A DNA stretch of 64,000 nucleotides from Clostridia bacterium. GTDB lineage: Bacteria; Bacillota; Clostridia; Oscillospirales; Acutalibacteraceae. Positions 1 to 64,000 of the stretch are shown here, one piece after another. The position numbers and the translations under genes are program-made. Location: contig JAGAKX010000011.1 of the NCBI GenBank assembly GCA_017625435.1, positions 124,001 to 188,000 of the forward strand, given 5' to 3'. Under the pieces are notes generated by a model, which saw only the letters and a program-made list of their open reading frames with translations, did no database searches and was not told where the DNA came from. The number at the start of each line of letters is the position of its first letter. The first letter of the stretch is position 1.

Positions 1-1185
1 TATAACGAATGTCCCTCGACGGCTACAGACTGGTACTATAAGCTCAGCGGAGATACAAACTACATCCGCCGTGACAGAATAGCAAAGATTATAAAATGGC
101 AGCAGACAGGCGATTACGGTACAATTGATATTACCGTAAACCTTTCAAAGCCCGAAAAGGATCCCAAGGCAATTGCAGCTGCAAAAAATATGCCTCAGTC
201 GGGATATCCCAAGTGTATGCTCTGCCGTGAGTGTGAAGGCTATGCAGGAAGACTTGATTTCCCTGCACGTCAGAATCACAGAATCATTCCCGTTGAAATA
301 AACGGTGAGGACTGGTTTATGCAGTATTCACCCTATGTTTATTATAACGAGCATTGCATTGTTTTCAATTCGAAGCACACTCCCATGACAATTGACAGAA
401 GTGTTTTCAAAAAGCTTCTCGGCTTTGTTACTGTATTCCCACATTATTTCTTAGGTTCCAATGCAGACCTTCCCATTGTCGGCGGTTCAATTCTGTCACA
501 CGAGCATTTCCAGGGCGGTAAATACGAATTTGCAATGGAAAGAGCACCTATTGAAAAGGAAATTGCTTTTGAGGGCTTCTCTGACGTAAAGGCAGGTCTT
601 GTAAAGTGGCCTATGTCCACAATAAGACTTCAGTCAGAAAACAAGGAAAGCCTTGTTGAGCTTTCCGATAAGATTCTCCGTAAATGGAGAGGCTATACCG
701 ATGAGTCTGCCTTCATTTTTGCCGAAACCGACGGTGTTCCCCATAACACAATCACTCCCATTGCAAGAAGAAGGGGAGAGCTTTTTGAAATTGACCTTGT
801 TCTCAGAAACAACATAACCACCGAAGAGCATCCTCTGGGAGTTTATCATCCTCATGCAGAGCTTCACCACATAAAAAAGGAAAATATCGGTCTTATAGAG
901 GTTATGGGACTTGCAGTTCTTCCTCCCAGACTCAAAGACGAGCTTGAAGCTCTTAAAAACGCAATTCTCGGAAAGAAGGATTTAAGAGCCGATGCTCTGA
1001 CTGCTTCCCACGCAGACTGGGCCCAATCCTTTGTTGACAAATACACCTTTACGGAAGAAAACTGTATGGATATTCTTCAGGATGAGGTCGGAAAGGTATT
1101 TGCAACCGTTCTTGAGCACGCAGGTGTTTATAAGCGTGATGAAAACGGGGTAAAGGCATTTATGCGTTTTATTGAAAGTGTTTGA
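1..1185 (+). CDS. galT: UDP-glucose--hexose-1-phosphate uridylyltransferase (GalT, type 2), 5' truncated by window edge
   Basis: Leloir-pathway enzyme that exchanges UMP between UDP-glucose and galactose-1-phosphate in the cytoplasm. The frame is open from base 1, so the gene begins upstream; 394 residues are visible of the roughly 500 usual for the Firmicutes type. Recognisable blocks are CMLCRECEGYAGR, EHCIVFNSKHTPM and, near base 500, SHEHFQGG, which corresponds to the catalytic His-x-His-x-Gln region. The first in-window ATG (190) is internal. The stop at 1183-1185 overlaps the -35 box of the next gene. galK and other Leloir genes would be expected upstream, outside the window. Family assignment is strong from the motifs and length. 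Confidence 0.93.
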   Translation, partial: YNECPSTATDWYYKLSGDTNYIRRDRIAKIIKWQQTGDYGTIDITVNLSKPEKDPKAIAAAKNMPQSGYPKCMLCRECEGYAGRLDFPARQNHRIIPVEINGEDWFMQYSPYVYYNEHCIVFNSKHTPMTIDRSVFKKLLGFVTVFPHYFLGSNADLPIVGGSILSHEHFQGGKYEFAMERAPIEKEIAFEGFSDVKAGLVKWPMSTIRLQSENKESLVELSDKILRKWRGYTDESAFIFAETDGVPHNTITPIARRRGELFEIDLVLRNNITTEEHPLGVYHPHAELHHIKKENIGLIEVMGLAVLPPRLKDELEALKNAILGKKDLRADALTASHADWAQSFVDKYTFTEENCMDILQDEVGKVFATVLEHAGVYKRDENGVKAFMRFIESV

Positions 1186-1210
1186 CAACTTAAATTTTCT
1201 GTGATAATAT
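1182..1210 (+). promoter_or_regulatory. Promoter of the small Cys-rich exported protein gene
   Basis: TTGACA at 1182-1187 and TAATAT at 1205-1210 are separated by 17 bp, a near-consensus sigma-A promoter. The -35 box overlaps the galT stop codon, so the next gene can be transcribed on its own. Its ribosome site (AAGGAG) lies about 8 nt before the ATG at 1257. Confidence 0.7.
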
Positions 1211-1256
1211 TATCTTAAAGAAATATCATTGTTATTTTAGTTAAGGAGTTTTTGAT

Positions 1257-1718
1257 ATGAAAAAATGTCTCAGTGTTTTTCTCAGCATTCTGATGCTTCT
1301 TTCTGTATGTGCAGTTTCAGTTTCTGCTGCAGACGAATGTCAGCACAGTTACACCGGTACTTACGTTGCTCCCACCTGTGTTGATGACGGTTATTTCCTT
1401 TATGTCTGTTCAAACTGCGGTGACAATTATAAGGTAACAGAAAACGCACCTGCCGCCCTCGGACATAACTTCGGCGAATGGTATGTAATTGATAATGCAG
1501 AGTGTATCTATGAAGGTCACGAAAAGCGTGACTGTGCACGTTGCGGAGCTTCTGACATAAAGACAATTCCTGTCCTCGGTCATATTGATGACAATTCCAA
1601 CGGCAAGTGTGACCGTTGCAATGAGCCTATGAAGAGCGAAACCACTTTTGCTCCCTTTGACTGGCTTATGGCTCTTTTCCAGGCAATTATTCAGTTCTTT
1701 AAGGATATCTTTGCATAA
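1257..1718 (+). CDS. Small exported Cys-rich protein with C-x2-C-G modules
   Basis: Not a named family I recognise. Residues 1-25 are a signal peptide (Lys-Lys, hydrophobic core, VSVSA-A cleavage). The mature part carries two modules of the form Cys...Gly...Cys-x2-Cys-Gly ending in a Leu-Gly-His, then a degenerate third Cys-x2-Cys (CDRC). Such modules occur in tandem in large surface proteins of gut Firmicutes and could bind metal or form disulphides. The last 20 residues (FDWLMALF...FKDIF) are aromatic, hydrophobic and amphipathic, without a sortase motif, and might hold the protein at the membrane. It has its own promoter and a terminator at 1734-1765, so it is monocistronic. Function unknown. 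Confidence 0.75.
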   Translation: MKKCLSVFLSILMLLSVCAVSVSAADECQHSYTGTYVAPTCVDDGYFLYVCSNCGDNYKVTENAPAALGHNFGEWYVIDNAECIYEGHEKRDCARCGASDIKTIPVLGHIDDNSNGKCDRCNEPMKSETTFAPFDWLMALFQAIIQFFKDIFA

Positions 1719-1733
1719 TTAAAAACAAATATT

Positions 1734-1765
1734 AAAATGGGTATCACCAAGGTGATACCCATTTT
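1734..1765. terminator. Bidirectional terminator between convergent genes
   Basis: Perfect 15-bp inverted repeat, AAAATGGGTATCACC at 1734-1748 and its complement at 1751-1765, with a 2-nt spacer. The A-run on one side and T-run on the other let it end both the + strand exported-protein gene and the - strand phosphoribosyltransferase gene. Confidence 0.9.
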
Positions 1766-1777
1766 ATTTTAGCGGTT

Positions 1778-2329
1778 TTATATAGCTTCGCCCTTTGAGT
1801 TGAACAAGGGGAGCTTTTCAAGATATCTGATATCAGTTCTTTCCTGTGCGTCGCCCTCAGCTAAAATGCAGAGCTTTCCGCAGACGATACCCCCTGCCTG
1901 TTCTACGAGCTGTTCTATTGCATAAAGGGATTCTCCCGTAGAAATAACATCGTCAACTATGAGAATTCTCTTGCCCTTCATAAGCTCGGCATCTGCAGTA
2001 TCAAGATACAGCTTCTGTTCCTTTGCCGTGGTTATAGAACGGACATTTACCTCAAACACACCTGTCATATAAAGCTTAGGTGCTTTTCTTGCCAGGAAAT
2101 ACTTTTTATCACCGTGCTGTCTTGCCATTTCGTGAACAAGGGGAATACCCTTGGCTTCCGCGGAAATAAGATAGTCGTATTCGGGAGCAATTTCAAGAAG
2201 AGCACCGGCAGAAGCTACCGTTAATTCCTGGTCACCGAAAATGACAAAAGCACCTATCATAAGATTTTCATTAAGAGGACACAGGGGAAGATTTCTTTCA
2301 CAGCCCGCAATATTCATTGTGTAATACAT
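1778..2329 (-). CDS. Purine phosphoribosyltransferase-like protein (APRT/XPRT type)
   Basis: Type I phosphoribosyltransferase of 183 residues, cytoplasmic, expected to join a base (probably a purine) to PRPP for salvage. The PRPP-binding signature ILIVDDVISTGES sits about two thirds along, and an APRT-like AEAKGIPL segment precedes it. A GTG at 2338 would add three residues, but AAAGGGTGG overlaps that codon and is correctly spaced for the ATG at 2329, so the ATG is preferred. Transcribed alone from its own promoter (2365-2392). Base specificity cannot be settled from sequence; the family also contains regulators such as PurR, but no DNA-binding domain is present. Confidence 0.8.
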   Translation of the reverse strand: MYYTMNIAGCERNLPLCPLNENLMIGAFVIFGDQELTVASAGALLEIAPEYDYLISAEAKGIPLVHEMARQHGDKKYFLARKAPKLYMTGVFEVNVRSITTAKEQKLYLDTADAELMKGKRILIVDDVISTGESLYAIEQLVEQAGGIVCGKLCILAEGDAQERTDIRYLEKLPLFNSKGEAI

Positions 2330-2364
2330 TATATCCACCCTTTCGGTAATTTGTTTCCTCTTCT

Positions 2365-2392
2365 ATTATAAAATGCGTAATGAAAATGTCAA
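2365..2392 (-). promoter_or_regulatory. Promoter of the phosphoribosyltransferase gene
   Basis: On the minus strand TTGACA (2392-2387) and TATAAT (2370-2365) are spaced by 16 bp, both consensus hexamers, about 35 bp before the ATG. Confidence 0.75.
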
Positions 2393-2497
2393 TAAAAATT
2401 CCCGAAGCCGAAAAAAATTCCCGTAATGAAAAGAGTAAGAAGGCAGATACACAGGAAAATAAACAGGTTTTTTATGTTTTCTTTCAAAAAAGCTCAC

Positions 2498-2518
2498 TTC
2501 TTAAAATATTTTTAAGAA
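2498..2518. other. AT-rich dyad upstream of the PBP1A promoter
   Basis: TTCTTAAAA at 2498-2506 and its exact complement at 2510-2518 flank a 3-nt centre. It lies about 30 bp upstream of the presumed -35 box of the PBP1A gene and could be a regulator site. The rest of the 2393-2540 gap is AT-rich without further structure I can name. Confidence 0.35.
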
Positions 2519-2546
2519 TATTTGGCAAAAATTTTTAAAAATATAC

Positions 2547-2575
2547 TAAACATTTCGGAAAAAGTATGTTATAAT
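2547..2575 (+). promoter_or_regulatory. Promoter of the PBP1A gene
   Basis: TATAAT at 2570-2575 is a consensus -10 box. The hexamer 17 bp upstream, TAAACA at 2547-2552, matches the -35 consensus at four of six positions. Confidence 0.5.
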
Positions 2576-2624
2576 ACAATCCGTATATGGAAATATTGCA
2601 ATTTTTTAGAAAAGGATGGTTGCA

Positions 2625-4859
2625 TTGAATAAAGAAAATACATCTCCCGCAAAGAACAAAAGGAGAAAAAAGAAGAAAAAGCCATTAAGCAGAGGTCTTA
2701 CGGCCTTTCTCACAGCTTTTCTTATGGTCTTTATGATAGGTGTGCTGACTGCAGGCATTATAGTTATTGATATCTTTTCGGATATAGGTCTTATCAATAT
2801 AGGTCATAATCCGGAAAAGGACATCGCCGGTGTGGACTATATTGACCTTGACAACTACATAGCCAATCAGAGCCAGACAACGATTATTTACGGCTATGAC
2901 GCTGACGGAAACGAGATTGAAATTGCCCGTCTTCACGGACAGGAAAACCGTGAATGGGTTGATTTGGAAGAAGTATGTCAGGACCTTCAGGATGCCGTCG
3001 TTGCTCTTGAAGACAAGCGTTTTCCCACTCACAAGGGTGTTGACTGGATAAGAACCATAGGTGTAGTGGTAAAATACAGCTTTTCTCAGGGCGGTTCAAC
3101 TCTTACACAGCAGTTAATAAAGAATCTTACGGGTGAAAATGCAGGTACCTTTGTAAGAAAGTACAAAGAAATCAAAAACGCTCTTGCTCTTGAGCAGCAT
3201 TTTGATAAGGACGAGATTCTTGAAGCATACCTTAACACCATTTATCTTGATATGGGCTGTTACGGTATAAAAACGGGTGCTGAGTATTATTTCAATAAGG
3301 ATGTAAGTGATCTTACTCTTATGGAAAGTGCAATTCTTGCCTCCATTACAAAAGCACCGCGAGGCTTTAATCCCATTGTCAATTACGAAAATAACCGTGC
3401 CCGTGCAACTGAATGTCTTAACTATATGCTTGAACAGGGCTATATTACAAAGGAAGAGTTCGATGCTGCCCTTGCCGAAGAGGTTATTTTCTACGGTGAC
3501 GACAGAGAGCGTGAGGAAGAATATGTTGACGAAGAGGACGTAATGATAACAACTGAGTACAACAGCTACTATGTTGACCTTGTTATCGAAACTCTTATTG
3601 ACGATCTCAGAGAGCAGTACGGCTATACCGAATCCGAAGCCTTCCGTAAGGTATATTACGGTGGTCTTAAGGTTTATGCCGCACTTGATATGGATATTCA
3701 GGACGAAATTGAATACGTTTACGAAAACAGAATAACCTTCCCCAAGGAGGCTGATACGGAAGAGAATCCCGCAATTCAGTCCTCAATGGTTATTCTTGAC
3801 TATGAAGGAAGAATTGTTGCAACTGCAGGACGTCTCGGACAGAAGACAGGTGACAGAACTCTTAACATCGGTACCACATCTCCCAGACAGCCCGGTTCAA
3901 CAATCAAGCCTCTTTCTGCCTATGCACCTGCAATTGAGCTTAACTATTATACGTGGTCAAGCTACATTCCCAATTACGGTATTGCGGTAAGGGGAGAGGA
4001 TAAGCCCTGGCCTACAAACTACGGCGGTGTAGCGGGCAGTATTGACGACCTTAAGAATCTTCCGCAGGCTATAGCTCCCTCCCTTAATACAATTCCTGCA
4101 AGAATCATTGATGCTCTTACCCCCACAACAAGCTACAGATTCCTGAGAGACCGTTTCAAGATTTCTACACTTGTTGAGGGTGATGCAGACTATGCACCTC
4201 TTGCAATCGGTGCTATGAATTACGGTCTTACATGTCTTGATATGGCGGCAGCTTACGTGACCTTCGGCAACGGCGGTCTGTATTATGAGCCATGGTGCTA
4301 CTATAAGGTTACAAACGCAGCAGGCGATGAGGTTATTCTTGAGCCCAACCGTGAGGGTGAGCAGGTTATTTCCTCCGGTACTGCAGATGTTATGCTTCAG
4401 CTTCTCAAGTGTGTTGTTACCTATCCCAACGGTACCGGCGGAGCTTATGCTGTCAGCGGCCAGGAAAACTGGGCTAAGTCCGGTACAACATCCGACAACA
4501 AGGATAAGTGGTTCTGCGGAGGAACAGGCTATTATGTAGGCTGTGCGTGGACGGGCTTTGAAAAGGTTCAGAAGGCAATCAATACCTCCTATTACGGACA
4601 GAATCCTGCAGGTAAGGTATATAAAGAGGTTATGACCAGAATTCACGACGGTCTTGAATATAAGGGCTTCGAAATGGGTGACGAGGTTGTAAGACGCTCT
4701 TACTGCACCGGTACGGGTCTTCTTGCAAGTGCAAACTGTCCTTCGTCAACGGGCTGGTATAAGGTAAGCTTCCTTCCCGGTGTATGTAAGGGTTGCTCCG
4801 GCAGACCTTCCACAGGTGAAGATATAGGCGATCCCGGTTACGATATCCCTGATTTTTAA
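2625..4859 (+). CDS. Class A penicillin-binding protein 1A (glycosyltransferase/transpeptidase)
   Basis: Bifunctional peptidoglycan synthase that polymerises lipid II and cross-links the stem peptides outside the membrane. 744 residues: a short Lys/Arg-rich cytoplasmic tail, one membrane segment (about 24-50), a GT51 domain with the catalytic LEDKRFPTH block (about 130) and QGGSTLTQQLIKNL (about 155), then a transpeptidase with the Ser-x2-Lys site PGSTIK (about 425), a Ser-Leu-Asn (about 487) and Lys-Ser-Gly-Thr (about 618). No PASTA domain. An ATG at 2616 touches its own AAAGG; the TTG at 2625 has AAAGGATGG five bases upstream and is preferred. ruvX follows after 10 bp, so the two are probably co-transcribed. 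Confidence 0.95.
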   Translation: MNKENTSPAKNKRRKKKKKPLSRGLTAFLTAFLMVFMIGVLTAGIIVIDIFSDIGLINIGHNPEKDIAGVDYIDLDNYIANQSQTTIIYGYDADGNEIEIARLHGQENREWVDLEEVCQDLQDAVVALEDKRFPTHKGVDWIRTIGVVVKYSFSQGGSTLTQQLIKNLTGENAGTFVRKYKEIKNALALEQHFDKDEILEAYLNTIYLDMGCYGIKTGAEYYFNKDVSDLTLMESAILASITKAPRGFNPIVNYENNRARATECLNYMLEQGYITKEEFDAALAEEVIFYGDDREREEEYVDEEDVMITTEYNSYYVDLVIETLIDDLREQYGYTESEAFRKVYYGGLKVYAALDMDIQDEIEYVYENRITFPKEADTEENPAIQSSMVILDYEGRIVATAGRLGQKTGDRTLNIGTTSPRQPGSTIKPLSAYAPAIELNYYTWSSYIPNYGIAVRGEDKPWPTNYGGVAGSIDDLKNLPQAIAPSLNTIPARIIDALTPTTSYRFLRDRFKISTLVEGDADYAPLAIGAMNYGLTCLDMAAAYVTFGNGGLYYEPWCYYKVTNAAGDEVILEPNREGEQVISSGTADVMLQLLKCVVTYPNGTGGAYAVSGQENWAKSGTTSDNKDKWFCGGTGYYVGCAWTGFEKVQKAINTSYYGQNPAGKVYKEVMTRIHDGLEYKGFEMGDEVVRRSYCTGTGLLASANCPSSTGWYKVSFLPGVCKGCSGRPSTGEDIGDPGYDIPDF

Positions 4860-4869
4860 TAGGTGACAA

Positions 4870-5289
4870 ATGGTTATTTTAGCTGTAGATTACGGCGATG
4901 TCCGTACGGGACTTGCCGTGTGTGATAAAAGTGAATTCTTAGCCTCTCCCGTGTGTGTTATAACAGAAAGGGACAGAGATAAGGTTATAAAGCAGGTTTC
5001 CGAAAAGGCAAAAGAGCTGAAAGCCGAGGAAATTGCCGTCGGACTTCCGAAGAATATGGACGGCTCCGAGGGGTTCCGTGCAGAGGCCTGCAAGGAATTT
5101 GCCGACGCTCTCGGCGCGTTTTCGGGAATTCCCGTGGTGCTTCGTGACGAAAGACTTACAACAGTCAGCGCGCACAAGTTTATGAATATGAATGATGTAA
5201 GAGGAAAGAAGAGAAAAAATACGGTAGATGCAGTCGCCGCAGTTATTATTCTTGAGGATTACATCACTTACAGAAAGAATCACAGATAA
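4870..5289 (+). CDS. ruvX: RuvX/YqgF family Holliday-junction resolvase-like nuclease
   Basis: RNase H-fold protein of 139 residues, the usual YqgF length. YqgF is linked to pre-16S rRNA 5' maturation in E. coli and to Holliday-junction resolution by homology. Acidic catalytic positions are visible in AVDYGDVRTG near the start, in the RDERLTTV block, and in DAVAAVIILEDY at the end. It begins 10 bp after the PBP1A gene and is followed by a strong terminator. In other Clostridia it is usually near alaS, so the PBP1A linkage is a local arrangement. Confidence 0.92.
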   Translation: MVILAVDYGDVRTGLAVCDKSEFLASPVCVITERDRDKVIKQVSEKAKELKAEEIAVGLPKNMDGSEGFRAEACKEFADALGAFSGIPVVLRDERLTTVSAHKFMNMNDVRGKKRKNTVDAVAAVIILEDYITYRKNHR

Positions 5290-5345
5290 AAATTCGGACT
5301 TCGGAATACTGAATCCGGAGAAAGAAAAGGCAGACTAAAGCAGAC

Positions 5346-5365
5346 GGGCGGGAATTTTCCCGCCC
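5346..5365 (+). terminator. Rho-independent terminator after ruvX
   Basis: GGGCGGGAA (5346-5354) and TTCCCGCCC (5357-5365) form a GC-rich 9-bp stem, followed by TGTTTTTT. Confidence 0.9.
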
Positions 5366-5382
5366 TGTTTTTTAGTGAAAAG

Positions 5383-5417
5383 TAATAGATAATAGATAAT
5401 GGATAATAGATAATAGA
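5383..5417. repeat. Five-copy heptamer tandem repeat (TAATAGA)
   Basis: Five consecutive 7-mers start at 5383: TAATAGA, TAATAGA, TAATGGA, TAATAGA, TAATAGA. Only the central copy differs, by one base. The run lies between the ruvX terminator and the stop of the minus-strand gene at 5444. It is not long or regular enough to be a CRISPR array. Confidence 0.85.
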
Positions 5418-5443
5418 TTACGGACTAAGTGTAAAAAGGGGAA

Positions 5444-6286
5444 TTATCTGCCGCAGCAGCAGGGAGGATCAAATCCCGGATGCACATCGTTATTGCAGTC
5501 GGGAGTGTCGGGCGGGAAGAATTCCGAAACGGGGAATCGGATTTTTCTGAAGGAATCGCAAGGGTCTTCCGTATCGCAGGAGCATTCCTTTGTGGGCATA
5601 CAGAAATCATAGGCGGGAATGAGCATCTGAACGTCTCTTTCAAGCTGAACAATGGAGAACAGACCGATGGTAACTCTTACGGCTCTTTGTGCACTCTGCG
5701 GACCGAAATTGCCGGGGAAGAAGCGTGCTACGCTTCTGGGAATTGCTGCACCTGCATCCTGAATATTGTTACAGCATTCGCAGGGACGGCAGATTCTTGC
5801 ATCAAGACAAAGGGGAGTTGCAACCTGAATCTTTGCTTTGGGATTCACAGATGTTACGGGAAGAGAGAAATCGTTTTCGCTGCTATATTCGGATGTGAAC
5901 ACCTTTACGTTACCCTCTGCACCGTAAAGGATGCACTTTTTGGAGAAAACGGAAAGTCCCGTTACAGTTACGGGCTGCTGCTGAGAAGAAATAATAGCTT
6001 CAAGGGTTACTGCAAAGAAGAAAGTGATGTCAACAGAATAATATCCTCTGTTGAAGGGTACGGAATCAACCTCCGTGATGACGTTAATTACCTCACAGCC
6101 TCTGCATCTTATGCTTACTGCCGATTCAATAATGCTTTCGGCAGTATCGGTAAAATATACCCTGAGGTCTGCAAGGCAGTCTTTATCTGCACAGGAATCA
6201 TACACACGGGCTGTATCAATACATATAGCCTCGTTTACTTTTCTGCCTTCAATAGTTTCTGTTAAAGGCCCAAGTTTTTCAGACAT
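5444..6286 (-). CDS. Conserved Cys-rich protein of unknown function
   Basis: 280 residues, no signal peptide and no membrane segment. I do not recognise a named domain. An N-terminal half rich in beta-forming sequence contains paired cysteines (SCADKDC, RCRGC); the second half has further clusters (RICRPCECC, CSCDTEDPC) and the chain ends in CCCGR. Similar Cys-rich proteins in spore-forming Clostridia are sometimes suspected spore-coat components, but nothing here proves that. The ATG at 6286 has a perfect AGGAGGT-like site, which is buried in a 13-bp inverted repeat (6291-6345). It is the last gene of the minus-strand operon that starts at 11581, or is separately controlled through that hairpin. 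Confidence 0.7.
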   Translation of the reverse strand: MSEKLGPLTETIEGRKVNEAICIDTARVYDSCADKDCLADLRVYFTDTAESIIESAVSIRCRGCEVINVITEVDSVPFNRGYYSVDITFFFAVTLEAIISSQQQPVTVTGLSVFSKKCILYGAEGNVKVFTSEYSSENDFSLPVTSVNPKAKIQVATPLCLDARICRPCECCNNIQDAGAAIPRSVARFFPGNFGPQSAQRAVRVTIGLFSIVQLERDVQMLIPAYDFCMPTKECSCDTEDPCDSFRKIRFPVSEFFPPDTPDCNNDVHPGFDPPCCCGR

Positions 6287-6290
6287 AAGA

Positions 6291-6345
6291 AAACCTCCGT
6301 AATGTATTTGAAATCCGAAAACTTCATTACATATTACGGAGGTTT
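6291..6345 (-). promoter_or_regulatory. SD-sequestering inverted repeat in front of the Cys-rich gene
   Basis: On the minus-strand mRNA the upstream arm AAACCTCCGTAAT (6345-6333) is exactly complementary to ATTACGGAGGTTT (6303-6291), which holds the ribosome binding site of the gene starting at 6286. The 29-nt loop is AT-rich. A 13-bp stem would hide the whole SD. This could be an RNA thermometer, a leader needing active opening, or part of an unrecognised ligand-binding leader. Confidence 0.6.
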
Positions 6346-6367
6346 ATGAATTATGTTACCGAAAAAA

Positions 6368-7666
6368 TCAATATTCTGAAAAATCGCAGTTGTAGGGCTT
6401 GCCGTTTTCCTCCATTGATTTATCTGCAAGGAAAACCGTCAGATGGCCTGCAATTGAATTGGAGATTTCTGTGCAGGATATGGATTGCTCACCGGTTCTT
6501 ATGAAGTTGATGAAATCGGCTGTAAGGGCAGGGTCGCCGCCGCCGTGTCCCATACCGCCCATAGTGTTTGTGTCGTAAAACTCTCTTACGTAGCCGTCGG
6601 GGGCTTCTGTCACAATCCTTTCGATGCAGAAGTTATTATCTTCAAAATTACCGTAAAGCTCAGCTTTTGTACCTATAATATGAATCTTTCTTACACTCTT
6701 TGCCGTACCGCCTATCATATTATGAGTACCCGTAGCACCGTTTTTGAATTTTACAAGAACGGACTGATGGTCAACAACATTGTTGTCGCACTTATAAATG
6801 CATCTTCCGTAAGGGTTGTCGGTTCTGAGGGATTCCTCTCTTATTTTGTATGTCTGGTCCTTTATTGCTTCAAGGCCTGCCCATACGTAGCACTCCCAAC
6901 GGTCCGGGTGTCCCAGATACATAGTCTTTGCGGAGTATCTGCAGGTGTCAACGTGGGGACAGTCAAGAAGACAGCGTGTACCGGCACCCTCCGGCGCATT
7001 TTCGGGCTTAAACTGGAAAATACTTCCGTGAGAGGATACTGTTTCGGGCTGAGTGTCATTCATAAGCCACATCATAATATCAATATCGTGACAGCTTTTT
7101 GCAAGAAGCATACTTGTTTTGCAGATATCGGAATTTGCCCACTTACCTCTGATATATGAAGTAGAAAGGTGATGATAGCTTACGTGCTCGGACATCTGAA
7201 TGTTTATGATGTCACCGAGTGCTCCCTCAAGAAGCTTTTCCTTTATCTTTTTGTAGAAGGTGGAATAACGTAAAACGTGGCAAACCATAACCTTATTGCC
7301 GTTTTTCTTTATAACGGCAATAAGCTTCTGCATTTCCTCAAGGCTTACGGAAAAGGGCTTTTCAAGAAGCATATCATAGCCTTTTTCAAGAAGAGGTACC
7401 GCTGTTTCAAAATGCTGGTGGTCCATAGTGCCGTTTATGATAACGTCGGCAAAACGGGGCACCTTAGCGAGCTCCTCAGCGGATTCAAAGCAGAATTCTT
7501 CTGAAAAACCGTATCTCTCTGCCGTCATTTTTCTTCTGACCTCATTGGGGTCTGCAATGCCCACAATTTTAAGGTCATCGGGATGGTCAAATGAATAATC
7601 TCCGTAGGTGATTGAACGGTGTCCTGCACCTACTATAATTGCTGTTACAGGTTTTTTCGTGTCCAT
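6368..7666 (-). CDS. Gfo/Idh/MocA family oxidoreductase
   Basis: NAD(P)-dependent sugar or inositol oxidoreductase of 432 residues, cytoplasmic. The N-terminal Rossmann fold shows the dinucleotide site IIVGAGHRS (about 9-17) and the family EKPFS motif (about 100), whose Lys is catalytic. The C-terminal alpha/beta domain contains a Cys cluster (CLLDCPHVDTCRYS) seen in a subset of the family. Some members, such as GH109, are NAD-dependent glycosidases, so substrate and reaction remain open. It follows the ceramidase-like gene by 32 bp, suggesting shared transcription and a role in carbohydrate catabolism. The ribosome site is weak: AAGAGG lies unusually far from the ATG, and a stop codon shortly upstream rules out a longer start. 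Confidence 0.88.
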   Translation of the reverse strand: MDTKKPVTAIIVGAGHRSITYGDYSFDHPDDLKIVGIADPNEVRRKMTAERYGFSEEFCFESAEELAKVPRFADVIINGTMDHQHFETAVPLLEKGYDMLLEKPFSVSLEEMQKLIAVIKKNGNKVMVCHVLRYSTFYKKIKEKLLEGALGDIINIQMSEHVSYHHLSTSYIRGKWANSDICKTSMLLAKSCHDIDIMMWLMNDTQPETVSSHGSIFQFKPENAPEGAGTRCLLDCPHVDTCRYSAKTMYLGHPDRWECYVWAGLEAIKDQTYKIREESLRTDNPYGRCIYKCDNNVVDHQSVLVKFKNGATGTHNMIGGTAKSVRKIHIIGTKAELYGNFEDNNFCIERIVTEAPDGYVREFYDTNTMGGMGHGGGDPALTADFINFIRTGEQSISCTEISNSIAGHLTVFLADKSMEENGKPYNCDFSEY

Positions 7667-7698
7667 AGCTTTATCTTTGTTAACCTCTTAAAACAAAC

Positions 7699-9357
7699 TT
7701 ATTCTTTTATGGTCTGTTTTTCGCAGACCGTTATTTTTTCAGCATTTTTCTTCATTCTCTGGAAAGCAGAAACAATATTTGATGCGGTTTTTCCGCCGGC
7801 TGAAGCAGATTCCTCGTAGTGAAGCGGTGCTAAGATACTGCCGTAATCATTATCGGGTACAATGTAACCGATAAAATCGTTACAAAGCCCCGCAACAGCA
7901 ATTTCCGTACCTAGAATTTCTTTAAGGGAGGGCTTATCCCAGCTTGTACCGTTGTAGCTTGCCCAGTCAGGGAATGCACCGCCGATGGCAATTTCGGGCA
8001 TAAGCTCACCCGGTACCATTGCAATACTCAGCTCATTACCGAGCACCGCAAAGCCAACCTCAGTAACAAAGGTCAGGTCGTAGGATTTGTCTTCCTTATT
8101 TCCGTCATCGACTGTAGTGATTCTTACAAGTGAATTATTCACAATGCGAAGCTTTGCCGCAAGCTCAAGTATTTCGTTGCCTGAGGGCAGGAAAACCTCA
8201 CTTAATGTTACATTTATAAGGGGAGCGAGCTTTTTATAATTGGATTTATCGTAATTTGCCACATAATCGGCAATAGCCTTGCCGTAGGCTTTTAGTCCCT
8301 CGTCTGTTGTAAGTCCCTCAGGAATATGAGGCCCTCTGTTTGTTGCAACCGCAGCCTCGGCACCCTGAATGAACATAGCTTCAAAGCCCAGCTCCTCCAG
8401 ACTGTCACACATATAGCCGGGGAAATCTCTGGAGGCTTCTCTTTGCTTGTCACCGTAGCATACGGGATGCGCCGCCATAAAGACCATACTGATTTCTTTG
8501 CCGCCGCCGTCGGGCACAAAGCGGATATTTGTAAGGTCGTTTACGGTAACGTAGGGAGGACGCTTATCCCTGACATAATCGCCTACGGGAAGCTGTGCGA
8601 AGTACATTTCGCCCGTTGTCATATTCTCAACTGCCTGTCTTATGACCTTTGCGGCAGTCTTTTTAAGGTAAAGCATAAAGCCCTCGTTTTTACCTGAAAT
8701 GGATTTAGCCTTTTTACCTTTCTTAACTTCCTTTTTGTTGTGCTTGTAAATTTTCGGTAAATCACCCCAGAGGCCGTCGGTATCAATACCCGAATGACAA
8801 TGTGTGGCACTTATATTTACCGAAAGGATATTTTTTTCGGAAATAAGGTCAGAAAGCTGAAGTCTTATATCTCTGATATCCGTACCTGATATGCCGATGC
8901 AGTCAATTACGGCAAAAACGTGAATACCTCTGCCCGAGCCGTCGGAAACAGCAAGTGCTCTTACCATCTGCTCGTTCATAATGCCGTTCATTTTATTTGG
9001 AGGAAAGGCAAGATATCCGCCGATATAATAGTCGCCCTCCTGTACGGGAGGAATTACGGATGCCTTTGAAAAGCCGGCTGTCCATCTTGCATTTTCTTCT
9101 GGGACGCTGAGAAAATATCCGTTACCCTCAAGAAAGCCCTTGCCGTCATAACGGTTAAGGTATGGGATTCCCTTGTCGGAAACAGAATCTGAAAGCTTTT
9201 TTACCAGTCCCATTGCCATTTTATGGCCGGTATCCTGAAGTCTTCTTTTGCTGTCAGGTGAGGACAGCTTTTCTTTTATTTTGTCAGCAGAAAGCTTTGC
9301 CGTAACTGCACCTGCAGTAAGGGAAAGAACTGCCGCCACAGTCTTTTTCTTGTTCAT
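7699..9357 (-). CDS. Exported neutral/alkaline ceramidase-like protein
   Basis: 552 residues, resembling the N-terminal domain of neutral/alkaline non-lysosomal ceramidases (zinc amidohydrolases that cleave ceramide). The N-terminus (MNKKKTVAAVLSLTAGAVTA) looks like a signal or anchor segment. Likely zinc-ligand region SATHCHSG lies near residue 184 and a second His block (AAHPVCYGD) near 300. The C-terminal immunoglobulin-like domain of true ceramidases appears absent or short. A longer open frame to 9444 overlaps the upstream gene; the ATG at 9357 has AAGGAGGA six bases before it and is preferred. Operon with a glycosidase-like gene 10 bp upstream. Many bacterial homologues have no proven ceramide activity. 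Confidence 0.75.
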   Translation of the reverse strand: MNKKKTVAAVLSLTAGAVTAKLSADKIKEKLSSPDSKRRLQDTGHKMAMGLVKKLSDSVSDKGIPYLNRYDGKGFLEGNGYFLSVPEENARWTAGFSKASVIPPVQEGDYYIGGYLAFPPNKMNGIMNEQMVRALAVSDGSGRGIHVFAVIDCIGISGTDIRDIRLQLSDLISEKNILSVNISATHCHSGIDTDGLWGDLPKIYKHNKKEVKKGKKAKSISGKNEGFMLYLKKTAAKVIRQAVENMTTGEMYFAQLPVGDYVRDKRPPYVTVNDLTNIRFVPDGGGKEISMVFMAAHPVCYGDKQREASRDFPGYMCDSLEELGFEAMFIQGAEAAVATNRGPHIPEGLTTDEGLKAYGKAIADYVANYDKSNYKKLAPLINVTLSEVFLPSGNEILELAAKLRIVNNSLVRITTVDDGNKEDKSYDLTFVTEVGFAVLGNELSIAMVPGELMPEIAIGGAFPDWASYNGTSWDKPSLKEILGTEIAVAGLCNDFIGYIVPDNDYGSILAPLHYEESASAGGKTASNIVSAFQRMKKNAEKITVCEKQTIKE

Positions 9358-9367
9358 TCTGTCCTCC

Positions 9368-11581
9368 TTAATACGGTTTTTTCGTGAAGCGGATTTCCGC
9401 AATTTCAAAGCCGTTGACCTTTTCAGAAATCTGCAGGTCAACACAGCCGTTCACGATAAATTCCTTGGGAATTCTGTACTGCACCGCAATAAATCCCTCA
9501 GGAAGCATATCGTTTTCGTATTTTACGTTTCTTTCACCGCCGAACTGAGGACCCGAATAAAGAGTTTTGCCGTTAATCTTTATGGTATGCTTTATACTGT
9601 CCTCGTTGTGGGCATCGCGGTGCGTAATCATCATATAGTAATCGGTGTCGTATTTTAGTCCTGCACACCTGAGTCTGAAGCTGAAGTGGTCAAAAAGCTT
9701 GAAAAGAGCGGTGGGGAGAGTTCCGTTATTTTTGTCGGGGCGGTCACCCTGAATGTTCATATAGAAATAGGGATTCTGTCTGACCCCGCCGGGGCAGATG
9801 CCGTCAAGGGCTACGGAGTAATAGTATTCATCGTTCTCCACCTTATTTCTGTTAAAACAGCGGTTAATATATGCCTTTTTCTCTTCTTTTGCGAGAGCTT
9901 CCGCTTTTTCATAGCAATGCAGAAGCCACGGCAAATCCGTAAGAGGAAGCTTTATTGTATCAAGCACGGCACCTCTTTCAGGATTTTTTGCATAGTAACG
10001 CTCAACATCAAGCTGCATACCTATAAGCTCAAAAAGCTGTCTGCCGTTTTCTTCAATGGCTTCATATAAAGAGCTTATTCTGTCGGGCAGGGGAGTTAAG
10101 AGAATCTCCTTTGCCTTTACAATATCCGTAACTGCCGCTTTTTTTGCTTTTCTTATAAGCTCTTTTTCGTGCATTACCTTTCTTCTTATGAAAGCGTCAC
10201 ATTGTGCACGGAAAAGACATTGAATATAACGCCAGTTGCCGTGAAGCGAAGGATTTTCTTCTCCCAGCTCTTCCCATAATTTTAATGTATTTTCAATTGA
10301 GGGGTTTTCTTCGGGGGCACCTTCCCAGTTCTTTTCAAGTCCGAATATGCCGTCTGCGGCTTTTTCGTAGTCTGTCCCCGGGAAGAAAAGACGGGAATAA
10401 TCCTCGAGAATCTCTCTTAAGGGTGTTGAGCTGTCAAATTCAAGAGCACTCCATACGGCTTTGTTTATATCGTCATTTACACCCTCAGAGTATGAAACGC
10501 TGCCGACAGTATAACCCTTTGTCTCCGAATGAATTCTTTTATATTCGGCAGGACGGGGATTTATGCTTTCTCTTCCGTTTACTGCCTGCAGGGCATAGTG
10601 CCAGTCATCACGGTCGGAGTGTACGGGATATTCACATCTTAAATTATGAGTAATATCGGGATAAAGCCTTATGGGATATTCCTTCGGAAGATGTCTTCTC
10701 AAAATATAAAGAGGAAAAGCCGCATTTGGGCCTGTTATAACACCGTCAATAAAGTCGGGCTTATTCTTCATCAGAGATAAAAACTGAGTTCCCCACAGCG
10801 GAAGATGGTGGGGCTGCTGTGCCGAGGGCCACATTTCTGCCTGAGGGTGGTACTTTCTTGCAATTTCTCTGTAGGACTTGCATCTTTCAAAAAGCTCGTC
10901 AGGGAGAAGGCTTCCGGGGTCGCCTCCGGGAGGGAATATATAGTCAAGGCTTTGGGCCTCAGAGAAAAGCTTTTCTCTGTTCTTTTCACCCTCCTCAAGG
11001 GTAGCCTCGCAGTTGGGATACCAAACGGAAACTGCCATTCCGTAAGCCTTTGCCTGCTTTGCCGAAAGACAAAGCAGCTCCTGCTCGTCACGGCGCATAA
11101 TAGGGCTTCTGTCCGAGTGGCCGTTTTCATAAGGAATGTGCTCGCAGGTATTGGTGCCGAAATACATCATATCAAGATAGCATCTTCTGTATTCCTCTAA
11201 ATCCCACGCCTCATAGGTATTGCTTGTCTGTCTGTAGCCTACCTGATGGCCTCTTATTTTCTTTTCGGGGGAATATTTCCCCGTTATATCCTCAATCAGC
11301 GAAAAGCTGTTGTCCTTTACTGCAGATTTTCTGAGGAAATGACCTATTCCGAAAATAAAGCCTCTTATTCCCGAAGCGGAAAATGTGATTTTATTCTCCT
11401 CGCAGAGGATTTCGTACTCATCCTCCGAAAGGCTTTTGTTTTCGTTGAAAGCTACGCTGAAAACTGCAGAAGGGCACTCGGAAGGGGTGAATCTGAGATT
11501 TGCTTCTTCCGTAAAAATATCTGCCGCTTTTTTTCCGTCAGGGGTAAAGAAAATGAATTCAGGATTTCCCGGTATTGTCAT
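9368..11581 (-). CDS. Putative glycoside hydrolase (GH20/GH67/GH115-like layout)
   Basis: 737 residues without a signal peptide, so probably cytoplasmic. The first 110 residues resemble the small alpha/beta domain that precedes the catalytic barrel in hexosaminidases and alpha-glucuronidases (the GIRGFIFGIGHFLRK block). A TIM-barrel-like region follows (KIRGHQVGYR, MMYFGTNTCEHIPYENG, YGMAVSVWYPN), then a helical part and a beta-rich C-terminal domain. I cannot pin down the catalytic acids or the family. The ATG at 11581 has AGGAGGG seven bases upstream; a 47-residue extension to 11722 crosses the promoter and is rejected. First gene of the minus-strand operon with the ceramidase-like and Gfo/Idh genes, controlled by the palindrome at 11599-11623. 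Confidence 0.65.
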   Translation of the reverse strand: MTIPGNPEFIFFTPDGKKAADIFTEEANLRFTPSECPSAVFSVAFNENKSLSEDEYEILCEENKITFSASGIRGFIFGIGHFLRKSAVKDNSFSLIEDITGKYSPEKKIRGHQVGYRQTSNTYEAWDLEEYRRCYLDMMYFGTNTCEHIPYENGHSDRSPIMRRDEQELLCLSAKQAKAYGMAVSVWYPNCEATLEEGEKNREKLFSEAQSLDYIFPPGGDPGSLLPDELFERCKSYREIARKYHPQAEMWPSAQQPHHLPLWGTQFLSLMKNKPDFIDGVITGPNAAFPLYILRRHLPKEYPIRLYPDITHNLRCEYPVHSDRDDWHYALQAVNGRESINPRPAEYKRIHSETKGYTVGSVSYSEGVNDDINKAVWSALEFDSSTPLREILEDYSRLFFPGTDYEKAADGIFGLEKNWEGAPEENPSIENTLKLWEELGEENPSLHGNWRYIQCLFRAQCDAFIRRKVMHEKELIRKAKKAAVTDIVKAKEILLTPLPDRISSLYEAIEENGRQLFELIGMQLDVERYYAKNPERGAVLDTIKLPLTDLPWLLHCYEKAEALAKEEKKAYINRCFNRNKVENDEYYYSVALDGICPGGVRQNPYFYMNIQGDRPDKNNGTLPTALFKLFDHFSFRLRCAGLKYDTDYYMMITHRDAHNEDSIKHTIKINGKTLYSGPQFGGERNVKYENDMLPEGFIAVQYRIPKEFIVNGCVDLQISEKVNGFEIAEIRFTKKPY

Positions 11582-11598
11582 TATTAACCCTCCTGCAT

Positions 11599-11623
11599 AA
11601 TACTTATAATAATTATAAGTATT
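11599..11623. promoter_or_regulatory. Perfect 25-bp palindromic operator over the -10 box
   Basis: AATACTTATAAT at 11599-11610 and its exact complement at 11612-11623 surround one central A. The minus-strand -10 hexamer (11617-11612) and the expected start point both lie inside it, so a dimeric repressor bound here would block the promoter. Style and length suggest a GntR- or LacI-like regulator of the accessory operon; no regulator gene is adjacent. Confidence 0.7.
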
Positions 11624-11640
11624 CGTTAAAGTTATGTCAA
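11612..11640 (-). promoter_or_regulatory. Promoter of the glycosidase/ceramidase-like operon
   Basis: Minus-strand TTGACA (11640-11635) and TATAAT (11617-11612) are separated by exactly 17 bp, a full consensus promoter. This gives a leader of about 24 nt before the ATG at 11581. Confidence 0.85.
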
Positions 11641-11760
11641 TAAAAATAAGAACAAAAAATAAACACGGCAAATAAACATTAATTTTGAACAAATGATTGA
11701 TATTTTCGATGTGCAAAACCACAAAAATAGTATATTTTTTGTTAAATTTTTAAATAGTTG

Positions 11761-11789
11761 TTGCTTTTGACAGATGTGTGATATATAAT
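11761..11789 (+). promoter_or_regulatory. Promoter of the small exported protein gene at 11824
   Basis: TTGCTT (11761-11766) and TATAAT (11784-11789) are spaced by 17 bp. A TTGACA at 11767-11772 is too close to that -10 box to serve with it. Confidence 0.6.
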
Positions 11790-11823
11790 TAAATTCGTAA
11801 AAATATTCTTCGGAGGAATTATT

Positions 11824-12168
11824 ATGAAAAAGTTATTAGCAGTTCTTATGGCTGTTCTTGTTGCTTTCTCTGCTTTTTCTGTTGTTGTTATGGCTGATGA
11901 AACAGCTGACACAGAAACAGTTGTTGAAGAAAACAAGAACATTATGAATGAAGACGGTCTCGTTTTCCCCGAAAACTTCAAGCAGCTTGAGTTCTCAGTT
12001 ATTTTTAAACTTTTTGAAAGACTTTTCACTTACGTTTTTGAAGTAATTGAGTCTCTTTTCGGTGATCTTCTTCCCGACCTTGACATTGATGATGAGCTTG
12101 CAACAGAAATCGGCGGTCTCGGCGGAGACATCGCAGACAGAATCGATCAGGTCTTCCCCCAGGCATAA
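11824..12168 (+). CDS. Small exported protein with amphipathic C-terminal half
   Basis: 114 residues. Residues 1-24 are a signal peptide (MKKLLAVLMAVLVAFSAFSV, cleavage near VVMA-D). The mature part starts acidic and Thr/Glu-rich, then has an aromatic, hydrophobic stretch (FSVIFKLFERLFTYVFEVI) likely to associate with membrane, and an acidic C-terminal tail. No Cys, no lipobox, no sorting motif. AGGAGG precedes the ATG, and a strong promoter and terminator make it a stand-alone unit. It resembles in layout, but not in sequence, the exported protein at 1257. Function unknown. Confidence 0.7.
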   Translation: MKKLLAVLMAVLVAFSAFSVVVMADETADTETVVEENKNIMNEDGLVFPENFKQLEFSVIFKLFERLFTYVFEVIESLFGDLLPDLDIDDELATEIGGLGGDIADRIDQVFPQA

Positions 12169-12184
12169 GGCTTCAGCATTCCGG

Positions 12185-12207
12185 GCACTCTTCTTTGTGA
12201 AGAGTGC
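12185..12207 (+). terminator. Terminator after the small exported protein gene
   Basis: GCACTCTTC (12185-12193) and GAAGAGTGC (12199-12207) form a 9-bp stem with a 5-nt loop, followed by TCTTTTCTTTTT. Confidence 0.88.
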
Positions 12208-12248
12208 TCTTTTCTTTTTAAAAAAAGGTATAAGAATTATGAAAAATG

Positions 12249-12277
12249 TTGACATTTGACAAGTATTGCGATATATT
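12249..12277 (+). promoter_or_regulatory. Promoter of the potABCD operon
   Basis: TTGACA (12249-12254) and TATATT (12272-12277) are separated by 17 bp, giving a leader of about 65 nt before potA. A second TTGACA at 12256-12261 has a TTTAAT 19 bp downstream and could be an alternative. Confidence 0.7.
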
Positions 12278-12348
12278 TACTTTAATATGTACTGTATATA
12301 AAGAGACATAGGATATCTATTCGTTGTTAACGGAGAGGGGCTGCATAA

Positions 12349-13491
12349 TTGGAAAACAATGTTATCATTGACCTTAAAAACATTTCCGTTTCATTTGACG
12401 GTGAACAAATCTTAAAAAGTATCAATTTATATATAAGGGACGGCGAATTTATCACCTTCCTCGGTCCTTCGGGTTGCGGCAAAACCACAACTCTCAGGAT
12501 TATTGCGGGCTTTCTTGAGCCTGACGGGGGAGATGTGATTTTCGACGGCAAGAGAATCAATGGTGTTCCTCCTCACAAAAGAGAGGTAAACACCATTTTT
12601 CAGCGTTATGCACTTTTTCCCCATCTTAATGTTGCGGAAAACATCGCATTCGGTCTGAAGCTTAAAAAGATGCCCAAGGATAAGATTGACAGGAAGGTAG
12701 AGGAGATGCTTTCTCTTGTTAACTTAAAGGGCTTCGAAAACAGAAATATCAATTCTCTTTCGGGCGGTCAGCAGCAAAGAGTAGCAATTGCCCGTGCACT
12801 TGCGGTTGACCCCAAGGTTCTTCTTCTTGACGAGCCTTTAGGTGCTCTGGACCTTAAGCTTCGCAAAGATATGCAGAACGAGCTTAAAAAGATTCAGCAG
12901 AGTCTCGGCATTACTTTCATTTACGTTACCCACGATCAGGAAGAGGCTCTTTCTATGTCCGACACCATCGTTGTTATGGACAGCGGTAAGATTCAGCAGA
13001 TTGGCTCACCTACAGATATATATAATGAGCCCAAAAATGCCTTTGTTGCCGATTTTATCGGTGAAAGTAATATTGTAGACGGTATTATGAAGGAAGACAG
13101 AATCGTCGAGTTTTCGGGACACGTATTTGACTGTCTTGACGGCGGCTTCGGTAAGAACGAGGCTGTTGACGTTGTTGTTCGTCCCGAGGATGTTGATGTT
13201 GTGCCCGTAAGCGAGGGAATGCTGACGGGTAAGGTCACTTCCGTTACCTTCAAGGGTGTGCATTATGAAATTATTGTTGATATCGGCGGCTTTTTGTGGA
13301 TGATTCAGTCCACGGATATTCAGTACGAGGGCTCTGAAATAGGCCTTTTAATTGAACCCGACGCTATCCATATTATGAAAAAATCCGAGTATTCGGGTAC
13401 CTTCGGTGATTTCTCCAGTTATTCTGACGAATTCGATGAATTGTCCGATGTAAATGCAGGAATTGATACGGAGGATTCTGACGATGAGTAA
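12349..13491 (+). CDS. potA: Spermidine/putrescine ABC transporter ATP-binding protein PotA
   Basis: ATPase subunit that powers polyamine import at the inner face of the membrane. 380 residues. Walker [10 protein letters not shown] (about 38-46), signature LSGGQQQR (about 137-144), Walker [12 protein letters not shown] (about 157-167) and a C-terminal TOBE-type domain are all present. The start is TTG at 12349, with GGAGAGGGG eight bases upstream. The last 25 residues are unusually acidic (Asp/Glu/Ser) and follow the TOBE domain. The stop overlaps the potB start by 8 bp. The full set potA-potB-potC-potD in one operon makes the polyamine call firm. Confidence 0.94.
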
Positions 13492-14347
13492 GACTGTTAC
13501 TATAGGCAACAAGAAGGCAACAGTCTCTCCATTCGCTTCGTGGATGACTGTTTTTGTGCTTGTTCCTATGGCACTTGTTGTATATTATGCGTTTACAAAT
13601 GCCGACGGAGCATTCACTTTCGAAAATCTCAAGTGGATATATACCTACCGTTCCACTATGTTCTTATCACTTCGCCTTGCCTTCATTGCAACGGTAATCT
13701 GCCTTTTGCTGGCTTATCCCATTGCATACAGTATGTCAAGAGCAGGTGAAAAAATCCAGAGAAATGCTACTCTCATAATAATGCTTCCTATGTGGATGAA
13801 CTTTCTTGTGAGAACATATTCCTGGATGACAATTCTCGAAAACAACGGTCTTATAAACTCGGCGCTGAGAAGTATATTCGGACTTTTCGGCGGTGAATTT
13901 GACGGCTTTCAGCTTATAAACAACCGCGGAGCTATTGTTCTCGGTATGGTTTATAACTTCCTTCCGTATATGATTCTTCCCATTTATACCTCCCTTACGA
14001 AGATTGACAATTCTCTGCTTGAAGCCGCAAGAGACCTCGGTTCAAACGGCTTTCACGTGTTCAAGAGAGTTATTCTTCCCTTGAGCATCCCCGGTATAAT
14101 TTCGGGAATTACTATGGTTTTCATTCCCTCAATCAGTACCTTTATTATTTCGAGAATTCTCGGCGGCGGTAAGGACTTCCTTATCGGTGACCTTATTGAA
14201 GATTATTTCCTCGGAAATTCGGGTGTTGTAAATTACAATATCGGTGCCGCTCTTTCAATGGTGCTTATGATTCTTATTCTCATTGCAACCTTCTTTATGA
14301 ATCACTTTGACAAGGATGCAAAGACCTCGGGAGGTGGCAGAATATGA
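13484..14347 (+). CDS. potB: Spermidine/putrescine ABC transporter permease PotB
   Basis: Membrane permease of 287 residues with about six hydrophobic segments. The cytoplasmic EAA loop that docks to PotA is visible as [21 protein letters not shown] longer frame from 13454 lies inside potA; the ATG at 13484 overlaps the potA stop (ATGAGTAA) and has GGAGGATT upstream, so it is preferred. It ends in the 4-bp ATGA overlap with potC, which points to translational coupling. Confidence 0.94.
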
Positions 14348-15138
14348 AAAAATTCCTCAAGGTTTATAATGCACTTATTCTTGCATTTTTATATCTGCCC
14401 ATTCTTGTTGTCGTTTTCTTTTCTTTTAATTCCGGCACATCCCGTGCAAAATTTGAGGGCTTTTCGCTGCAGTGGTATATTGAGCTTTTCCAGGACGAGC
14501 TTATTCTGCAGTCGCTTTATTATTCAATAATTATTGCGGTGCTTTCAGCTCTTATTGCAACCCTTATCGGCACTCTTGCCGCTGTAGGCATAAACTCAAT
14601 GCGCGGCTGGAAAAAGTCGGCTCTTTTAAGTATCAACAACATTCCCGTTGTTAATCCCGAAATAGTTACCGCTATTTCAATGATGATACTTTTTGTGTTC
14701 GTGCTTTCTCACTTTAACGGAATGGAAATGGGCTTCGGCACACTTCTTATTTCTCATATCACCTTTAATATTCCTTACGTTGTATTGTCCGTTCTTCCCA
14801 AGCTCAAGGGAATGGATCAGAACATCTATTATGCGGCCCTTGACCTCGGCTGTCCGCCTGTTAAGTCATTTATCAAGGTTGTAATTCCTCAGATTCTTCC
14901 CGGTATCATTTCGGGGCTTATTATGGCATTTACTCTGTCGCTTGATGACTTTGTAATCAGCTATTTCAACTCGGGCGCAACCTTCCAGACCCTTCCCGTT
15001 ACGATTTATTCTATGACGAAGAAGCCCTATTCTCTCAAGCTTAACGCACTTTCAACGCTTCTCTTTGCCGTTATTCTTGTGCTGATGCTTATTTCAAACA
15101 TCAAAAAGCCCGAGCCCGGCAAAAAGGCAAAAAGATAA
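14344..15138 (+). CDS. potC: Spermidine/putrescine ABC transporter permease PotC
   Basis: Second permease, 264 residues, about six membrane segments. Its EAA loop reads AALDLGCPPVKSFIKVVIP, followed by the typical PQILPGIISG sequence. Starts in the ATGA overlap with potB behind a GGGAGGTGG ribosome site. Forms the heteromeric channel with PotB. The end is Lys-rich and cytoplasmic. potD follows after 12 bp. Confidence 0.94.
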   Translation: MKKFLKVYNALILAFLYLPILVVVFFSFNSGTSRAKFEGFSLQWYIELFQDELILQSLYYSIIIAVLSALIATLIGTLAAVGINSMRGWKKSALLSINNIPVVNPEIVTAISMMILFVFVLSHFNGMEMGFGTLLISHITFNIPYVVLSVLPKLKGMDQNIYYAALDLGCPPVKSFIKVVIPQILPGIISGLIMAFTLSLDDFVISYFNSGATFQTLPVTIYSMTKKPYSLKLNALSTLLFAVILVLMLISNIKKPEPGKKAKR

Positions 15139-15150
15139 GGGGGAAGACGT

Positions 15151-16215
15151 ATGAAAAAGAAAATTATCTCCCTTGTATCAGTTGCTCTTCTTCTGTTTTC
15201 CTTAGCCGCCTGCGGTGAAGGAGGAAACGGGGGAGACGCACAGTCCATAAATGTGTATAACTGGGGCGAATATATCGACCAGAGTGTCCTTGACGATTTT
15301 GAAGCCGAAACCGGTATAAAGGTAAATTACACCACCTATGCCAGTAACGAGGAAATGTATTCAAAAATCGTCAGCGGTGCCGCATCCTATGATGTAATTA
15401 TTCCTTCCGAATATATGATTTCAAAGATGATAAGTGAGGACCTTCTCCACGAACTCAACTTTGATAACATACCCAATTATAAGTATATCGGTGAGGAATA
15501 CCGCGGTCTTTCCTATGACCCTGAAGAAAAGTATTCGGTGCCCTATACCTGGGGTACTGTTGTAATCGTTTACAATACAAAGTACGTCGATGAGGAAGAC
15601 GTTGCGGATGAGAGCATAAACCTTCTCTGGAACGAAAAATATGCAGGAAATATCCTTATGTTCGACAATCCCCGTGATGCTTTCGCTCTTGCACACATAA
15701 AGCTTGGTCATTCAATGAATACCACAAATCCCGAGGATTGGTATGAGGCCGCAGAGGAGCTTAAGAAACAGAAGCCTATTGTTCAGGCTTACGTAATGGA
15801 CCAGATTTTCGACAAAATGCTTAATGAAGAGGCTTATATTGCCGCTTATTACGCAGGCGATGCTATGACAATGATGGATGAAAACGAGAATCTTGCCGCT
15901 TACGTTCCCCGTGAGGGTGCAAATATGTTCTTCGATTCTATGTGCGTTCTGAAGTCTTCACGGAACAAGGAGGCCGCAGAAAAGTTCATAAACTTTATGT
16001 GTGAAACGGAAATTGCCGTCAGAAATGCCGAAGAGGTATGGTATGCAATTCCCCATACTGCCGCTTATGAGGCACTTGACCCCGAGCAGAGCGAAGACCC
16101 CCTTGTTTATCCTCCCAAAGAGGTGCTCGATAAGTGCGAGGTTTTCATTAATCTCAACAAAGAAACTCTTGTGCTTCAGAGTGAGCTCTGGATAAATCTT
16201 AAAACTCAATACTGA
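15151..16215 (+). CDS. potD: Spermidine/putrescine-binding lipoprotein PotD
   Basis: Extracellular solute-binding protein of 354 residues that captures polyamines for PotABC. The N-terminus is a lipoprotein signal with lipobox LAAC (Cys near 21) and a Gly-rich linker, so it is tethered to the membrane outer face. The INVYNWGEYID start of the mature domain and the FEAETGIKVNYTTY block are typical of PotD. AGGGGGAAG precedes the ATG. It is the last gene of the operon and is closed by a terminator at 16252-16273. Putrescine versus spermidine preference cannot be read from sequence alone. Confidence 0.93.
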   Translation: MKKKIISLVSVALLLFSLAACGEGGNGGDAQSINVYNWGEYIDQSVLDDFEAETGIKVNYTTYASNEEMYSKIVSGAASYDVIIPSEYMISKMISEDLLHELNFDNIPNYKYIGEEYRGLSYDPEEKYSVPYTWGTVVIVYNTKYVDEEDVADESINLLWNEKYAGNILMFDNPRDAFALAHIKLGHSMNTTNPEDWYEAAEELKKQKPIVQAYVMDQIFDKMLNEEAYIAAYYAGDAMTMMDENENLAAYVPREGANMFFDSMCVLKSSRNKEAAEKFINFMCETEIAVRNAEEVWYAIPHTAAYEALDPEQSEDPLVYPPKEVLDKCEVFINLNKETLVLQSELWINLKTQY

Positions 16216-16251
16216 AATTGATTCAGAATAAAACTTTATAAAAACAGCAAA

Positions 16252-16273
16252 CGGGACGGCATACGCCGTCCCG
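16252..16273 (+). terminator. Terminator of the potABCD operon
   Basis: CGGGACGGC (16252-16260) and GCCGTCCCG (16265-16273) form a 9-bp GC-rich stem with a 4-nt loop, followed by CCTTTTTTT. Confidence 0.92.
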
Positions 16274-16307
16274 CCTTTTTTTGCCTCTGAAAAAACAAGG
16301 TTGCAGT

Positions 16308-18854
16308 TTATTTTCTGTATTTGTCCTGTAAATCAAGAATGGCATTCTCCAATTCCTCTGTAAGCTCTGCAGAGGTTTTGCCGAGGGAGCTTATGGGATT
16401 GCCGAAAACCACGTCAACATCATATCTCTTCTTGTTTTTTGTGTCATAAAACTTTATCATTTTTTTGTTTTTCGGAAAAATATCATAAGCTCCGCTTATA
16501 TAAACGGGGACGATGGGAACACCTGTTTCAATTGCTATAACGGATGCACCGCTTTTGATTTTTCTGAAAATTCCGTCCTCGCTTCTTGTTCCTTCGGGAT
16601 GAATAAGTACACACCAGCCCTCTCTGAGCTTTGCCTTGATGCTGTTCATTGTATTCATATTCATTCCGCCTCTGTCAACAGGAACCATTCCCGTTGATTT
16701 TATGAGCTGCTTGCTGAAAGGGTCCTTGCGGAAAAGCTCAATTTTAGCCATTGCACAGAGCTTCATAAACCTTTCCTTTGAAATTGCAGTAGAAACAAAA
16801 AGATAGTCAATTTTTGTAACGTGATTGGGGCATATAATAAAGCCCTTTTCTGTGGGAAGATTTTCGGGATTTACTGCATTTATATTAAAGCAGAATTTTG
16901 CAAAGCCTCTGAAAAGGGAAAAAATTCTGTAGTCCTTTTCTGTTTTTTCCAGGGGATAAATACCCGTCGGTACTGTTTTTTCTTTCTCGGTACCGCCTGA
17001 TGCAATTATGTTCAGGATATCCTGCACCGTCATTTCCCTTGAAAATGAAGCTTCTACATTAACCTTATATCTGTTTTCTATTTCCATTGCAAGGTCAACA
17101 GCATTTAATGAATCAATTGCAAGATCAGCAAAAAGCTTTGTTTCTTCATTGATTTCAGACGCAGGAATATTTGCTGCCTTAGCTATTATTCCCATAAGCT
17201 GAGCAGAGAAAGAAGCCTGCTCGGGCGTGTCGGCTTCGGGGAGCTTTGCGCCCATTCGCAGTTCAAGTGCATATTTTTTTAGAATATATCTTTTTGCCTT
17301 CTGTAAGGATGTCCGTGGTATTTCATTAATAAAATGAATTTTATAAATTTTCATATTATTGGGAACATCGGCATTTATTGTTCTGATTTCATTTTCAATT
17401 TCAGCTTCTGCAGCGGAAGCTTCCTTTACAACAAAGGCATGGATTTCATCAAAGCTGCCGTTTTCAGAGGGAACACCGCAGATTACAAAATCCTTCATTC
17501 CCCGAACCCCGCGGTATTTGTCCTCCAGATCATCGGGGGATACCTTTTTGCCGGTTGAAAGTACAATATTTTCTTTTGCTCTGCCCGTGATTTTTATGTT
17601 GCCTTTACTGTCAATGCTTGCAAGGTCGCCTGAACGGAACCAACCGTCGTCGGTAAATGCCTCCTGTGTCGCCTTACTGTCACGGAAATAGCCCTTCATC
17701 ATAAAGGGAGTTTTAATAAGAAGCTCACCGTCATCTGAAAGCTTGGTTTCTACAACCGGGTAGGGTCTTCCGCAGCTGTCGGTACTGATATCGCTTTCAG
17801 TATTACCGAGAGTGGGAACATTGGTTTCGCTGGCACCGTATGTGCTTAAAATGTTAAAGCCGAGACCGTAGTAAAATTCTGCAGTTTCCTTTGTAAGAGG
17901 AGCACCGCCGGAAAAAAGACGCACAAGGCATCCTCCGAAGGTATTGTGAATGCTTCTGAAAACGGTCTTTCCTAAGAGGATTCCGTATTTTTTTCTGAGC
18001 TTCAGACAAACGGGAAAAAGCTTATCAAACATAAGCTTTTTTGCAGGACTTTCGTTGATTTTTCGAAGCGCGGCAGACATAAAAAGCTCATAAACCTTAG
18101 GAACACCCGGAAAGGCAGTAGGCTTATACTCAGCGAAGGCATTGAGCATAGCATCAGAGGTGAGCGATTCAATAAAATGTACGTCGGAGCCCGTTATTGC
18201 GGGACCGAGAAGAAGACTGAAAAGTCCGTAAATATGGCTTAAGGGCAATATGCCGAGAAATCTTGATTTGTCTGTTATATCCTGCACGATTTCGGTCATT
18301 TTGGTGGTGTTTATAAGACTGTCGTGATAATGCATTATTCCGGCTGCCGTTCTTGTTGTGCCGGAGGAAAAAATTATGCAGGCAACATTCTCATCGGTGT
18401 CGGATGAAACGGGCAAAGCTTCAGAAACACGGGGGAGGGAGCCGTCAAAAACTGAGCAATCTGCAATGTCAAAGCAAGGAAAACCGAAGGAATTCCCCGT
18501 GCCGGCTTTTCTATATGTTTTTTCTGAAAAGAACGCACCTCTGACATCGGAGCGGTCAATAAACTCTTTTGTATCCTCTGCAGTAAGGGATGCATCAATA
18601 AGTGCCGCTGTGCAGCGGATTTTACAGATTGCAAAAAAGGCAATTATCCATCTCTGACTGCTTTCTGCGTTGATTGCAATTCTGTCACCTGCACGTACAC
18701 CGGAATTCAGAAGAATTTTTGCATATTTTTCGGTTTCCCTGAAAATATCCCCGTACGTATATATGTCGGTTTTGCCGTCTGCAGTTGTTACAGACGCTGC
18801 TCTTTTATCAAGTCGGCAGGAATTAATTCTGTAAACTTCATCAAAAATGTTCAT
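16308..18854 (-). CDS. Acyl-activating enzyme / acyl carrier / PlsC acyltransferase fusion
   Basis: 848 residues in three parts. Residues 1 to about 520 form an AMP-dependent acyl-CoA synthetase/ligase fold, with the ATP-phosphate loop FSSGTTRTAAG (near 160) and the FRSGDLASID hinge. About 550-625 is an acyl-carrier-like domain with the phosphopantetheine Ser in AIDSLNAVDL. About 655-845 is a 1-acylglycerol-3-phosphate acyltransferase domain with NHVTKID (His-x4-Asp) and HPEGTRSEDG. This suggests activation of a free acyl chain, loading on the internal carrier and transfer to a lysophospholipid, comparable in logic to E. coli Aas but with the domains in reverse order and an extra carrier. No membrane segment is obvious. 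Monocistronic with its own promoter (18900-18928). Confidence 0.85.
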   Translation of the reverse strand: MNIFDEVYRINSCRLDKRAASVTTADGKTDIYTYGDIFRETEKYAKILLNSGVRAGDRIAINAESSQRWIIAFFAICKIRCTAALIDASLTAEDTKEFIDRSDVRGAFFSEKTYRKAGTGNSFGFPCFDIADCSVFDGSLPRVSEALPVSSDTDENVACIIFSSGTTRTAAGIMHYHDSLINTTKMTEIVQDITDKSRFLGILPLSHIYGLFSLLLGPAITGSDVHFIESLTSDAMLNAFAEYKPTAFPGVPKVYELFMSAALRKINESPAKKLMFDKLFPVCLKLRKKYGILLGKTVFRSIHNTFGGCLVRLFSGGAPLTKETAEFYYGLGFNILSTYGASETNVPTLGNTESDISTDSCGRPYPVVETKLSDDGELLIKTPFMMKGYFRDSKATQEAFTDDGWFRSGDLASIDSKGNIKITGRAKENIVLSTGKKVSPDDLEDKYRGVRGMKDFVICGVPSENGSFDEIHAFVVKEASAAEAEIENEIRTINADVPNNMKIYKIHFINEIPRTSLQKAKRYILKKYALELRMGAKLPEADTPEQASFSAQLMGIIAKAANIPASEINEETKLFADLAIDSLNAVDLAMEIENRYKVNVEASFSREMTVQDILNIIASGGTEKEKTVPTGIYPLEKTEKDYRIFSLFRGFAKFCFNINAVNPENLPTEKGFIICPNHVTKIDYLFVSTAISKERFMKLCAMAKIELFRKDPFSKQLIKSTGMVPVDRGGMNMNTMNSIKAKLREGWCVLIHPEGTRSEDGIFRKIKSGASVIAIETGVPIVPVYISGAYDIFPKNKKMIKFYDTKNKKRYDVDVVFGNPISSLGKTSAELTEELENAILDLQDKYRK

Positions 18855-18899
18855 ATTTGGCTCTCTTTATCATTGAAATAAACTTATATTCAGCAAGAA

Positions 18900-18928
18900 A
18901 TTCTACCATAACCGCAGAAAAGAGTCAA
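18900..18928 (-). promoter_or_regulatory. Promoter of the acyl-activating/PlsC fusion gene
   Basis: Minus-strand TTGACT (18928-18923) and TAGAAT (18905-18900), spacer 17 bp. The ribosome site before the ATG at 18854 is weak (AGAGAG). Confidence 0.7.
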
Positions 18929-19020
18929 TTATTTCATCCTGGTATTATTTACGGAATTCAGGCTTTTTTTTACAATGCCGGGGCTTTCGGCTGCCTGATA
19001 TTTTATGCTCAAAAAAATAA

Positions 19021-19044
19021 TGCACCCCGTTTTTTCGAGGTGCA
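19021..19044 (-). terminator. Terminator after the DnaQ-like gene
   Basis: On the minus strand TGCACCTCG and CGGGGTGCA pair (one G-T) around AAAAAA, followed by TTATTTTTTT. The 18930-19010 stretch beyond it holds only a weak second hairpin and no gene. Confidence 0.8.
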
Positions 19045-19056
19045 TCAGTCTGAATA

Positions 19057-19656
19057 TTAAAATCTGCTTGTTTTCCGCCGTTTTGCGGTGTAGAAGGTTG
19101 ATTCGTTATCGATATCGTCCAGCATCTTAAAATAGCAATTTACCGTCATTTCGCAGTCTCCGAGGGCTCTGTGGAGAGTTCTCGGCGGAATGTTATAGTA
19201 ATCCGCTAAGTCATCAAGCTTATGATGGAGGAGATGCGGCAAAAGATGCTTGCCGATTTTAAGGGTATCAACGAAATCGTTTTCAAAAAGTATTCCCGTT
19301 TTATCAAGGCATTTGTCATAAAGGAAGTTGATATCGAAATTTACGTTATGCCCTAAAAGAATATCACCGCCCACAAAGCTGCAGAAGCGCGTCAGAACAT
19401 TTTCTGCGCTGTTGCTTTTTGCAAGCTCATTATCGGTTATGCCTGTAAGTGCCGTAATAAAGGGCGGCAGGGGCCTTCCTATGTTGATTGTTTCGGAAAA
19501 GGTGGCAACGGAAACACCGTTTTCCACTCTTATTCCCGAAACTTCTATTATGTCGTCATAAAGGGGGCTGAGGCCTGTTGTTTCAATATCAATACAGACA
19601 AAGCTTCTGGGAAATTCCGTTAAGCATTTGCCCTTAAATGCTCTTTCACAAGCCAT
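19057..19656 (-). CDS. DnaQ-like 3'-5' exonuclease (DEDDh family)
   Basis: 199 residues, one exonuclease domain. The three Exo motifs are present: CIDIETTGL (about 22-30) with the first two acids, GHNVNFDINFLYD, and HRALGDCEMT with the catalytic His and final Asp. This matches the proofreading-exonuclease fold of DNA polymerase III epsilon, but it is a stand-alone protein; the main polymerase in Clostridia (PolC) carries its own exonuclease, so a repair or RNA-trimming role is equally possible. It begins one base after the mrp stop and is probably translated by coupling, since no good ribosome site is seen before its ATG. Confidence 0.87.
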   Translation of the reverse strand: MACERAFKGKCLTEFPRSFVCIDIETTGLSPLYDDIIEVSGIRVENGVSVATFSETINIGRPLPPFITALTGITDNELAKSNSAENVLTRFCSFVGGDILLGHNVNFDINFLYDKCLDKTGILFENDFVDTLKIGKHLLPHLLHHKLDDLADYYNIPPRTLHRALGDCEMTVNCYFKMLDDIDNESTFYTAKRRKTSRF

Positions 19657-19657
19657 A

Positions 19658-20482
19658 TTACTTAATTATTGCATCTGCAAGGTCTCTTATTTCCTTGCAG
19701 TCGGAAAGCTCAATCATACCCTTATCGCAGGCTGCTGCAAGCTTGGGATTGATAGGAAGCTTTGCGATTGTTGCAATTCCGTGTTCCTTTGCAACCTCAT
19801 CAATATGGCTTTCACCGTAGATGTGATGCTTCTTACCGCAGTCGGGGCATTCAAAATAGGAATAGTTTTCAACAATGCCGAGAACGGGAATGTTCATCAT
19901 TTCTGCCATTTTTACAGCCTTATCAACAATCATTGAAACAAGCTCCTGAGGAGATGTTACAACAACAATACCCTTAACGGGAAGAGACTGGAATACTGTA
20001 AGGGGAACGTCACCTGTTCCGGGAGGCATATCAACGAACATATAGTCAATATCGCCCCATACAACATCTGTCCAGAACTGCTTTACCGCACCTGCAATAA
20101 CGGGACCTCTCCAGATAACGGGATCTTTTTCATTTTCAAGCAGAAGATTAAGGGACATCAGCTCAATTCCCGTGGAAGTTTTTGCTGGGAATATTCCGAG
20201 ATCGCTGCCCACTGCCTTTTCGTGTATACCGAAGCTCTGGGGCATTGAGGGACCGGTAATATCACCGTCAATAATTGCAGTCTTGAAGCCTTTTCTCTGA
20301 GATTCTACTGCAAGAAGGGAAGTAACAAGAGACTTTCCGACACCGCCCTTACCGCTGACAACGGCAATAACGTTTTTGATATCAGACATCTTGTTCTGGG
20401 GTTCTGTCATAGGTTTTTGCTTTTCTGCGCTGCTGCATTTTGCTGAGCAGGTTTCGCAGTTATGTGTACAATTTTCGCTCAT
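19658..20482 (-). CDS. Mrp/Nbp35-family iron-sulfur carrier ATPase
   Basis: 274-residue cytoplasmic P-loop ATPase that binds and delivers Fe-S clusters. The deviant Walker A is SGKGGVGKS (about 43-51); FVDMPPGTGD is the expected switch/Walker B block. A CPDCGKKHHIYG segment holds the Cys-x2-Cys that bridges a 4Fe-4S cluster between subunits. The first 16 residues add four cysteines at positions 5, 9, 12 and 16, as in Nbp35-type proteins, and could hold a second cluster. First gene of a two-gene unit with the DnaQ-like exonuclease, from the promoter at 20513-20540. Confidence 0.92.
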   Translation of the reverse strand: MSENCTHNCETCSAKCSSAEKQKPMTEPQNKMSDIKNVIAVVSGKGGVGKSLVTSLLAVESQRKGFKTAIIDGDITGPSMPQSFGIHEKAVGSDLGIFPAKTSTGIELMSLNLLLENEKDPVIWRGPVIAGAVKQFWTDVVWGDIDYMFVDMPPGTGDVPLTVFQSLPVKGIVVVTSPQELVSMIVDKAVKMAEMMNIPVLGIVENYSYFECPDCGKKHHIYGESHIDEVAKEHGIATIAKLPINPKLAAACDKGMIELSDCKEIRDLADAIIK

Positions 20483-20512
20483 AATAAAACACCTCTTTTA
20501 GATTACTCCAAT

Positions 20513-20540
20513 ATTATACCCCGAAATTTATTTAAGTCAA
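20513..20540 (-). promoter_or_regulatory. Promoter of the mrp-exonuclease operon
   Basis: Minus-strand TTGACT (20540-20535) and TATAAT (20518-20513) with a 16-bp spacer. The -35 box lies in a small dyad, AAGTCA-A-TGACTT at 20534-20546, which might be a regulator site. Confidence 0.7.
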
Positions 20541-20821
20541 TGACTTTATTGATTAAAAAACAGAAACGCTCCGGAAAGGGGGTATCCGAAGCGCATCTGC
20601 TTTTTTTGAGGAGATATTTATGAAGAAAACGAGATAGCAATCTTTACTGTGGTTACAGTATAAGGCAAAATGCTTAAATAAATCTTAATTAAATTTTATT
20701 TTCGAAAAAGAATAATTTTTTTGCATTTAAGTTTTATTTCAGTTTCGGAATATATATTATGTATGCAACGAAGAGTTGCATAAAAATGCTTTGCTCGTTT
20801 TTCTTCATAAATAATCTCCAC
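20541..20821. other. Intergenic region with an inverted pair of near-identical RBS/start segments
   Basis: No clear gene. GAGGAGATATTT followed by ATGAAGAAAACGAGA at 20608-20634 (+) recurs in inverted orientation at about 20792-20820 as GTGGAGATTATTT followed by ATGAAGAAAAACGAG. The + copy codes only five residues before TAG (20620-20637); one extra A would open MKKNEIAIFTVVTV. The - copy codes 24 residues (20808-20734), MKKNEQSIFMQLF and on. A short hairpin (20762-20782, stem TATGCAAC) lies inside the - copy. The - copy starts directly after a strong terminator, so its expression is doubtful. A weak hairpin at about 20570-20595 precedes the + copy. Confidence 0.4.
20734..20808 (-). CDS. Possible 24-residue peptide (uncertain)
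   Basis: ATG at 20808 with GTGGAGATT upstream, reading MKKNEQSIFMQLFVAY and a short hydrophobic and basic end. Lys-rich start and hydrophobic body recall small membrane peptides. The similar start in the opposite orientation at 20620 argues for a duplicated small gene, but no promoter is visible and a terminator lies directly upstream. Low confidence. Confidence 0.2.
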   Translation of the reverse strand: MKKNEQSIFMQLFVAYIIYIPKLK

Positions 20822-20862
20822 AACGAAAAAACCACGGTTCTCCTCACCGTGGTTTTTTCGTT
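20822..20862. terminator. Strong bidirectional terminator ending the purine operon
   Basis: A perfect 17-bp inverted repeat: AACGAAAAAACCACGGT (20822-20838) and its complement (20846-20862), with a 7-nt loop. A- and T-runs lie in the stem, so it works in both directions. It ends the long minus-strand transcript after the DUF6054-like gene. Confidence 0.9.
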
Positions 20863-20868
20863 TTTATG

Positions 20869-21201
20869 TCAGTCTATTATTTCGGAAAGTTTTTTCAGAA
20901 AAGCTTCTTCTCCGAAGGTGTTTATTTTTACGAACATAGCCTGGCTTCCGCCTGCGGTTATGCCTGAGAGATAAACGGGGGAGCTGTTGTTTTCCTGAAA
21001 GAGCGTAACCGTGAGACTTACACGGTTGCCGCCCATATAAGAATATCTTTCAAATACTCTGACGGCACACTTTGCTTCTCCGCTTCTGAAAAAAGAAGAG
21101 CCTTCTTTTGATGCGGAAACGCTTCCGCCTAAAATTCCGTCTTCAATTTTTCTGAGAAGTCCGTCAAAGTCAGCATTTATTGTTCTTTCAAGCTTTGCCA
21201 A
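20869..21201 (-). CDS. DUF6054-like protein of unknown function
   Basis: 110 residues, no signal peptide or membrane segment. From memory it matches the small Firmicutes family DUF6054, recognised by the N-terminal FDGLLRKIEDGILGGSVSAS block and the CAVRVFERYSYMGGNR segment; this could not be checked by search. The beta-rich composition suggests a compact single domain. The start is TTG at 21201 with GGAGG about nine bases upstream. It lies 27 bp after fhs and just before the operon terminator, so it is probably transcribed with the purine genes, although a link to purine or folate metabolism is not shown. Confidence 0.65.
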   Translation of the reverse strand: MAKLERTINADFDGLLRKIEDGILGGSVSASKEGSSFFRSGEAKCAVRVFERYSYMGGNRVSLTVTLFQENNSSPVYLSGITAGGSQAMFVKINTFGEEAFLKKLSEIID

Positions 21202-21228
21202 AATATACCGCCTCCGTTTTGATTTGTT

Positions 21229-22905
21229 TTAGAAAAGTCCCGTAATCTTGCCGTTTTCATCAACGTCAATTTTTTCTGCTGCGGGAACCTTGGGAAGACC
21301 GGGCATTGTAAGAATATCACCGGTAAGCACAACTATAAAGCCTGCGCCTGCAGAAACCTTGACGTTCTTAACTGTGACCGTAAAGCCTTCGGGTGCACCG
21401 AGCTTTGTGGGATCATCTGAGAAAGAATACTGTGTCTTTGCGACACAAACGGGAAGATTTCCGAAGCCGAGAGCGGTTAACTGCTCAATCTGCTTCTTAG
21501 CATTGGGTGTAAGAATAATTCCGTTACCGCCGTAAACCTTCTTTACAATAGCTTCAATCTTTTCTTCGATTGTTGTGTCAAGCTCATAAGCAAAGGTGAA
21601 ATTGCCCTTTTCCTCTTCGCAAAGACGAACAACTTCCTTTGCGAGCTCTTCACCGCCCTTGCCGCCTTCTGCCCATACGGTAGAGAGAACGGTATTTACG
21701 CCGAGCTCCTTACACTTTTTGATAATGAAATCAATTTCATTGTCCGTATCTGTGGGGAAGCGGTTAACTGCAACAACGCAGGGGAGCTTATAAACATTTT
21801 TGATATTTGAAACGTGTCTCAGAAGATTGGGGATACCCTTTTCAAGTGCTGTAAGGTCTTCTGTGCCAAGAGCTGTCTTGGGAAGACCGCCGTGCATCTT
21901 GAGAGCTCTTACAGTTGCCACAACTACAACAGCATCGGGAGTAAGACCTGCCATACGGCACTTGATGTCAAGGAACTTTTCAGCACCGAGATCTGCACCG
22001 AAGCCTGCCTCCGTTACTGTGTAGTCACCCATCTTGAGGGCAACCTTTGTAGCCATAATTGAGTTACAGCCGTGTGCAATATTTGCGAAAGGACCGCCGT
22101 GTACGAATGCGGGAGTACCTTCAAGGGTCTGCACAAGGTTGGGCTTTATTGCATCCTTGAGAAGGGCTGTCATAGCACCTGCCGCCTTTAACTGTCCGCA
22201 GGTTACGGGCTTATCGTCATAGGTATAGCCTACAATGATATTTGAAAGCTTTTCTTTAAGCTCTGTGATTGAATTTGAAAGGCAGAGGACTGCCATAATT
22301 TCACTTGCAACGGTAATATCAAAGCCGTCCTCACGGGGAACACCGTTAGCCTTACCGCCCATACCGTCAACAATGAAACGAAGCTGACGGTCATTCATAT
22401 CAACACAGCGCTTCCATGTGATTTTTCTGACATCAATACCGAGCTGATTTCCCTGCTGAATGTGGTTATCAAGCATAGCTGCAAGAAGGTTATTTGCAGC
22501 ACCGATTGCGTGGAAGTCACCTGTAAAGTGAAGATTTATGTCCTCCATAGGTACAACCTGAGCGTAACCGCCGCCGGCAGCACCGCCCTTAACACCGAAA
22601 ACGGGGCCGAGAGAGGGCTCTCTGAGAGCAACGGTGACGTTCTTGCCGATTCTCTTGAGACCGTCTGCAAGACCGATTGTCGTTGTGGTTTTTCCTTCAC
22701 CTGCAGGTGTGGGGGTAATGGCAGTAACAAGAATGAGCTTACCGTCCTTTTTGTCGGTTTCCTTAATAAGTGCGGGATCAATTTTTGCCTTGTAATTGCC
22801 GTACTGTTCAATATATTTTTCATCAACATCTGCAGACTTTGCAATTTCTCTGATGTGACGCATCTGACAGCTCTGAGCAATTTCTATATCGGATTTGTAT
22901 TCCAT
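21229..22905 (-). CDS. fhs: Formate--tetrahydrofolate ligase
   Basis: Makes 10-formyl-THF from formate, THF and ATP in the cytoplasm. 558 residues, the usual length. The ATP loop [13 protein letters not shown] (about 63-75) and the conserved [23 protein letters not shown] region (about 95-117) are intact. A frame running to 22995 includes non-conserved sequence; the ATG at 22905 has CAGGAGGA before it. It lies about 100 bp after purL, separated by a REP-like hairpin, and its product feeds both formyl transfers of the purine pathway (PurN and AICAR transformylase). In acetogens it also serves the Wood-Ljungdahl pathway, but no other such gene is present here. Confidence 0.96.
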
Positions 22906-22956
22906 AATATTTTCCTCCTGTAAATTATAATTTAACAGTAAAGTTGTCTTTTCGTT

Positions 22957-22987
22957 GCTGTGGGGGAGGACGTCCGCCCCACACAGC
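22957..22987. repeat. REP-like GC-rich hairpin between purL and fhs
   Basis: GCTGTGGGG (22957-22965) pairs with CCCCACACAGC (22977-22987, two-base bulge) around a GAGGACGTCCG centre that is itself partly self-complementary. No T-run follows on the minus strand. It stands alone in a gap flanked by AT-rich sequence. Its look resembles GC-rich hairpins dispersed in gut Clostridia genomes. It may moderate read-through from purL into fhs or stabilise the mRNA. Confidence 0.55.
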
Positions 22988-23003
22988 AATGGCAAATTAC
23001 AAT

Positions 23004-26000
23004 TTATTTGAAGTATTCTACTGCAGATTTAAACATCTGTATGTCATATTCGCCGGGTACATTCTTATAAAGACCGTCGCCGATTCTTTCGGAGTGACCC
23101 ATCTTACCGAAAACTCTGCCGTCGGGGGAGGTGATACCCTCAATAGCACAAAGAGAGCCGTTGGGATTGAAGTCGATATTCGCAGTTGCGTTACCCTCAA
23201 GGTCAACATACTGTGTTGCAATCTGTCCGTTTTTGCTGAGCTCATCAATAAGCTCGGGGGAAGCTAAGAACTTTCCTTCACCGTGGGAAATGGGTACGTT
23301 TACAATGTCGCCGACATTCATAAGGCTAAGCCACGGAGACTTTACAGATGCGATACGTGTGTGAACGATTCTGCTCTGATGACGGTTGATGTTGTTGAAG
23401 GTAAGAGTAGGACAGCTTTCATCAGTATCAATAATCTTACCGTAGGGAACAAGACCGAGCTTGATAAGAGCCTGGAAGCCGTTACAGATACCGCACATAA
23501 GACCGTCACGGTTGTCAAGAAGGTCTGTTACAGCTTCCTTGACAGCGGGGTTGCGGAAAAATGCCGTAATGAATTTAGCTGAACCGTCGGGCTCGTCACC
23601 GCCTGAGAAGCCGCCGGGAATGAAGATAATCTGGCTTTCCTTTACCTTCTTTGAAAAGCCTTCAACGCTTCTTGCAACGTCTTCCGCTGTGAGGTTTCTG
23701 ATTACAAAGATTTCAGCCTCTGCACCTGCTTTTTCAACGGCTCTTGCTGAGTCGTATTCGCAGTTTGTGCCGGGGAATACAGGGATAAGCACCTTGGGAC
23801 GGGCTACCTTATTCTGAGGTCTTGCGCTGCACTTGCCGTCAAAGGAGAAGGTGGGGATTTCGCCCTTGTCTTCCTTGGCCTTTGTGGGGTATACATCCTC
23901 AAGAGTTGCTGTATGTAATTTATAAAGCTCTTCAATTGAAGCAGAGTCTTCACCGAGACAGATAACTGCTTCTTCTGTGGTTGCACCGATTTTCATAACA
24001 CCGGGAAGTGTTACGTTTTCAGTAAGCTCAGCTACAATGAAGCCCCACATACCGAGATGCCAGTTATCCTTAAGGTCGGAGGATGCCTTGAAGCCGATGT
24101 TGTTACCGAAGGACATCTTCATAACTGCTTCGCCGATACCGCGCTCAACAGCCCATGAAGCCTTAACCTTTCCTTCTGCACAAAGCTTGTGGAATGCTTC
24201 CCAGGTAGCTTTCAGGCTTTCAGCACTTTCGTCTGCCGCACCGAAGAGGTAAACGGGATTTCCTGCTTCCTTGAATTCGGGGCTTATAACATCCTGTTTC
24301 TTTATGGGAGCGATAGCAAAGGAAATAAGTGTGGGAGGAACATCCTTGTCAAGGAATGAGCCGGACATTGAGTCCTTACCGCCGATGGCGGCAGCACCTA
24401 ATTCAAGCTGAGCATCAAGTGCACCGAGAAGTGCTGCGAAGGGCTTGCCCCAACGCTCGGGCTCAGTTTTCAGCTTCTCGAAGAACTCCTGTAAGGTAAG
24501 ATATGCCTTCTTGTAGTCACAGCCTGCGGCAACAAGCTTAGCGACTGAATTATATATAGATGCGTGAGCACCTGTGTAAGGGTCAACGGAAAGGTGATCG
24601 GGATCACAGCCCCAGCTGAATACGCTTGCTGCATCTGTTTCCTGACCGGGGAGCACGGGAAGTACTGCTGCCATAGACTGTGCGGGTGTCAGCTGACGCT
24701 TACCGCCGTAAGGCATAATGATACTGCCGGCACCGATTGTTGAGTCAAATCTTTCAACAAGACCTCTCTGGCTTGCGGTACGCAGATCGCTTGCCATTTC
24801 GCGTAATGAGCCGTACATAGCCTTACTTAAAACGGAAAGGTCCTTTGCTGTAACGTGAGCGTCTGCGTGCTTAACGGCACCGTTTGTGTCAAGGAATTCA
24901 CGGCTGAGGTTTGCAATAACATTGCCCTTCCACTTCATAACCATACGCTCTTCTTCGGTTACAACTGCAACACGGTAAGCTTCAAGGTTCTCTTTTTCTG
25001 CAAATTCAATGAATTTATCTGCATCTTCAGCGGCTACAACAACTGCCATACGCTCCTGAGATTCGGAAATGGCAATTTCCGTACCGTCAAGACCTTCATA
25101 CTTTTTGCGTACTGCATCAAGGTCAATCTGAAGACCGGGAGCAAGCTCACCGATAGCAACGGAAACACCGCCTGCACCGAAGTCATTACAGCGCTTGATA
25201 AGACGGGTAACCTCTGCGTTTCTGAAAAGTCTCTGAATCTTTCTTTCTTCGGGTGCGTTACCCTTCTGAACCTCGGAAGCCATTGTTGTAAGTGACTTCA
25301 TATTGTGGCTCTTTGATGAGCCTGTAGCACCGCCGATACCGTCACGGCCTGTACGTCCGCCGAGAAGCACGATAACATCACCGGGGGCGGGTCTTTCACG
25401 ACGTACATTGTAAGCGGGAGCAGCGGCAACAACGGCACCGCATTCCATACGCTTTGCAACAAAGCCCTCGTGATACATCTCGGCAACGTGACCTGTTGCA
25501 AGACCTATCTGATTACCGTATGAGGAGTAGCCGGCGGCTGCTGTCTGACAGATTTTTCTCTGAGGAAGCTTACCGGGTAAGGTTTCTGCAATAGTCTTTC
25601 TGGGGTCACCGGCACCTGTTACACGCATAGCCTGATGAACATAAGCACGTCCTGAAAGGGGGTCACGGATACAACCGCCGATACAGGTTGCGGCACCGCC
25701 GAAGGGCTCGATTTCTGTAGGATGGTTGTGAGTTTCATTCTTGAACATAAGAAGCCAGTCCTGGTCTTCGCCGTTAACCGTTGCGGTTACGTGAATTGAG
25801 CAGGCATTGATTTCTTCGCTTTCGTCAAGCTCGGGAAGAAGACCGCGCTTTTTAAGGGTCTTTGTACCGATAGTTGCGATATCCATAAGAGTCTGAGGAC
25901 GTTTAGCGGCTTTTTCTTCACCGTAAACCTCTACTCTTGCGGCAAGATAACGCTCGTAAGCCTCCTGTACTGCAGGATCGTCAATACGTACATTGTCAAT

Positions 26001-26693
26001 ATGTGTTGAGAAGGTTGTGTGACGGCAATGGTCGGACCAATATGTGTCAACAACACGGATTTCTGTGATTGTGGGATCTCTGTGCTCTGTATCTCTGAAG
26101 TAGCCCTGCAGGAATTTGAGGTCGTCAAGATCCATTGCAAGTCCCTTTTCGTCAAGGAGCTCTGCGAGAGCATTTTCGTCCATTGAAATAAAGCCTTCAA
26201 CAGTAGCTACCTTTTCGGGAGCTGCATATACAGCTGCAAGTGTTTCGGGCTTCTCGAGGGCTGCTTCACGGCTTTCAACAGCATTTATTACGTGGTGCTT
26301 GAAGGCTTCAATATCAGCTTCTGTAAGTGCACCGTAAAGGGCATAAACCTTTGCTGTACGGATAAGAGGACGTTCGCCCTGTGAGATAATCTGAATACAC
26401 TGTGCCGCAGAGTCAGCTCTCTGGTCAAACTGACCGGGAAGAGCTTCAACTGCAAAAACGTAAGCTTCGGGAAGCTCTACAGCGTCTGATACATTATCAA
26501 GCTGAGGCTCAGAGAAAACAGTCTTTACGGCATAGTCAAACAACTCTTCCGTTATGTTTTCTGCATCGTAGCGGTTGAAAAGACGGATGTCCTCTAAGCC
26601 TTCAATGCCGAGAAGATTCTTAGCTTCATTAAGAAGCCCCTTGGCTTCGTTATCAAGCCCCGTCTTCTTTTCTACAAATATACGATAAACCAT
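23004..26693 (-). CDS. purL: Phosphoribosylformylglycinamidine synthase, single-chain PurL
   Basis: Converts FGAR and glutamine to FGAM with ATP. 1229 residues, so the synthetase and glutaminase parts are in one chain, the long form found in many Clostridia rather than the Bacillus PurL/PurQ/PurS set. The synthase part shows the ATP/FGAR blocks [20 protein letters not shown] and [16 protein letters not shown]. The C-terminal class I glutaminase has its nucleophile Cys in [11 protein letters not shown] (about 1065) and the oxyanion strand in [11 protein letters not shown]. Starts 18 bp after purD. Confidence 0.96.
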
Positions 26694-26711
26694 AAATAAT
26701 TTCCTCCATTA

Positions 26712-27974
26712 TCATTTCGCCTGAAGGGCTCTTTGTCCTATGTCGGATCTTCTGTAAGCACCTTCAAACTTAACACCGTCGGAAAGACGGTAGGCTTCCT
26801 TGATTGCACAAGCCAGCGTATCTGCAACTGCGGTGGTACCCGTAACTCTGCCGCCCCAGGTAACAAGCTTTCCGTTTTCCTCTTTTGCACCTGCGACAAA
26901 TGTAGCTGCAAGTGCCTCATCGGTAAAGGTAATTTCATAACCCTTTTCATAAGCGGTGGGATAGCCCTTTGATGCAGTAATTACACAGCAGGCGCTTTTT
27001 TCTGAGAATTTAACCTCAGTTTCTGCGAGCTTTTCTTCTGTTACTGCCTTCATAACTGTGAGAAGGTCGCTTTCAAGAAGGGGAAGAACAACCTGAGTTT
27101 CGGGATCGCCGAAACGGCAGTTGTATTCTATAACCTTGGGACCGTCCTTTGTAATCATAAGACCGAAGTAAAGACATCCCTTGAAGGTTCTGCCTTCCTC
27201 GTTCATTGCATTGATTGTGGGAAGGAAAATTTCCTTCATACATCTGTCTGCAACGTCCTTTGTATAATAGGGGTTGGGAGCAATTGTACCCATACCGCCC
27301 GTATTAAGACCGGTATCATTGTCACCTATTCTCTTGTGGTCCATTGATGAAACCATAGGCTTTACGGTTTTTCCGTCTGTGAAAGCAAGCACGGAAACCT
27401 CGGGACCCTGGAGGAATTCCTCAATAACGATGTTGTCACCGCTTTTTCCGAATGCCTTATCGAGCATCATTGATTTTACCGCTGCCTTTGCTTCATCGAG
27501 GGTGAATGCAATAATAACACCCTTTCCGAGAGCAAGTCCGTCAGCCTTGATAACCGTGGGAATGGGGGCAGTCTCAAGATACCCGAGAGCCTTTTCCATA
27601 TCACTGAAGACCTCGTATTTTGCAGTAGGAATATTATATTTCTTCATAAGGTTCTTTGAAAAAACCTTACTGCCTTCAATTATAGCGGCATTGGCGCGAG
27701 GTCCGAAGCAGGGGATACCGATTTCCTCGAGTCTGTCAACACATCCCAGCACCAGAGGATCGTCGGGAGCTACAACCGCATAATCAATCCCGTTTTCCTT
27801 TGCGAAATTCACAATACCGTCAATGTCGGTAGCACCGATGCTCACTAACGTGGCATCCTTTGCCATACCGCCGTTTCCGGGGAGTGCAAAAATCTTTGTA
27901 ACTTCGGGATTTTCCTTAATTTTCTTTATGATGGCGTGTTCTCTTCCGCCACCGCCTACAACCATTATTTTCAT
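26712..27974 (-). CDS. purD: Phosphoribosylamine--glycine ligase
   Basis: GAR synthetase, second step of purine synthesis, an ATP-grasp enzyme of 420 residues in the cytoplasm. N-terminal VVGGGGREHAI, the ATP-grasp region (KADGLALGKGVI), and the signature NCRFGDPETQ near the C-terminus are present. Begins 18 bp after the AICAR transformylase gene, inside the purine operon; no separate promoter is seen. Confidence 0.97.
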   Translation of the reverse strand: MKIMVVGGGGREHAIIKKIKENPEVTKIFALPGNGGMAKDATLVSIGATDIDGIVNFAKENGIDYAVVAPDDPLVLGCVDRLEEIGIPCFGPRANAAIIEGSKVFSKNLMKKYNIPTAKYEVFSDMEKALGYLETAPIPTVIKADGLALGKGVIIAFTLDEAKAAVKSMMLDKAFGKSGDNIVIEEFLQGPEVSVLAFTDGKTVKPMVSSMDHKRIGDNDTGLNTGGMGTIAPNPYYTKDVADRCMKEIFLPTINAMNEEGRTFKGCLYFGLMITKDGPKVIEYNCRFGDPETQVVLPLLESDLLTVMKAVTEEKLAETEVKFSEKSACCVITASKGYPTAYEKGYEITFTDEALAATFVAGAKEENGKLVTWGGRVTGTTAVADTLACAIKEAYRLSDGVKFEGAYRRSDIGQRALQAK

Positions 27975-27992
27975 TCTGTAAGTCTCCGTTAA

Positions 27993-29177
27993 TTAATGGT
28001 GGAACAGACGCATACCTGTAAATGCCATAGCCATACCGTACTTGTCTGCACATTCAATTACAAGGTCGTCACGGATAGAACCGCCGGGCTGAACAACGTA
28101 TTTTACGCCGCTCTTCTTTGCTCTTTCAATGTTATCTGAGAAGGGGAAGAATGCGTCTGAGCCGAGGGCTACACCGTCACGGGAGTCAAGGAAGGCTCTC
28201 ATTTCTTCAGCGGTGAAGGGTTCAGGCTGAGAGGTGAAATATTTCTGCCAGTTGCCGTCTGCACAAACATCCTCTTCGTTCTTGTTGATGTAGCCGTCAA
28301 TTACGTTGTCACGGTCGGGTCTGCCGATTTCGGGCTTGAAGGGAAGGTTCAGTACCTTTTCGTGCTGACGGAGGAACCATGTGTCAGCCTTTGTGCCTGC
28401 GAGACGTGTGCAATGGATTCTTGACTGCTGACCTGCACCTACACCGATTGCCTGACCGTCAAAAGCATAGCATACGGAGTTTGACTGTGTGTATTTAAGT
28501 GTGATAAGAGAAATCACGAGATCTCTTGCAGCTTCTTCGGGAATATCCTTATTTGCTGTTACGATATTGTTAAGTAAGGATGCATCTATCTTATAGTTGT
28601 TTCTGCCCTGCTCGAAGGTGATACCGAAAACGTGCTTTCTTTCAATTTCTTCGGGAACATAGTCGGGGTCAATTTTTACGATGTTATAGTTGCCCTTTCT
28701 CTTGGATTTAAGTATTTCAAGAGCCTCAGGTTCATAACCGGGTGCAATAACACCGTCGGAAACCTCTCTCTTTATAAGAAGAGCAGTAGTCACATCGCAA
28801 ACATCGGAAAGTGCTACCCAGTCACCGAAGGAGCACATTCTGTCTGTGCCTCTGGCTCTTGCATACGCACAGGCAAGGGGGCTTTCATCAAGTCCTTCAA
28901 TATCATCAACAAAGCAGGCCTTCTTGAGAGTATCGTTGAGCTTGATACCAACGGCTGCAGATGTGGGGCTTACGTGCTTGAAGGAGGTAACTGCAGGAAG
29001 ACCTGTTGCTTCCTTTAATTCCTTGACAAGCTGCCAGGAGTTGAATGCATCAAGGAAGTTGATATAACCGGGTCTGCCGCTTAAAATTTCAATGGGAAGG
29101 TCTCCGCCGTTATCCATAAAAATTTTTGAGGGCTTCTGATTGGGGTTACAGCCGTATTTAAGTTCAAATTCTTTCAT
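27993..29177 (-). CDS. Stand-alone AICAR transformylase (PurH C-terminal domain only)
   Basis: 394 residues carrying only the formyl-transfer half of PurH; the N-terminal IMP cyclohydrolase domain is absent. It transfers a formyl group from 10-formyl-THF to AICAR, giving FAICAR. The AICAR-binding TSFKHVSPTSAAVG segment, with the catalytic Lys-His, lies near residue 65. The other half of the job is presumably done by the PurO-like gene 11 bp upstream. The stand-alone form is known from some Firmicutes. Symbol left blank because purH usually names the bifunctional gene. Confidence 0.92.
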   Translation of the reverse strand: MKEFELKYGCNPNQKPSKIFMDNGGDLPIEILSGRPGYINFLDAFNSWQLVKELKEATGLPAVTSFKHVSPTSAAVGIKLNDTLKKACFVDDIEGLDESPLACAYARARGTDRMCSFGDWVALSDVCDVTTALLIKREVSDGVIAPGYEPEALEILKSKRKGNYNIVKIDPDYVPEEIERKHVFGITFEQGRNNYKIDASLLNNIVTANKDIPEEAARDLVISLITLKYTQSNSVCYAFDGQAIGVGAGQQSRIHCTRLAGTKADTWFLRQHEKVLNLPFKPEIGRPDRDNVIDGYINKNEEDVCADGNWQKYFTSQPEPFTAEEMRAFLDSRDGVALGSDAFFPFSDNIERAKKSGVKYVVQPGGSIRDDLVIECADKYGMAMAFTGMRLFHH

Positions 29178-29188
29178 TTCAGTTCTCC

Positions 29189-29905
29189 TTATACGTTTTT
29201 GTTTACGATTCTTGTTTCGGATTCGCTTGTCTCAAGGTCAATGTATCTTACGAAAAGAGAAACCTTGTTATCAGCGTTAAGGTTTTTCCAGATAATGTCT
29301 GTAAGAGTATCAATGTCAACGTCGGGAAGCTCAAGTGTCTTGGGTTCACCTTCAAAGGAGGGAAGGGGATTTCCGTCGCACTTATAGGTGTGAATGAACT
29401 TTGCCTTACCTGCAATGGGGTTTTCATAAGCATAGGTGTATCTCTGACAGGAGCTGCCGTCACCGTCTGCTGACTTGAGAATTGACATTGCGTAATTCAT
29501 CTTTCCGTTTTCGTGGTGGATGATACCTGAAATACGGGGAGTAAAGTTCGGTGCATCATCCTCAAACTCACGGGTTCTGAGAGCCTGCTCAAAGGTCATC
29601 TGCTTATCCATAAGCTCGTAAATTGTATCGGTCTGATCACCGTTTGTAACGATAGTCTTATTGCCGAGAACTCTTACGGGATAATAGATAATAAGATGGG
29701 GATCTGTCATCTTTGACTCGTCGAAAGCCTTTGTTCTCATGGCATCGCCTTCGGGGATGAAAACACGGTTGCGGCTGTTAACGCTTCTACCCATAATAAA
29801 GTAAGCGGAAACTGCCTTCTTGCCGTCGGCACTTTTGCCTATAATAATACCTCTGCCGTGGTAGGGGAGAGAATTAAGTTCACATTCAAGAGACTTGATT
29901 TCCAT
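29189..29905 (-). CDS. purO: Archaeal-type IMP cyclohydrolase (PurO-like)
   Basis: 238 residues of the IMP cyclohydrolase family first described in methanogens, which closes FAICAR to IMP, the last step of purine synthesis. The start LECELNSLPYHGRGIIIGKS and the AYFIMGRSVNSRNR segment are family hallmarks. It is unrelated to the N-terminal half of bacterial PurH. Placed directly before the AICAR transformylase gene, so together the two replace bifunctional PurH. Cytoplasmic, no signal peptide. Clostridial members are in databases, but the family is rare outside Archaea and Firmicutes. Confidence 0.88.
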   Translation of the reverse strand: MEIKSLECELNSLPYHGRGIIIGKSADGKKAVSAYFIMGRSVNSRNRVFIPEGDAMRTKAFDESKMTDPHLIIYYPVRVLGNKTIVTNGDQTDTIYELMDKQMTFEQALRTREFEDDAPNFTPRISGIIHHENGKMNYAMSILKSADGDGSSCQRYTYAYENPIAGKAKFIHTYKCDGNPLPSFEGEPKTLELPDVDIDTLTDIIWKNLNADNKVSLFVRYIDLETSESETRIVNKNV

Positions 29906-29920
29906 TTAGAGTTCCTCCGG

Positions 29921-30547
29921 TTATTTAATATATGTTTTATTGTTTTCAACTGTTATTCTGTCATCGCAGAAAAGCTGCACGGCTTTGGGAAGAATCTTCC
30001 ATTCTGCCTGCTCCATAATTCTTTTCTGCAGTGTTTCGGGAGTATCATCCTCCGCGACCTCAACAGCCTTCTGTAAGATTATGGGACCTGCATCGCATTC
30101 CGCAGTTACAAAATGTACTGTAGCACCCGAAACCTTGACCCCCTTTTTCAGGGCCTCCTCGTGGACGTGTAAGCCGTAATATCCCTTTCCGCAGAAGGAG
30201 GGAATGAGTGCCGGATGTACGTTTATCATTTTATACTGAAACGCATCACAGACGTTTTCGTCAAGTATTGTCATAAAGCCTGCATATACAACCAGATCTG
30301 CCTTTTCCTCAAGAAGCACATCTCTCATAGCACGGCTGTAGGATGCGATATCAGAAAAATCTTTTCTTATAAGTGTTCTTGTTTTTATTCCGTTATTTTC
30401 TGCACGTGTAAGTGCATAGGCATCTGCCTTGGAGGAAATTACACAGGTAATTTTTCCGTTACCGAGTTCTCCTCTTTTTTCGGCATCAATAAGTGCCTGA
30501 AGGTTTGTGCCTCCGCCGGAAACAAGAACTGCAATTCTCTTACTCAT
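29921..30547 (-). CDS. purN: Phosphoribosylglycinamide formyltransferase PurN
   Basis: Third step of purine synthesis, uses 10-formyl-THF to formylate GAR. 208 residues. The GGGTNLQALID phosphate loop, the catalytic NVHPALIPSF (Asn and His) and the SGATVHFV...DAGPII active-site region with the Asp are present. Its start overlaps the purM stop by one base, so translation is coupled. Confidence 0.96.
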   Translation of the reverse strand: MSKRIAVLVSGGGTNLQALIDAEKRGELGNGKITCVISSKADAYALTRAENNGIKTRTLIRKDFSDIASYSRAMRDVLLEEKADLVVYAGFMTILDENVCDAFQYKMINVHPALIPSFCGKGYYGLHVHEEALKKGVKVSGATVHFVTAECDAGPIILQKAVEVAEDDTPETLQKRIMEQAEWKILPKAVQLFCDDRITVENNKTYIK

Positions 30548-31599
30548 CAGAGAATCACCTTCTCTTCGCCTTCAATAATCTCACCGATTACGTAAGCGTC
30601 GATGCCGTTTTCCTTAAGAATTGAAAGAGAAAGCTCTGCTTCGTCTGCGGGAACAACAATGCTCATACCGACACCCATATTGTAGGTGTTATACATATCT
30701 CTTTCGGGAATATTGCCCCACTTTGCAATTACGTCAAAGATGGGAAGTACCTTAACAGCGGATTTGTCAATCTTTGCACAGAGTCCGTCGGGAATGCTTC
30801 TCGGAATATTTTCATAGAAGCCGCCGCCCGTAATATGGGAAATACCCTTGACCTGAACCTTTTCAAGAAGGCTGAGAACGGGTTTTACGTAAATCTTTGT
30901 GGGAACAAGAAGAGCTTCAGCAATGCTCTTTCCGTCAAGCTCTTCACGGGGAACATAAAGCTCGGGGTTATTGTTGTCAATATCAAAAACCTTTCTGCAA
31001 AGGCTGAAACCGTTGGAATGAATACCGGTTGAAGGGAGAGCTATAACAACATCGCCCACAGCCATTTTGCTGTTGTCAATCATTTTAGGCTTATCAACAA
31101 CACCTACGGCAAAGCCTGCAAGGTCGTAATCCTCTTCGGGCATAAGACCGGGATGCTCGGCAGTTTCGCCGCCTATAAGAGCGGCACCGGACTGAACACA
31201 GCCTTCTGCAACACCGCCTACGATTTCGGCAATCTTTTCGGGGAAGTTCTTGCCGCAGGCAATATAGTCAAGGAAGAATAAGGGCTTTGCACCGACACAG
31301 ATGATGTCGTTTACACACATAGCAACAGCATCAATACCGATAGTGTCGTGCTTGTCCATAAGAATGGCAAGCTTAACCTTTGTGCCGCAGCCGTCTGTAC
31401 CGGAAACGGAAACAGGATGCTCCATACCTGCAATACAGCTGAGGTCAAAGCAGCCGCCAAATCCGCCTACTTCGTCAAGACAACCCTCGTTACGGGTTCT
31501 TGCAACGTGCTTTTTCATAAGCTCTACCGATTTATAGCCGGCAGTAATATCAACACCTGCAGCAGCATAGCTGGCAGAAAAAGAATTCTTGTGATCCAT
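30547..31599 (-). CDS. purM: Phosphoribosylformylglycinamidine cyclo-ligase PurM
   Basis: AIR synthetase, 350 residues, ATP-dependent ring closure of FGAM. The VSGTDGCGTKVKLAI, IGIDAVAMCVNDI and LIGGETAEHPG blocks are typical. The start ATG at 31599 is 24 bp after the purF-like gene. Co-transcribed with its neighbours; overlaps purN by one base. Confidence 0.97.
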   Translation of the reverse strand: MDHKNSFSASYAAAGVDITAGYKSVELMKKHVARTRNEGCLDEVGGFGGCFDLSCIAGMEHPVSVSGTDGCGTKVKLAILMDKHDTIGIDAVAMCVNDIICVGAKPLFFLDYIACGKNFPEKIAEIVGGVAEGCVQSGAALIGGETAEHPGLMPEEDYDLAGFAVGVVDKPKMIDNSKMAVGDVVIALPSTGIHSNGFSLCRKVFDIDNNNPELYVPREELDGKSIAEALLVPTKIYVKPVLSLLEKVQVKGISHITGGGFYENIPRSIPDGLCAKIDKSAVKVLPIFDVIAKWGNIPERDMYNTYNMGVGMSIVVPADEAELSLSILKENGIDAYVIGEIIEGEEKVIL

Positions 31600-31623
31600 T
31601 TTACATTCTCCTGTATCGTTTAT

Positions 31624-33048
31624 TTATTCTTTTCCGGTCCAACAGTAGGTACAAACCTTGTCAGCCGGGAGTCCTATTGCTTCTAAAAGACCTTCCAGGG
31701 TCTGGAATTCAAGGGACGCGAAGTGAAGAGAGTTGCTTATTGTCTGTCTTAATTTCTTTCCTCTTTCGGTTTCGGGGTTTGAATATTCTTCCAGATGCTT
31801 CATTCCCTCATCACCTTCAAGCTCATATATGGTGCTTCTTGTTATAAGCTCCATTTCGCTTGTTGCCCTTGAGAAATTAAGATATTTACATCCGTACATT
31901 ATGGGAGGACATGCAGAGCGCATATGAACTGCCTTTGCGCCGTTGTCATAAAGAAAATCAACGGTTTCTCTCAGCTGTGTGCCTCTTACGATAGAATCGT
32001 CAACAAAAAGAAGATTCTGTCCTTCAATAAGCTCGTGAACGGGAATCTGCTTCATTTTTGCGATTCTGTTTCTTTCCTTCTGATTTGAAGGAGTAAAGCT
32101 TCTTGGCCATGTGGGAGTGTACTTTATGAAGGGTCTTGCAAAGGGAATATGGCTTTCATTTGCATATCCTATTGCATGGGGGGTTCCCGAGTCGGGTACA
32201 CCGCCTACATAATCAACATCCTTGCAAAGACCGTTCTTTCTGTCGTTTCTTGCAAGAATTTCTCCGTTTTTGTATCGCATAATTTCAACGTTAACACCTT
32301 CATAGGTGGAGGTTGAATAACCGTAATAAGTCCATAAGAATGAGCAGATCCTCATTTCCTTACGGGGAGGGGAGAGCTGTGTCACGCCTTCTGCGGTGAT
32401 TTCAACGATTTCTCCCGGGCCTAACTCCTTATAATCGGAATACCCCAGCTTTTTATATGCAAAGGACTCGAATGCCGCACAGTAGCCGTCCTCGCTTTTG
32501 CCGAGAATTACGGGGATTCTTCCCATCTTGTCACGGGCTGCAATTATTGCTCCGTCATCTTTGAGAATAAGGATGTTTGCGGTACCGTCAATGGAATCCT
32601 GTGCAAAGGTAATTCCCTCTACAAAGTTGCTTTTCTGATTAATAAGTGCAGCAACGAGCTCGGTTGAATTTACCGCACCGCCCGTCATAGCACCGAAATG
32701 GCCGCTTGAGAAGGTAAGGTACTGTTTTATAAGTGCTTCTGCATTGTTGATGATACCGATAATGCAGATAGCATAAGTGCCGAGATTTGAACGAATAAGA
32801 AGGGGCTGAGGCTCACTGTCATTGATACAGCCTATAGCCGAAGAGCCTTCCATTTCATCAAATATATCTTCAAATTTTGTTCTGAAGGGTGAGTTTCTTA
32901 TGTTGTGTATAACTCTTTGCAGACCTATTTTTTTGTCATAGGCTGCCATACCGCCGCTTTTTGTGCCGAGATGTGAGTGATAGTCTGTTCCGAAAAACAC
33001 GTCGCTCATAGCATCGGTTTTACAAGCGGCACCGAAAAATCCGCCCAT
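31624..33048 (-). CDS. purF: PurF-like amidophosphoribosyltransferase lacking the N-terminal nucleophile Cys
   Basis: 474 residues. The phosphoribosyltransferase half is normal, with the PRPP loop LLFVDDSIVRGTQLRE (about 355-370). The N-terminal class II glutaminase fold should begin with Cys after Met removal or propeptide cleavage (CGVFGI in Bacillus). Here it reads MGGFFGAACKTD, so Gly replaces the catalytic Cys; the codons upstream encode no Cys and AAGGAGG fixes this ATG. The nearest Cys is residue 9. The protein may use free ammonia, or have an altered role. A canonical PurF elsewhere in the genome is possible. Position between purE and purM supports PRPP amidation. Confidence 0.82.
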   Translation of the reverse strand: MGGFFGAACKTDAMSDVFFGTDYHSHLGTKSGGMAAYDKKIGLQRVIHNIRNSPFRTKFEDIFDEMEGSSAIGCINDSEPQPLLIRSNLGTYAICIIGIINNAEALIKQYLTFSSGHFGAMTGGAVNSTELVAALINQKSNFVEGITFAQDSIDGTANILILKDDGAIIAARDKMGRIPVILGKSEDGYCAAFESFAYKKLGYSDYKELGPGEIVEITAEGVTQLSPPRKEMRICSFLWTYYGYSTSTYEGVNVEIMRYKNGEILARNDRKNGLCKDVDYVGGVPDSGTPHAIGYANESHIPFARPFIKYTPTWPRSFTPSNQKERNRIAKMKQIPVHELIEGQNLLFVDDSIVRGTQLRETVDFLYDNGAKAVHMRSACPPIMYGCKYLNFSRATSEMELITRSTIYELEGDEGMKHLEEYSNPETERGKKLRQTISNSLHFASLEFQTLEGLLEAIGLPADKVCTYCWTGKE

Positions 33049-33083
33049 TTGTCTTCCTCCTTTATTGTGTGAATAGGTTTATA

Positions 33084-33572
33084 TTAAAGCTGAGAAAGAA
33101 CATTCTTGTCTTTTTCGAGAACTGCTGCTGCAGCAGTCTTTCTTTTTGCATCAAGCTTATCTGCCAATGCCTTGTCCTCAACGGCAATTATCTGAGCTGC
33201 AAGAAGAGCCGCATTTGCACCGCCGTTAATTGCTACTGTTGCAACGGGGATTCCGGGAGGCATCATAACAGTTGAGAGGAGTGCATCCATTCCGTCAAGA
33301 ACGGAAGATTTGCAGGGAATACCGATAACAGGCAGGGTAGTATTAGCGGCTACAGCACCTGCTAAGTGTGCTGCCATACCCGCTGCGCAGATTATGGCAC
33401 CGAAGCCGTTTTCACGGGCATTAAGAGAAAACTCTCTTGCTTCTTCGGGGGTACGGTGAGCAGAATATATATGTACCTCAAAGGGAATATCAAGCTCTTT
33501 TAATGTATCTGTTGCTTTTTTTATGATGGGAAGATCAGAGTCGCTTCCCATAACAATTCCGACTTTCTTCAT
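33084..33572 (-). CDS. purE: N5-carboxyaminoimidazole ribonucleotide mutase PurE
   Basis: 162-residue enzyme that forms CAIR, seventh step of purine synthesis. GSDSDLPIIKK at the start, the SAHRTPEEA catalytic loop with His, and the GMAAHLAG segment are recognisable. A TTG at 33593 lies upstream of the ribosome site; the ATG at 33572 follows AAAGGAGGT and is preferred. First gene of the operon, 28 nt after the riboswitch terminator. purK, purC and purB are not in the window. Confidence 0.94.
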   Translation of the reverse strand: MKKVGIVMGSDSDLPIIKKATDTLKELDIPFEVHIYSAHRTPEEAREFSLNARENGFGAIICAAGMAAHLAGAVAANTTLPVIGIPCKSSVLDGMDALLSTVMMPPGIPVATVAINGGANAALLAAQIIAVEDKALADKLDAKRKTAAAAVLEKDKNVLSQL

Positions 33573-33599
33573 TTTTTTACCTCCTTTTTTCAATAAAAA

Positions 33600-33795
33600 A
33601 CAAAAAAGGGCACAAATACCTCACAGTAAATGTGCCCAGACGGTCGGCTTGCAGGATGACGGAAAACCGATAACACTACGGTTTCGCCCGTTACCTGAAA
33701 ATTATCATTTGTCAGGCGTGATGGGTTTAATCCCCGTCAGCCTGAGCTCGCTTTACTCCTCTGTGGTGCTCCACATTATTCCGTCAGTCGTAAAG
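33600..33795 (-). promoter_or_regulatory. ZTP (pfl-motif) riboswitch with terminator, purine operon leader
   Basis: On the minus strand the leader has ACTGACGG, the small GTGG-AGCA-CCAC hairpin (33774-33763) followed by GAGGAG, and the 3' core GCCGACCGTCTGGGCA (33648-33633). This combination marks the ZTP-sensing pfl motif, usually found before purine or folate genes. The final GGGCACA also forms the 5' arm of a terminator (33637-33608, stem GGGCACA/TGTGCCC) followed by a T-run. Ligand binding should block terminator formation, switching purE to fhs on when formyl-THF is low. The linker is long and contains two extra predicted hairpins. Confidence 0.85.
33608..33637 (-). terminator. Riboswitch-controlled intrinsic terminator
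   Basis: GGGCACA (33637-33631) and TGTGCCC (33614-33608), with an inner TTTAC/GGTAT part and then TTTTTTGTTTTTT. The 5' arm overlaps the conserved GGGCA of the ZTP aptamer. Confidence 0.85.
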
Positions 33796-33811
33796 CTCTG
33801 TAACAGTATAT

Positions 33812-33840
33812 ATTTTAACATAAATACCGGTTTCAGTCAA
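33812..33840 (-). promoter_or_regulatory. Promoter of the purine operon
   Basis: Minus-strand TTGACT (33840-33835) and TAAAAT (33817-33812) with a 17-bp spacer; start point expected near 33805, just before the aptamer. It begins 20 bp after the pyrB stop, and no terminator is seen between the two operons. Confidence 0.8.
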
Positions 33841-33860
33841 GGCACTAAAATATATAAGTG

Positions 33861-34946
33861 TCAGTTTTTGCTGGTCTGTCTTTCGCAGTAAATACATCTG
33901 TAGACACCGTTTTCGGGGTCTGTCAGACGGAACTTGTGCTGAAGCTCCTGCTCAATGGACGTTATACACTTACTGTTGTCACAGCGAAGGGTATTATCAA
34001 CAATATAATCTGTATCCGGATGGTAGGCTCTGTCCTTTTCGGCTTCCTCAAGAAGCTTGAGAATCAAAGCCATTCTTATGTATTTACCGTTTAATGCCTG
34101 CTTGAAATAACAGGCTCTCGGGTCTTTGTCAACTCCTACGCTTATTTCGTTTACACGGGGCAGGGGATGCATAATTGTAAGTGTTTCTTTTGCAAGGCAA
34201 AGCTTATCTGTGTCAAGACAGTATGAATCCTTGAGCTTGAGATACTCTTCAAATGTAGGGAAGCGCTCCTGCTGGATTCTTGTCATATAAAGTATGTCAA
34301 GTGAGGGAAGTGCCTCTTCAAGGCTGTGAGTTTCCCGGAAGCTGCCCTCTTTAAGATACTTTTTCTTTATGTTCCCGGGAAGACGAAGCTCTGTAGGGGA
34401 TATAAGCACCACGTTTATGTCTTCGTAACGGGAAAGGGCATATATCAGCGAATGAACGGTTCTGCCGTAACGTAAATCTCCGCAGAAGCCGATTGTGAAG
34501 CCGTGCAAGGAGCCCTTTTCACGGTGTATTGTGAGAAGGTCGGTAAGTGTTTGTGTGGGATGGTTGTGACCGCCGTCGCCTGCATTTATTACAGGAACAT
34601 CTGCATTTTCTGCAGCAACAAAGGGAGCCCCCTCCTTAGGATGGCGCATTGCAATTATATCCGCATAGCAGCTGATAACCTTTGCGGTGTCTGCTACGCT
34701 TTCGCCCTTTGCCGCAGAGGAGCTTGTTGCCTCCGAAAATCCGAGCACACTACCGCCCAGCTCAAGCATTGCAGCTTCAAAGCTGAGTCTTGTTCTTGTA
34801 GAGGGCTCATAGAAAAGTGTGGCAAGCTTCTTGTGTCTGCACTTTTCTGCATATTCGTCGGGATTTGCTATAATATCCTTAGCTGTTTCAATAAGCTCGT
34901 CTATTTCGGGGACGGTTAAATCAAAAATGCTTATAAGACTTCTCAT
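33861..34946 (-). CDS. pyrB: Aspartate carbamoyltransferase with fused PyrI-type zinc domain
   Basis: 361 residues, about 50 longer than usual PyrB. Residues 1-310 are the catalytic subunit, with the carbamoyl-phosphate site EPSTRTRLSFE (about 49-59) and HPTQTLTDL. The extra C-terminal part has Cys322, Cys327, Cys351 and Cys354, spaced Cys-x4-Cys-x23-Cys-x2-Cys, exactly as in the zinc domain of E. coli PyrI (109, 114, 138, 141). The allosteric nucleotide-binding domain of PyrI is missing. The zinc domain may hold catalytic trimers together. Last gene of the pyrimidine operon. Confidence 0.92.
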   Translation of the reverse strand: MRSLISIFDLTVPEIDELIETAKDIIANPDEYAEKCRHKKLATLFYEPSTRTRLSFEAAMLELGGSVLGFSEATSSSAAKGESVADTAKVISCYADIIAMRHPKEGAPFVAAENADVPVINAGDGGHNHPTQTLTDLLTIHREKGSLHGFTIGFCGDLRYGRTVHSLIYALSRYEDINVVLISPTELRLPGNIKKKYLKEGSFRETHSLEEALPSLDILYMTRIQQERFPTFEEYLKLKDSYCLDTDKLCLAKETLTIMHPLPRVNEISVGVDKDPRACYFKQALNGKYIRMALILKLLEEAEKDRAYHPDTDYIVDNTLRCDNSKCITSIEQELQHKFRLTDPENGVYRCIYCERQTSKN

Positions 34947-34979
34947 TTACACCCGTTTCCTTTCTTTTTCTATGCTTTT

Positions 34980-35636
34980 TTATGCTTTTGCACCGTTTAC
35001 AGCAAGGTAAGCCTTGATTCTGTCAACGTTTTCCTTGTTCTTTTCGTCTTCTTCGAGGTATTCGATGATGTCGTAAACATCAACAACGGAATATACAGGG
35101 AAGCCGAATTCTTCTCCTACCTCTGCCATAGCGGACTTTTCGGTCTGACCCTTTTCTTTTCTGTCAACCATAACAAAGCAGGCTGCAACCTTTGTGTCCT
35201 TAAGGGAAGAGAGGATAGCCATGCTTTCTCTTATTGCCGTACCTGCTGTGATAACATCCTCAACGATTACGATTTCTTCGCCGGCAACGGGCTTGTAGCC
35301 TACAAATACACCGCCCTCGCCGTGGTCCTTTTCTTCCTTTCTGTTGAAGAAGAAGGGAACATCAAGATTTTCCTTTGAAAGTGCACATGCAACGGAAACC
35401 GCAATCGGAATGCCCTTGTAAGCGGGACCGTAAAGAACGGTTTTCTTATTGCCGATTTTGTCAAAATATGCCTTGGCGTAGAATTCGCCGAGCTTTGAAA
35501 TCTGATCGCCGGTCTTTATGTCGCCTGCGTTGATGAAATAGGGAATCTTTCTTCCGCTTTTAGCTGTAAAATCACCGAACTTAAGAACGCCTGCGCCCTC
35601 AAGAAACTGTATAAAATCTCTCTTGTAGCTTTCCAT
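34980..35636 (-). CDS. pyrE: Orotate phosphoribosyltransferase
   Basis: Joins orotate to PRPP to give OMP. 218 residues, cytoplasmic. The PRPP loop IVIVEDVITAGTAIRE and the LYGPAYKGIP segment are typical. It begins 11 bp after pyrF in the pyrimidine operon. An acidic helical end (EYLEEDEKNKENVDR) is slightly longer than in Bacillus. Confidence 0.95.
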   Translation of the reverse strand: MESYKRDFIQFLEGAGVLKFGDFTAKSGRKIPYFINAGDIKTGDQISKLGEFYAKAYFDKIGNKKTVLYGPAYKGIPIAVSVACALSKENLDVPFFFNRKEEKDHGEGGVFVGYKPVAGEEIVIVEDVITAGTAIRESMAILSSLKDTKVAACFVMVDRKEKGQTEKSAMAEVGEEFGFPVYSVVDVYDIIEYLEEDEKNKENVDRIKAYLAVNGAKA

Positions 35637-35647
35637 AATTAATCTCC

Positions 35648-36346
35648 TTAACCTACGAATTCTTTAACGCATCTTCTGTATGCTGCAACGGGGTCCTCTG
35701 CTCCCGTGATGGGTCTGCCGACAACGATGTAATCCGAACCGATAAGCTTTGCCTGCTCGGGAGTCATAACTCTCTTCTGGTCACCGATTTCTCCGTCAGC
35801 AAAGCGTACTCCGGGAGTAACCGTTACGAAATCCTTGCCGCATACGGTGTGCACCTTTTCTGCCTCGAGGGGAGAGCATACAACACCGTCAAGACCTGCC
35901 TTTTTAGCGTTCTCGGCATAATGCATAACAACCTTGTCAATAGGCTCTCTAATAAGAAGGTCGTTTTCCATAGCCTCCTGGTCTGTAGAAGTAAGCTGTG
36001 TAACCGCAATGAGAATGGGACGTGTGCCGTCTTCTCTTGTGAGACCTTCAATTGCAGCCTCCATCATTCTTATTGTTCCTGCTGCGTGAAGGTTTGTCAT
36101 ATCAACATCAAGTCCCGAAAGAACAGCCATTGACTTTTTTACTGTGTTAGGGATGTCGTGAAGCTTGAGGTCAAGGAATATCTTGTGGCCTCTGGCTTTG
36201 ATTTCTTTAACGATTTCAGGGCCTGCGCCGTAGAAAAGCTCCATGCCTATTTTTACGAAAGGCTTCTCCTCTGTAAACAGATCAAGAAAGCTCATAACCT
36301 TTTCCTTGTTCGGAAAATCGCAGGCGATAATTACGTCTTTACCCAT
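35648..36346 (-). CDS. pyrF: Orotidine-5'-phosphate decarboxylase
   Basis: Final step to UMP. 232 residues, TIM-barrel, of the Bacillus/E. coli group. [10 protein letters not shown] at the start, the catalytic [12 protein letters not shown] (Asp-x-Lys-x2-Asp) and the phosphate loop [13 protein letters not shown] are all present. Its start overlaps the pyrD stop by one base, indicating translational coupling. Confidence 0.96.
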
Positions 36347-37257
36347 TATTTTGCTCCTCCTATTATATCTGAAAGTGAATTTATTCCGTATTTCTCCATA
36401 ACCATCGGAAGGTCATTTATTATATCTCTTGCACAGAAGGGGTCAATAAGATTCTGTGCACCGATTTCAACTGCCGTAGCACCTGCAAGCATAAGCTCAA
36501 TAACATCCTCAGCCTTTGAAACACCGCCCATACCTACAACGGGAATGTTAACGGCATTGGCGACCTGATAAACCATTCTTACCGCAACGGGGAATATGGC
36601 GCTGCCTGAAAAACCGCCCATTTTGTTTGCAATTACGGGCTTTTTTGTCTTAAGGTCAATTCTCATGCCGAGAAGTGTATTTATAAGGCTTATGCCGTCG
36701 GCTCCTGCTTCCTCGCAGGCCTTTGCAATGCTTACGATGTCTGTTACGTTGGGGGAAAGCTTGATGATTACGGGCTTGGTTGTAACCTTTTTTACTGCTT
36801 TGGTTACCTCTGCCGCAGCCTCGGGGGAAGTGCCGAAGCTCATACCGCCGCCGTGAACATTGGGACAGCTGACATTTACTTCAAGCCAGCCTACCTCTTC
36901 GCATTTGTCAAGCTTTTCGCAGGTGTAGGCATAGTCCTCAATTGAAAAACCGCTGACATTAGCCATAACCTTCTTACGGAAGACCTTTCTCATTTTAGGA
37001 AGCTCTTCCGAAATTACCTTCTCAACACCGGGATTCTGAAGTCCGACGGCATTTATCATACCGGCGGTACACTCCGCAATTCTGGGAGTGGGATTTCCGA
37101 ATCTGGGATCCTTTGTTGTTCCCTTGAAGGAGAAAGTTCCGAGAATATTTATATCGTAAAGCTCGGCAAATTCATAGCCGTAGCCGAAGGTACCGCTTGC
37201 GGGGATAACGGGATTATCAAGAGTTATTCCGCAAAGGTCAACACTCATTTTTCCCAT
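36346..37257 (-). CDS. pyrD: Dihydroorotate dehydrogenase 1B, catalytic subunit
   Basis: 303-residue FMN enzyme oxidising dihydroorotate to orotate. Class 1B is indicated by the adjacent pyrK electron-transfer gene and by the Cys in the [11 protein letters not shown] active-site loop. [13 protein letters not shown] and [13 protein letters not shown] are typical. Its ATG at 37257 is inside the end of pyrK (13-bp overlap) behind GAAGGAGGAG. Confidence 0.96.
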
Positions 37258-37982
37258 ATTATCTCCTCCTTCTTAAGGACGGGACCGTCCTTGCATATTC
37301 TCTTGTTGCCGTAAAGTGTCTTGCAGGAGCATCCCATACAGGCACCGAAGCCGCAGCCCATTCTCTCTTCAAAGCTGAACTGTCCTTCAATAGATGTTGC
37401 GTTGTAAAGTGCTTTCAGCATAGGCTCGGGACCGCAGGTGTAGAAATAAGCTGCATCGGGGAAGCTTTCAAGGGCATTTGTAACAAATCCCTTAACTCCG
37501 CGGCTGCCGTCAACAGTCGTAACGGTAACGTCACAGCCGAGAGCCTTGAATTCCTCTTCAAAGAACACTTCGCTTTCCGTGTTGAAGCCGAGAATCACAC
37601 CGACCTTCTTACCTTCTTTAATAAGCTTTTTTGCAAGCATATAAAGGGGAGGTACACCGACACCGCCGCCCACAAGAAGTACATTTTCTCCCGAAAGGGA
37701 GGTGTCGTAGCCGTTGCCGAGGCCTGTAAGAATATCAAGAGTGCCGCTTTTCATTTCCTTCATCTGCTCGGTACCCGTGCCTACAACCTTGTAGATGATT
37801 GTAAGTACATTCCCCTCAACATCGTTTACGGAAATGGGACGTCTGAGGAAAAGACCGTCGAGCTTGATATTAACAAACTGACCGGGGGCTGTTATATCTG
37901 AGGTGTCTCCCTCAAGACGCATAAGATATACGTCTTTTGTGAGGGGACGGTTCTCTTTGATTGTAAATAAACTTTGTTTCAT
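37245..37982 (-). CDS. pyrK: Dihydroorotate dehydrogenase electron transfer subunit
   Basis: 245-residue FAD and 2Fe-2S protein that passes electrons from PyrD to NAD. It has a ferredoxin-reductase fold with FAD-site RRPISV and the NAD loop LLVGGGVGVPPLY. The C-terminal ERMGCGFGACMGCSCK together with a later RICKDGPV supplies four Cys for the cluster. Overlaps pyrD by 13 bp and lies 9 bp after carB. Confidence 0.96.
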   Translation of the reverse strand: MKQSLFTIKENRPLTKDVYLMRLEGDTSDITAPGQFVNIKLDGLFLRRPISVNDVEGNVLTIIYKVVGTGTEQMKEMKSGTLDILTGLGNGYDTSLSGENVLLVGGGVGVPPLYMLAKKLIKEGKKVGVILGFNTESEVFFEEEFKALGCDVTVTTVDGSRGVKGFVTNALESFPDAAYFYTCGPEPMLKALYNATSIEGQFSFEERMGCGFGACMGCSCKTLYGNKRICKDGPVLKKEEIIWEK

Positions 37983-37991
37983 TTGTGCTCC

Positions 37992-40900
37992 TTATGCATC
38001 AATTGTTGAAATACAGAGTGTTGTTTCTTCAAGAACATCAAGAAGAACGCTTACCGTGTCGAGAGCCGTAAAGAGTGTGATGTTATTCTCTGTTGCATAT
38101 CTTCTGATTTCGTGTCCGTCGCTCATAGGTCCGTTTGAGCCGATATCTCTTGTATTGATAACATAAGCTATATGACCCTGACGGATAGCATCAATTATTT
38201 CGGTGCTGCCTTCGCTTATTTTCTTGTGCACGTGAGTTCTGATGCCGTGTGCCTTGAGGAATGCCGCTGTGCCTTCAGTTGCTTCGATGTTGAAGCCGAG
38301 CTTATAGAATCTTCTGATAAGAGGAAGTGCTTCTTCCTTGTCCTTATCGGCAATTGTTGCAAATACGGTACCGTAGTTCTGAAGCTTTGTGCCTGCAGCC
38401 TGAAGTGCCTTATAAACTGCACGGTAAAGCTTGTCGTCATAACCGATTGCTTCGCCGGTGGACTTCATTTCGGGGGACAGATATGCGTCAAGTCCTCTGA
38501 TTTTTGAGAAGGAGAATACGGGAACCTTTACGTACCATCTCTTCTTTTCATCGGGATAAATTCCGAATATGCCCTGTTCCTTAAGGGATTTGCCCATAAT
38601 TACCTCGGTTGCTATATCTGCAAGTGAGTAGCCTGTTGCCTTTGAAAGGAAGGGAACAGTACGTGAGGAACGGGGGTTAACTTCAATGATGTAAACATCG
38701 TCGTGCTCGTCAACAATGAACTGAATGTTGTAAAGACCCTTGATGCCGATGCCGAGACCGAGCTTCTTTGCATACTGCAGGATTGTGCCTTTGACCTTAT
38801 CGGATACTGAGAAAGTGGGATATACGCTTATTGAGTCACCGGAGTGGATACCCGTTCTTTCGATAAGCTCCATAATACCGGGAACGAAAACGTCAATGCC
38901 GTCGCAGATAGCGTCAACCTCAACTTCCTTACCCTGAATGTATTTGTCAACAAGCACGGGCTTGTCCTCGTCGATTTCAACGGCTGTCTTGAGGTAATGT
39001 CTTAACTGTTCTTCGTTTGCAACAATCTGCATAGCGCGTCCGCCGAGAACGAAGGAGGGACGGACAAGTACGGGGTAGCCGATTTCAGCAGCGGCTGCAA
39101 TGCCGTCTTCAATCTTGGTAACAGCCTTACCCTTTGCACGGGGAATGTTAAGTTCGTTAAGAAGATTTTCAAATGCGTTACGGTCCTCTGCACGGTCAAT
39201 AGCAGCGCAGTCCGTACCGATGATTCTGACACCTCTGTCGTGAAGAGGCTGAGCAAGGTTAATGGCAGTCTGACCGCCGAGGGAAGCTACAACACCTTCG
39301 GGCTTTTCGAATTCAACGATGTTCATAACATCTTCGGGAGTAAGAGGCTCGAAATAAAGCTTGTCCGCAGTTGTGTAGTCGGTGGAAACTGTTTCGGGGT
39401 TGTTATTTATAATAATTGCCTCGTAGCCTACATTCTTGATTGTCATAACAGCGTGTACGGTAGAATAGTCAAATTCAACACCCTGACCGATACGGATAGG
39501 ACCTGCACCGAGAACGATAATCTTCTTTCTGTCGGTAAGACGGGAGGCATTTTCGCCTGTGTAGGAGGAGTAGAAGTAAGGAATGTAAGCACCTGTGTGG
39601 CAGGTATCAACCATCTTGAATACGGGGAAGAGGTTGTTTTCCTTACGCATATTGTAAACGTCTGCTTCGGAGCATTTCCAGAGACGTGCTATATACTTGT
39701 CTCCGAAGCCCATCTTCTTTGCTTCGGTGAGGATTTCGATATCCTTCTTTACACGAAGCTTTTCTTCCATATCAATGATGTTCTTGAATGCCTGAAGGAA
39801 GAAGGGGGTAATCATTGTGATTTCGTTAATCTTTTCAACGGAAACACCGTGATAGAGAAGCTCGGCGATAGCAAAGATGTTGTCTGCACGGAATTCCTTT
39901 ATGTATTCAAGAAGCTCGTCAACACTCATATTGTCGAACTTTGAAAGATAGATGTGGTCAGCGCCGATTTCAAGTGAACGGATTCCCTTGAGAAGTGCTT
40001 CCTCAAGATTTGAACCGATGCCCATAATTTCACCGGTAGCCTTCATCTGTGTGCCCAGTGTATTGGGAGCACCTGCAAACTTATCGAAGGGGAAGCGGGG
40101 CAGCTTTGCAATAACGTAGTCAAGGCTGGGCTCAAATGCTGCATTTGTATTGGCAATCTGGATATCTTCGAGAGCCATACCCACGGCAATTTTAGCGGTT
40201 ACGCGTGCGATAGGATAACCTGAAGCCTTTGATGCAAGAGCCGATGAACGTGAAACTCTGGGGTTAACCTCGATAAGGTAATACTCCGAAGTGTGGGGGT
40301 GAAGAGCGAACTGAACATTGCATCCGCCTTCGATTTTAAGCTCCTTGATAAGCTTTATTGCGGAATCGTTCAGCATTTTTTCGTCTTCCTTGCTGAGTGT
40401 CATAATGGGAGCCACAACGCAGGAGTCGCCTGTGTGAACACCTACGGGGTCAATGTTTTCCATTCCGCAGATGGTAATTGCATGGTCATTGCCGTCACGC
40501 ATAACCTCAAATTCGATTTCCTTATAGCCCTTAACACTCTTTTCGATAAGAACCTGATGAACGGGGGAGAGCTTGAAAGCGTTTGTGCCGACCTCAATAA
40601 GCTCTTCTTCATTATAAGCAAAGCCGCCGCCCGTACCGCCGAGAGTGAATGCGGGACGAAGTACAACGGGATAGCCGATTCTTTTGGCTGCAGCCTTTGC
40701 TTCATCAAGAGAATATGTGATTTCGGAGGGAATTGTAGGCTCTCCTACAGACTGGCAGAGCTCCTTGAAAAGCTCTCTGTCTTCTGCTCTTTCAATGCTT
40801 TCGCTGCTTGTTCCGAGAAGCTCAACGCCGCACTCTTTAAGAACGCCCTTCTTTTCAAGCTGCATAGCAAGGTTAAGACCTGTCTGACCGCCGATGCCGG

Positions 40901-41162
40901 GGATTATTGCATCGGGACGCTCGTGACGGATAATCTTTGCTACGTATTCGAGTGTCAGAGGCTCCATATAAACCTTATCTGCGATAATTGTATCAGTCAT
41001 AATGGTAGCAGGATTGGAGTTGCAGAGAACTACCTCATAGCCTTCCTCCTTGAGAGCAAGACAAGCCTGAGTGCCCGCATAGTCAAATTCGGCAGCCTGT
41101 CCGATAACTATGGGGCCTGAGCCGATAATCATAATCTTTTTGATGTCTGTTCTTTTAGCCAT
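37992..41162 (-). CDS. carB: Carbamoyl-phosphate synthase large subunit
   Basis: 1056 residues, two homologous ATP-grasp halves (starts near MIIGSGPIVIGQ and VLGAGPIRIGQGVEFDY) and a C-terminal allosteric MGS-like domain. Makes carbamoyl phosphate for PyrB from ammonia, bicarbonate and two ATP. The glutaminase partner CarA is not in this operon or window, which is unusual since carA normally precedes carB. The next gene in front is pyrC, ending 12 bp before it. Confidence 0.97.
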   Translation of the reverse strand: MAKRTDIKKIMIIGSGPIVIGQAAEFDYAGTQACLALKEEGYEVVLCNSNPATIMTDTIIADKVYMEPLTLEYVAKIIRHERPDAIIPGIGGQTGLNLAMQLEKKGVLKECGVELLGTSSESIERAEDRELFKELCQSVGEPTIPSEITYSLDEAKAAAKRIGYPVVLRPAFTLGGTGGGFAYNEEELIEVGTNAFKLSPVHQVLIEKSVKGYKEIEFEVMRDGNDHAITICGMENIDPVGVHTGDSCVVAPIMTLSKEDEKMLNDSAIKLIKELKIEGGCNVQFALHPHTSEYYLIEVNPRVSRSSALASKASGYPIARVTAKIAVGMALEDIQIANTNAAFEPSLDYVIAKLPRFPFDKFAGAPNTLGTQMKATGEIMGIGSNLEEALLKGIRSLEIGADHIYLSKFDNMSVDELLEYIKEFRADNIFAIAELLYHGVSVEKINEITMITPFFLQAFKNIIDMEEKLRVKKDIEILTEAKKMGFGDKYIARLWKCSEADVYNMRKENNLFPVFKMVDTCHTGAYIPYFYSSYTGENASRLTDRKKIIVLGAGPIRIGQGVEFDYSTVHAVMTIKNVGYEAIIINNNPETVSTDYTTADKLYFEPLTPEDVMNIVEFEKPEGVVASLGGQTAINLAQPLHDRGVRIIGTDCAAIDRAEDRNAFENLLNELNIPRAKGKAVTKIEDGIAAAAEIGYPVLVRPSFVLGGRAMQIVANEEQLRHYLKTAVEIDEDKPVLVDKYIQGKEVEVDAICDGIDVFVPGIMELIERTGIHSGDSISVYPTFSVSDKVKGTILQYAKKLGLGIGIKGLYNIQFIVDEHDDVYIIEVNPRSSRTVPFLSKATGYSLADIATEVIMGKSLKEQGIFGIYPDEKKRWYVKVPVFSFSKIRGLDAYLSPEMKSTGEAIGYDDKLYRAVYKALQAAGTKLQNYGTVFATIADKDKEEALPLIRRFYKLGFNIEATEGTAAFLKAHGIRTHVHKKISEGSTEIIDAIRQGHIAYVINTRDIGSNGPMSDGHEIRRYATENNITLFTALDTVSVLLDVLEETTLCISTIDA

Positions 41163-41174
41163 AAAATTCTCTCC

Positions 41175-42401
41175 TTATATGTTCTGATGTTCATAAACTG
41201 TTTTATTGCCGGAAACCGTCAGCATACAAACGCCTGACAGTTTCGCCCCCGTGAAGGGTGTTGCTCTTCCCTTTGAAAGGAATTCTTCGGAATTTACCGT
41301 AAACTCTTTATTGAGGTCCCATACGGTAAAGCTGCCGTCAAAGGGGATTCCGAAACGCTTGCGGGGATTTATTGCCATAAGCTCAATAAGCTTTTCGAGG
41401 CTTATTTCACCGGTTTTTACAAAGTTTGTATACATAACGGAAAAGGATGTTTCAAGTCCCACGATTCCGAAGGAGCTGCCTTCAAGTCCCTTACTTTTCT
41501 CTTCCGCCGAGTGGGGAGCGTGGTCCGTTGCAATCATATCAATTGTTCCGTCTTTAATGCCTTCTATGAGAGCCAGTCTGTCTTCCTTGTCTCTTAAAGG
41601 CGGATTCATTTTGAATCTTCCGTCCTCCTGCAGGTCCGAGTCATCCATTACAAGGTAGTGGGGACCAGTTTCGCAGGTGACATCAAGTCCTTCCTTTTTT
41701 GCCTGTCTTATAAGCTCAACGCTTTCCTTTGCGGAAATGTGGCATACGTGGTAAGCACATCCCGTTTCTCGGACAAGCTGCAGGTCTCTTTCAATCTGCT
41801 TCCATTCGCTTTCAGAACAGATTCCTCTGTGACCGTGTTCTTCGGCATATCTGCCTTTGTGTATATATCCGCCCTCAAGCAGGTCATTCACCTCGCAGTG
41901 AGCTGCTATTATCTTTCCGAGCTTTTTTGCTTTAAGCATTGCTTCACGCATCATACCGTCGGACTGTACGCCTCTGCCGTCGTCGGAGAAGGCAACACAG
42001 TACTGTGCGAGTCCTTCCATATCCGAAAGGATTTCTCCTTTTTCGCCTACGGTAATTGAAGCGTAAGGATAAACCTTTATTGTCGCATCCTTCTTTATTG
42101 CATCAAGCTGAAGCTTCATATTATCAATGCTGTCGGGGACGGGGGAGAGGTTCGGCATTGTGCATACTGCCGTGTAACCGCCGTGAGAAGCCGAGAGACT
42201 GCCGCTTTTCATATCCTCTTTATAAGAAAAACCCGGTTCGCGAAAATGCACATGCACATCGCAGAAACCGGGAAAGACAGTATATTTAAAGTCGTTGTAC
42301 TTCTCGAAGACAGAGGAAACAGAAAATAAATCACCCGTGCCGGTTTCAAAACCGGGGAGAACCGATGAACCTATTACGTTTGCTTTAATTGCCTTCGTCA
42401 T
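41175..42401 (-). CDS. pyrC: Dihydroorotase
   Basis: Third step of UMP synthesis, a zinc amidohydrolase of 408 residues. The first metal site is DVHVHFREPGF; the second-half signature MIATDHAPHS is intact, and further His ligands follow in HVCHISAKE. A longer frame to 42521 runs through the leader RNA; the ATG at 42401 with AAAGGA five bases upstream is preferred over the ATG at 42416. First gene of the pyrimidine operon. Confidence 0.94.
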   Translation of the reverse strand: MTKAIKANVIGSSVLPGFETGTGDLFSVSSVFEKYNDFKYTVFPGFCDVHVHFREPGFSYKEDMKSGSLSASHGGYTAVCTMPNLSPVPDSIDNMKLQLDAIKKDATIKVYPYASITVGEKGEILSDMEGLAQYCVAFSDDGRGVQSDGMMREAMLKAKKLGKIIAAHCEVNDLLEGGYIHKGRYAEEHGHRGICSESEWKQIERDLQLVRETGCAYHVCHISAKESVELIRQAKKEGLDVTCETGPHYLVMDDSDLQEDGRFKMNPPLRDKEDRLALIEGIKDGTIDMIATDHAPHSAEEKSKGLEGSSFGIVGLETSFSVMYTNFVKTGEISLEKLIELMAINPRKRFGIPFDGSFTVWDLNKEFTVNSEEFLSKGRATPFTGAKLSGVCMLTVSGNKTVYEHQNI

Positions 42402-42419
42402 CTTTTTTCCTTTCATTCT

Positions 42420-42487
42420 CCGGTCAATACCGGGACATAAAACAACAGCGAAAACACTACTGTATTTTCGCATTGTCCCGTTGCCGG
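42420..42487 (-). ncRNA. Structured leader of the pyrimidine operon
   Basis: Three nested stems on the minus-strand RNA: CCGG with CCGG (42487-42484, 42423-42420), CGGGACA with TGTCCCG (42480-42474, 42437-42431) and GCGAAAA with TTTTCGC (42471-42465, 42454-42448). There is a 10-nt internal bulge on the 3' side. The SD follows immediately and is not in the stem, and no T-run terminator follows. It lacks the PyrR-binding consensus I would expect. It may be a regulatory RNA of an unrecognised class. Confidence 0.6.
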
Positions 42488-42511
42488 AAACAGTTCGTTT
42501 TGTTGTTAGAT

Positions 42512-42540
42512 ATTCTATCACGAAGCCCCCCGTTTGTCAA
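42512..42540 (-). promoter_or_regulatory. Promoter of the pyrimidine operon
   Basis: Minus-strand TTGACA (42540-42535) and TAGAAT (42517-42512), 17 bp apart. Start point near 42505, giving a leader of about 104 nt before pyrC. Confidence 0.8.
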
Positions 42541-42621
42541 CTTGAAATCAGTATAATTATTAACTTTCTTATAATATACAGTTTGTATGAAATTTGACCT
42601 GTGATTTTTGTTTAAAAGATA

Positions 42622-42665
42622 AAAAATCTGCCGTCCTCAGAGGTGTCTGTAAACGGCAGATTTTT
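42622..42665. terminator. Terminator after the small lipoprotein gene
   Basis: AAAAATCTGCCGT (42622-42634) and its exact complement (42653-42665) form a 13-bp stem with an 18-nt loop and A/T runs at both ends, so it can work in both directions. The 42541-42621 gap beyond holds no gene I can support. Confidence 0.85.
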
Positions 42666-42673
42666 ATGTTTTT

Positions 42674-42895
42674 TTACCCTACATAGAATATGCTTTCTTC
42701 TGCATTTTCCGTAGTGTTCTGTGCTTCTTCCGTTCCTGCAAAAACGTCTTCCGTGAGTGTTTCTTCGGTGCCGTTCGCGGGAGCGAGAGTTGTCTCTTCG
42801 GCTGTCGTTTCTTCTCCTGCCGGGGATGCCGTGCAGGCAGAGAAAATCAGGGAAAATGCTGTAAGAACCGTAAGTAAAACTGCAATTTTTTTCAT
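42674..42895 (-). CDS. Small Thr/Glu-rich lipoprotein
   Basis: 73 residues. A lipoprotein signal ends in lipobox IFSAC (Cys at 21), so the mature part of about 53 residues is membrane-anchored and extracellular. The rest is low-complexity Thr/Glu/Ala, without a recognisable domain. The ATG at 42895 has AGGAGG before it; an upstream start (42937) crosses that site and is not used. It has its own terminator. Similar tiny acidic lipoproteins are common and of unknown role. Confidence 0.65.
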   Translation of the reverse strand: MKKIAVLLTVLTAFSLIFSACTASPAGEETTAEETTLAPANGTEETLTEDVFAGTEEAQNTTENAEESIFYVG

Positions 42896-43040
42896 TTTTT
42901 TTGCCTCCTGAAAAGTTGTGCGGAAGTTTTCCGTCACACTAAATTTATGCTCCGGGAGGCTGAAAAAACAACACTTTTCTGTCGATTGAAAAAATTTTAC
43001 GAAAATATTTGAAAAAAATAAAAAAATATGCTAAAACCCC

Positions 43041-43069
43041 TTGATTTTTAAGGAAGTATTATATATAAT
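43041..43069 (+). promoter_or_regulatory. Promoter of the mraZ/dcw cluster
   Basis: TTGATT (43041-43046) and TATAAT (43064-43069), 17-bp spacer, giving a leader of about 63 nt before mraZ. The leader has GGGTG repeats (TTGGGTGTC near 43112) that could be MraZ-binding sites, since MraZ is known to bind TGGG-type direct repeats at its own promoter; this is inferred. Confidence 0.75.
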
Positions 43070-43138
43070 GAAGTTAAAAATTGGAGCTGATTGGGCTTCG
43101 CATGAGGTTCATTGGGTGTCAGAAAGGAAGTGAAACGA

Positions 43139-43564
43139 ATGAGCTATAGTTTTATCGGTGAATCTAAGCATACTCTTGAGAACGGCTGCCGTCTTATAAT
43201 ACCTCTTCGTTTCAGGACCGCACTTCAGCCTGAATTTGTTTTATTCAAGGCTCCCGAAGGATGTCTTTTTATGTACGATACCGAAAGCTTCAAGGAACTG
43301 ATGTCTTATCTCAGAGCAGAAGCACATACTCTGGAGGGCAGAAAAAAGTCCCGTGTGTTTATGCAATCGGCAAAGACCATTGTCCCCGATAAGCAGGGAA
43401 GATTTACAATTCCTGCGGATTATCTCAAGCATGCATCTATCGGTGATACGGTTTACCTTCTCGGTAATGATAATAAAATTGAAATATGGAGCGAGGAAGA
43501 CTATATCAATATGTTCGGCGATGAGCCTGTTACTCCCGATATGTATCCGCAGATACCCTATTAA
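43139..43564 (+). CDS. mraZ: Transcriptional regulator MraZ
   Basis: 141 residues with two AbrB-like swapped-hairpin halves; autoregulator at the start of most dcw clusters, found with the nucleoid. The first half shows the DNA-contact sequence GCRLIIPLRFR; the second shows the matching DKQGRFTIPADYL. Start is the ATG at 43139 with AAAGGAAG upstream; the TTG at 43112 lies before that site. rsmH follows after 15 bp. Confidence 0.95.
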   Translation: MSYSFIGESKHTLENGCRLIIPLRFRTALQPEFVLFKAPEGCLFMYDTESFKELMSYLRAEAHTLEGRKKSRVFMQSAKTIVPDKQGRFTIPADYLKHASIGDTVYLLGNDNKIEIWSEEDYINMFGDEPVTPDMYPQIPY

Positions 43565-43579
43565 GCGAGGAAACACACT

Positions 43580-44509
43580 ATGGAGTTTAATCATATTCCT
43601 GTCCTTTTTTATGAGACGGTCGATTCACTTAATATAAAGCCTGACGGAATTTACGGTGACTGTACGGCAGGCGGCGGCGGACACTCTGCCGAAATCCTTT
43701 CAAGACTTTCCGATAAGGGAAGACTTATAGCCTTTGACAGAGATCCGGATGCAATAAAGAATCTTACCGAAAAATTCAAGGGCAAGGAAAATATAACAAT
43801 CGTAAAAAGCAACTACTGCGAAATAGATAAAAGAATGGCGGAACTGGGTATTGAAGCCTTTGACGGAATAATTGCCGACCTCGGGGTCAGTTCCTTCCAG
43901 CTGGATACTCCCGAAAGAGGCTTCTCCTTTCATAATGATGCCCCCCTTGATATGCGTATGAGCAAAGAGGGAATAAGTGCAAAGGATATTATAAACACCT
44001 ACTCCGAAAAGGAGCTTATAAGAATCTTTACCTGCTACGGTGAAGAAAAATTTGCCAAAAGTATTGCAAGACTGATAGTTGCAAGACGTGAAAAAACGCC
44101 TTATGAAACTACCTTTCAGCTTGCAGAGACCATCAAGGACGGTATCCCTGCAAGAGCAAGAAGGGAAGGCGGTCATCCTGCCAGAAGAGTTTTTCAGGCA
44201 GTAAGAATTGCCGTTAACGGTGAGTATGAGGACCTCACTCCTTCGGTTGAAAAGATGTTTGATGCCCTTAAGGTGGGCGGTGTTCTTTCTATAATCACCT
44301 TTCACTCTCTTGAAGACAGAGCAGTTAAAAACGCATTCAAAAAGTTTACGGAGGGTTGTACCTGCCCCAAGGATTTTCCCGTATGTGTCTGCGGAAAAAC
44401 TCCGAGAGGCGAATTGCAGTTCAAGTCTCTTGCTCCTTCGCAGGAAGAGCTCGAGAGAAATCCCAGAAGCCACAGCGCAAGACTGAGAAGTATAATAAAG
44501 TTAAAGTAA
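43580..44509 (+). CDS. rsmH: 16S rRNA m4C1402 methyltransferase RsmH (MraW)
   Basis: 309-residue S-adenosylmethionine enzyme that methylates N4 of C1402 in 16S rRNA. SAM-binding GDCTAGGGGHS (about 22-32), the IADLGVSSFQLD block and the IITFHSLEDRAVK signature are complete. Standard second gene of the dcw cluster. Confidence 0.97.
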   Translation: MEFNHIPVLFYETVDSLNIKPDGIYGDCTAGGGGHSAEILSRLSDKGRLIAFDRDPDAIKNLTEKFKGKENITIVKSNYCEIDKRMAELGIEAFDGIIADLGVSSFQLDTPERGFSFHNDAPLDMRMSKEGISAKDIINTYSEKELIRIFTCYGEEKFAKSIARLIVARREKTPYETTFQLAETIKDGIPARARREGGHPARRVFQAVRIAVNGEYEDLTPSVEKMFDALKVGGVLSIITFHSLEDRAVKNAFKKFTEGCTCPKDFPVCVCGKTPRGELQFKSLAPSQEELERNPRSHSARLRSIIKLK

Positions 44510-44549
44510 ATATAAATAAAGGAAATAATAGTATAGGGGATATAAAAAG

Positions 44550-45020
44550 ATGGCAGACAATCAGGCAAGAGCTTATGATTTTGAATATTTTGAAACAGGC
44601 TACTCTGCAGCTCCTCAGAGAAAGGCCGAAGAAAAGGGCAGTCCTTCCATAAAAAAGGTTGCTCCCAGAACCAGAGAGGAAAAAAGACAGCAGGAGATGA
44701 TAGGACTTAACAGGTCCCTTCGTGTTTTTGCTTTTATCCTCGCAATGTTTATGGTTATCAGTATGCAGATTGTCGCAGGTGCAAAGAATTACAGGCTGGA
44801 CAGAGAGATTCAGAAGGTTGAACAGCTTCTTGCTGTCGAGCAGGCTGAAAATATCCGTCTTTCTTCAACTCTTAACGGAATTACCGGTATTGCGGTTATT
44901 GACAACTATGCAACTGAGGTTCTCGGTATGACAAAGGTTGAAAATTACCAGATTGAATGTATTGATCTTTCTGTGGGTGATACGGTGCTTTACACCTCTT
45001 CTCTTACGGGAAACCGCTGA
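44550..45020 (+). CDS. ftsL: FtsL-like division protein
   Basis: 156 residues: a basic cytoplasmic region, one membrane segment at about 57-78 (VFAFILAMFMVISMQIVAG), then a predicted coiled coil (about 80-110, DREIQKVEQLLAVEQ) outside. This bitopic leucine-zipper-like layout, and the location between rsmH and the PBP2 gene, identify FtsL or a DivIC relative even though sequence identity in this family is low. It would join FtsQ and FtsW/PBP2 in the septal complex. The ribosome site AGGGGATAT is moderate. Confidence 0.75.
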   Translation: MADNQARAYDFEYFETGYSAAPQRKAEEKGSPSIKKVAPRTREEKRQQEMIGLNRSLRVFAFILAMFMVISMQIVAGAKNYRLDREIQKVEQLLAVEQAENIRLSSTLNGITGIAVIDNYATEVLGMTKVENYQIECIDLSVGDTVLYTSSLTGNR

Positions 45021-45172
45021 CAGGTATATAAAGGATAAATTCCTGCATATATATAACTGTCGTATGTTCGGAATAAATGTTTTTAATATAAAAGGAATGT
45101 AAAACAGGGGCGGATATGGTTTCGCCCTTGTCGGTATTTTAATATATAGGTCAAAAAGGGGAGTAAAAGTCA
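45021..45172 (+). other. ftsL-pbp2 intergenic stretch with a small hairpin
   Basis: GGGCGGA (45108-45114) can pair with TTCGCCC (45121-45127, one G-T) and is followed by TTGTCGGTATTTT. This looks like a weak attenuator or leftover terminator inside the dcw transcript. No gene or clear promoter seen. Confidence 0.35.
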
Positions 45173-47413
45173 TTGGCAGCAATAAATGACGGTATGAAAC
45201 GCACTTCTTTAAGTGCAAGACGTGCGGTTTTGGGTTTATATATAGTTTTGGCGGTGTTTCTTGTAGGGCTTATCGGAAGACTCGGCTATCTTACGATTAT
45301 CAAGGGTGATGATTACAGAAGGCTTGCTGAGGATCAGCAGTATAACGACTCCGTGCTTTCATCGCTGAGGGGAACAATCTACGACTCCGAAATGAATGTG
45401 CTTGCACAGACAGCATCAGTCTGGAGAATACAGATAAACCCAAGTAAAATCGAAGACGATAAGGAAATGGGTGTGGTTGTTGACGGTTTGTCGACAATTC
45501 TTGAGCTTGATGCGGCAAAGCTCAGAGAAAAAATTGAAAAAAATAAAAAATACGGCTACCTTATTGTAAAAAATGAGGTTGAATACAAGCAGATGTCGGC
45601 AATGATTCAGTTTGCCAAGGAAAATAAGGTTGCCGATATAATTTTCAGCGAGCCCGATACAAAGAGATATTATCCCGACGGTACACTTGCATCTACCGTT
45701 ATCGGTTTTACGGGTACTGACGGTAACGGCCTTTACGGACTTGAATACTATTATGATTCCTCTCTTACGGGTGTTGACGGCAAAATCTTTACTCTGCGTG
45801 ATGCAAGAGCCAATGAGCTTGACAGTAATAACAAGATAATTTACGAGGCAAAGAACGGTGAAAACTACGTTCTGACACTCAATAACGAGGTTCAGACCGT
45901 TCTCAGAAGTGCCTGTCTTACCGCTCTCGAGGATAATCAGGCAGATAACGTGTACGGTATTGTTATGAATACGAAGACGGGTGCGATTCTCGGTATGTGC
46001 AATGTGCCCGACTATAATTCAAACGATCCCTTTACGATTTCAGAAAAGGCACAGGCGGAAATTGATGCTCTCGAAACGGATGAGGAAAAGAATGCCGCTT
46101 ACAGCAATGCACAGCAGCTGCAGTGGAAGAACAAGGCAATTGCCGACTTTTATTATCCGGGTTCGGTTTACAAGGTATTCCTTGTTGCAGGTGCTATGGA
46201 GGAAGGGGCAATTGATGAAAACACCTCTTATACCTGCCACGGTACCATAACCGTAGGGGACAGAACCGTAAAGGACTACAATCCCATAGGACACGGTGCT
46301 GAAACTCCTCTTACTCTTCTCGTTAATTCCTGTAACACCTTCTCTGTTTATGTAGGTCAGAGAATGGGTATCAGTCTTTTCTATAAGTACTTTGAGGCAT
46401 TCGGCTTTACGGAAAAAACGGGAATCGACCTTCCCGGTGAAGGAAGTCCCGTTGCCGGTGTTACATACCATTCTCCCGAAATATCATTCACAAACTCCAA
46501 TCTTGTCAGCGTATCCTTCGGTCAGTCCAATCAGGTTACACCCATGCAGGTAGCTGCCGCTATCAGCGCAGTTGGTAACGGCGGAAAGCTTATGACTCCC
46601 CATATAGTCAGCAAAACTATTGACGATTCGGGAAATACTATCAGGGAGACAAAGCCAGAGGTTAAACGTCAGGTTATTTCCGCTACGACAGCTGCTACCG
46701 TAACGTCCTATATGGAAGAGGTTGTAAAAAGAGGTACCGGTGCAAATGCTTACGTTGCAGGATATCACGTTGCAGGTAAGACGGGTACCAGTGAAAAAAC
46801 AGGTATTACGGATACAAAGGCATATATCGCTTCTTTTGCGGGCTTCGCTCCTGCAGATGATCCTGAAATAACTGTTGTTATTGTTATAGACAATCCCAAG
46901 GGTGCAAGATATTCGGGCGGTGATATTGCCGCTCCCGTTGCAGGTGAGGTTTTCTCAAGAATTCTTCCCACAATGGGTATCGAACCCACTTATACAGATT
47001 CTGAACTTGCAAAGCTTTCCGAGCCTGCTCCCGATATGGTAGGAAAGACCGTAGGCGAGGCAAAGGCAGAACTTTCGGGCACAGAACACGTTGTAAGAGT
47101 TATAGGCAGCGGTGATACGGTAGTTGCTCAGTCTCCTGAGGCCGGCAGAACCACTCCCGCCAACGGTGTTATTGTTCTTTATACGGAAGACAACACCGAA
47201 AAGGAAACAGCTCTTGTGCCTGATTTCAACGGTCTTACGGTTTCTCAGGCAAATCAGATGGCTGTAAACAGAGGATTTAATATCAGAATCTCGGGCAGCT
47301 CCTTCTCAACGGATTCCGTTGTGGCATACAAACAGGAATATGCTGAAGGCACGGAGCTTGAGCTGGGAAGCATCATTACCGTTTATTTCAGAACAAGCGG
47401 TATTTCCGACTGA
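45173..47413 (+). CDS. Class B penicillin-binding protein (PBP2B/SpoVD type) with two PASTA domains
   Basis: Septal or spore-cortex transpeptidase anchored in the membrane (segment about 20-42). 746 residues. Transpeptidase motifs: Ser-x2-Lys in PGSVYK (about 330), NSCNTFS (Ser-Cys-Asn) and GKTGTSEKTG (about 535). Two C-terminal PASTA domains (about 620-675 and 683-745; PDMVGKTVGEAK and VPDFNGLTVSQA) could bind muropeptides. The TTG at 45173 is preceded by AAGGGGAG; the ATG at 45194 is an alternative. Whether it is the vegetative PBP2B or sporulation SpoVD cannot be told from this alone; only one is in the cluster. Confidence 0.92.
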   Translation: MAAINDGMKRTSLSARRAVLGLYIVLAVFLVGLIGRLGYLTIIKGDDYRRLAEDQQYNDSVLSSLRGTIYDSEMNVLAQTASVWRIQINPSKIEDDKEMGVVVDGLSTILELDAAKLREKIEKNKKYGYLIVKNEVEYKQMSAMIQFAKENKVADIIFSEPDTKRYYPDGTLASTVIGFTGTDGNGLYGLEYYYDSSLTGVDGKIFTLRDARANELDSNNKIIYEAKNGENYVLTLNNEVQTVLRSACLTALEDNQADNVYGIVMNTKTGAILGMCNVPDYNSNDPFTISEKAQAEIDALETDEEKNAAYSNAQQLQWKNKAIADFYYPGSVYKVFLVAGAMEEGAIDENTSYTCHGTITVGDRTVKDYNPIGHGAETPLTLLVNSCNTFSVYVGQRMGISLFYKYFEAFGFTEKTGIDLPGEGSPVAGVTYHSPEISFTNSNLVSVSFGQSNQVTPMQVAAAISAVGNGGKLMTPHIVSKTIDDSGNTIRETKPEVKRQVISATTAATVTSYMEEVVKRGTGANAYVAGYHVAGKTGTSEKTGITDTKAYIASFAGFAPADDPEITVVIVIDNPKGARYSGGDIAAPVAGEVFSRILPTMGIEPTYTDSELAKLSEPAPDMVGKTVGEAKAELSGTEHVVRVIGSGDTVVAQSPEAGRTTPANGVIVLYTEDNTEKETALVPDFNGLTVSQANQMAVNRGFNIRISGSSFSTDSVVAYKQEYAEGTELELGSIITVYFRTSGISD

Positions 47414-47472
47414 TAAGGATGTGAAAAAAAGAGGAAGAATAATGGCTCATACGATTTCACGGAGGTATTATT

Positions 47473-48900
47473 TTGAATCTTTATACTTTAATTAATGAAC
47501 TGCGGTTGCCTTGCAGTATCCCCGATTGTGATATTTCGGGTGTAACCGAAAATATAGATAATGTTACAAAGGGCAGTATTTTTGTTGCCGTAAAAGGAAA
47601 AAGCTTTGACGGAAATTGCTATACCGAAAGAGCGCTGAAGCAGGGTGCCGTTTGTGTTATATCGGAGGAGGAAAGTGAAAATCCTCTTGTGATAAAAACG
47701 GAAGATACAAGGCTTACGCTGGCACAGCTTTGCAGCGCCTTTTACTCCCATCCCGAAAGAAAGCTTAAAATAACAGGTATTACGGGTACCAACGGTAAAA
47801 CTACCGTGTGCGAATATCTGTCTCATATCCTTGAAGAGTCCGGTAAAAAATGCGGTGTTATCGGTACGCTGGGGGTAAAATACGGTGAATATTACTCGCA
47901 AACGGGATATACGACCCCCTCACCCGAGATACTTTACAAAGTGCTTGACTTATTTGTAAAATCGGGCTGTGAGCATTGTGTTATGGAGGTTTCCTCACAG
48001 GCTCTGGAGCAGAAAAGAACGGCACCGATAGATTTTACTCTTGCCGTATTTACTAATATCGGCACAGATCACCTTGACCGACACGGCACTTTTGAAAACT
48101 ATCTCTCTGCAAAAGCTTCTCTTTTCTCTCAGTCGGAAAAGGCGCTTCTTAATGCGGATGATATCAATTTTGAGAGAATGGCTGAAAAGTGCAGGGGACA
48201 GGTTTTTACCTTTTCCGCTAAAGACAGATATGCGGATTTTGCCGCTAAAGATATAAGATATCCCGACAGCGGTATATCCTATGTTTTCTTTGACAAAAAA
48301 AATATAATACCCGTTTCGGCAGAGCTTACAGGGGAATTTTCTGTTTATAATACTCTTGCAGCCTTCTCTGCCGCGGAGATACTCGGCGTTGTGCCCTCGC
48401 TTTTCTCCGGAATTGTGAAAAAACTCCCCGAAATAAAGGGGAGAATGCAGAAAATAAGTAAAGACAATCTTAGTGTGTTTATAGATTTTGCCCATACTCC
48501 CGAAGCTTTACAGAATGTACTTTCATCACTCAGAAAAAACACGGATAATAAACTGTTCTGTGTTTTCGGCTGCGGCGGTAACAGAGACAAAGGAAAGCGT
48601 CCTTTAATGGGCGAAATCGCGGCCCGTTATTCGGACTCTGTCATAATAACAAGCGATAATCCCCGCAATGAAAATCCCTGTGAAATATCCGAGGACATAT
48701 TAAAGGGAATAAAAAATAAAAGAAATGTCATAGTTGAAAATGACAGAAAAAGGGCAATAGAAATTGCTCTTTCCGCAATGAAAAGCGGCGATTGTCTACT
48801 TGTGGCAGGCAAGGGGCATGAAGAATATCAGATAATCGGTGACAAAAAACATATATTCAGCGATGAAATGACCGTAAAGAGCATTCTCGGTCTTATTTGA
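47473..48900 (+). CDS. murE: UDP-MurNAc-tripeptide synthetase MurE
   Basis: 475 residues, ATP ligase adding the third amino acid to UDP-MurNAc-dipeptide. The Mur P-loop TGTNGKTTV (about 104-112) and the DNPRNENP motif near 395 are visible; the DNPR sequence marks meso-diaminopimelate as the substrate, so the wall is DAP type. Start is TTG at 47473 with GGAGG seven bases before it. Its stop overlaps the mraY upstream region by 4 bp. Confidence 0.96.
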   Translation: MNLYTLINELRLPCSIPDCDISGVTENIDNVTKGSIFVAVKGKSFDGNCYTERALKQGAVCVISEEESENPLVIKTEDTRLTLAQLCSAFYSHPERKLKITGITGTNGKTTVCEYLSHILEESGKKCGVIGTLGVKYGEYYSQTGYTTPSPEILYKVLDLFVKSGCEHCVMEVSSQALEQKRTAPIDFTLAVFTNIGTDHLDRHGTFENYLSAKASLFSQSEKALLNADDINFERMAEKCRGQVFTFSAKDRYADFAAKDIRYPDSGISYVFFDKKNIIPVSAELTGEFSVYNTLAAFSAAEILGVVPSLFSGIVKKLPEIKGRMQKISKDNLSVFIDFAHTPEALQNVLSSLRKNTDNKLFCVFGCGGNRDKGKRPLMGEIAARYSDSVIITSDNPRNENPCEISEDILKGIKNKRNVIVENDRKRAIEIALSAMKSGDCLLVAGKGHEEYQIIGDKKHIFSDEMTVKSILGLI

Positions 48901-48914
48901 AAGGAAAGATAACT

Positions 48915-49946
48915 ATGGAATTGTGGCTTGCACTTCTTTTATGCGTAATAATAGGCTTTGGTACAGCCTTTTTATCGGGCTTTGCCGTTGTGCCGTGGCT
49001 GAGAAAACTGAAATTCGGTCAGGCGATTCTTGATATCGGTCCTTCCTGGCACAAGAAAAAGCAGGGTACACCCACTATGGGCGGTATTTTGATTATTCTC
49101 GGATTCTTTGCTGCAGTTGCCGTTACTCTCATAACTGATAAGCTTCTCGGCGGAAATCTTCTTGCTCAAGGTAATTTCCGTCCCGAAAACGTTGTTTATA
49201 TCAAGGTTTTCAGCGGTATACTTATGTCGGTTGCCTTTGCATTTATCGGCTTTATTGACGACTATATCAAGGTTGTCAAAAAGAGAAATCTCGGTCTTAC
49301 GGAAATGCAGAAGACAATTCTTCAGATTCTCGTAATAGTTGTGTACCTGTTTACATTATATAAAAGCGGTGTAAATTTCATTTTCATTCCTTATCTCGGA
49401 ATATATGAAAACACCTTCCTTTTCTTCACACTCGGTTTTATCGCTATATATGCTACTGTAAATGCAGTAAACTTTACAGACGGTGTTGACGGACTCTGCT
49501 CTTCAGTAACAGCAATGGTTGCCGTGGGCTTTGGTGTATGCTCTGTGATTATGAGCTTTTCGGGCCTTTCAATTCTCGCAGCTGCCCTTTTCGGCGCCCT
49601 TCTCGGCTTCCTTATGTGGAACTGGAATCCCTCAAAGGTTATTATGGGTGACCTGGGTTCATTTTTCCTCGGCGGCCTTGTATGTACCTTCGCATTTTCC
49701 CTTGATTCTCCATGGCTTATTATACTTATCGGCTTTATATATGTTATCGAATTCCTTTCCGACATTCTGCAGATTGCTTACATCAAAACCCATAAGGGAA
49801 AGAAGCTGTTCAGAATGGCTCCCATTCACCACCATTATGAGCTCGGCGGCTGGTCGGAAAAGAAAATCTGTAAAGTATTTACACTTGTCACATTTATAGG
49901 CTCTGCTGCTGCTGTTGCACTCAGCTGGTTCGGTAGATTACAGTAA
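48915..49946 (+). CDS. mraY: Phospho-MurNAc-pentapeptide translocase MraY
   Basis: 343-residue membrane enzyme with about ten helices that makes lipid I on undecaprenyl phosphate. The metal and substrate loops GFIDDYIK, NFTDGVDGLCS and the conserved APIHHHYEL are present. A TTG at 48897 would overlap murE; the ATG at 48915 has AAAGGAAAG upstream and is preferred. Confidence 0.96.
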   Translation: MELWLALLLCVIIGFGTAFLSGFAVVPWLRKLKFGQAILDIGPSWHKKKQGTPTMGGILIILGFFAAVAVTLITDKLLGGNLLAQGNFRPENVVYIKVFSGILMSVAFAFIGFIDDYIKVVKKRNLGLTEMQKTILQILVIVVYLFTLYKSGVNFIFIPYLGIYENTFLFFTLGFIAIYATVNAVNFTDGVDGLCSSVTAMVAVGFGVCSVIMSFSGLSILAAALFGALLGFLMWNWNPSKVIMGDLGSFFLGGLVCTFAFSLDSPWLIILIGFIYVIEFLSDILQIAYIKTHKGKKLFRMAPIHHHYELGGWSEKKICKVFTLVTFIGSAAAVALSWFGRLQ

Positions 49947-50020
49947 AGTAAAATTGCTTTACAGGAAGACAAAAAATAAGTTTTATTGTTATGCCGTTTA
50001 ACGGCTGAAAGGCGGAAAAT

Positions 50021-51313
50021 ATGCAGGCTTCTGCTTCTCTCGGAAAAAGCTCAGAAAAAAAATACGGAAAAAGTCTGATAGGGCAGTATATAAAATCCCG
50101 CGGCGGACTGCTTGCCGAAGGCTCCTTTGATGTGCTTCTGTTTATTTTTCTTTCGATTATCATATTTACGGGACTCACAATGCTTTACTCTGCAAGCTAT
50201 CCCAATGCATACACAGACGGCTACGACCCCTCTTACTATTTCAAGAATCAGGCAATAGGTGTTGCTGTGGGTGTGGTTCTGATGATGATTATCGGAAAAA
50301 TGAACCATATGCTGTTTATGGAAGCAGGTGCGGTGCTGGGCTCCCTTGTTTCGATAGGGCTTCTTGTGCTTGCCCTCTTTATGGGCGGCTCTGATGACGG
50401 CAGCAGTATCAAAAGATGGATTACAATTGCAGGCATCCGTTTCCAGCCTTCAGATATTGCAAAATTTACACTTATTCTCACTCTTGCATATATTCTTCAC
50501 CGCTGGCACTATCTTATGGTCAGCAAGAAGCCTCTTAAAACAAATATAGGATGGGTTGACAGCTTTACTGCAGGTGTAAACAGAAAAATCGGCAGACCTG
50601 TTTTTAACGAATCCTGGAAAATTGTAATGGGAAGCCTTGTGGTTATCGGAATTTATGTAGGTCTTGTTTTTCTTGGCTCCCATCTTTCGGGTGCAATTAT
50701 TATGCTTCTTGTTGCCGCTGTAATGCTTTTTGTGGGAGAAATCCGTCCCACGTGGATAGCTTTCTTCATCTGTGTCGCAATTCTGATGATTCCCGTGCTT
50801 ATGATGACGGGTATTCTCAGCGAATATATGGTGGAGAGAATCACCAATTTCCTGAGCACCGATAAGGATCTGCAGGGCGGTGACTGGCAGACAATTCAGG
50901 CTCTCTATGCCATAGGCTCCGGCGGCTTCTTCGGCAAGGGACTCGGTCAGTCGGTACAGAAATACAATTATGTTCCCGAACCTCAGAACGATATGATTTT
51001 TGCTATCATCATTGAAGAGCTCGGCTTTATCGGCGGTGTTGCAATCATTGTTCTTTTTGCCCTTGTTATCTGGAGAGGTATAGTAATCGGTGTGAACAGC
51101 CCCACAAGATACGGAGCACTTGTTGCCTTCGGTATAACCTTCAAGCTTGCATTGCAGGTGTTTTTCAATATCGGAGTTGCAACCGACATCATTCCCAATA
51201 CGGGTATTACCCTTCCGTTCTTCAGCTACGGCAGAACGGCACTTATAGTAAATCTTGTTGAAATGGGAATTCTTTTCAGTATTTCCCGTGCATCCCGAAT
51301 GAAAAAAGTTTAA
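50021..51313 (+). CDS. ftsW: SEDS peptidoglycan polymerase FtsW
   Basis: 430 residues, about ten membrane segments with the SEDS fold: GLTMLYSAS in helix 1, and the conserved NIGVATDIIPNTGITLPFFSYG near the end. Septal glycan polymerase that works with the class B PBP. A cytoplasmic head of about 40 residues is longer than usual. Dcw position argues for FtsW rather than RodA. murD is missing between mraY and this gene, unlike the usual order. Confidence 0.93.
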   Translation: MQASASLGKSSEKKYGKSLIGQYIKSRGGLLAEGSFDVLLFIFLSIIIFTGLTMLYSASYPNAYTDGYDPSYYFKNQAIGVAVGVVLMMIIGKMNHMLFMEAGAVLGSLVSIGLLVLALFMGGSDDGSSIKRWITIAGIRFQPSDIAKFTLILTLAYILHRWHYLMVSKKPLKTNIGWVDSFTAGVNRKIGRPVFNESWKIVMGSLVVIGIYVGLVFLGSHLSGAIIMLLVAAVMLFVGEIRPTWIAFFICVAILMIPVLMMTGILSEYMVERITNFLSTDKDLQGGDWQTIQALYAIGSGGFFGKGLGQSVQKYNYVPEPQNDMIFAIIIEELGFIGGVAIIVLFALVIWRGIVIGVNSPTRYGALVAFGITFKLALQVFFNIGVATDIIPNTGITLPFFSYGRTALIVNLVEMGILFSISRASRMKKV

Positions 51314-51331
51314 TCAGTAAGGAGAATTGAT

Positions 51332-52447
51332 ATGAAGGTTCTCATTGCCGCAGGAGGAACCGGCGGTCACATAAATCCCGCTTTGTCACTTGCGCAGGAA
51401 ATAAGAAGCCGCCACCCCGAGGCTGAAATCCTTTTTGTCGGTACTGCCGACAGAATGGAGGCAACTCTTGTTCCGAAGGCGGGTTTTGGCTTTGCAACAA
51501 TTGATATAAGCGGATTTCAGAGGTCTATGTCATTAAAAGGAATTCTCGAAAATCTCGGTACTCTTAAAAAGCTTCTGTTTGTAACGGGGCAGTGTAAGAA
51601 AATAATCCGTGATTTTAAGCCCGACGTCGCTGTCGGCTTCGGCGGATACGTCAGCGGTCCCGTTGTAAGAACGGCTCATAAAATGGGAATTAAAACTGCA
51701 ATCCACGAGCAGAATGCCTTTCCCGGAAAAACAAATATCGCTCTTTCAAAATATGCAGATGCTGTGATGCTGACCTCAGGCGAAGCGGAAAAATTCCTGA
51801 AGTGTAAAAATAAGCCTTACGTTACGGGTCTTCCCGTAAGAGAGGAAATTCTGACTGCTGATAAAAAATCCGCAAGGGAATCACTCGGCTTTTCTCAGAA
51901 TGCGGCTGTTGTGCTGTCCACAGGCGGAAGCCTCGGTGCCGCAGCAATTAACGAAAATATGCTTGAAGTCATAAAAGAGTATGGGGATTCTGGTATTATT
52001 TTTATTCACGGCTACGGTCAGAACGGTACGGATATGCCGAAAAAGTTGAAAGAAGCCGGTATAGACACAGAAAGCAATAAGAATTTACATATCTCGGAAT
52101 ACATCTATGATATGGCAAAATATATGGCATCGGCTGACCTTGTTATAAGCCGTGCGGGAGCCAGCTCCCTTGCTGAGATTCAGGTGCTCGGAAAGGCTTC
52201 CTATCTTATTCCTTACCCTTATGCTACGGAAAACCATCAGTATCACAATGCTATGGCACTTGTTAAAAGTGACGCGGCTATGGTCTGCGAGCAGAAGGAG
52301 CTTACATCTGATAAGCTTAAAAGCGTTATAGCTGAATTACTCAGCAATAAAGAAAAATTCCTGAAAATGGGAGAAAATGCACGTGCAATGGCTGTCTGCA
52401 ACGCTAAAAAGCAGATATGCGACATCGTGCTGTCTCTTATAAAATAA
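51332..52447 (+). CDS. murG: UDP-GlcNAc:lipid I N-acetylglucosaminyltransferase MurG
   Basis: 371 residues, GT28 family, peripheral on the inner membrane face; adds GlcNAc to lipid I to give lipid II. The GGTGGHINPAL loop, IHEQNAFPGKTN and the SRAGASSLAEI donor site are intact. AAGGAG lies seven bases before the ATG. Follows ftsW by 18 bp. Confidence 0.97.
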   Translation: MKVLIAAGGTGGHINPALSLAQEIRSRHPEAEILFVGTADRMEATLVPKAGFGFATIDISGFQRSMSLKGILENLGTLKKLLFVTGQCKKIIRDFKPDVAVGFGGYVSGPVVRTAHKMGIKTAIHEQNAFPGKTNIALSKYADAVMLTSGEAEKFLKCKNKPYVTGLPVREEILTADKKSARESLGFSQNAAVVLSTGGSLGAAAINENMLEVIKEYGDSGIIFIHGYGQNGTDMPKKLKEAGIDTESNKNLHISEYIYDMAKYMASADLVISRAGASSLAEIQVLGKASYLIPYPYATENHQYHNAMALVKSDAAMVCEQKELTSDKLKSVIAELLSNKEKFLKMGENARAMAVCNAKKQICDIVLSLIK

Positions 52448-52525
52448 GAAAAATCCCCCTTTGTAACACGGACAAATTTATTCCCATAGAATAAAGCGTA
52501 AGTTCCTGTTGAAAGGGTGTAGATT

Positions 52526-53800
52526 ATGAGTTCCTATGTTATTGAGGGCGGTACAAGGCTTACGGGTGAATGTACCGTTCAGGGGGCAAAGAACAGTGCC
52601 CTGCCCATACTTGCCGCTTCGCTTATATGCGACGGAACAAGTGTGATTAAAAACTGTCCGCGGCTTCTTGATGTTGAAGCCACCGTAAAAATTCTCGGAC
52701 ATCTCGGTTGTACCGTAAAAAGAGAAGGGAATACCGTATCAGTTACGTCTGATAATGCTTCGGAATATGTTATTCCCGAGAGACTGATGCGTGAGATGCG
52801 TTCATCTGTAATATTTCTCGGTGCAATTCTTGCACGGAACAAAAAGGTTGTCCTTTCAACTCCCGGCGGATGCGATATAGGTCTTCGTCCCATAGACCTT
52901 CATCTTGAGGCTATGAAAAAGCTCGGTGCCGAGGTGCGCGAGGAATACGGAAATATAGAGTGCTCTGCTCCCGAGGGACTTAAAGGTGCATCTGTCACAT
53001 TATCATTTCCCAGTGTCGGTGCCACCGAAAACATTATGGTTGCGGCAAGCACCGCAAAAGGCACCACTACCGTTATAAATGCCGCAAGAGAGCCTGAAAT
53101 CAGCGACCTTGCAGATTTTCTCAATTCCTGCGGTGCAAAAATATCGGGCGCAGGTCAGGGAACAATTGTTATTGAGGGTGTGAAAAGGCTTACGGGTACT
53201 GTTCATACCGTTCTTCCCGACAGAATCGCAGCATCAACATATATGTGTGCGGCGGCAATAACCGGGGGAGAGGTAAAATTCAACAATATTATCCCGGCGC
53301 ACATAGGCCCCGAAATAGAGCTTTTTGAAGAGACCGGCTGCCGTATTTTTACCGACAGCAGAAGCCTTTATCTGAAGGCTCCCGAAAGACTTAAATCTGT
53401 TAAGCTTATAAGGACTATGCCTTATCCGGGCTTTCCCACGGACATCGGCGCTCCCGTTGCCGCGCTCCTTACAAAGGCAAAGGGAACGTCAGTCATCATA
53501 GAAACTATATTCGAAAACCGATTCAGATATGCAGGTGAGCTTATAAGACTCGGTGCAAAAATCAGAGTTGACGGCAGAATGGCAGTAATTGAAGGGGTCA
53601 GCCGTCTTCACGGAGTGGGTGTTCAGGCAACAGACCTCAGAGGCGGAGCAGCACTTATGATTGCCGCTCTTTCGGCTGAGGGTGAATCCCGTATAACTGA
53701 AATACGACATATTGAAAGAGGCTATGAAGGTCCCGAAAAAATACTTTCAGCGCTTTCTGCAAAAATAAAAAGGATTGATGGAGAAGATGGAGAGGAATAA
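52526..53800 (+). CDS. murA: UDP-GlcNAc 1-carboxyvinyltransferase MurA
   Basis: 424 residues. First committed step of peptidoglycan synthesis, and the fosfomycin target. The KNSALPILAAS loop and the PGGCDIGLRPID loop (catalytic Cys in the GGC, near residue 117) are both present, so fosfomycin sensitivity of this copy is expected. The gap before it (52448-52525) is 78 bp with no certain promoter. Gram-positive genomes often have two murA copies; only one lies here. Confidence 0.96.
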   Translation: MSSYVIEGGTRLTGECTVQGAKNSALPILAASLICDGTSVIKNCPRLLDVEATVKILGHLGCTVKREGNTVSVTSDNASEYVIPERLMREMRSSVIFLGAILARNKKVVLSTPGGCDIGLRPIDLHLEAMKKLGAEVREEYGNIECSAPEGLKGASVTLSFPSVGATENIMVAASTAKGTTTVINAAREPEISDLADFLNSCGAKISGAGQGTIVIEGVKRLTGTVHTVLPDRIAASTYMCAAAITGGEVKFNNIIPAHIGPEIELFEETGCRIFTDSRSLYLKAPERLKSVKLIRTMPYPGFPTDIGAPVAALLTKAKGTSVIIETIFENRFRYAGELIRLGAKIRVDGRMAVIEGVSRLHGVGVQATDLRGGAALMIAALSAEGESRITEIRHIERGYEGPEKILSALSAKIKRIDGEDGEE

Positions 53801-54911
53801 TCAGAATCAGGATATTCACGGTGTTAAAAACAGCCGCTTTTCACCTGAAGAGAGGGCAAGAATGTCCCGTGATAATGAAAAATACCGTGCCGCAAGAGAT
53901 CTCCGGGAACAGGAGGAGGTCCTCAGAACCGACCGTCCCGTGTCTTCGGTAAAAAACGGCAGAAAAACAGAAAATGTGAATACGGGCAGAAGCGAAAAAG
54001 CAAAAAATGCCAAAGCTTCTTCCGTCAGAAGTGAAAAGGCTAAAAATGTAAAATCCGCACCTGTAACAAGAAATGAAAGAGTAAAAAACAGCTCAGAAAA
54101 CAGAAAAAAACAGAAGAAGCTTCAGAATAATCTCATAATAATTATGCTACTTGTTGTTGCAGTTGCCGTTATGGGAGCATTTGCCTGCTTTGCAATGACA
54201 ATAAACAGCATCAAGGTTACCGGCAGTGAGAGATATTCGGAAAAAACAGTGCTTACTGCGGCAGAGCTCAGCACGGGCGACAGCATTCTTCTTATGAACC
54301 CTGCTTCTCTTGCTTATAAAATCGAAAGCAAGCTTCCTTATATTGAAACAGCGGAAATTAAGAGAGACTGGCCCGACGGTGTTACGATAGCTCTTACTGA
54401 TGCCGTGCCTTCTCTTGCCGTTGATACGGGTAAGGGCTATGTCCTTATGAACAATTCCTGCAAGGTGCTTGACGATGATGCCGTAGCTATTACGGAATCG
54501 GCACTTATCAAGGGCATAGGTGTTGTCAATGCCGTGCCCGGTGAAACCGCTCAGTTTACGGAGAATGTCAGCACGGAGAGCTTTGTGAAGCTTTGCAAGG
54601 CCTTTGAGGAGTACGGAATCACGGGCATTACCGAATATGACCTTACATCGGTATCAAGCATAAAGGTCATTATTGATTACAGGGTAGAGGTACAGCTGGG
54701 TACACTTGCAGGTGCTCCCGAAAAGCTTGCCTTCTGCAAGGCTGTAATTGACCAGACCATAGCTTCCGATTCAAAGCATCCTATGGTGATCGATGTTACC
54801 GCGGACGGCAAGGCATACGCAAGACGCAAGGATGATAACAACGTAATATTCAATGAGCCTGCTTCCGAGGAAACTACGGCAGAAGAGACTACTGCTGAGG
54901 CTGTGGGTTAA
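53787..54911 (+). CDS. ftsQ: FtsQ/DivIB-type division protein
   Basis: About 374 residues: a long basic, low-complexity cytoplasmic tail (about 1-115, Lys/Arg/Asn-rich), a membrane helix near 120-140 and a POTRA domain (INSIKVTGSERYSEKTVLTAAEL) outside, then the FtsQ beta domain. It ends in a Thr/Glu-rich tail. It connects FtsL and the septal PBP. The start overlaps the end of murA; ATG codons at 53778 and 53787 and a TTG at 53775 are all possible, and 53787 is chosen only tentatively. Confidence 0.85.
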   Translation: MERNNQNQDIHGVKNSRFSPEERARMSRDNEKYRAARDLREQEEVLRTDRPVSSVKNGRKTENVNTGRSEKAKNAKASSVRSEKAKNVKSAPVTRNERVKNSSENRKKQKKLQNNLIIIMLLVVAVAVMGAFACFAMTINSIKVTGSERYSEKTVLTAAELSTGDSILLMNPASLAYKIESKLPYIETAEIKRDWPDGVTIALTDAVPSLAVDTGKGYVLMNNSCKVLDDDAVAITESALIKGIGVVNAVPGETAQFTENVSTESFVKLCKAFEEYGITGITEYDLTSVSSIKVIIDYRVEVQLGTLAGAPEKLAFCKAVIDQTIASDSKHPMVIDVTADGKAYARRKDDNNVIFNEPASEETTAEETTAEAVG

Positions 54912-54960
54912 AAAATAAATCAAAATCTGTAACTCATTGTAATATTTTTTTATTTTTTTC

Positions 54961-54989
54961 TTGAATTTTAATAATATGTATGATATGAT
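54961..54989 (+). promoter_or_regulatory. Promoter upstream of ftsZ
   Basis: TTGAAT (54961-54966) and TATGAT (54984-54989), 17-bp spacer, about 40 bp before the ftsZ ATG, so ftsZ may be transcribed separately from the dcw operon. Confidence 0.65.
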
Positions 54990-55030
54990 AAAAAATGATT
55001 AGTTGTAAAATAGTATTGGAGGATATAAAT

Positions 55031-56125
55031 ATGGGTTTCGAAATGTCAAACGAATATGATCTTGTCACTCAGATTAAGGTCGTAGGTGTCGGCGGAGGCG
55101 GCGGAAACGCTGTTAACCGCATGGTTGAATCAAATGTTCAGGGCGTTGAATTCATCGCCGTTAACACAGATAAGCAGGTTCTCATTAATTCAAAGGCTAC
55201 AACAAAGATTCAGATAGGCGAAAAGGTTACCTCCGGTCAGGGCGCAGGCGCAAAGCCCGAGGTAGGCAAGAAGGCTGCTGAAGAAAGCCTTGAATCAATC
55301 AATGAAGTTCTTGCAGGTACCGATATGGTATTCATTACTGCAGGTATGGGCGGCGGAACAGGTACAGGTGCTGCTCCCGTTATCGCACAGCTTGCAAAGG
55401 ATAAGGGTATCCTTACCGTCGGTATTGTAACCAAGCCCTTCGAGTTTGAAGGCAGACGCCGTATGACTCAGGCAGAGGCAGGTATTGCTGAGCTTGCACA
55501 GCACGTTGACAGCCTTATCGTTATTCCTAACGAAAGACTCAAGCTCGTTTCCGATCAGAAGATTACATTCCTCAATGCATTCTCGGTTGCTGATGATGTT
55601 CTCCGTCAGGGTGTTAAGAGCATTGCAGAGCTTATTAAGGTTCCCGGTATCATCAACCTTGACTTTGCTGACGTTACCTCTGTTATGAAGGATGCCGGTC
55701 ACGCACATATGGGTGTGGGCAGAGCAAGCGGTAAGGATAAGGCAGAAAAGGCAGCAACAGATGCTATTTCCAGCCCCCTTCTTGAAACAACAATTCAGGG
55801 TGCAAAGGGCGTTATTATTCTTATTTCCGCATGTACAGACATCACTCTTGATGATGTTGATGTTGCCGCTACAATTGTTAAGGATGCAGCTGACATTGAT
55901 GCAAACATTATCTTCGGTGCTTCCGTTGATCCCTCTCTTGATGATGAGATGATCGTTACTGTTATTGCTACAGGCTTCGGCAAGGACGGCAATGTCAATA
56001 CACCTCCCGCAACAGAAGCAAAGAAGGCTGAAGAGCCCGTTGAGAAGGCTCCCGAGGCTGATTCATCCAACGGCGTTGACGAAAGCCTTATGGACATCTT
56101 CAACATCTTCAAGAATAAGGATTGA
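55031..56125 (+). CDS. ftsZ: Cell division GTPase FtsZ
   Basis: 364 residues; tubulin-like GTPase that forms the division ring. [13 protein letters not shown] at the N-terminus, the tubulin signature [10 protein letters not shown] (about 98) and the NLDFADV T7-loop region are complete. The C-terminal linker is short and acidic, and the last residues ([13 protein letters not shown]) differ from the usual IPxFLR peptide that binds FtsA, SepF and ZapA partners. A longer frame to 54995 is rejected: TTGGAGGAT fixes the ATG at 55031. ftsA is absent from the cluster. Confidence 0.96.
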
Positions 56126-56166
56126 TAGCTGTCTCTGAAAAAGCTTTCCGGAAACTTGAATCAATC

Positions 56167-56186
56167 AGGGGCGTGTGTGCGCCCCT
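56167..56186 (+). terminator. Terminator after ftsZ
   Basis: AGGGGCG (56167-56173) and CGCCCCT (56180-56186) form a 7-bp stem with a TGTGTG loop, followed by TGTTTCCTTTTT. Confidence 0.8.
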
Positions 56187-56226
56187 TGTTTCCTTTTTAG
56201 GATAGACATACGAAAGGACATTATTT

Positions 56227-57666
56227 ATGGCAGAAAACAAGAAAATGGTCGAGGCCATTACCTCTATGGAGGAAGACTTCGGCAAATGGTATACAGACGT
56301 TGTAAAAAAAGCGGACCTTATTGACTATTCAAGCGTTAAGGGCTGTATGATAATCCGTCCCTACGGATATGCTATATGGGAGCTTCTCCAGAAGCAGATG
56401 GATGAGCGCTTCAAGGCTACAGGCCACGAAAATATTTATATGCCCCTTTTCATTCCCGAATCTCTTCTTCAGAAGGAAAAGGATCACGTTGAGGGCTTTG
56501 CTCCCGAGGTTGCCTGGGTAACTCACGGCGGCAGCGAGCCTCTTCAGGAGCGTCTTTGTGTAAGACCTACCTCCGAAACTCTTTTCTGTGAGCATTATGC
56601 AAATGTTGTTCAGTCCTACAGAGACCTTCCCAAGCTTTATAATCAGTGGTGTAATGTTGTGCGTTGGGAGAAAACCACAAGACCCTTCCTTCGTTCAAGA
56701 GAATTCCTCTGGCAGGAGGGCCACACCGTACACGCAACAGCAGAGGAGGCTATTGAAGAGACAGAGCGTATGCTTAACCTCTATGCAGACTTCTGCAAGG
56801 ATGTTCTCAATATGCCTGTTATAAAGGGCAGAAAGACCGAAAGTGACAAGTTTGCAGGTGCAGAAGCAACCTATGCTATTGAAGCACTTATGCACGACGG
56901 TAAGGCTCTTCAGGCAGGTACTTCCCACTACTTCGGTGACGGCTTTGCAAGAGCCTTCAATATGACTTACACAGACAAGGAAAACAAGCAGCAGTATGTT
57001 CATCAGACATCCTGGGGCACAACAACGAGACTTATCGGTGCTGTTATTATGTCACACGGTGACAATAACGGTCTTGTTCTTCCTCCTAAGGTTGCTCCCA
57101 CTCAGGTTGTTATTATTCCTATTGCCGCTCACAAGCCCGGTGTTAAGGAAAAGGCAGAAGAATTAAGACAGAGGCTGTCTTCTGCTTTCAGAGTAAAGTG
57201 CGACAACTCAGACAATTCCGCAGGCTGGAAATTTGCGGAATATGAAATGAAGGGTGTACCTCTTCGTCTTGAAATCGGTCCCAAGGATATTGAAAACAAT
57301 CAGTGCGTGCTTGTGCGCCGTGATAACAGAGAAAAGTATTTCGTTTCTCTTGATAACCTTGAGGAAGAAATTGCAAAGCTTCTCGAAGAGCTCGGTACCG
57401 CTCTTTACAACAAGGCTCTTGCCAATATTGAAAAGAAGACATACAGATGTACTTCAATTGATGAAATCAAGGATGCACTTGCTGCAAACGGCGACGGCTT
57501 TGTAAAGGCTATGTGGTGCGGCGAAGAAGAGTGCGAGGATAAGGTCAAGGAGCTTACGGGTGTCGGCTCAAGATGTATCCCCTTCGAGCAGGAGCATCTC
57601 TCCGATACTTGTGTATGCTGCGGCAAGAAGGCAGTCAATATGGTTGTCTGGGGTAACGCATATTAA
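56227..57666 (+). CDS. proS: Prolyl-tRNA synthetase, short archaeal/eukaryal-like type
   Basis: 479 residues, class II aminoacyl-tRNA synthetase. It lacks the insertion editing domain of the long bacterial ProRS and ends with the zinc-type C-terminal module (CVCCGKKA then WGNAY), which marks the archaeal/eukaryal-like type found in some Firmicutes. Motif 2 ([26 protein letters not shown]) and motif 3 ([10 protein letters not shown] region) are clear. Many clostridia carry both types, so a long ProRS may exist elsewhere. No T-box fits in the 100-bp upstream gap. Confidence 0.95.
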
Positions 57667-57685
57667 TTAAATAAACAATTTTTTG

Positions 57686-57719
57686 CAGACATAAAACTGA
57701 CATTTCAGCTTTATGTCTG
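57686..57719 (+). terminator. Terminator after proS
   Basis: CAGACATAAA (57686-57695) and TTTATGTCTG (57710-57719) with a further CTGA/TCAG inner stem, followed by TTTTTTCTTTTT. Confidence 0.88.
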
Positions 57720-57847
57720 TTTTTTCTTTTTAAACAAAAATCCGGAATTCGAAGGACTGTGAGAATAGCTTAAGTCAAAAGGTTATCTGTATCGAAATTT
57801 GTCATAAAAAGAAAATGGAAAAATATGGTAAAAATATCATAAAATGC

Positions 57848-57876
57848 TTGAAAAATCATAATTGATGTGTTAATAT
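57848..57876 (+). promoter_or_regulatory. Promoter of the spo0A-like gene
   Basis: TTGAAA (57848-57853) and TAATAT (57871-57876), 17-bp spacer. A small hairpin AATAAC/GTTATT (57895-57915) lies in the leader. I found no clear 0A box (TGTCGAA) in the 57720-57945 gap, which holds no gene. Confidence 0.6.
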
Positions 57877-57945
57877 ATGGAAGAAATAGGAAAAAATAAC
57901 ATTTTTCAGGTTATTATTCCGTAAAAATGAAAGGAAATGTGTATA

Positions 57946-58719
57946 ATGAAACAGAAAAAAGTATTGATTGCAGAGGAAAACGGAGAATTTCTCAAAAGTA
58001 TGCTGTCAGCTCTCAGAGGTCTTGGCTTTGATTGTATAAGCATTCCGAAAAACGGCGAAGAAACCGTTCAGGCAATTGAAAAGTACAGTCCCGATATTGT
58101 TATTATGGAAGCGTTTATGGCAAGATTTGATGCACTTGCGGTGTTGAAGCTTGTTTCAAATATGAAGCTTTCCGTAAAGCCCTACATAGCTGTACTTTCC
58201 AATGCAGATAATTCCGGCTTTGAGCAGCAGCTTATGGCGAACGGTGCGGATTATTATTTCATCAAGCCTGTGGACGTTAATGTTCTCTGTGAAAGAATTG
58301 CAGAGCTTACGGGATGGGACAGCAAGGGCAGTAATGTCATAAAAATGAAATCCTCCCGTGAGCCGGATCTTGAAATTACCGTTTCGGAAATTATGCACGA
58401 GCTTGGTGTTCCCGCACACATTAAGGGTTATCAGTATCTTCGCGACGCAATTATTCTTTCCGTGAATACTCCTGAAATGATGAACTCCGTGACCAAAGTG
58501 CTTTATCCCACAGTTGCAAAGCATTTCAGTACAACCTCTTCAAGAGTTGAAAGAGCAATACGCCACGCTATTGAGGTTGCCTGGGACAGGGGAGATATTG
58601 ATGTCCTCAGTGCATATTTCGGCTATACCATTCAGAATTCGAGAGGTAAGCCTACCAACTCGGAATTTATCGCAATGATTGCCGATAAGCTCCGTCTCAA
58701 GCTCAAGAAAATATCATAA
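57946..58719 (+). CDS. spo0A: Spo0A-like response regulator with Glu at the phosphoacceptor site
   Basis: 257 residues (B. subtilis Spo0A has 267). The C-terminal effector domain is nearly canonical: SEIMHELGVPAHIKGYQYL, SSRVERAIRHAIEVAW and GKPTNSEFIAMIADKL. In the receiver, residues equal to Asp10, Asp11 and Asp56 of B. subtilis are Glu10, Glu11 and Glu55; the Thr is Ser85, while Lys107 is kept. Without the Asp the usual phosphoryl transfer is not expected; Glu may mimic phosphorylation and give constant activity. The ATG at 57946 has AAAGGA nine bases before it; the ATG at 57937 is too close. Its role may be in sporulation or in other development. Confidence 0.93.
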   Translation: MKQKKVLIAEENGEFLKSMLSALRGLGFDCISIPKNGEETVQAIEKYSPDIVIMEAFMARFDALAVLKLVSNMKLSVKPYIAVLSNADNSGFEQQLMANGADYYFIKPVDVNVLCERIAELTGWDSKGSNVIKMKSSREPDLEITVSEIMHELGVPAHIKGYQYLRDAIILSVNTPEMMNSVTKVLYPTVAKHFSTTSSRVERAIRHAIEVAWDRGDIDVLSAYFGYTIQNSRGKPTNSEFIAMIADKLRLKLKKIS

Positions 58720-58728
58720 ATAAGAAAC

Positions 58729-58754
58729 AGGAGTTGTAAAAAATTACAGCTCCT
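58729..58754 (+). terminator. Terminator after spo0A
   Basis: AGGAGTTGTAA (58729-58739) pairs with TTACAGCTCCT (58744-58754), one G-T pair, followed by TATTTTTTT. Confidence 0.85.
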
Positions 58755-58811
58755 TATTTTTTTCAATTGACATTAAAATTCTTCGTTGTTAAAATAACTG
58801 AGGTGATTAAG

Positions 58812-59489
58812 ATGAATATAACCGAACAGCTGTTTTCTCTGCAGGATAAGAAATACCGTGAATTTCACAGCCGTCTTATGCCGAATATTGACCCTGAAAG
58901 AATAATCGGAATACGTATTCCCGAATTAAGGAAGCTTGCAAAGGAGCTTGTAAATAACGGGGAAGCAGAGGCTTTTATAAAAAATCTTCCCCATTATTAC
59001 TATGAAGAAAATAATCTTCACGCATTTATAATTGAGCAGATTAAGGATTATGATTTACTGATAACAGAGCTTGACCGTTTTCTGCCATTTGTGGATAACT
59101 GGGCAACCTGTGACAGTCTGCGCCCGAAAGCTTTCAAGAATAATAGTGACAGGCTTATTACCGATGCTTTCAGGTGGATGAGCTCATCACAGGAATACAC
59201 AGTCCGCTTCGGTATTGAGGTAATGATGATATATTTTCTTGAAGATAATTTCAGAAAAGATTATCCTGAGAGAATAGCAGGGATTGAAAGTGATAAATAC
59301 TATATCAATATGATGATTGCCTGGTATTTTGCCACGGCTCTCGCAAAGCAATGGGATGCTGTTATCCCTTTTATTGAAAACAGTATGCTCAGTCCGTGGA
59401 TAAATAACAAAACAATACAGAAGGCGGCAGAGAGCTTCCGTATAACAACGGAGCAGAAAAAATATCTGAAAGCATTCAAAAGATTATAA
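58812..59489 (+). CDS. DNA alkylation repair protein, AlkD-like
   Basis: 225 residues of HEAT-like helical repeats as in AlkD, a DNA glycosylase that removes cationic alkylated bases. Conserved blocks: RIPELRKLAKEL (about 35), the Trp-containing VDNWATCDSLRPKAF with its Asp (about 98-112), and VRFGIEVMMIYFLEDNF. A frame from 58767 extends before the ribosome site GAGGTGAT; the ATG at 58812 is preferred. Monocistronic, and followed by uvrB, so the two repair genes are neighbours. Confidence 0.85.
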   Translation: MNITEQLFSLQDKKYREFHSRLMPNIDPERIIGIRIPELRKLAKELVNNGEAEAFIKNLPHYYYEENNLHAFIIEQIKDYDLLITELDRFLPFVDNWATCDSLRPKAFKNNSDRLITDAFRWMSSSQEYTVRFGIEVMMIYFLEDNFRKDYPERIAGIESDKYYINMMIAWYFATALAKQWDAVIPFIENSMLSPWINNKTIQKAAESFRITTEQKKYLKAFKRL

Positions 59490-59510
59490 GAACATTTGTT
59501 CATTTTAATG

Positions 59511-59539
59511 TTTACTTTTATAAAAAAATGTAGTATAAT
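59511..59539 (+). promoter_or_regulatory. Promoter of uvrB
   Basis: TTTACT (59511-59516) and TATAAT (59534-59539), 17-bp spacer. I see no LexA box (GAAC-N4-GTTC) nearby. Confidence 0.65.
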
Positions 59540-59568
59540 AAAGTGAAATATTTTTTTACGGAGTTTTT

Positions 59569-61530
59569 ATGGAAAAATTCAAGTTAGTATCAGAATATAA
59601 GCCGATGGGTGACCAGCCTCAGGCTATAAAAGAGCTTGTTGACGGTATCAACAAGGGTTATAATGAGCAGACCCTTTTAGGTGTTACGGGCTCGGGCAAA
59701 ACCTTTACTATGGCGAATATTATTGCAGAGGTTAACCGTCCGACTCTGGTGCTTGCCCATAATAAGACCCTTGCTGCACAGCTGTGTACTGAATTCCGCG
59801 AATTTTTCCCCGAAAATGCAGTTGAATATTTCGTGTCCTACTATGACTACTATCAGCCTGAAGCCTATATTGCTTCGACCGATACCTATATTGAAAAGGA
59901 TTCTGCAATTAATGATGAGATTGACCGTCTGCGTCACTCCGCAACCTCAGCACTTTCAGAAAGAAGAGACGTAATAATAGTCGCAAGTGTGTCCTGTATA
60001 TATTCCCTCGGCAACCCTATTGACTACAAAAATATGGTTATTTCCCTTCGCACGGGTATGGAAAAAAACAGAGACGAGCTTCTGGAAAAGCTTGTTGATA
60101 TCCAGTATGAGAGAAACGATATTAATTTTGTCCGTAACAAGTTCCGTGTAAAGGGCGATGTTGTTGATATTTTTCCCGTATACAACAAGGAGAATGCAAT
60201 CCGTATTGAGTTTTTCGGGGATGAAATTGACAGAATCTGCGAAATAAATCCTCTTACGGGTGAAGTAAAAAATACCGTTTCCCACGTGGCAATTTACCCT
60301 GCATCCCATTACGTTGTATCTCCCGAAAAGATACAGAAGGCAGTAGACGAAATAATTGCAGAAATGGAAGAGAGGGAAGCCTGGTTCAAGGCTCACGGAA
60401 AGCTTATTGAGGCTCAGCGTATAAGAGAGCGTACCGAGTATGATATGGAAATGCTCCTTGAAACGGGCTTCTGTAAGGGAATTGAAAATTATTCCAGAAT
60501 TATGGCGGAAAGAGAGCCGGGCTCAGCACCATTTACACTACTCGACTTCTTTCCCGATGATTATATTCTTTTTGTTGACGAATCCCACGTAACGCTTCCT
60601 CAGGTAAGAGGAATGTTCGGCGGTGACAAGTCAAGAAAGGACAGCCTTATTGAATTCGGATTCCGCCTTCCCTCTGCTTACGATAACCGCCCTCTTACCT
60701 TTAATGAATTCTACGATAAAACAAGACAGAAAATATTTGTAAGTGCAACACCGGGAGACTATGAAAAGAGTCTTAGTGTGCACACGGCAGAACAGATTAT
60801 AAGACCCACGGGACTTCTTGATCCCGAAATTGAGGTTCGTCCCGTTGACGGACAGATTGACGACCTTATAGGTGAAATAAACGAAAGAACCGCCCGAAAG
60901 GAAAGAGTTCTTGTTACCACGCTTACAAAGGCAATGGCTGAAAGCCTTACTGATTATCTGACAGATTACGGTATAAAGGTCCGTTATATGCATTATGATG
61001 TTGATACTATGGAGCGAATGGAGATAATAAGAGACCTGCGTCTCGGTGAGTTTGACGTGCTTGTGGGAATTAACCTTCTCCGTGAAGGTCTTGACCTGCC
61101 CGAGGTTTCTCTCGTCGCCATTCTTGATGCTGATAAGGAAGGCTTTCTCCGTTCCGAAACATCGCTTATACAGACTGTGGGCAGAGCCGCACGAAATGCC
61201 GAAGGTAAGGTTATTATGTATGCTGACACCGTTACAAATTCTATGGAAAGAGCAATAACGGAGACCTACAGACGCCGTGAAAAGCAGCAGAAATATAATG
61301 CCGAAAACGGAATAACCCCCAAGACCATAGTCAAGGGCATAAGAGAAATAATTGAAATTTCCAATACCCACAAGGCAGCAAAGAAGGTGGGCGGTGTAAA
61401 GATGTCAAAGAAGGAAAGAGAGCTTCTTATCAATCAGCTTACCAAGGAAATGAAAGCTGCCGCAAAAATACTTGATTTCGAAAACGCAGCATATCTCAGA
61501 GATAAGATTAAAGCATTACAAGAAGGATAA
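59569..61530 (+). CDS. uvrB: Excinuclease ABC subunit B
   Basis: 653 residues. UvrB takes the damage site from UvrA and positions UvrC for incision. The P-loop [10 protein letters not shown] (about 38-47), the beta-hairpin [11 protein letters not shown] (about 92-102), helicase motif [10 protein letters not shown] and motif [11 protein letters not shown], plus the C-terminal UVR domain ([22 protein letters not shown]), are complete. The ATG at 59569 has ACGGAG before it. uvrA follows on the same strand after the hairpin array. Confidence 0.97.
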
Positions 61531-61854
61531 ATCATAATTCAGCAGTCAAAGACTGCTGAATTATGATAGTGATATCGACAACTTTGTTGTCGGTGATATC
61601 CGTCTGAGACGGGTGATATTCATTCCTTCGGAATGAGTGATAATTTGCCCTGGGGCAAATGTTTCGGAAGGGCTTCGCCCTTGAATTATATTAATAGAGC
61701 GAAGCGGAACAAGCCGTCAGGCTTCCTGAACTTTTGAGAAGCAAAAATATAACTCGGCAACGCCGAATAAACTCAGCGAAGCACAATATAACTCGCACCA
61801 TCGGTGCGAATATAACTATCATAATTTAGCAGTCAATGACTGCTAAATTATGAT
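61531..61854. repeat. Array of about 10 short hairpins bounded by two 37-bp palindromes
   Basis: Ends: ATCATAATTCAGCAGTC-AAA-complement (61531-61567) and ATCATAATTTAGCAGTC-AAT-complement (61818-61854), two perfect 17-bp stems differing at one stem position (C/T) and in the loop. Inside stand small perfect hairpins, mostly with 3-4 nt loops: CGACAAC (61576-61592), CCGTC (61600-61612), CATTCC (61621-61635), ATTTGCC (61643-61660), AAGGGC (61668-61682), AAGCC (61711-61724), TCGGC (61754-61766), TCGCACC (61793-61809). Two further units at about 61694-61710 and 61774-61785 look decayed. Spacers are GTGATAT-like in the left part and ATATAACTC-like in the right. No ORF, no transposase. Confidence 0.85.
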
Positions 61855-61867
61855 TTACGGAGGATTT

Positions 61868-64000
61868 ATGGCACAGAGAAAAATAAGAATTGTCGGTGCA
61901 AAGGAGCATAACTTAAAGGACGTTTCCCTTGAAATTCCCCGAGACAAGCTTGTTGTCTTTACGGGGCTTTCAGGCTCGGGAAAATCCACCCTTGCATTCG
62001 ATACCATATATGCCGAGGGACAGAGACGCTACGTTGAATCTCTGTCTTCCTATGCAAGACAGTTTTTAGGTCAGATGGAAAAGCCCAACGTAGAGCTTAT
62101 TGAGGGGCTTTCTCCCGCAATTTCCATTGACCAGAAAACTACATCAAAAAATCCCCGTTCAACCGTAGGCACGGTAACGGAGATATACGACTATTTAAGA
62201 CTTCTTTATGCAAGGGCAGGCATTCCCCATTGCCCCGTATGTCATAAGGAAATCCGTCCTCAGAGCGTGGACGAAATGACGGACAAGATTATGGCTTTCC
62301 CTGAGGGAACAAAGTTTATGATTATGTCACCTGTCGTAAGAGCCCGAAAGGGTGAACACGTAAAAATTCTTGAGGATGCCAAAAAGGCAGGCTTTGTAAG
62401 AGCACGTATTGACGGTGAAATGCGTGAGCTGTCTGAAGAAATAAAGCTCCAGAAAACCAATAAGCATACAATTGAAATTGTCGTTGACCGTCTTGTTATG
62501 AAGGACGGTATAGCCTCCCGTGTGTCCGATTCATTGGAAACAGCCCTGAAGCTCAGCGAGGGTATTGTACTTGTTTCTGTTGTGGGCGGCGAGGAAATGC
62601 TCTTTTCACAGCAGTTTTCCTGCCCTGATCATAACGTGGGAATCGGGGAGTTAAGCCCCCGTCTTTTCTCCTTCAATAATCCCTTCGGTGCCTGTCCTAA
62701 GTGTGCAGGTCTCGGAATATTCAAAAAGGTTGCTCCCGAGCTCATTATTCCCGATAAGAGGCTTTCAATAAACGGCGGTGCAATAAAGGGCTGCGGATGG
62801 ACTAATGAGAAATACGGCACAATTGCCCGTATGTATATGGAAGGTATTGCAAAAAAATACGGCTTTTCAATGGATGATCCCATAAAGGATATCCCCGAAA
62901 AGGCAGTAAATGCGATTCTTTACGGTACGGGGGAAGAAAAGCTGAAGCTGAAAAGAAGCTTTCACACAGGCTCTACGGAATATGAAGCTCCCTTTGAGGG
63001 TATTGTAAATAATCTTGAACGCCGTTACAGCGAGACAACAAGCGACTGGGCAAGATGGGAAATAGAGCTTTTTATGACGGACCACGAATGTCCCGGATGT
63101 AAGGGGGCAAGGCTTAAGGATGAGATTCTTGCCGTTACCGTTGGCGGAAAAAATATTGATGAATTTACGAGAATGTCGGTTTCCGATGAAATTGAATTCC
63201 TGAACGGCCTTGAGCTTACCGAACGTGAGCATTTTATTGCCGACGGCATTATTAAGGAAATCAGATCAAGACTTGAATTCCTCCAGAAGGTAGGCCTTGA
63301 TTATCTTACTCTTTCCCGTGCATCGGGTACGCTTTCGGGCGGTGAAAGTCAGCGAATCCGTCTTGCAACCCAGATAGGCTCAGCGTTAACGGGTGTACTT
63401 TATGTTCTTGATGAGCCGAGCATCGGTCTGCATCAGAGGGATAATGAAAAGCTTATAGAGACTCTCAAGAATCTCCGTGACCTCGGAAATACCCTTATTG
63501 TTGTCGAGCACGATGAGGACACAATGAAAAGTGCCGATTATATTGTTGATATCGGCCCCGGTGCCGGTATCCACGGCGGTGAAATTGTAGCCGCAGGAAC
63601 GCTTGAGGATATAAAAAAATGCCACCGTTCAATTACGGGTCAGTATCTTACGGGTGAAAAGAAAATCGAAATTCCCCGTGAGAGAAGAAAGGGTAACGGA
63701 AAATTCCTTAAAATATTCGGTGCAGGGCAGAATAATCTTAAGGATATTGACGTAACCTTTCCTCTCGGCAAATTTATTGCCGTTACGGGTGTTTCAGGCT
63801 CGGGAAAATCCTCGCTAATAAACGAAATTCTTTATAAGCACCTTGCAAACGAGCTGAACGGCGCAAAGAAGCTCCCCGGTAAAAACAAGGGCTTTCAGGG
63901 TACGGATAACCTCGATAAGGTAATTGACATCGACCAGTCACCCATAGGCAGAACGCCCCGTTCAAATCCCGCAACCTATACGGGTGCGTTTACTGACATA
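61868..64000 (+). CDS. uvrA: Excinuclease ABC subunit A, 3' truncated by window edge
   Basis: DNA-damage sensor ATPase of nucleotide excision repair. 711 codons visible of about 940. The first P-loop [12 protein letters not shown] and the zinc-type CPVC region (about 120), the signature [12 protein letters not shown], Walker [12 protein letters not shown], and the second P-loop [12 protein letters not shown] (near 640) are present. The window ends inside the second ABC unit. The ATG at 61868 has ACGGAGGATT just upstream, 14 bp after the hairpin array. It is the reading partner of uvrB. Confidence 0.97.

Follow-up and report, generated by a model that had tools for sequence, protein, structure and literature searches.

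The leader between the promoter and pyrC on the minus strand of the window (the whole 64,000-nucleotide stretch analysed) contains a hairpin followed by a U-rich tract, and by sequence comparison this core is a narrow, clade-limited leader element of a few related gut bacteria. We tentatively read the core, from its pattern of conservation, as a lineage-specific attenuator or hairpin-stabilised pause in the pyr leader of a clade without detectable PyrR, and put the probability of this reading at roughly 0.37. The clade consists of the window genome (G000) and G006, G013, G015 and G019, among 26 genus genomes examined. A tree of 11 chosen pyrC proteins groups these five with support of 99/97 without settling their inner order, and the pyrC proteins of the other members are 79–80% identical to that of the window, so that the genomes are well diverged.

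The gene order on the minus strand is pyrC-carB-pyrK-pyrD-pyrF-pyrE-pyrB, then purE. Downstream of pyrC, profile matches were over a cut-off for carB, pyrD, pyrF, pyrE and pyrB, and the match for pyrK stayed below it. The leader spans approximately 42505–42402 (-), with its transcription start deduced from the position of the promoter, which in the other four clade members reads TTGACA-17-TAAACT. The pyrC start codon, ATG at 42401, aligns in position across the five clade proteins, and TGAAAGGA is common to all five leaders at the Shine-Dalgarno. As a side observation, carB is present at 37992–41162 of the window, yet no carA was found in the clade: profile TIGR01368 gave none in G000, G006, G013 and G015 (G019 being outside that search) or in G003 and G045, and PF00988 gave none in the five clade genomes or G023 and was present in G012 and G014, with assembly gaps possible. 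Free ammonia, which E. coli CarB is able to use (PMC6245113), may serve as the substrate in this clade.

Table 1. Features of the pyr locus in the window, with positions and the basis of each assignment.
Feature	Position	Strand	Basis or remark
Core hairpin, GCGAAAAUAC-AGUA-GUGUUUUCGC	42448..42471	(-)	Fold; kept in four of five clade members
U-rich tract 3' of hairpin, UGUUGUUUUAU	42437..42447	(-)	Conserved; may act as terminator tail or pause hybrid
Outer stems, 5' strand, UUUCCGGCAACGGGACA	42474..42490	(-)	Fold; flank-shuffle test
Outer stems, 3' strand, UGUCCCG-GUA-UUG-A-CCGGAGA	42417..42437	(-)	Fold; flank shuffles (31 of 1,000 as stable)
Two DNA blocks, TTTTAAACAAAAA-20-AAACTGTATA	42575..42617	(-)	Clade conservation
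Promoter, TTGACA-17-TAGAAT	42512..42540	(-)	TG before second hexamer; 11/12 consensus match
Shine-Dalgarno of pyrC, AAAGGA	42408..42413	(-)	Sequence
pyrC, dihydroorotase, 408 aa	41178..42401	(-)	TIGR00857 over cut-off
carB, pyrK, pyrD, pyrF, pyrE, pyrB	33861..41162	(-)	Profile matches and ORFs

The sequence-only reading had described nested stems with a large asymmetric bulge between the promoter and the pyrC ribosome site, with the strand left unstated; this architecture is present, on the minus strand. The bulge sets two nucleotides (AU) against ten (UGUUGUUUUA) where the core meets the next helix, and the last base of the U-rich tract is also the first base of the 3' outer strand (42437). 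The window leader has an MFE of -34.0 kcal/mol, compared with a shuffle mean of -19.85 (sd 3.14; z -4.5), and none of 200 dinucleotide shuffles matched its stability. For a longer stretch around the leader, z was -2.7 and 2 of 200 shuffles were as stable, with the ensemble centroid showing an alternative fold in which the 3' part forms a hairpin of its own. In the centroid fold of the window leader, the stem ends 3 nt 5' of the Shine-Dalgarno, and structure close to this site, as proposed earlier, was found. The accompanying suggestion of an effect on translation gained no specific support, given that the Shine-Dalgarno is largely unpaired in the window leader (pairing 0.11–0.38) and that its pairing varies among the clade species. 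Control of translation via the Shine-Dalgarno is weakly supported.

The core was found in four of the five clade members, before pyrC and as one strong copy per genome, with the form GCGRAAAURC/GUGUUUUCGC for the hairpin and then (U)GUUGUUUURU; 28 of 49 columns are invariant in the alignment of these four leaders, which are the only sequences on which the core evidence stands, and G015 has a 1-nt deletion. A core model scored 58.6–64.7 bits in the four leaders, values that are partly by construction as the model was built from them, and no more than 27 bits in its other matches within the 26 genus genomes. When the leader was compared with these genomes by BLASTN, two relatives yielded the core with E<=0.002, the remaining hits being short matches. 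A regular expression for the core, applied to up to 260 nt upstream of 80 pyrC loci, matched one (L050, a contig of G019), a count that is too low where a match starts within the protein or the contig ends. In G013 the core is absent, and an unrelated 15-bp hairpin occupies the same place (L051 2920–3000). Conservation of the pairing in relatives, whose absence was to have refuted the earlier reading, was found in part: three of the four close relatives have the core, and the outer pairing is uneven. The conservation of both arms together with a one-sided U-rich flank could be what a terminator or pause needs.

A pattern scan identified the inner hairpin with TGTTGTTTTA as terminator-like in the window leader and called the core terminator-like in all four leaders that have it, by consensus match only, the scan having located in the core both the G+C-containing hairpin and the U-rich tail of an intrinsic terminator; it returned no site in the G013 leader. 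Because the scan flags the core in the window and three relatives, the earlier statement that there is no terminator is doubtful. A rough Carafa-type score was below zero for each of the four cores (-20 to -37), as it also was for both scored forms of the terminator of the upstream gene and for one of the two PyrR-type terminators scored. Two Gs break up the U tract. Run with stricter filters over 300 family genomes, the core model gave a match at E<=0.5 in 114, including G000 and G006, and nothing above 33 bits besides these two, which are sources of the model. Judged against mechanical ORFs of at least 70 aa, 26 of 28 look-alike loci (L132–L159) lie outside any same-strand ORF. Of the 28, nine are within 50 nt after the end of a same-strand ORF, a further eight are no more than 30 nt from the end of a convergent ORF, and the other 11 occupy neither gene-end position. 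All 28 have a U-rich stretch 3' of the hairpin, a tail that the model itself demands, and GTTGTTTTRT is identical in three (L138, L141 and L155). The core resembles the intrinsic terminators of the family in its hairpin and U-rich tail, including the shared GTTGTTTTRT of these three, but differs from them in its location in a 5' leader, inside outer stems.

The distance from hairpin to pause in hisL is 11 nt. If position -1 is set 11 nt beyond the hairpin (10 nt for G015, where the spacing is moved by one), all four leaders carry G at -10 together with T at -1, and three carry G at +1, a fit of the tract to the pause consensus G-10 Y-1 G+1 (PMC9291695). The motif is so short that such a fit could easily arise by chance. 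No effect of NusA is reported for the E. coli pyrL pause (PMC9291695), which makes that pause an unproven parallel to one that depends on a hairpin. Inspection of the four leaders by eye showed no conserved pairing of a mutually exclusive antiterminator.

The outer stem closes round the core in single-sequence folds of all four leaders, despite differing stem sequences. The z scores of whole leaders were -4.5 for G000, -3.8 for G006, -4.0 for G019 and -1.8 for G015. When the flanks were shuffled and the core kept, the numbers as stable per 1,000 were 31, 3, 7 and 224 in the same order, and the numbers with as many enclosing pairs were 280, 57, 64 and 111. On exchange of 3' flanks among the species, the cognate arrangement ranked second of 24. 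The two halves of the window leader gained only -3.6 kcal/mol over folding apart, below the gain with three foreign 3' flanks, and its outer stem is weakened as a result. The outer stems were tested with shuffled and swapped flanks; a covariation count on four unalignable stems would be circular. Because of these shuffle and swap results, support for the predicted outer pairing is uneven: good in two genomes, moderate at best in that of the window, and weak in one. In G006 (L004) and G019 (L050), UUUUUUU lies close after the outer stem and is followed by GAAAGGA, just before the pyrC Shine-Dalgarno, and the whole outer hairpin is therefore also terminator-like there; this U run is absent from the leaders of the window and G015. 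The rough terminator score of the outer hairpin was 4.4 for G019 and -55 for G006.

PyrR binds ACAGAGAGAYCGG-type loops. That the pyr leader of the window lacks such a loop and belongs to no known class, as had been suggested, agrees with our searches, in which no PyrR-type RNA and no RF00515 match were detected in the window. Rfam gave no match over the gathering score in the whole window, and at E<=10 only below-threshold matches outside the leader, with none overlapping it; no match over the gathering score was obtained in the loci of relatives (L003, L004, L005 and L050). RF00515 likewise had no match in the five clade genomes, in a search of low sensitivity that reached E<=0.001 in 10 of 59 genomes, G012 being the only one from the genus. 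The search for pyrR that had been proposed returned none over the family cut-off (NF003549) in the window genome, and G000, G006, G013, G015 and G019 all gave only weak matches below it; the clade genomes are listed as 85–98% complete, so that a gap is possible in each. Twelve of the 26 genus genomes have pyrR over the cut-off. The region upstream of pyrC was viewed in eight of these twelve, one of them (G024) cut by a contig end, and by eye the PyrR-type loop can be read clearly in G003, G004, G005, G009 and G012 and in part in G023, whereas none was seen in G022. It was also seen in G010 and G011, genomes that are 78% and 58% complete and have no pyrR over the cut-off. Other genus members without pyrR (G001, G014, G017 and G021) have short pyrC leaders by eye. 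A regular expression for the loop matched within 260 nt upstream of 22 of the 80 pyrC loci, again an undercount of the kind described above. Literature searches, with a 2017 set of 224 candidate RNAs outside their scope, yielded no paper recognised as describing this leader. The leader has no class in Rfam and counts as a candidate leader attenuator, narrow in distribution.

Comparison with known systems showed partial similarities. Like the PyrR attenuator (RF00515), the clade leader is a pyr leader in the same genus with a terminator-like hairpin before the first gene; unlike it, the clade leader lacks both a ACAGAGAGAYCGG-type loop and a match to RF00515, is accompanied by no pyrR over the cut-off, and has its hairpin inside an outer stem. 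The E. coli pyrBI (pyrL) attenuator depends on UTP-sensitive pausing. It shares with the clade leader a U-rich tract and a terminator-like hairpin, whereas the clade leader lacks a conserved Shine-Dalgarno-bearing peptide and has its tract 3' of the hairpin; pausing is described for pyrL in PMC9291695. The carA motif (SRC-12-1) of Polynucleobacter, compared by description only, is an extended imperfect hairpin right before the Shine-Dalgarno of a pyrimidine gene with narrow distribution and little covariation, but belongs to another phylum and precedes another gene (PMC8632094).

Under the preferred reading of an attenuator or pause, polymerase would pause or partly terminate at UGUUGUUUURU, a tract that demands many UTPs, and pyrimidine supply could thereby set read-through. 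The outer stem would close only once polymerase has passed the tract, and would then hold or release the core. A second step, such as translation coupling, outer-stem formation or an antiterminator, would be needed, because low UTP that slows polymerase at the tail favours termination, which is the wrong sense for feedback. The signal may be UTP, another metabolite or a protein, with sensing of UTP able in principle to operate. A broader proposal, which we consider rather unlikely, is that after loss of PyrR, and perhaps of carA, the clade evolved a leader that senses pyrimidine nucleotides directly and replaces the PyrR attenuator, either by UTP-dependent hairpin pausing or by ligand binding. 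If true, this would show rewiring of the pyrimidine operon on loss of its usual regulator, with PyrR-type and new leaders directly comparable in one genus. An attenuator that senses UTP without a protein would be a valuable find in a Gram-positive lineage, and the present one is a candidate on four sequences.

The layout of the leader would also suit the binding of a metabolite or protein by the core and the U-rich asymmetric loop, with the outer stem as an expression platform acting on translation. The retention of loop and core sequence, an outer stem predicted in all four leaders from unrelated sequences, the end of the centroid stem just before the Shine-Dalgarno, and the similar arrangement of the carA motif (PMC8632094) point in this direction, but conservation of sequence in both core arms is unusual for an aptamer stem, Shine-Dalgarno pairing is inconsistent among the species, there is a single target gene, and one clade member lacks the core; we regard such a leader as rather improbable. 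A stem that protects the 5' end of the mRNA or merely spaces the Shine-Dalgarno, without regulation, would accommodate the unrelated hairpin at the same place in G013, but core and tract are conserved beyond the needs of a generic stem, which makes this quite improbable. A pyrBI-like attenuator with a short, U-codon-rich leader ORF through the hairpin would fit the AUG that, by eye, each of the four leaders has within the core or immediately ahead of it, with U-rich codons after it; in G006, for example, the ORF is AUGCUUCUGGUGUUUUCGCUGUUGUUUUGU and ends in an ATGA overlap with pyrC. By eye, however, no Shine-Dalgarno precedes these AUGs, and frame, start and peptide are not conserved, the window AUG being elsewhere and in frame with pyrC and G015 having its 1-nt deletion. 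A leader peptide was accordingly judged unlikely, and we give this attenuator very little credence.

Control may instead reside in DNA, with the core as an operator under a repressor or with upstream sites acting and the leader passive, a view that we likewise hold to be rather improbable. The core, located downstream of the promoter, is a near-perfect inverted repeat (GCGAAAA..TTTTCGC), which is suggestive of an operator, but the 4 or 5 bp between its arms and the one-sided conserved flank are unlike a dimer site. Upstream control draws on the two blocks, whose spacing is fixed: in each of the five clade genomes, including G013, which lacks the core, 20 bp separate the two blocks and another 33 or 34 bp separate the pair from TTGACA. 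Their sequence varies little: TTTTAAACAATTT replaces TTTTAAACAAAAA in G013, AAACTGTATA has two mismatches in G015, and the pair TTTTAAAC..AAACTGTATA is exact in four clade genomes and has 2 mismatches in G015. Against such control, no wider regulon is seen, because the exact block pair is confined to pyrC in the five clade genomes, and with up to three mismatches the pair is no commoner there than a reversed control. The blocks may be transcription-factor sites, and perhaps the real control.

We also observed another pyrC leader. Upstream of pyrC in L091, L105, L107 and L110, where, as in L059, the regular expression found no PyrR-type loop, a short leader of the form GATAAATACAGCGGC..CGTCTTGCCGC..GGCAGGACATTTTTTTAGG is shared, and a looser form of it is present in L059.

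Follow-up and report, generated by a model that had tools for sequence, protein, structure and literature searches.

A hairpin-array insert between uvrB and uvrA, related to Gut-1 RNA, is probably a mobile DNA repeat

Between the genes uvrB and uvrA of the window, i.e., the whole 64,000-nucleotide stretch of DNA that was analysed, a 324-bp insert (61531-61854) of short perfect hairpins set between two outer palindromes fills the gap from the stop codon of the first gene to the ribosome-binding site of the second. The question raised by this locus is what such an array could be: a structured RNA, a mobile piece of DNA, a by-product of replication, or a terminator. Its plan is regular, with a terminal palindrome, a half-array of linkers and hairpins, a core, an inverted half-array, and a second terminal palindrome (Table 1), the halves being head-to-head copies of one array type with the conserved core in the middle. 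Part of this had been seen in a first-pass annotation, to which the membership of the Gut-1 family, the head-to-head halves, and a strand asymmetry of the loops are now added; its overall dyad is borne out by a 72-nt inverted pair, 78% complementary, and its linkers recur as GTGATAT at 61569, 61593, and 61613 (GTGATA at 61637) on the left and as ATATAAC or ATAAACT on the right. The outer palindromes do differ, as it had reported, at a single stem position, where C-G in the left one is replaced by T-A in the right one, and in the loop (AAA versus AAT), and are otherwise identical.

The description of the element as made almost entirely of perfect stem-loops is correct for its greater part. Counting perfect stems of at least 5 pairs with loops of 3-4, hairpins make up 61% of the element, whereas 189 further stretches of the window, each also 324 bp long, average 4.8% and never exceed 19%; two hairpins of the right half (61732-61746 and 61774-61785) have decayed, the second of which includes GCGAAGC at 61776-61782. 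The whole element folds strongly as RNA (z = -9.3), and as DNA each half, on each strand, gives z = -5.4 to -6.9. The boundary of the insertion is uncertain by about 3 bp because TAA at 61528-61530 and TTA at 61855-61857 lengthen the outer dyad. A longer, mechanically called uvrA reading frame starts at ATG 61850, within the right palindrome. A CRISPR array had been discounted from the start, correctly, as the linkers are 7 bp long, the variable parts are self-complementary, and the pattern of constant repeats with unique spacers is absent.

Table 1. Parts of the insert and its flanking genes, in window coordinates.
Feature	Position	Strand	Remarks
uvrB, upstream flank	59569..61530	+	653-aa ORF; stop TAA 61528-61530 abuts element
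Entire inserted element	61531..61854	.	Site empty in 21/23 congeners; copies of 96%, 89%, and 80% identity in own genome
Left terminal palindrome P_L, ATCATAATTCAGCAGTC-AAA-GACTGCTGAATTATGAT	61531..61567	.	Dispersed P family
Gut-1 (RF01706) match, left half-array	61567..61648	+	46.4 bits, E 3e-8; gathering cut-off 50
Linker GTGATAT and hairpin 1, CGACAAC-TTT-GTTGTCG	61569..61592	+	Sequence
Linker GTGATAT and hairpin 2, CCGTC-TGA-GACGG	61593..61612	+	Sequence
Linker GTGATAT and hairpin 3, TCATTCC-TTC-GGAATGA	61613..61636	+	Sequence; - strand loop GAA
Linker GTGATA and hairpin 4, ATTTGCC-CTGG-GGCAAAT	61637..61660	+	Sequence; conserved last unit of the half-array
Core, from GTTTCGG to hairpin AAGCC-GTCA-GGCTT	61661..61724	+	Common to copies of several arm types
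Core hairpin AAGGGC-TTC-GCCCTT	61668-61682	+	Followed by motif AGAGCGAAGCGGAAC
Core minihairpin GCGAAGC	61699..61705	+	Loop rule in other copies
Core hairpin AAGCC-GTCA-GGCTT	61711-61724	+	After AGAGCGAAGCGGAAC
Right half-array, four hairpins	61725..61817	-	Linkers ATATAAC / ATAAACT / ATATAAC / ATATAACT
Hairpins of the right half-array	61732-61746 (decayed), 61754-61766, 61774-61785 (decayed), 61793-61809
Gut-1 (RF01706) match, right half-array	61742..61818	-	32.2 bits, E 1.3e-4; gathering cut-off 50
Right terminal palindrome P_R, ATCATAATTTAGCAGTC-AAT-GACTGCTAAATTATGAT	61818..61854	.	Inner stem is the lineage-constant one
uvrA, downstream flank	61868..64000	+	ATG 61868; GGAGG 61859-61863; runs past window edge

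Both half-arrays match the Rfam model of Gut-1 RNA (RF01706) significantly, though below the cut-off of 50 bits, which sister copies exceed with up to 70 bits in the same genome and 79-91 bits in relatives; judged from these matches, the element belongs to the family that has entered Rfam, through its half-array, under the name Gut-1 RNA. Gut-1 was described by Weinberg et al. 2010 (PMC2864571) as a certain structured noncoding RNA, found in human gut metagenomes only and belonging to unsequenced organisms, and our literature search found no other account of it. At E 1e-4, 42 of 59 relatives are positive with the model, and Gut-1 is a multicopy repeat in 57 of the 147 genomes of the host's order that are at least 90% complete, spanning 40 of 88 genera. 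A phylum-wide draw of 300 genomes returned three, among them the window's own and one more of the same order: the Gut-1-type pattern is nearly confined to one bacterial order. Among named assemblies, matches to the linker pattern come mostly from ruminant-gut Oscillospiraceae and Clostridia MAGs, and 90 of 118 have two or more perfect hairpin units. In viral contigs, linker-pattern scans gave two or more such units at 13 of 188 loci, with no sign of phages as the main carriers.

The strongest rival account takes the Rfam entry at its word, i.e., the element would hold a structured noncoding RNA that acts as a transcript, with arrays that are RNA genes or UTR elements and are multicopy by chance. 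The matches of both halves to a model that scores RNA structure, the scores of other copies above the gathering threshold, the rating given by Weinberg et al. 2010 (PMC2864571), and the strong RNA folding all speak for it, and yet we regard it as unlikely once the stems and loops are examined. These were read from 337 distinct linker-bounded units, 264 of them perfectly paired, and from an independent set of 218 further distinct perfect units from named MAG contigs; the counts and E-values depend on the linker set, with one genome per species and many MAGs, and the loop counts omit 56 of the 337 units as decayed or too short for a simple parser, which biases them toward perfect stems and toward no mismatch type. 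Selection for pairing in an RNA should leave many G-U pairs, both as steps between one Watson-Crick pair and another and as pairs that are simply tolerated. The hairpin units show few: in linker orientation, the internal single mismatches are 8 G-U, 18 A-C, and 18 others against about 2,800 Watson-Crick pairs, with no excess of wobble, whereas tRNA stems of the same loci have 7.6% G-U (84/1,102).

The loops follow a rule that is visible on one strand. On the strand reading ATATCAC, triloops are GNA in 116 of 168 units (69%), versus 1 of 168 (0.6%) on the other strand, and tetraloops are GNNA in 61 of 83, versus none; out of sample the figures are 53/108 versus 1/108 for GNA and 51/84 versus 0 for GNNA, all of these counts being non-independent because units share ancestry. 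The loop-closing pair is C-G in 247 of 264 units of the first set and 183 of 218 of the independent one. An excess of GNRA among the GNNA array loops of the first set (42/61) gives way to 21/51 out of sample, and the pooled 63/112 is close to the half expected with a free third position, so that array units have no clear GNRA preference. The core minihairpin of other copies, a GC-loop-GC, carries GNA (28/29) or GNNA (28/31), and there 23 of the 28 GNNA tetraloops are GNRA, mostly GTAA. The extra-stable class of DNA hairpins generalises to GNA and GNNA loops. The commonest unit is TGCTTCGCA, whose opposite strand reads TGCGAAGCA, i.e., d(GCGAAGC), and hairpins of this kind melt near 76 C with a stem of only 2 bp (PMC10527192). 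A comparison of the strands by DNA energies did not show the GNA strand to be more stable than its complement. As a pattern of sequence, which held out of sample, loops and stems together are those expected of ultra-stable DNA minihairpins, and the property that is maintained is most likely the folding of single-stranded DNA.

Two further points weigh on the transcript. Arrays begin near the 3' ends of genes, and also near 5' ends, as on the 5' side of tmRNA (L110/L165); moreover, the full element carries both orientations, and its transcript would therefore consist of one sense and one antisense array. Judged from sequence variation, the units display neither wobble-tolerant covariation nor RNA-type loops. 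Compensatory stem changes, which the first-pass annotation had expected if pairing is selected, are abundant, but they do not prove an RNA, because template switching during replication, which makes and mends hairpins (PMC8794818; PMC7202029), produces them as well (PMC8794818). The earlier proposal of a non-autonomous mobile element or a structured RNA is cut in two. The mobile half is supported, with other copies and empty sites, and the RNA half is disfavoured despite the Gut-1 match, given the scarcity of G-U wobble and loops of the DNA type (GNA/GNNA) in place of the RNA type (GNRA).

How the element came to its site can be read from relatives. The uvrB gene was located through its C-terminal part in 24 of 26 genomes, with usable downstream sequence in 23 congeners, and in 21 of these the junction lacks the element, its uvrB stop and a conserved UvrA motif lying 26-55 bp apart versus 367 bp in the window; to judge from this comparison, the element entered the junction recently and as one piece. 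The remaining two junctions (L131 and L132, from two other species) hold unrelated repeat-like inserts. Its own genome, studied as stretches around each copy, has about four near-full copies, including that of the window, and many partial ones; the nearest, at another locus, is 96% identical. L001 and L002 have almost the whole interior and the right palindrome in common, and differ in the inner stem of the left one (AGCAGTC versus AACGACC-type). Both the further copies and the empty sites for which the earlier annotation had called are therefore at hand.

The terminal palindrome forms a dispersed family of 10, 11, and 37 copies in G000, G015, and G006, where a reversed-pattern control gave 1, 0, and 0. 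It keeps ATCATAATT as its interior varies, the right-hand hairpin being of type AGCAGTC or GTCCCCGAC, and it also occurs alone (G015). In the sister species G006, at least eight palindrome-bounded elements of similar length, about 300 bp, with palindrome starts mostly 270-280 bp apart, have related interiors and occupy different intergenic sites; one end is nearly always TTTGTC-CCC-GACAAA and the opposite end is variable. The space between palindrome and core holds either hairpin arrays or quite different simple repeats of AATTCGGAATT- or AGATAAAAGATAATAG-type, as in L552-L554, L557, and L564, which have the usual ends and core, and for this reason palindromes and core can be considered a constant frame. 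Several near-identical copies thus lie at non-homologous sites, and empty sites are found both at uvrB-uvrA and at the end of a serine recombinase gene, filled in G000 and empty in G006. The flanks of 56 distinct terminal palindromes show no consistent target-site duplication, with TA/TA possible in some copies; many of these palindromes abut a stop codon, which TAAATCATAA often supplies. Other palindromes, GGGAGGGG-TCT-CCCCTCCC and GGGCGGGG-...-CCCCGCCC, recur beside elements in several genomes (at many loci, e.g., L162, L166, L168, and L169).

These copies also bear on a neutral origin, in which the array would have neither a selected function nor a dedicated enzyme: intrastrand template switching, with d(GNA) hairpins as its hot spots, would go on producing and perfecting hairpins in intergenic DNA, and ectopic gene conversion between linkers would multiply the copies. 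Such a process is known to create and mend hairpins (PMC8794818, PMC7202029), and it would account for perfect, wobble-free stems and for the replacement of stems as blocks between copies otherwise about 90-96% identical, e.g., TTTTGC..GCAAAA to TTTTACC..GGTAAAA in L003. We nevertheless consider it quite unlikely, since terminal palindromes, linkers, core, and a length that hardly varies form a conserved, bounded frame, insertions are clean and occur at sites without homology, and few carriers of the pattern lie outside one order.

If the element is mobile, then the machinery that moves it becomes the next issue, and a RAYT/REPIN-type element driven by an IS200/IS605-like Y1 transposase would suit its dispersed palindromes, inverted pairs, and single-stranded hairpin logic. 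This is a highly improbable option. No constant GTAG-type foot accompanies a constant palindrome, and stems almost free of G-T pairs are unlike those of REPs, where such pairs are common (PMC3733652). Y1_Tnp (PF01797) was absent from G000 (97.6% complete), G015, G019, G002, and G004, all of which carry copies, and present in two of seven genomes. For this host, such an origin is largely refuted, save for the chance that the 2-3% absent from the assembly contains the gene.

A sister subtype, with GTGAAAT linkers and a terminal hairpin GAAAAARCNACTT...TTTTTC, is found in several families of the order directly behind the CCA that ends tRNA and tmRNA genes, with examples in the same genome (L075, L089, L092, L095, L096, L100, L104, L105) and elsewhere (L060, L062, L063, L163, L174, L176, L177, L188, L195, L196, L203, L205, L209); where one genome has arrays behind different tRNAs, these do not differ over the length read (L103-L105). 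The subtype also follows GCACCA at the 3' ends of two large serine recombinase genes that are nearly identical (L091, L097), which, taken with the tRNA cases, suggests that it inserts immediately downstream of CCA. A 98% identical serine recombinase gene of G006 (L569) ends without the array. The recombinase was rejected as mobiliser, being missing from most carriers and having this orthologue without an array in G006. In the tRNA subtype (L089, L091, L062, L093, L163, and others), the 5' arm of the first stem plus linker (AAATTCGCC, AAATCCACCC, ATATCCGTTCC) has exact complements in the core (GGCGAATTT, GGGTGGATTT, GGAACGGATAT); arm and complement change together between copies, forming a third covarying segment and an alternative pairing. 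The array 5' of the tmRNA gene (L110, L165) is orthologous in G000 and G006, with the same terminal hairpin GAAAATTTGC and one stem altered on both sides. The idea that the insert is nothing more than an intrinsic terminator that was duplicated, or a simple repeat that attenuates transcription of the uvrBA operon, has the slightest chance of all, for although this tRNA-adjacent subtype has terminator-like terminal hairpins (GAAAAA...TTTTTC), the window's palindromes lack a GC-rich stem with a T-run, the remainder of the element is not terminator-like, and the empty sites in relatives together with the composition rule out a duplicated terminator.

The element is multicopy, has near-identical copies at unrelated loci and empty sites, obeys a loop rule, and has almost no wobble. 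We therefore favour, as the probable explanation of its sequence features, a non-autonomous dispersed mobile DNA repeat, mosaic and palindromic and REP/BIME- or MITE-like in scale, that would be kept as folded single-stranded DNA. More tentatively, we suggest that Gut-1 itself may not be an RNA: it could be the recognised portion of a class of folded single-stranded DNA elements, rows of d(C-GNA-G) and d(C-GNNA-G) hairpins joined by constant linkers. A dedicated enzyme acting on single-stranded DNA, other than an HUH Y1 transposase, would spread and maintain them, and would recognise the end hairpin specific to each lineage. In this scheme, a strand made single, as a lagging-strand template, by nicking or displacement, or in transfer, would fold into a row of extra-stable minihairpins separated by 7-nt linkers, and this folding would be the conserved property. 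A trans-acting enzyme, putatively not a RAYT/IS200 Y1 transposase, would recognise the lineage-constant end hairpin and/or the core as its likely sites, and would copy or insert the element, preferably at gene ends. Stems might then stay perfect, and change freely as paired blocks, because copies defective in folding would fail to spread, and/or because hairpin-templated, template-switch repair would rewrite one arm from the other. Against this reading, a search covering PF01797 and one serine recombinase found no autonomous partner, and young copies in G006 have stems that decay on one side in the usual manner.

If correct, this interpretation would change the classification of an Rfam family that is now taken for a certain noncoding RNA, and would mean that abundant compensatory stem changes can arise from processes at the DNA level. 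Near-absent wobble, along with GNA/GNNA versus GNRA loops, would offer covariance screens an inexpensive way of telling DNA-hairpin repeats apart from genuine RNAs, and the mobilising machinery of a repeat family widespread in gut Clostridia can now be sought.

Four known systems resemble this element in part. Small non-autonomous units with modular interiors, ends of inverted symmetry, and intergenic insertion are typical of MITEs and BOX-type repeats, and the element shares all of these traits; it differs in having complete palindromes as ends, with no consistent target duplication seen and no parent transposon found in the search for the two enzymes named above. With REP, BIME, and REPIN sequences mobilised by RAYT it has in common short intergenic palindromes, inverted pairs, linker mosaics, and high copy number, yet each REP family has stems of constant sequence and a GTAG foot, whereas here loops and linkers are constant, stems vary freely (337 distinct units), foot and constant palindrome are absent, and the host is without RAYT, in line with the earlier verdict of not being a simple REP. 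The d(GCGNAGC) minihairpins share the C-GNA-G loop rule and the core GCGAAGC, the same chemical motif, but their literature (PMC10527192) concerns oligonucleotide chemistry and no genomic family. Finally, Gut-1 RNA, described as a noncoding RNA of unsequenced gut organisms, has the linker GUGAAAU/GUGAUAU and three short variable hairpins, and its model matches both halves of the element; here, in contrast, Gut-1 is half of a dispersed inverted element of known genomes, with a DNA-like pattern of variation.
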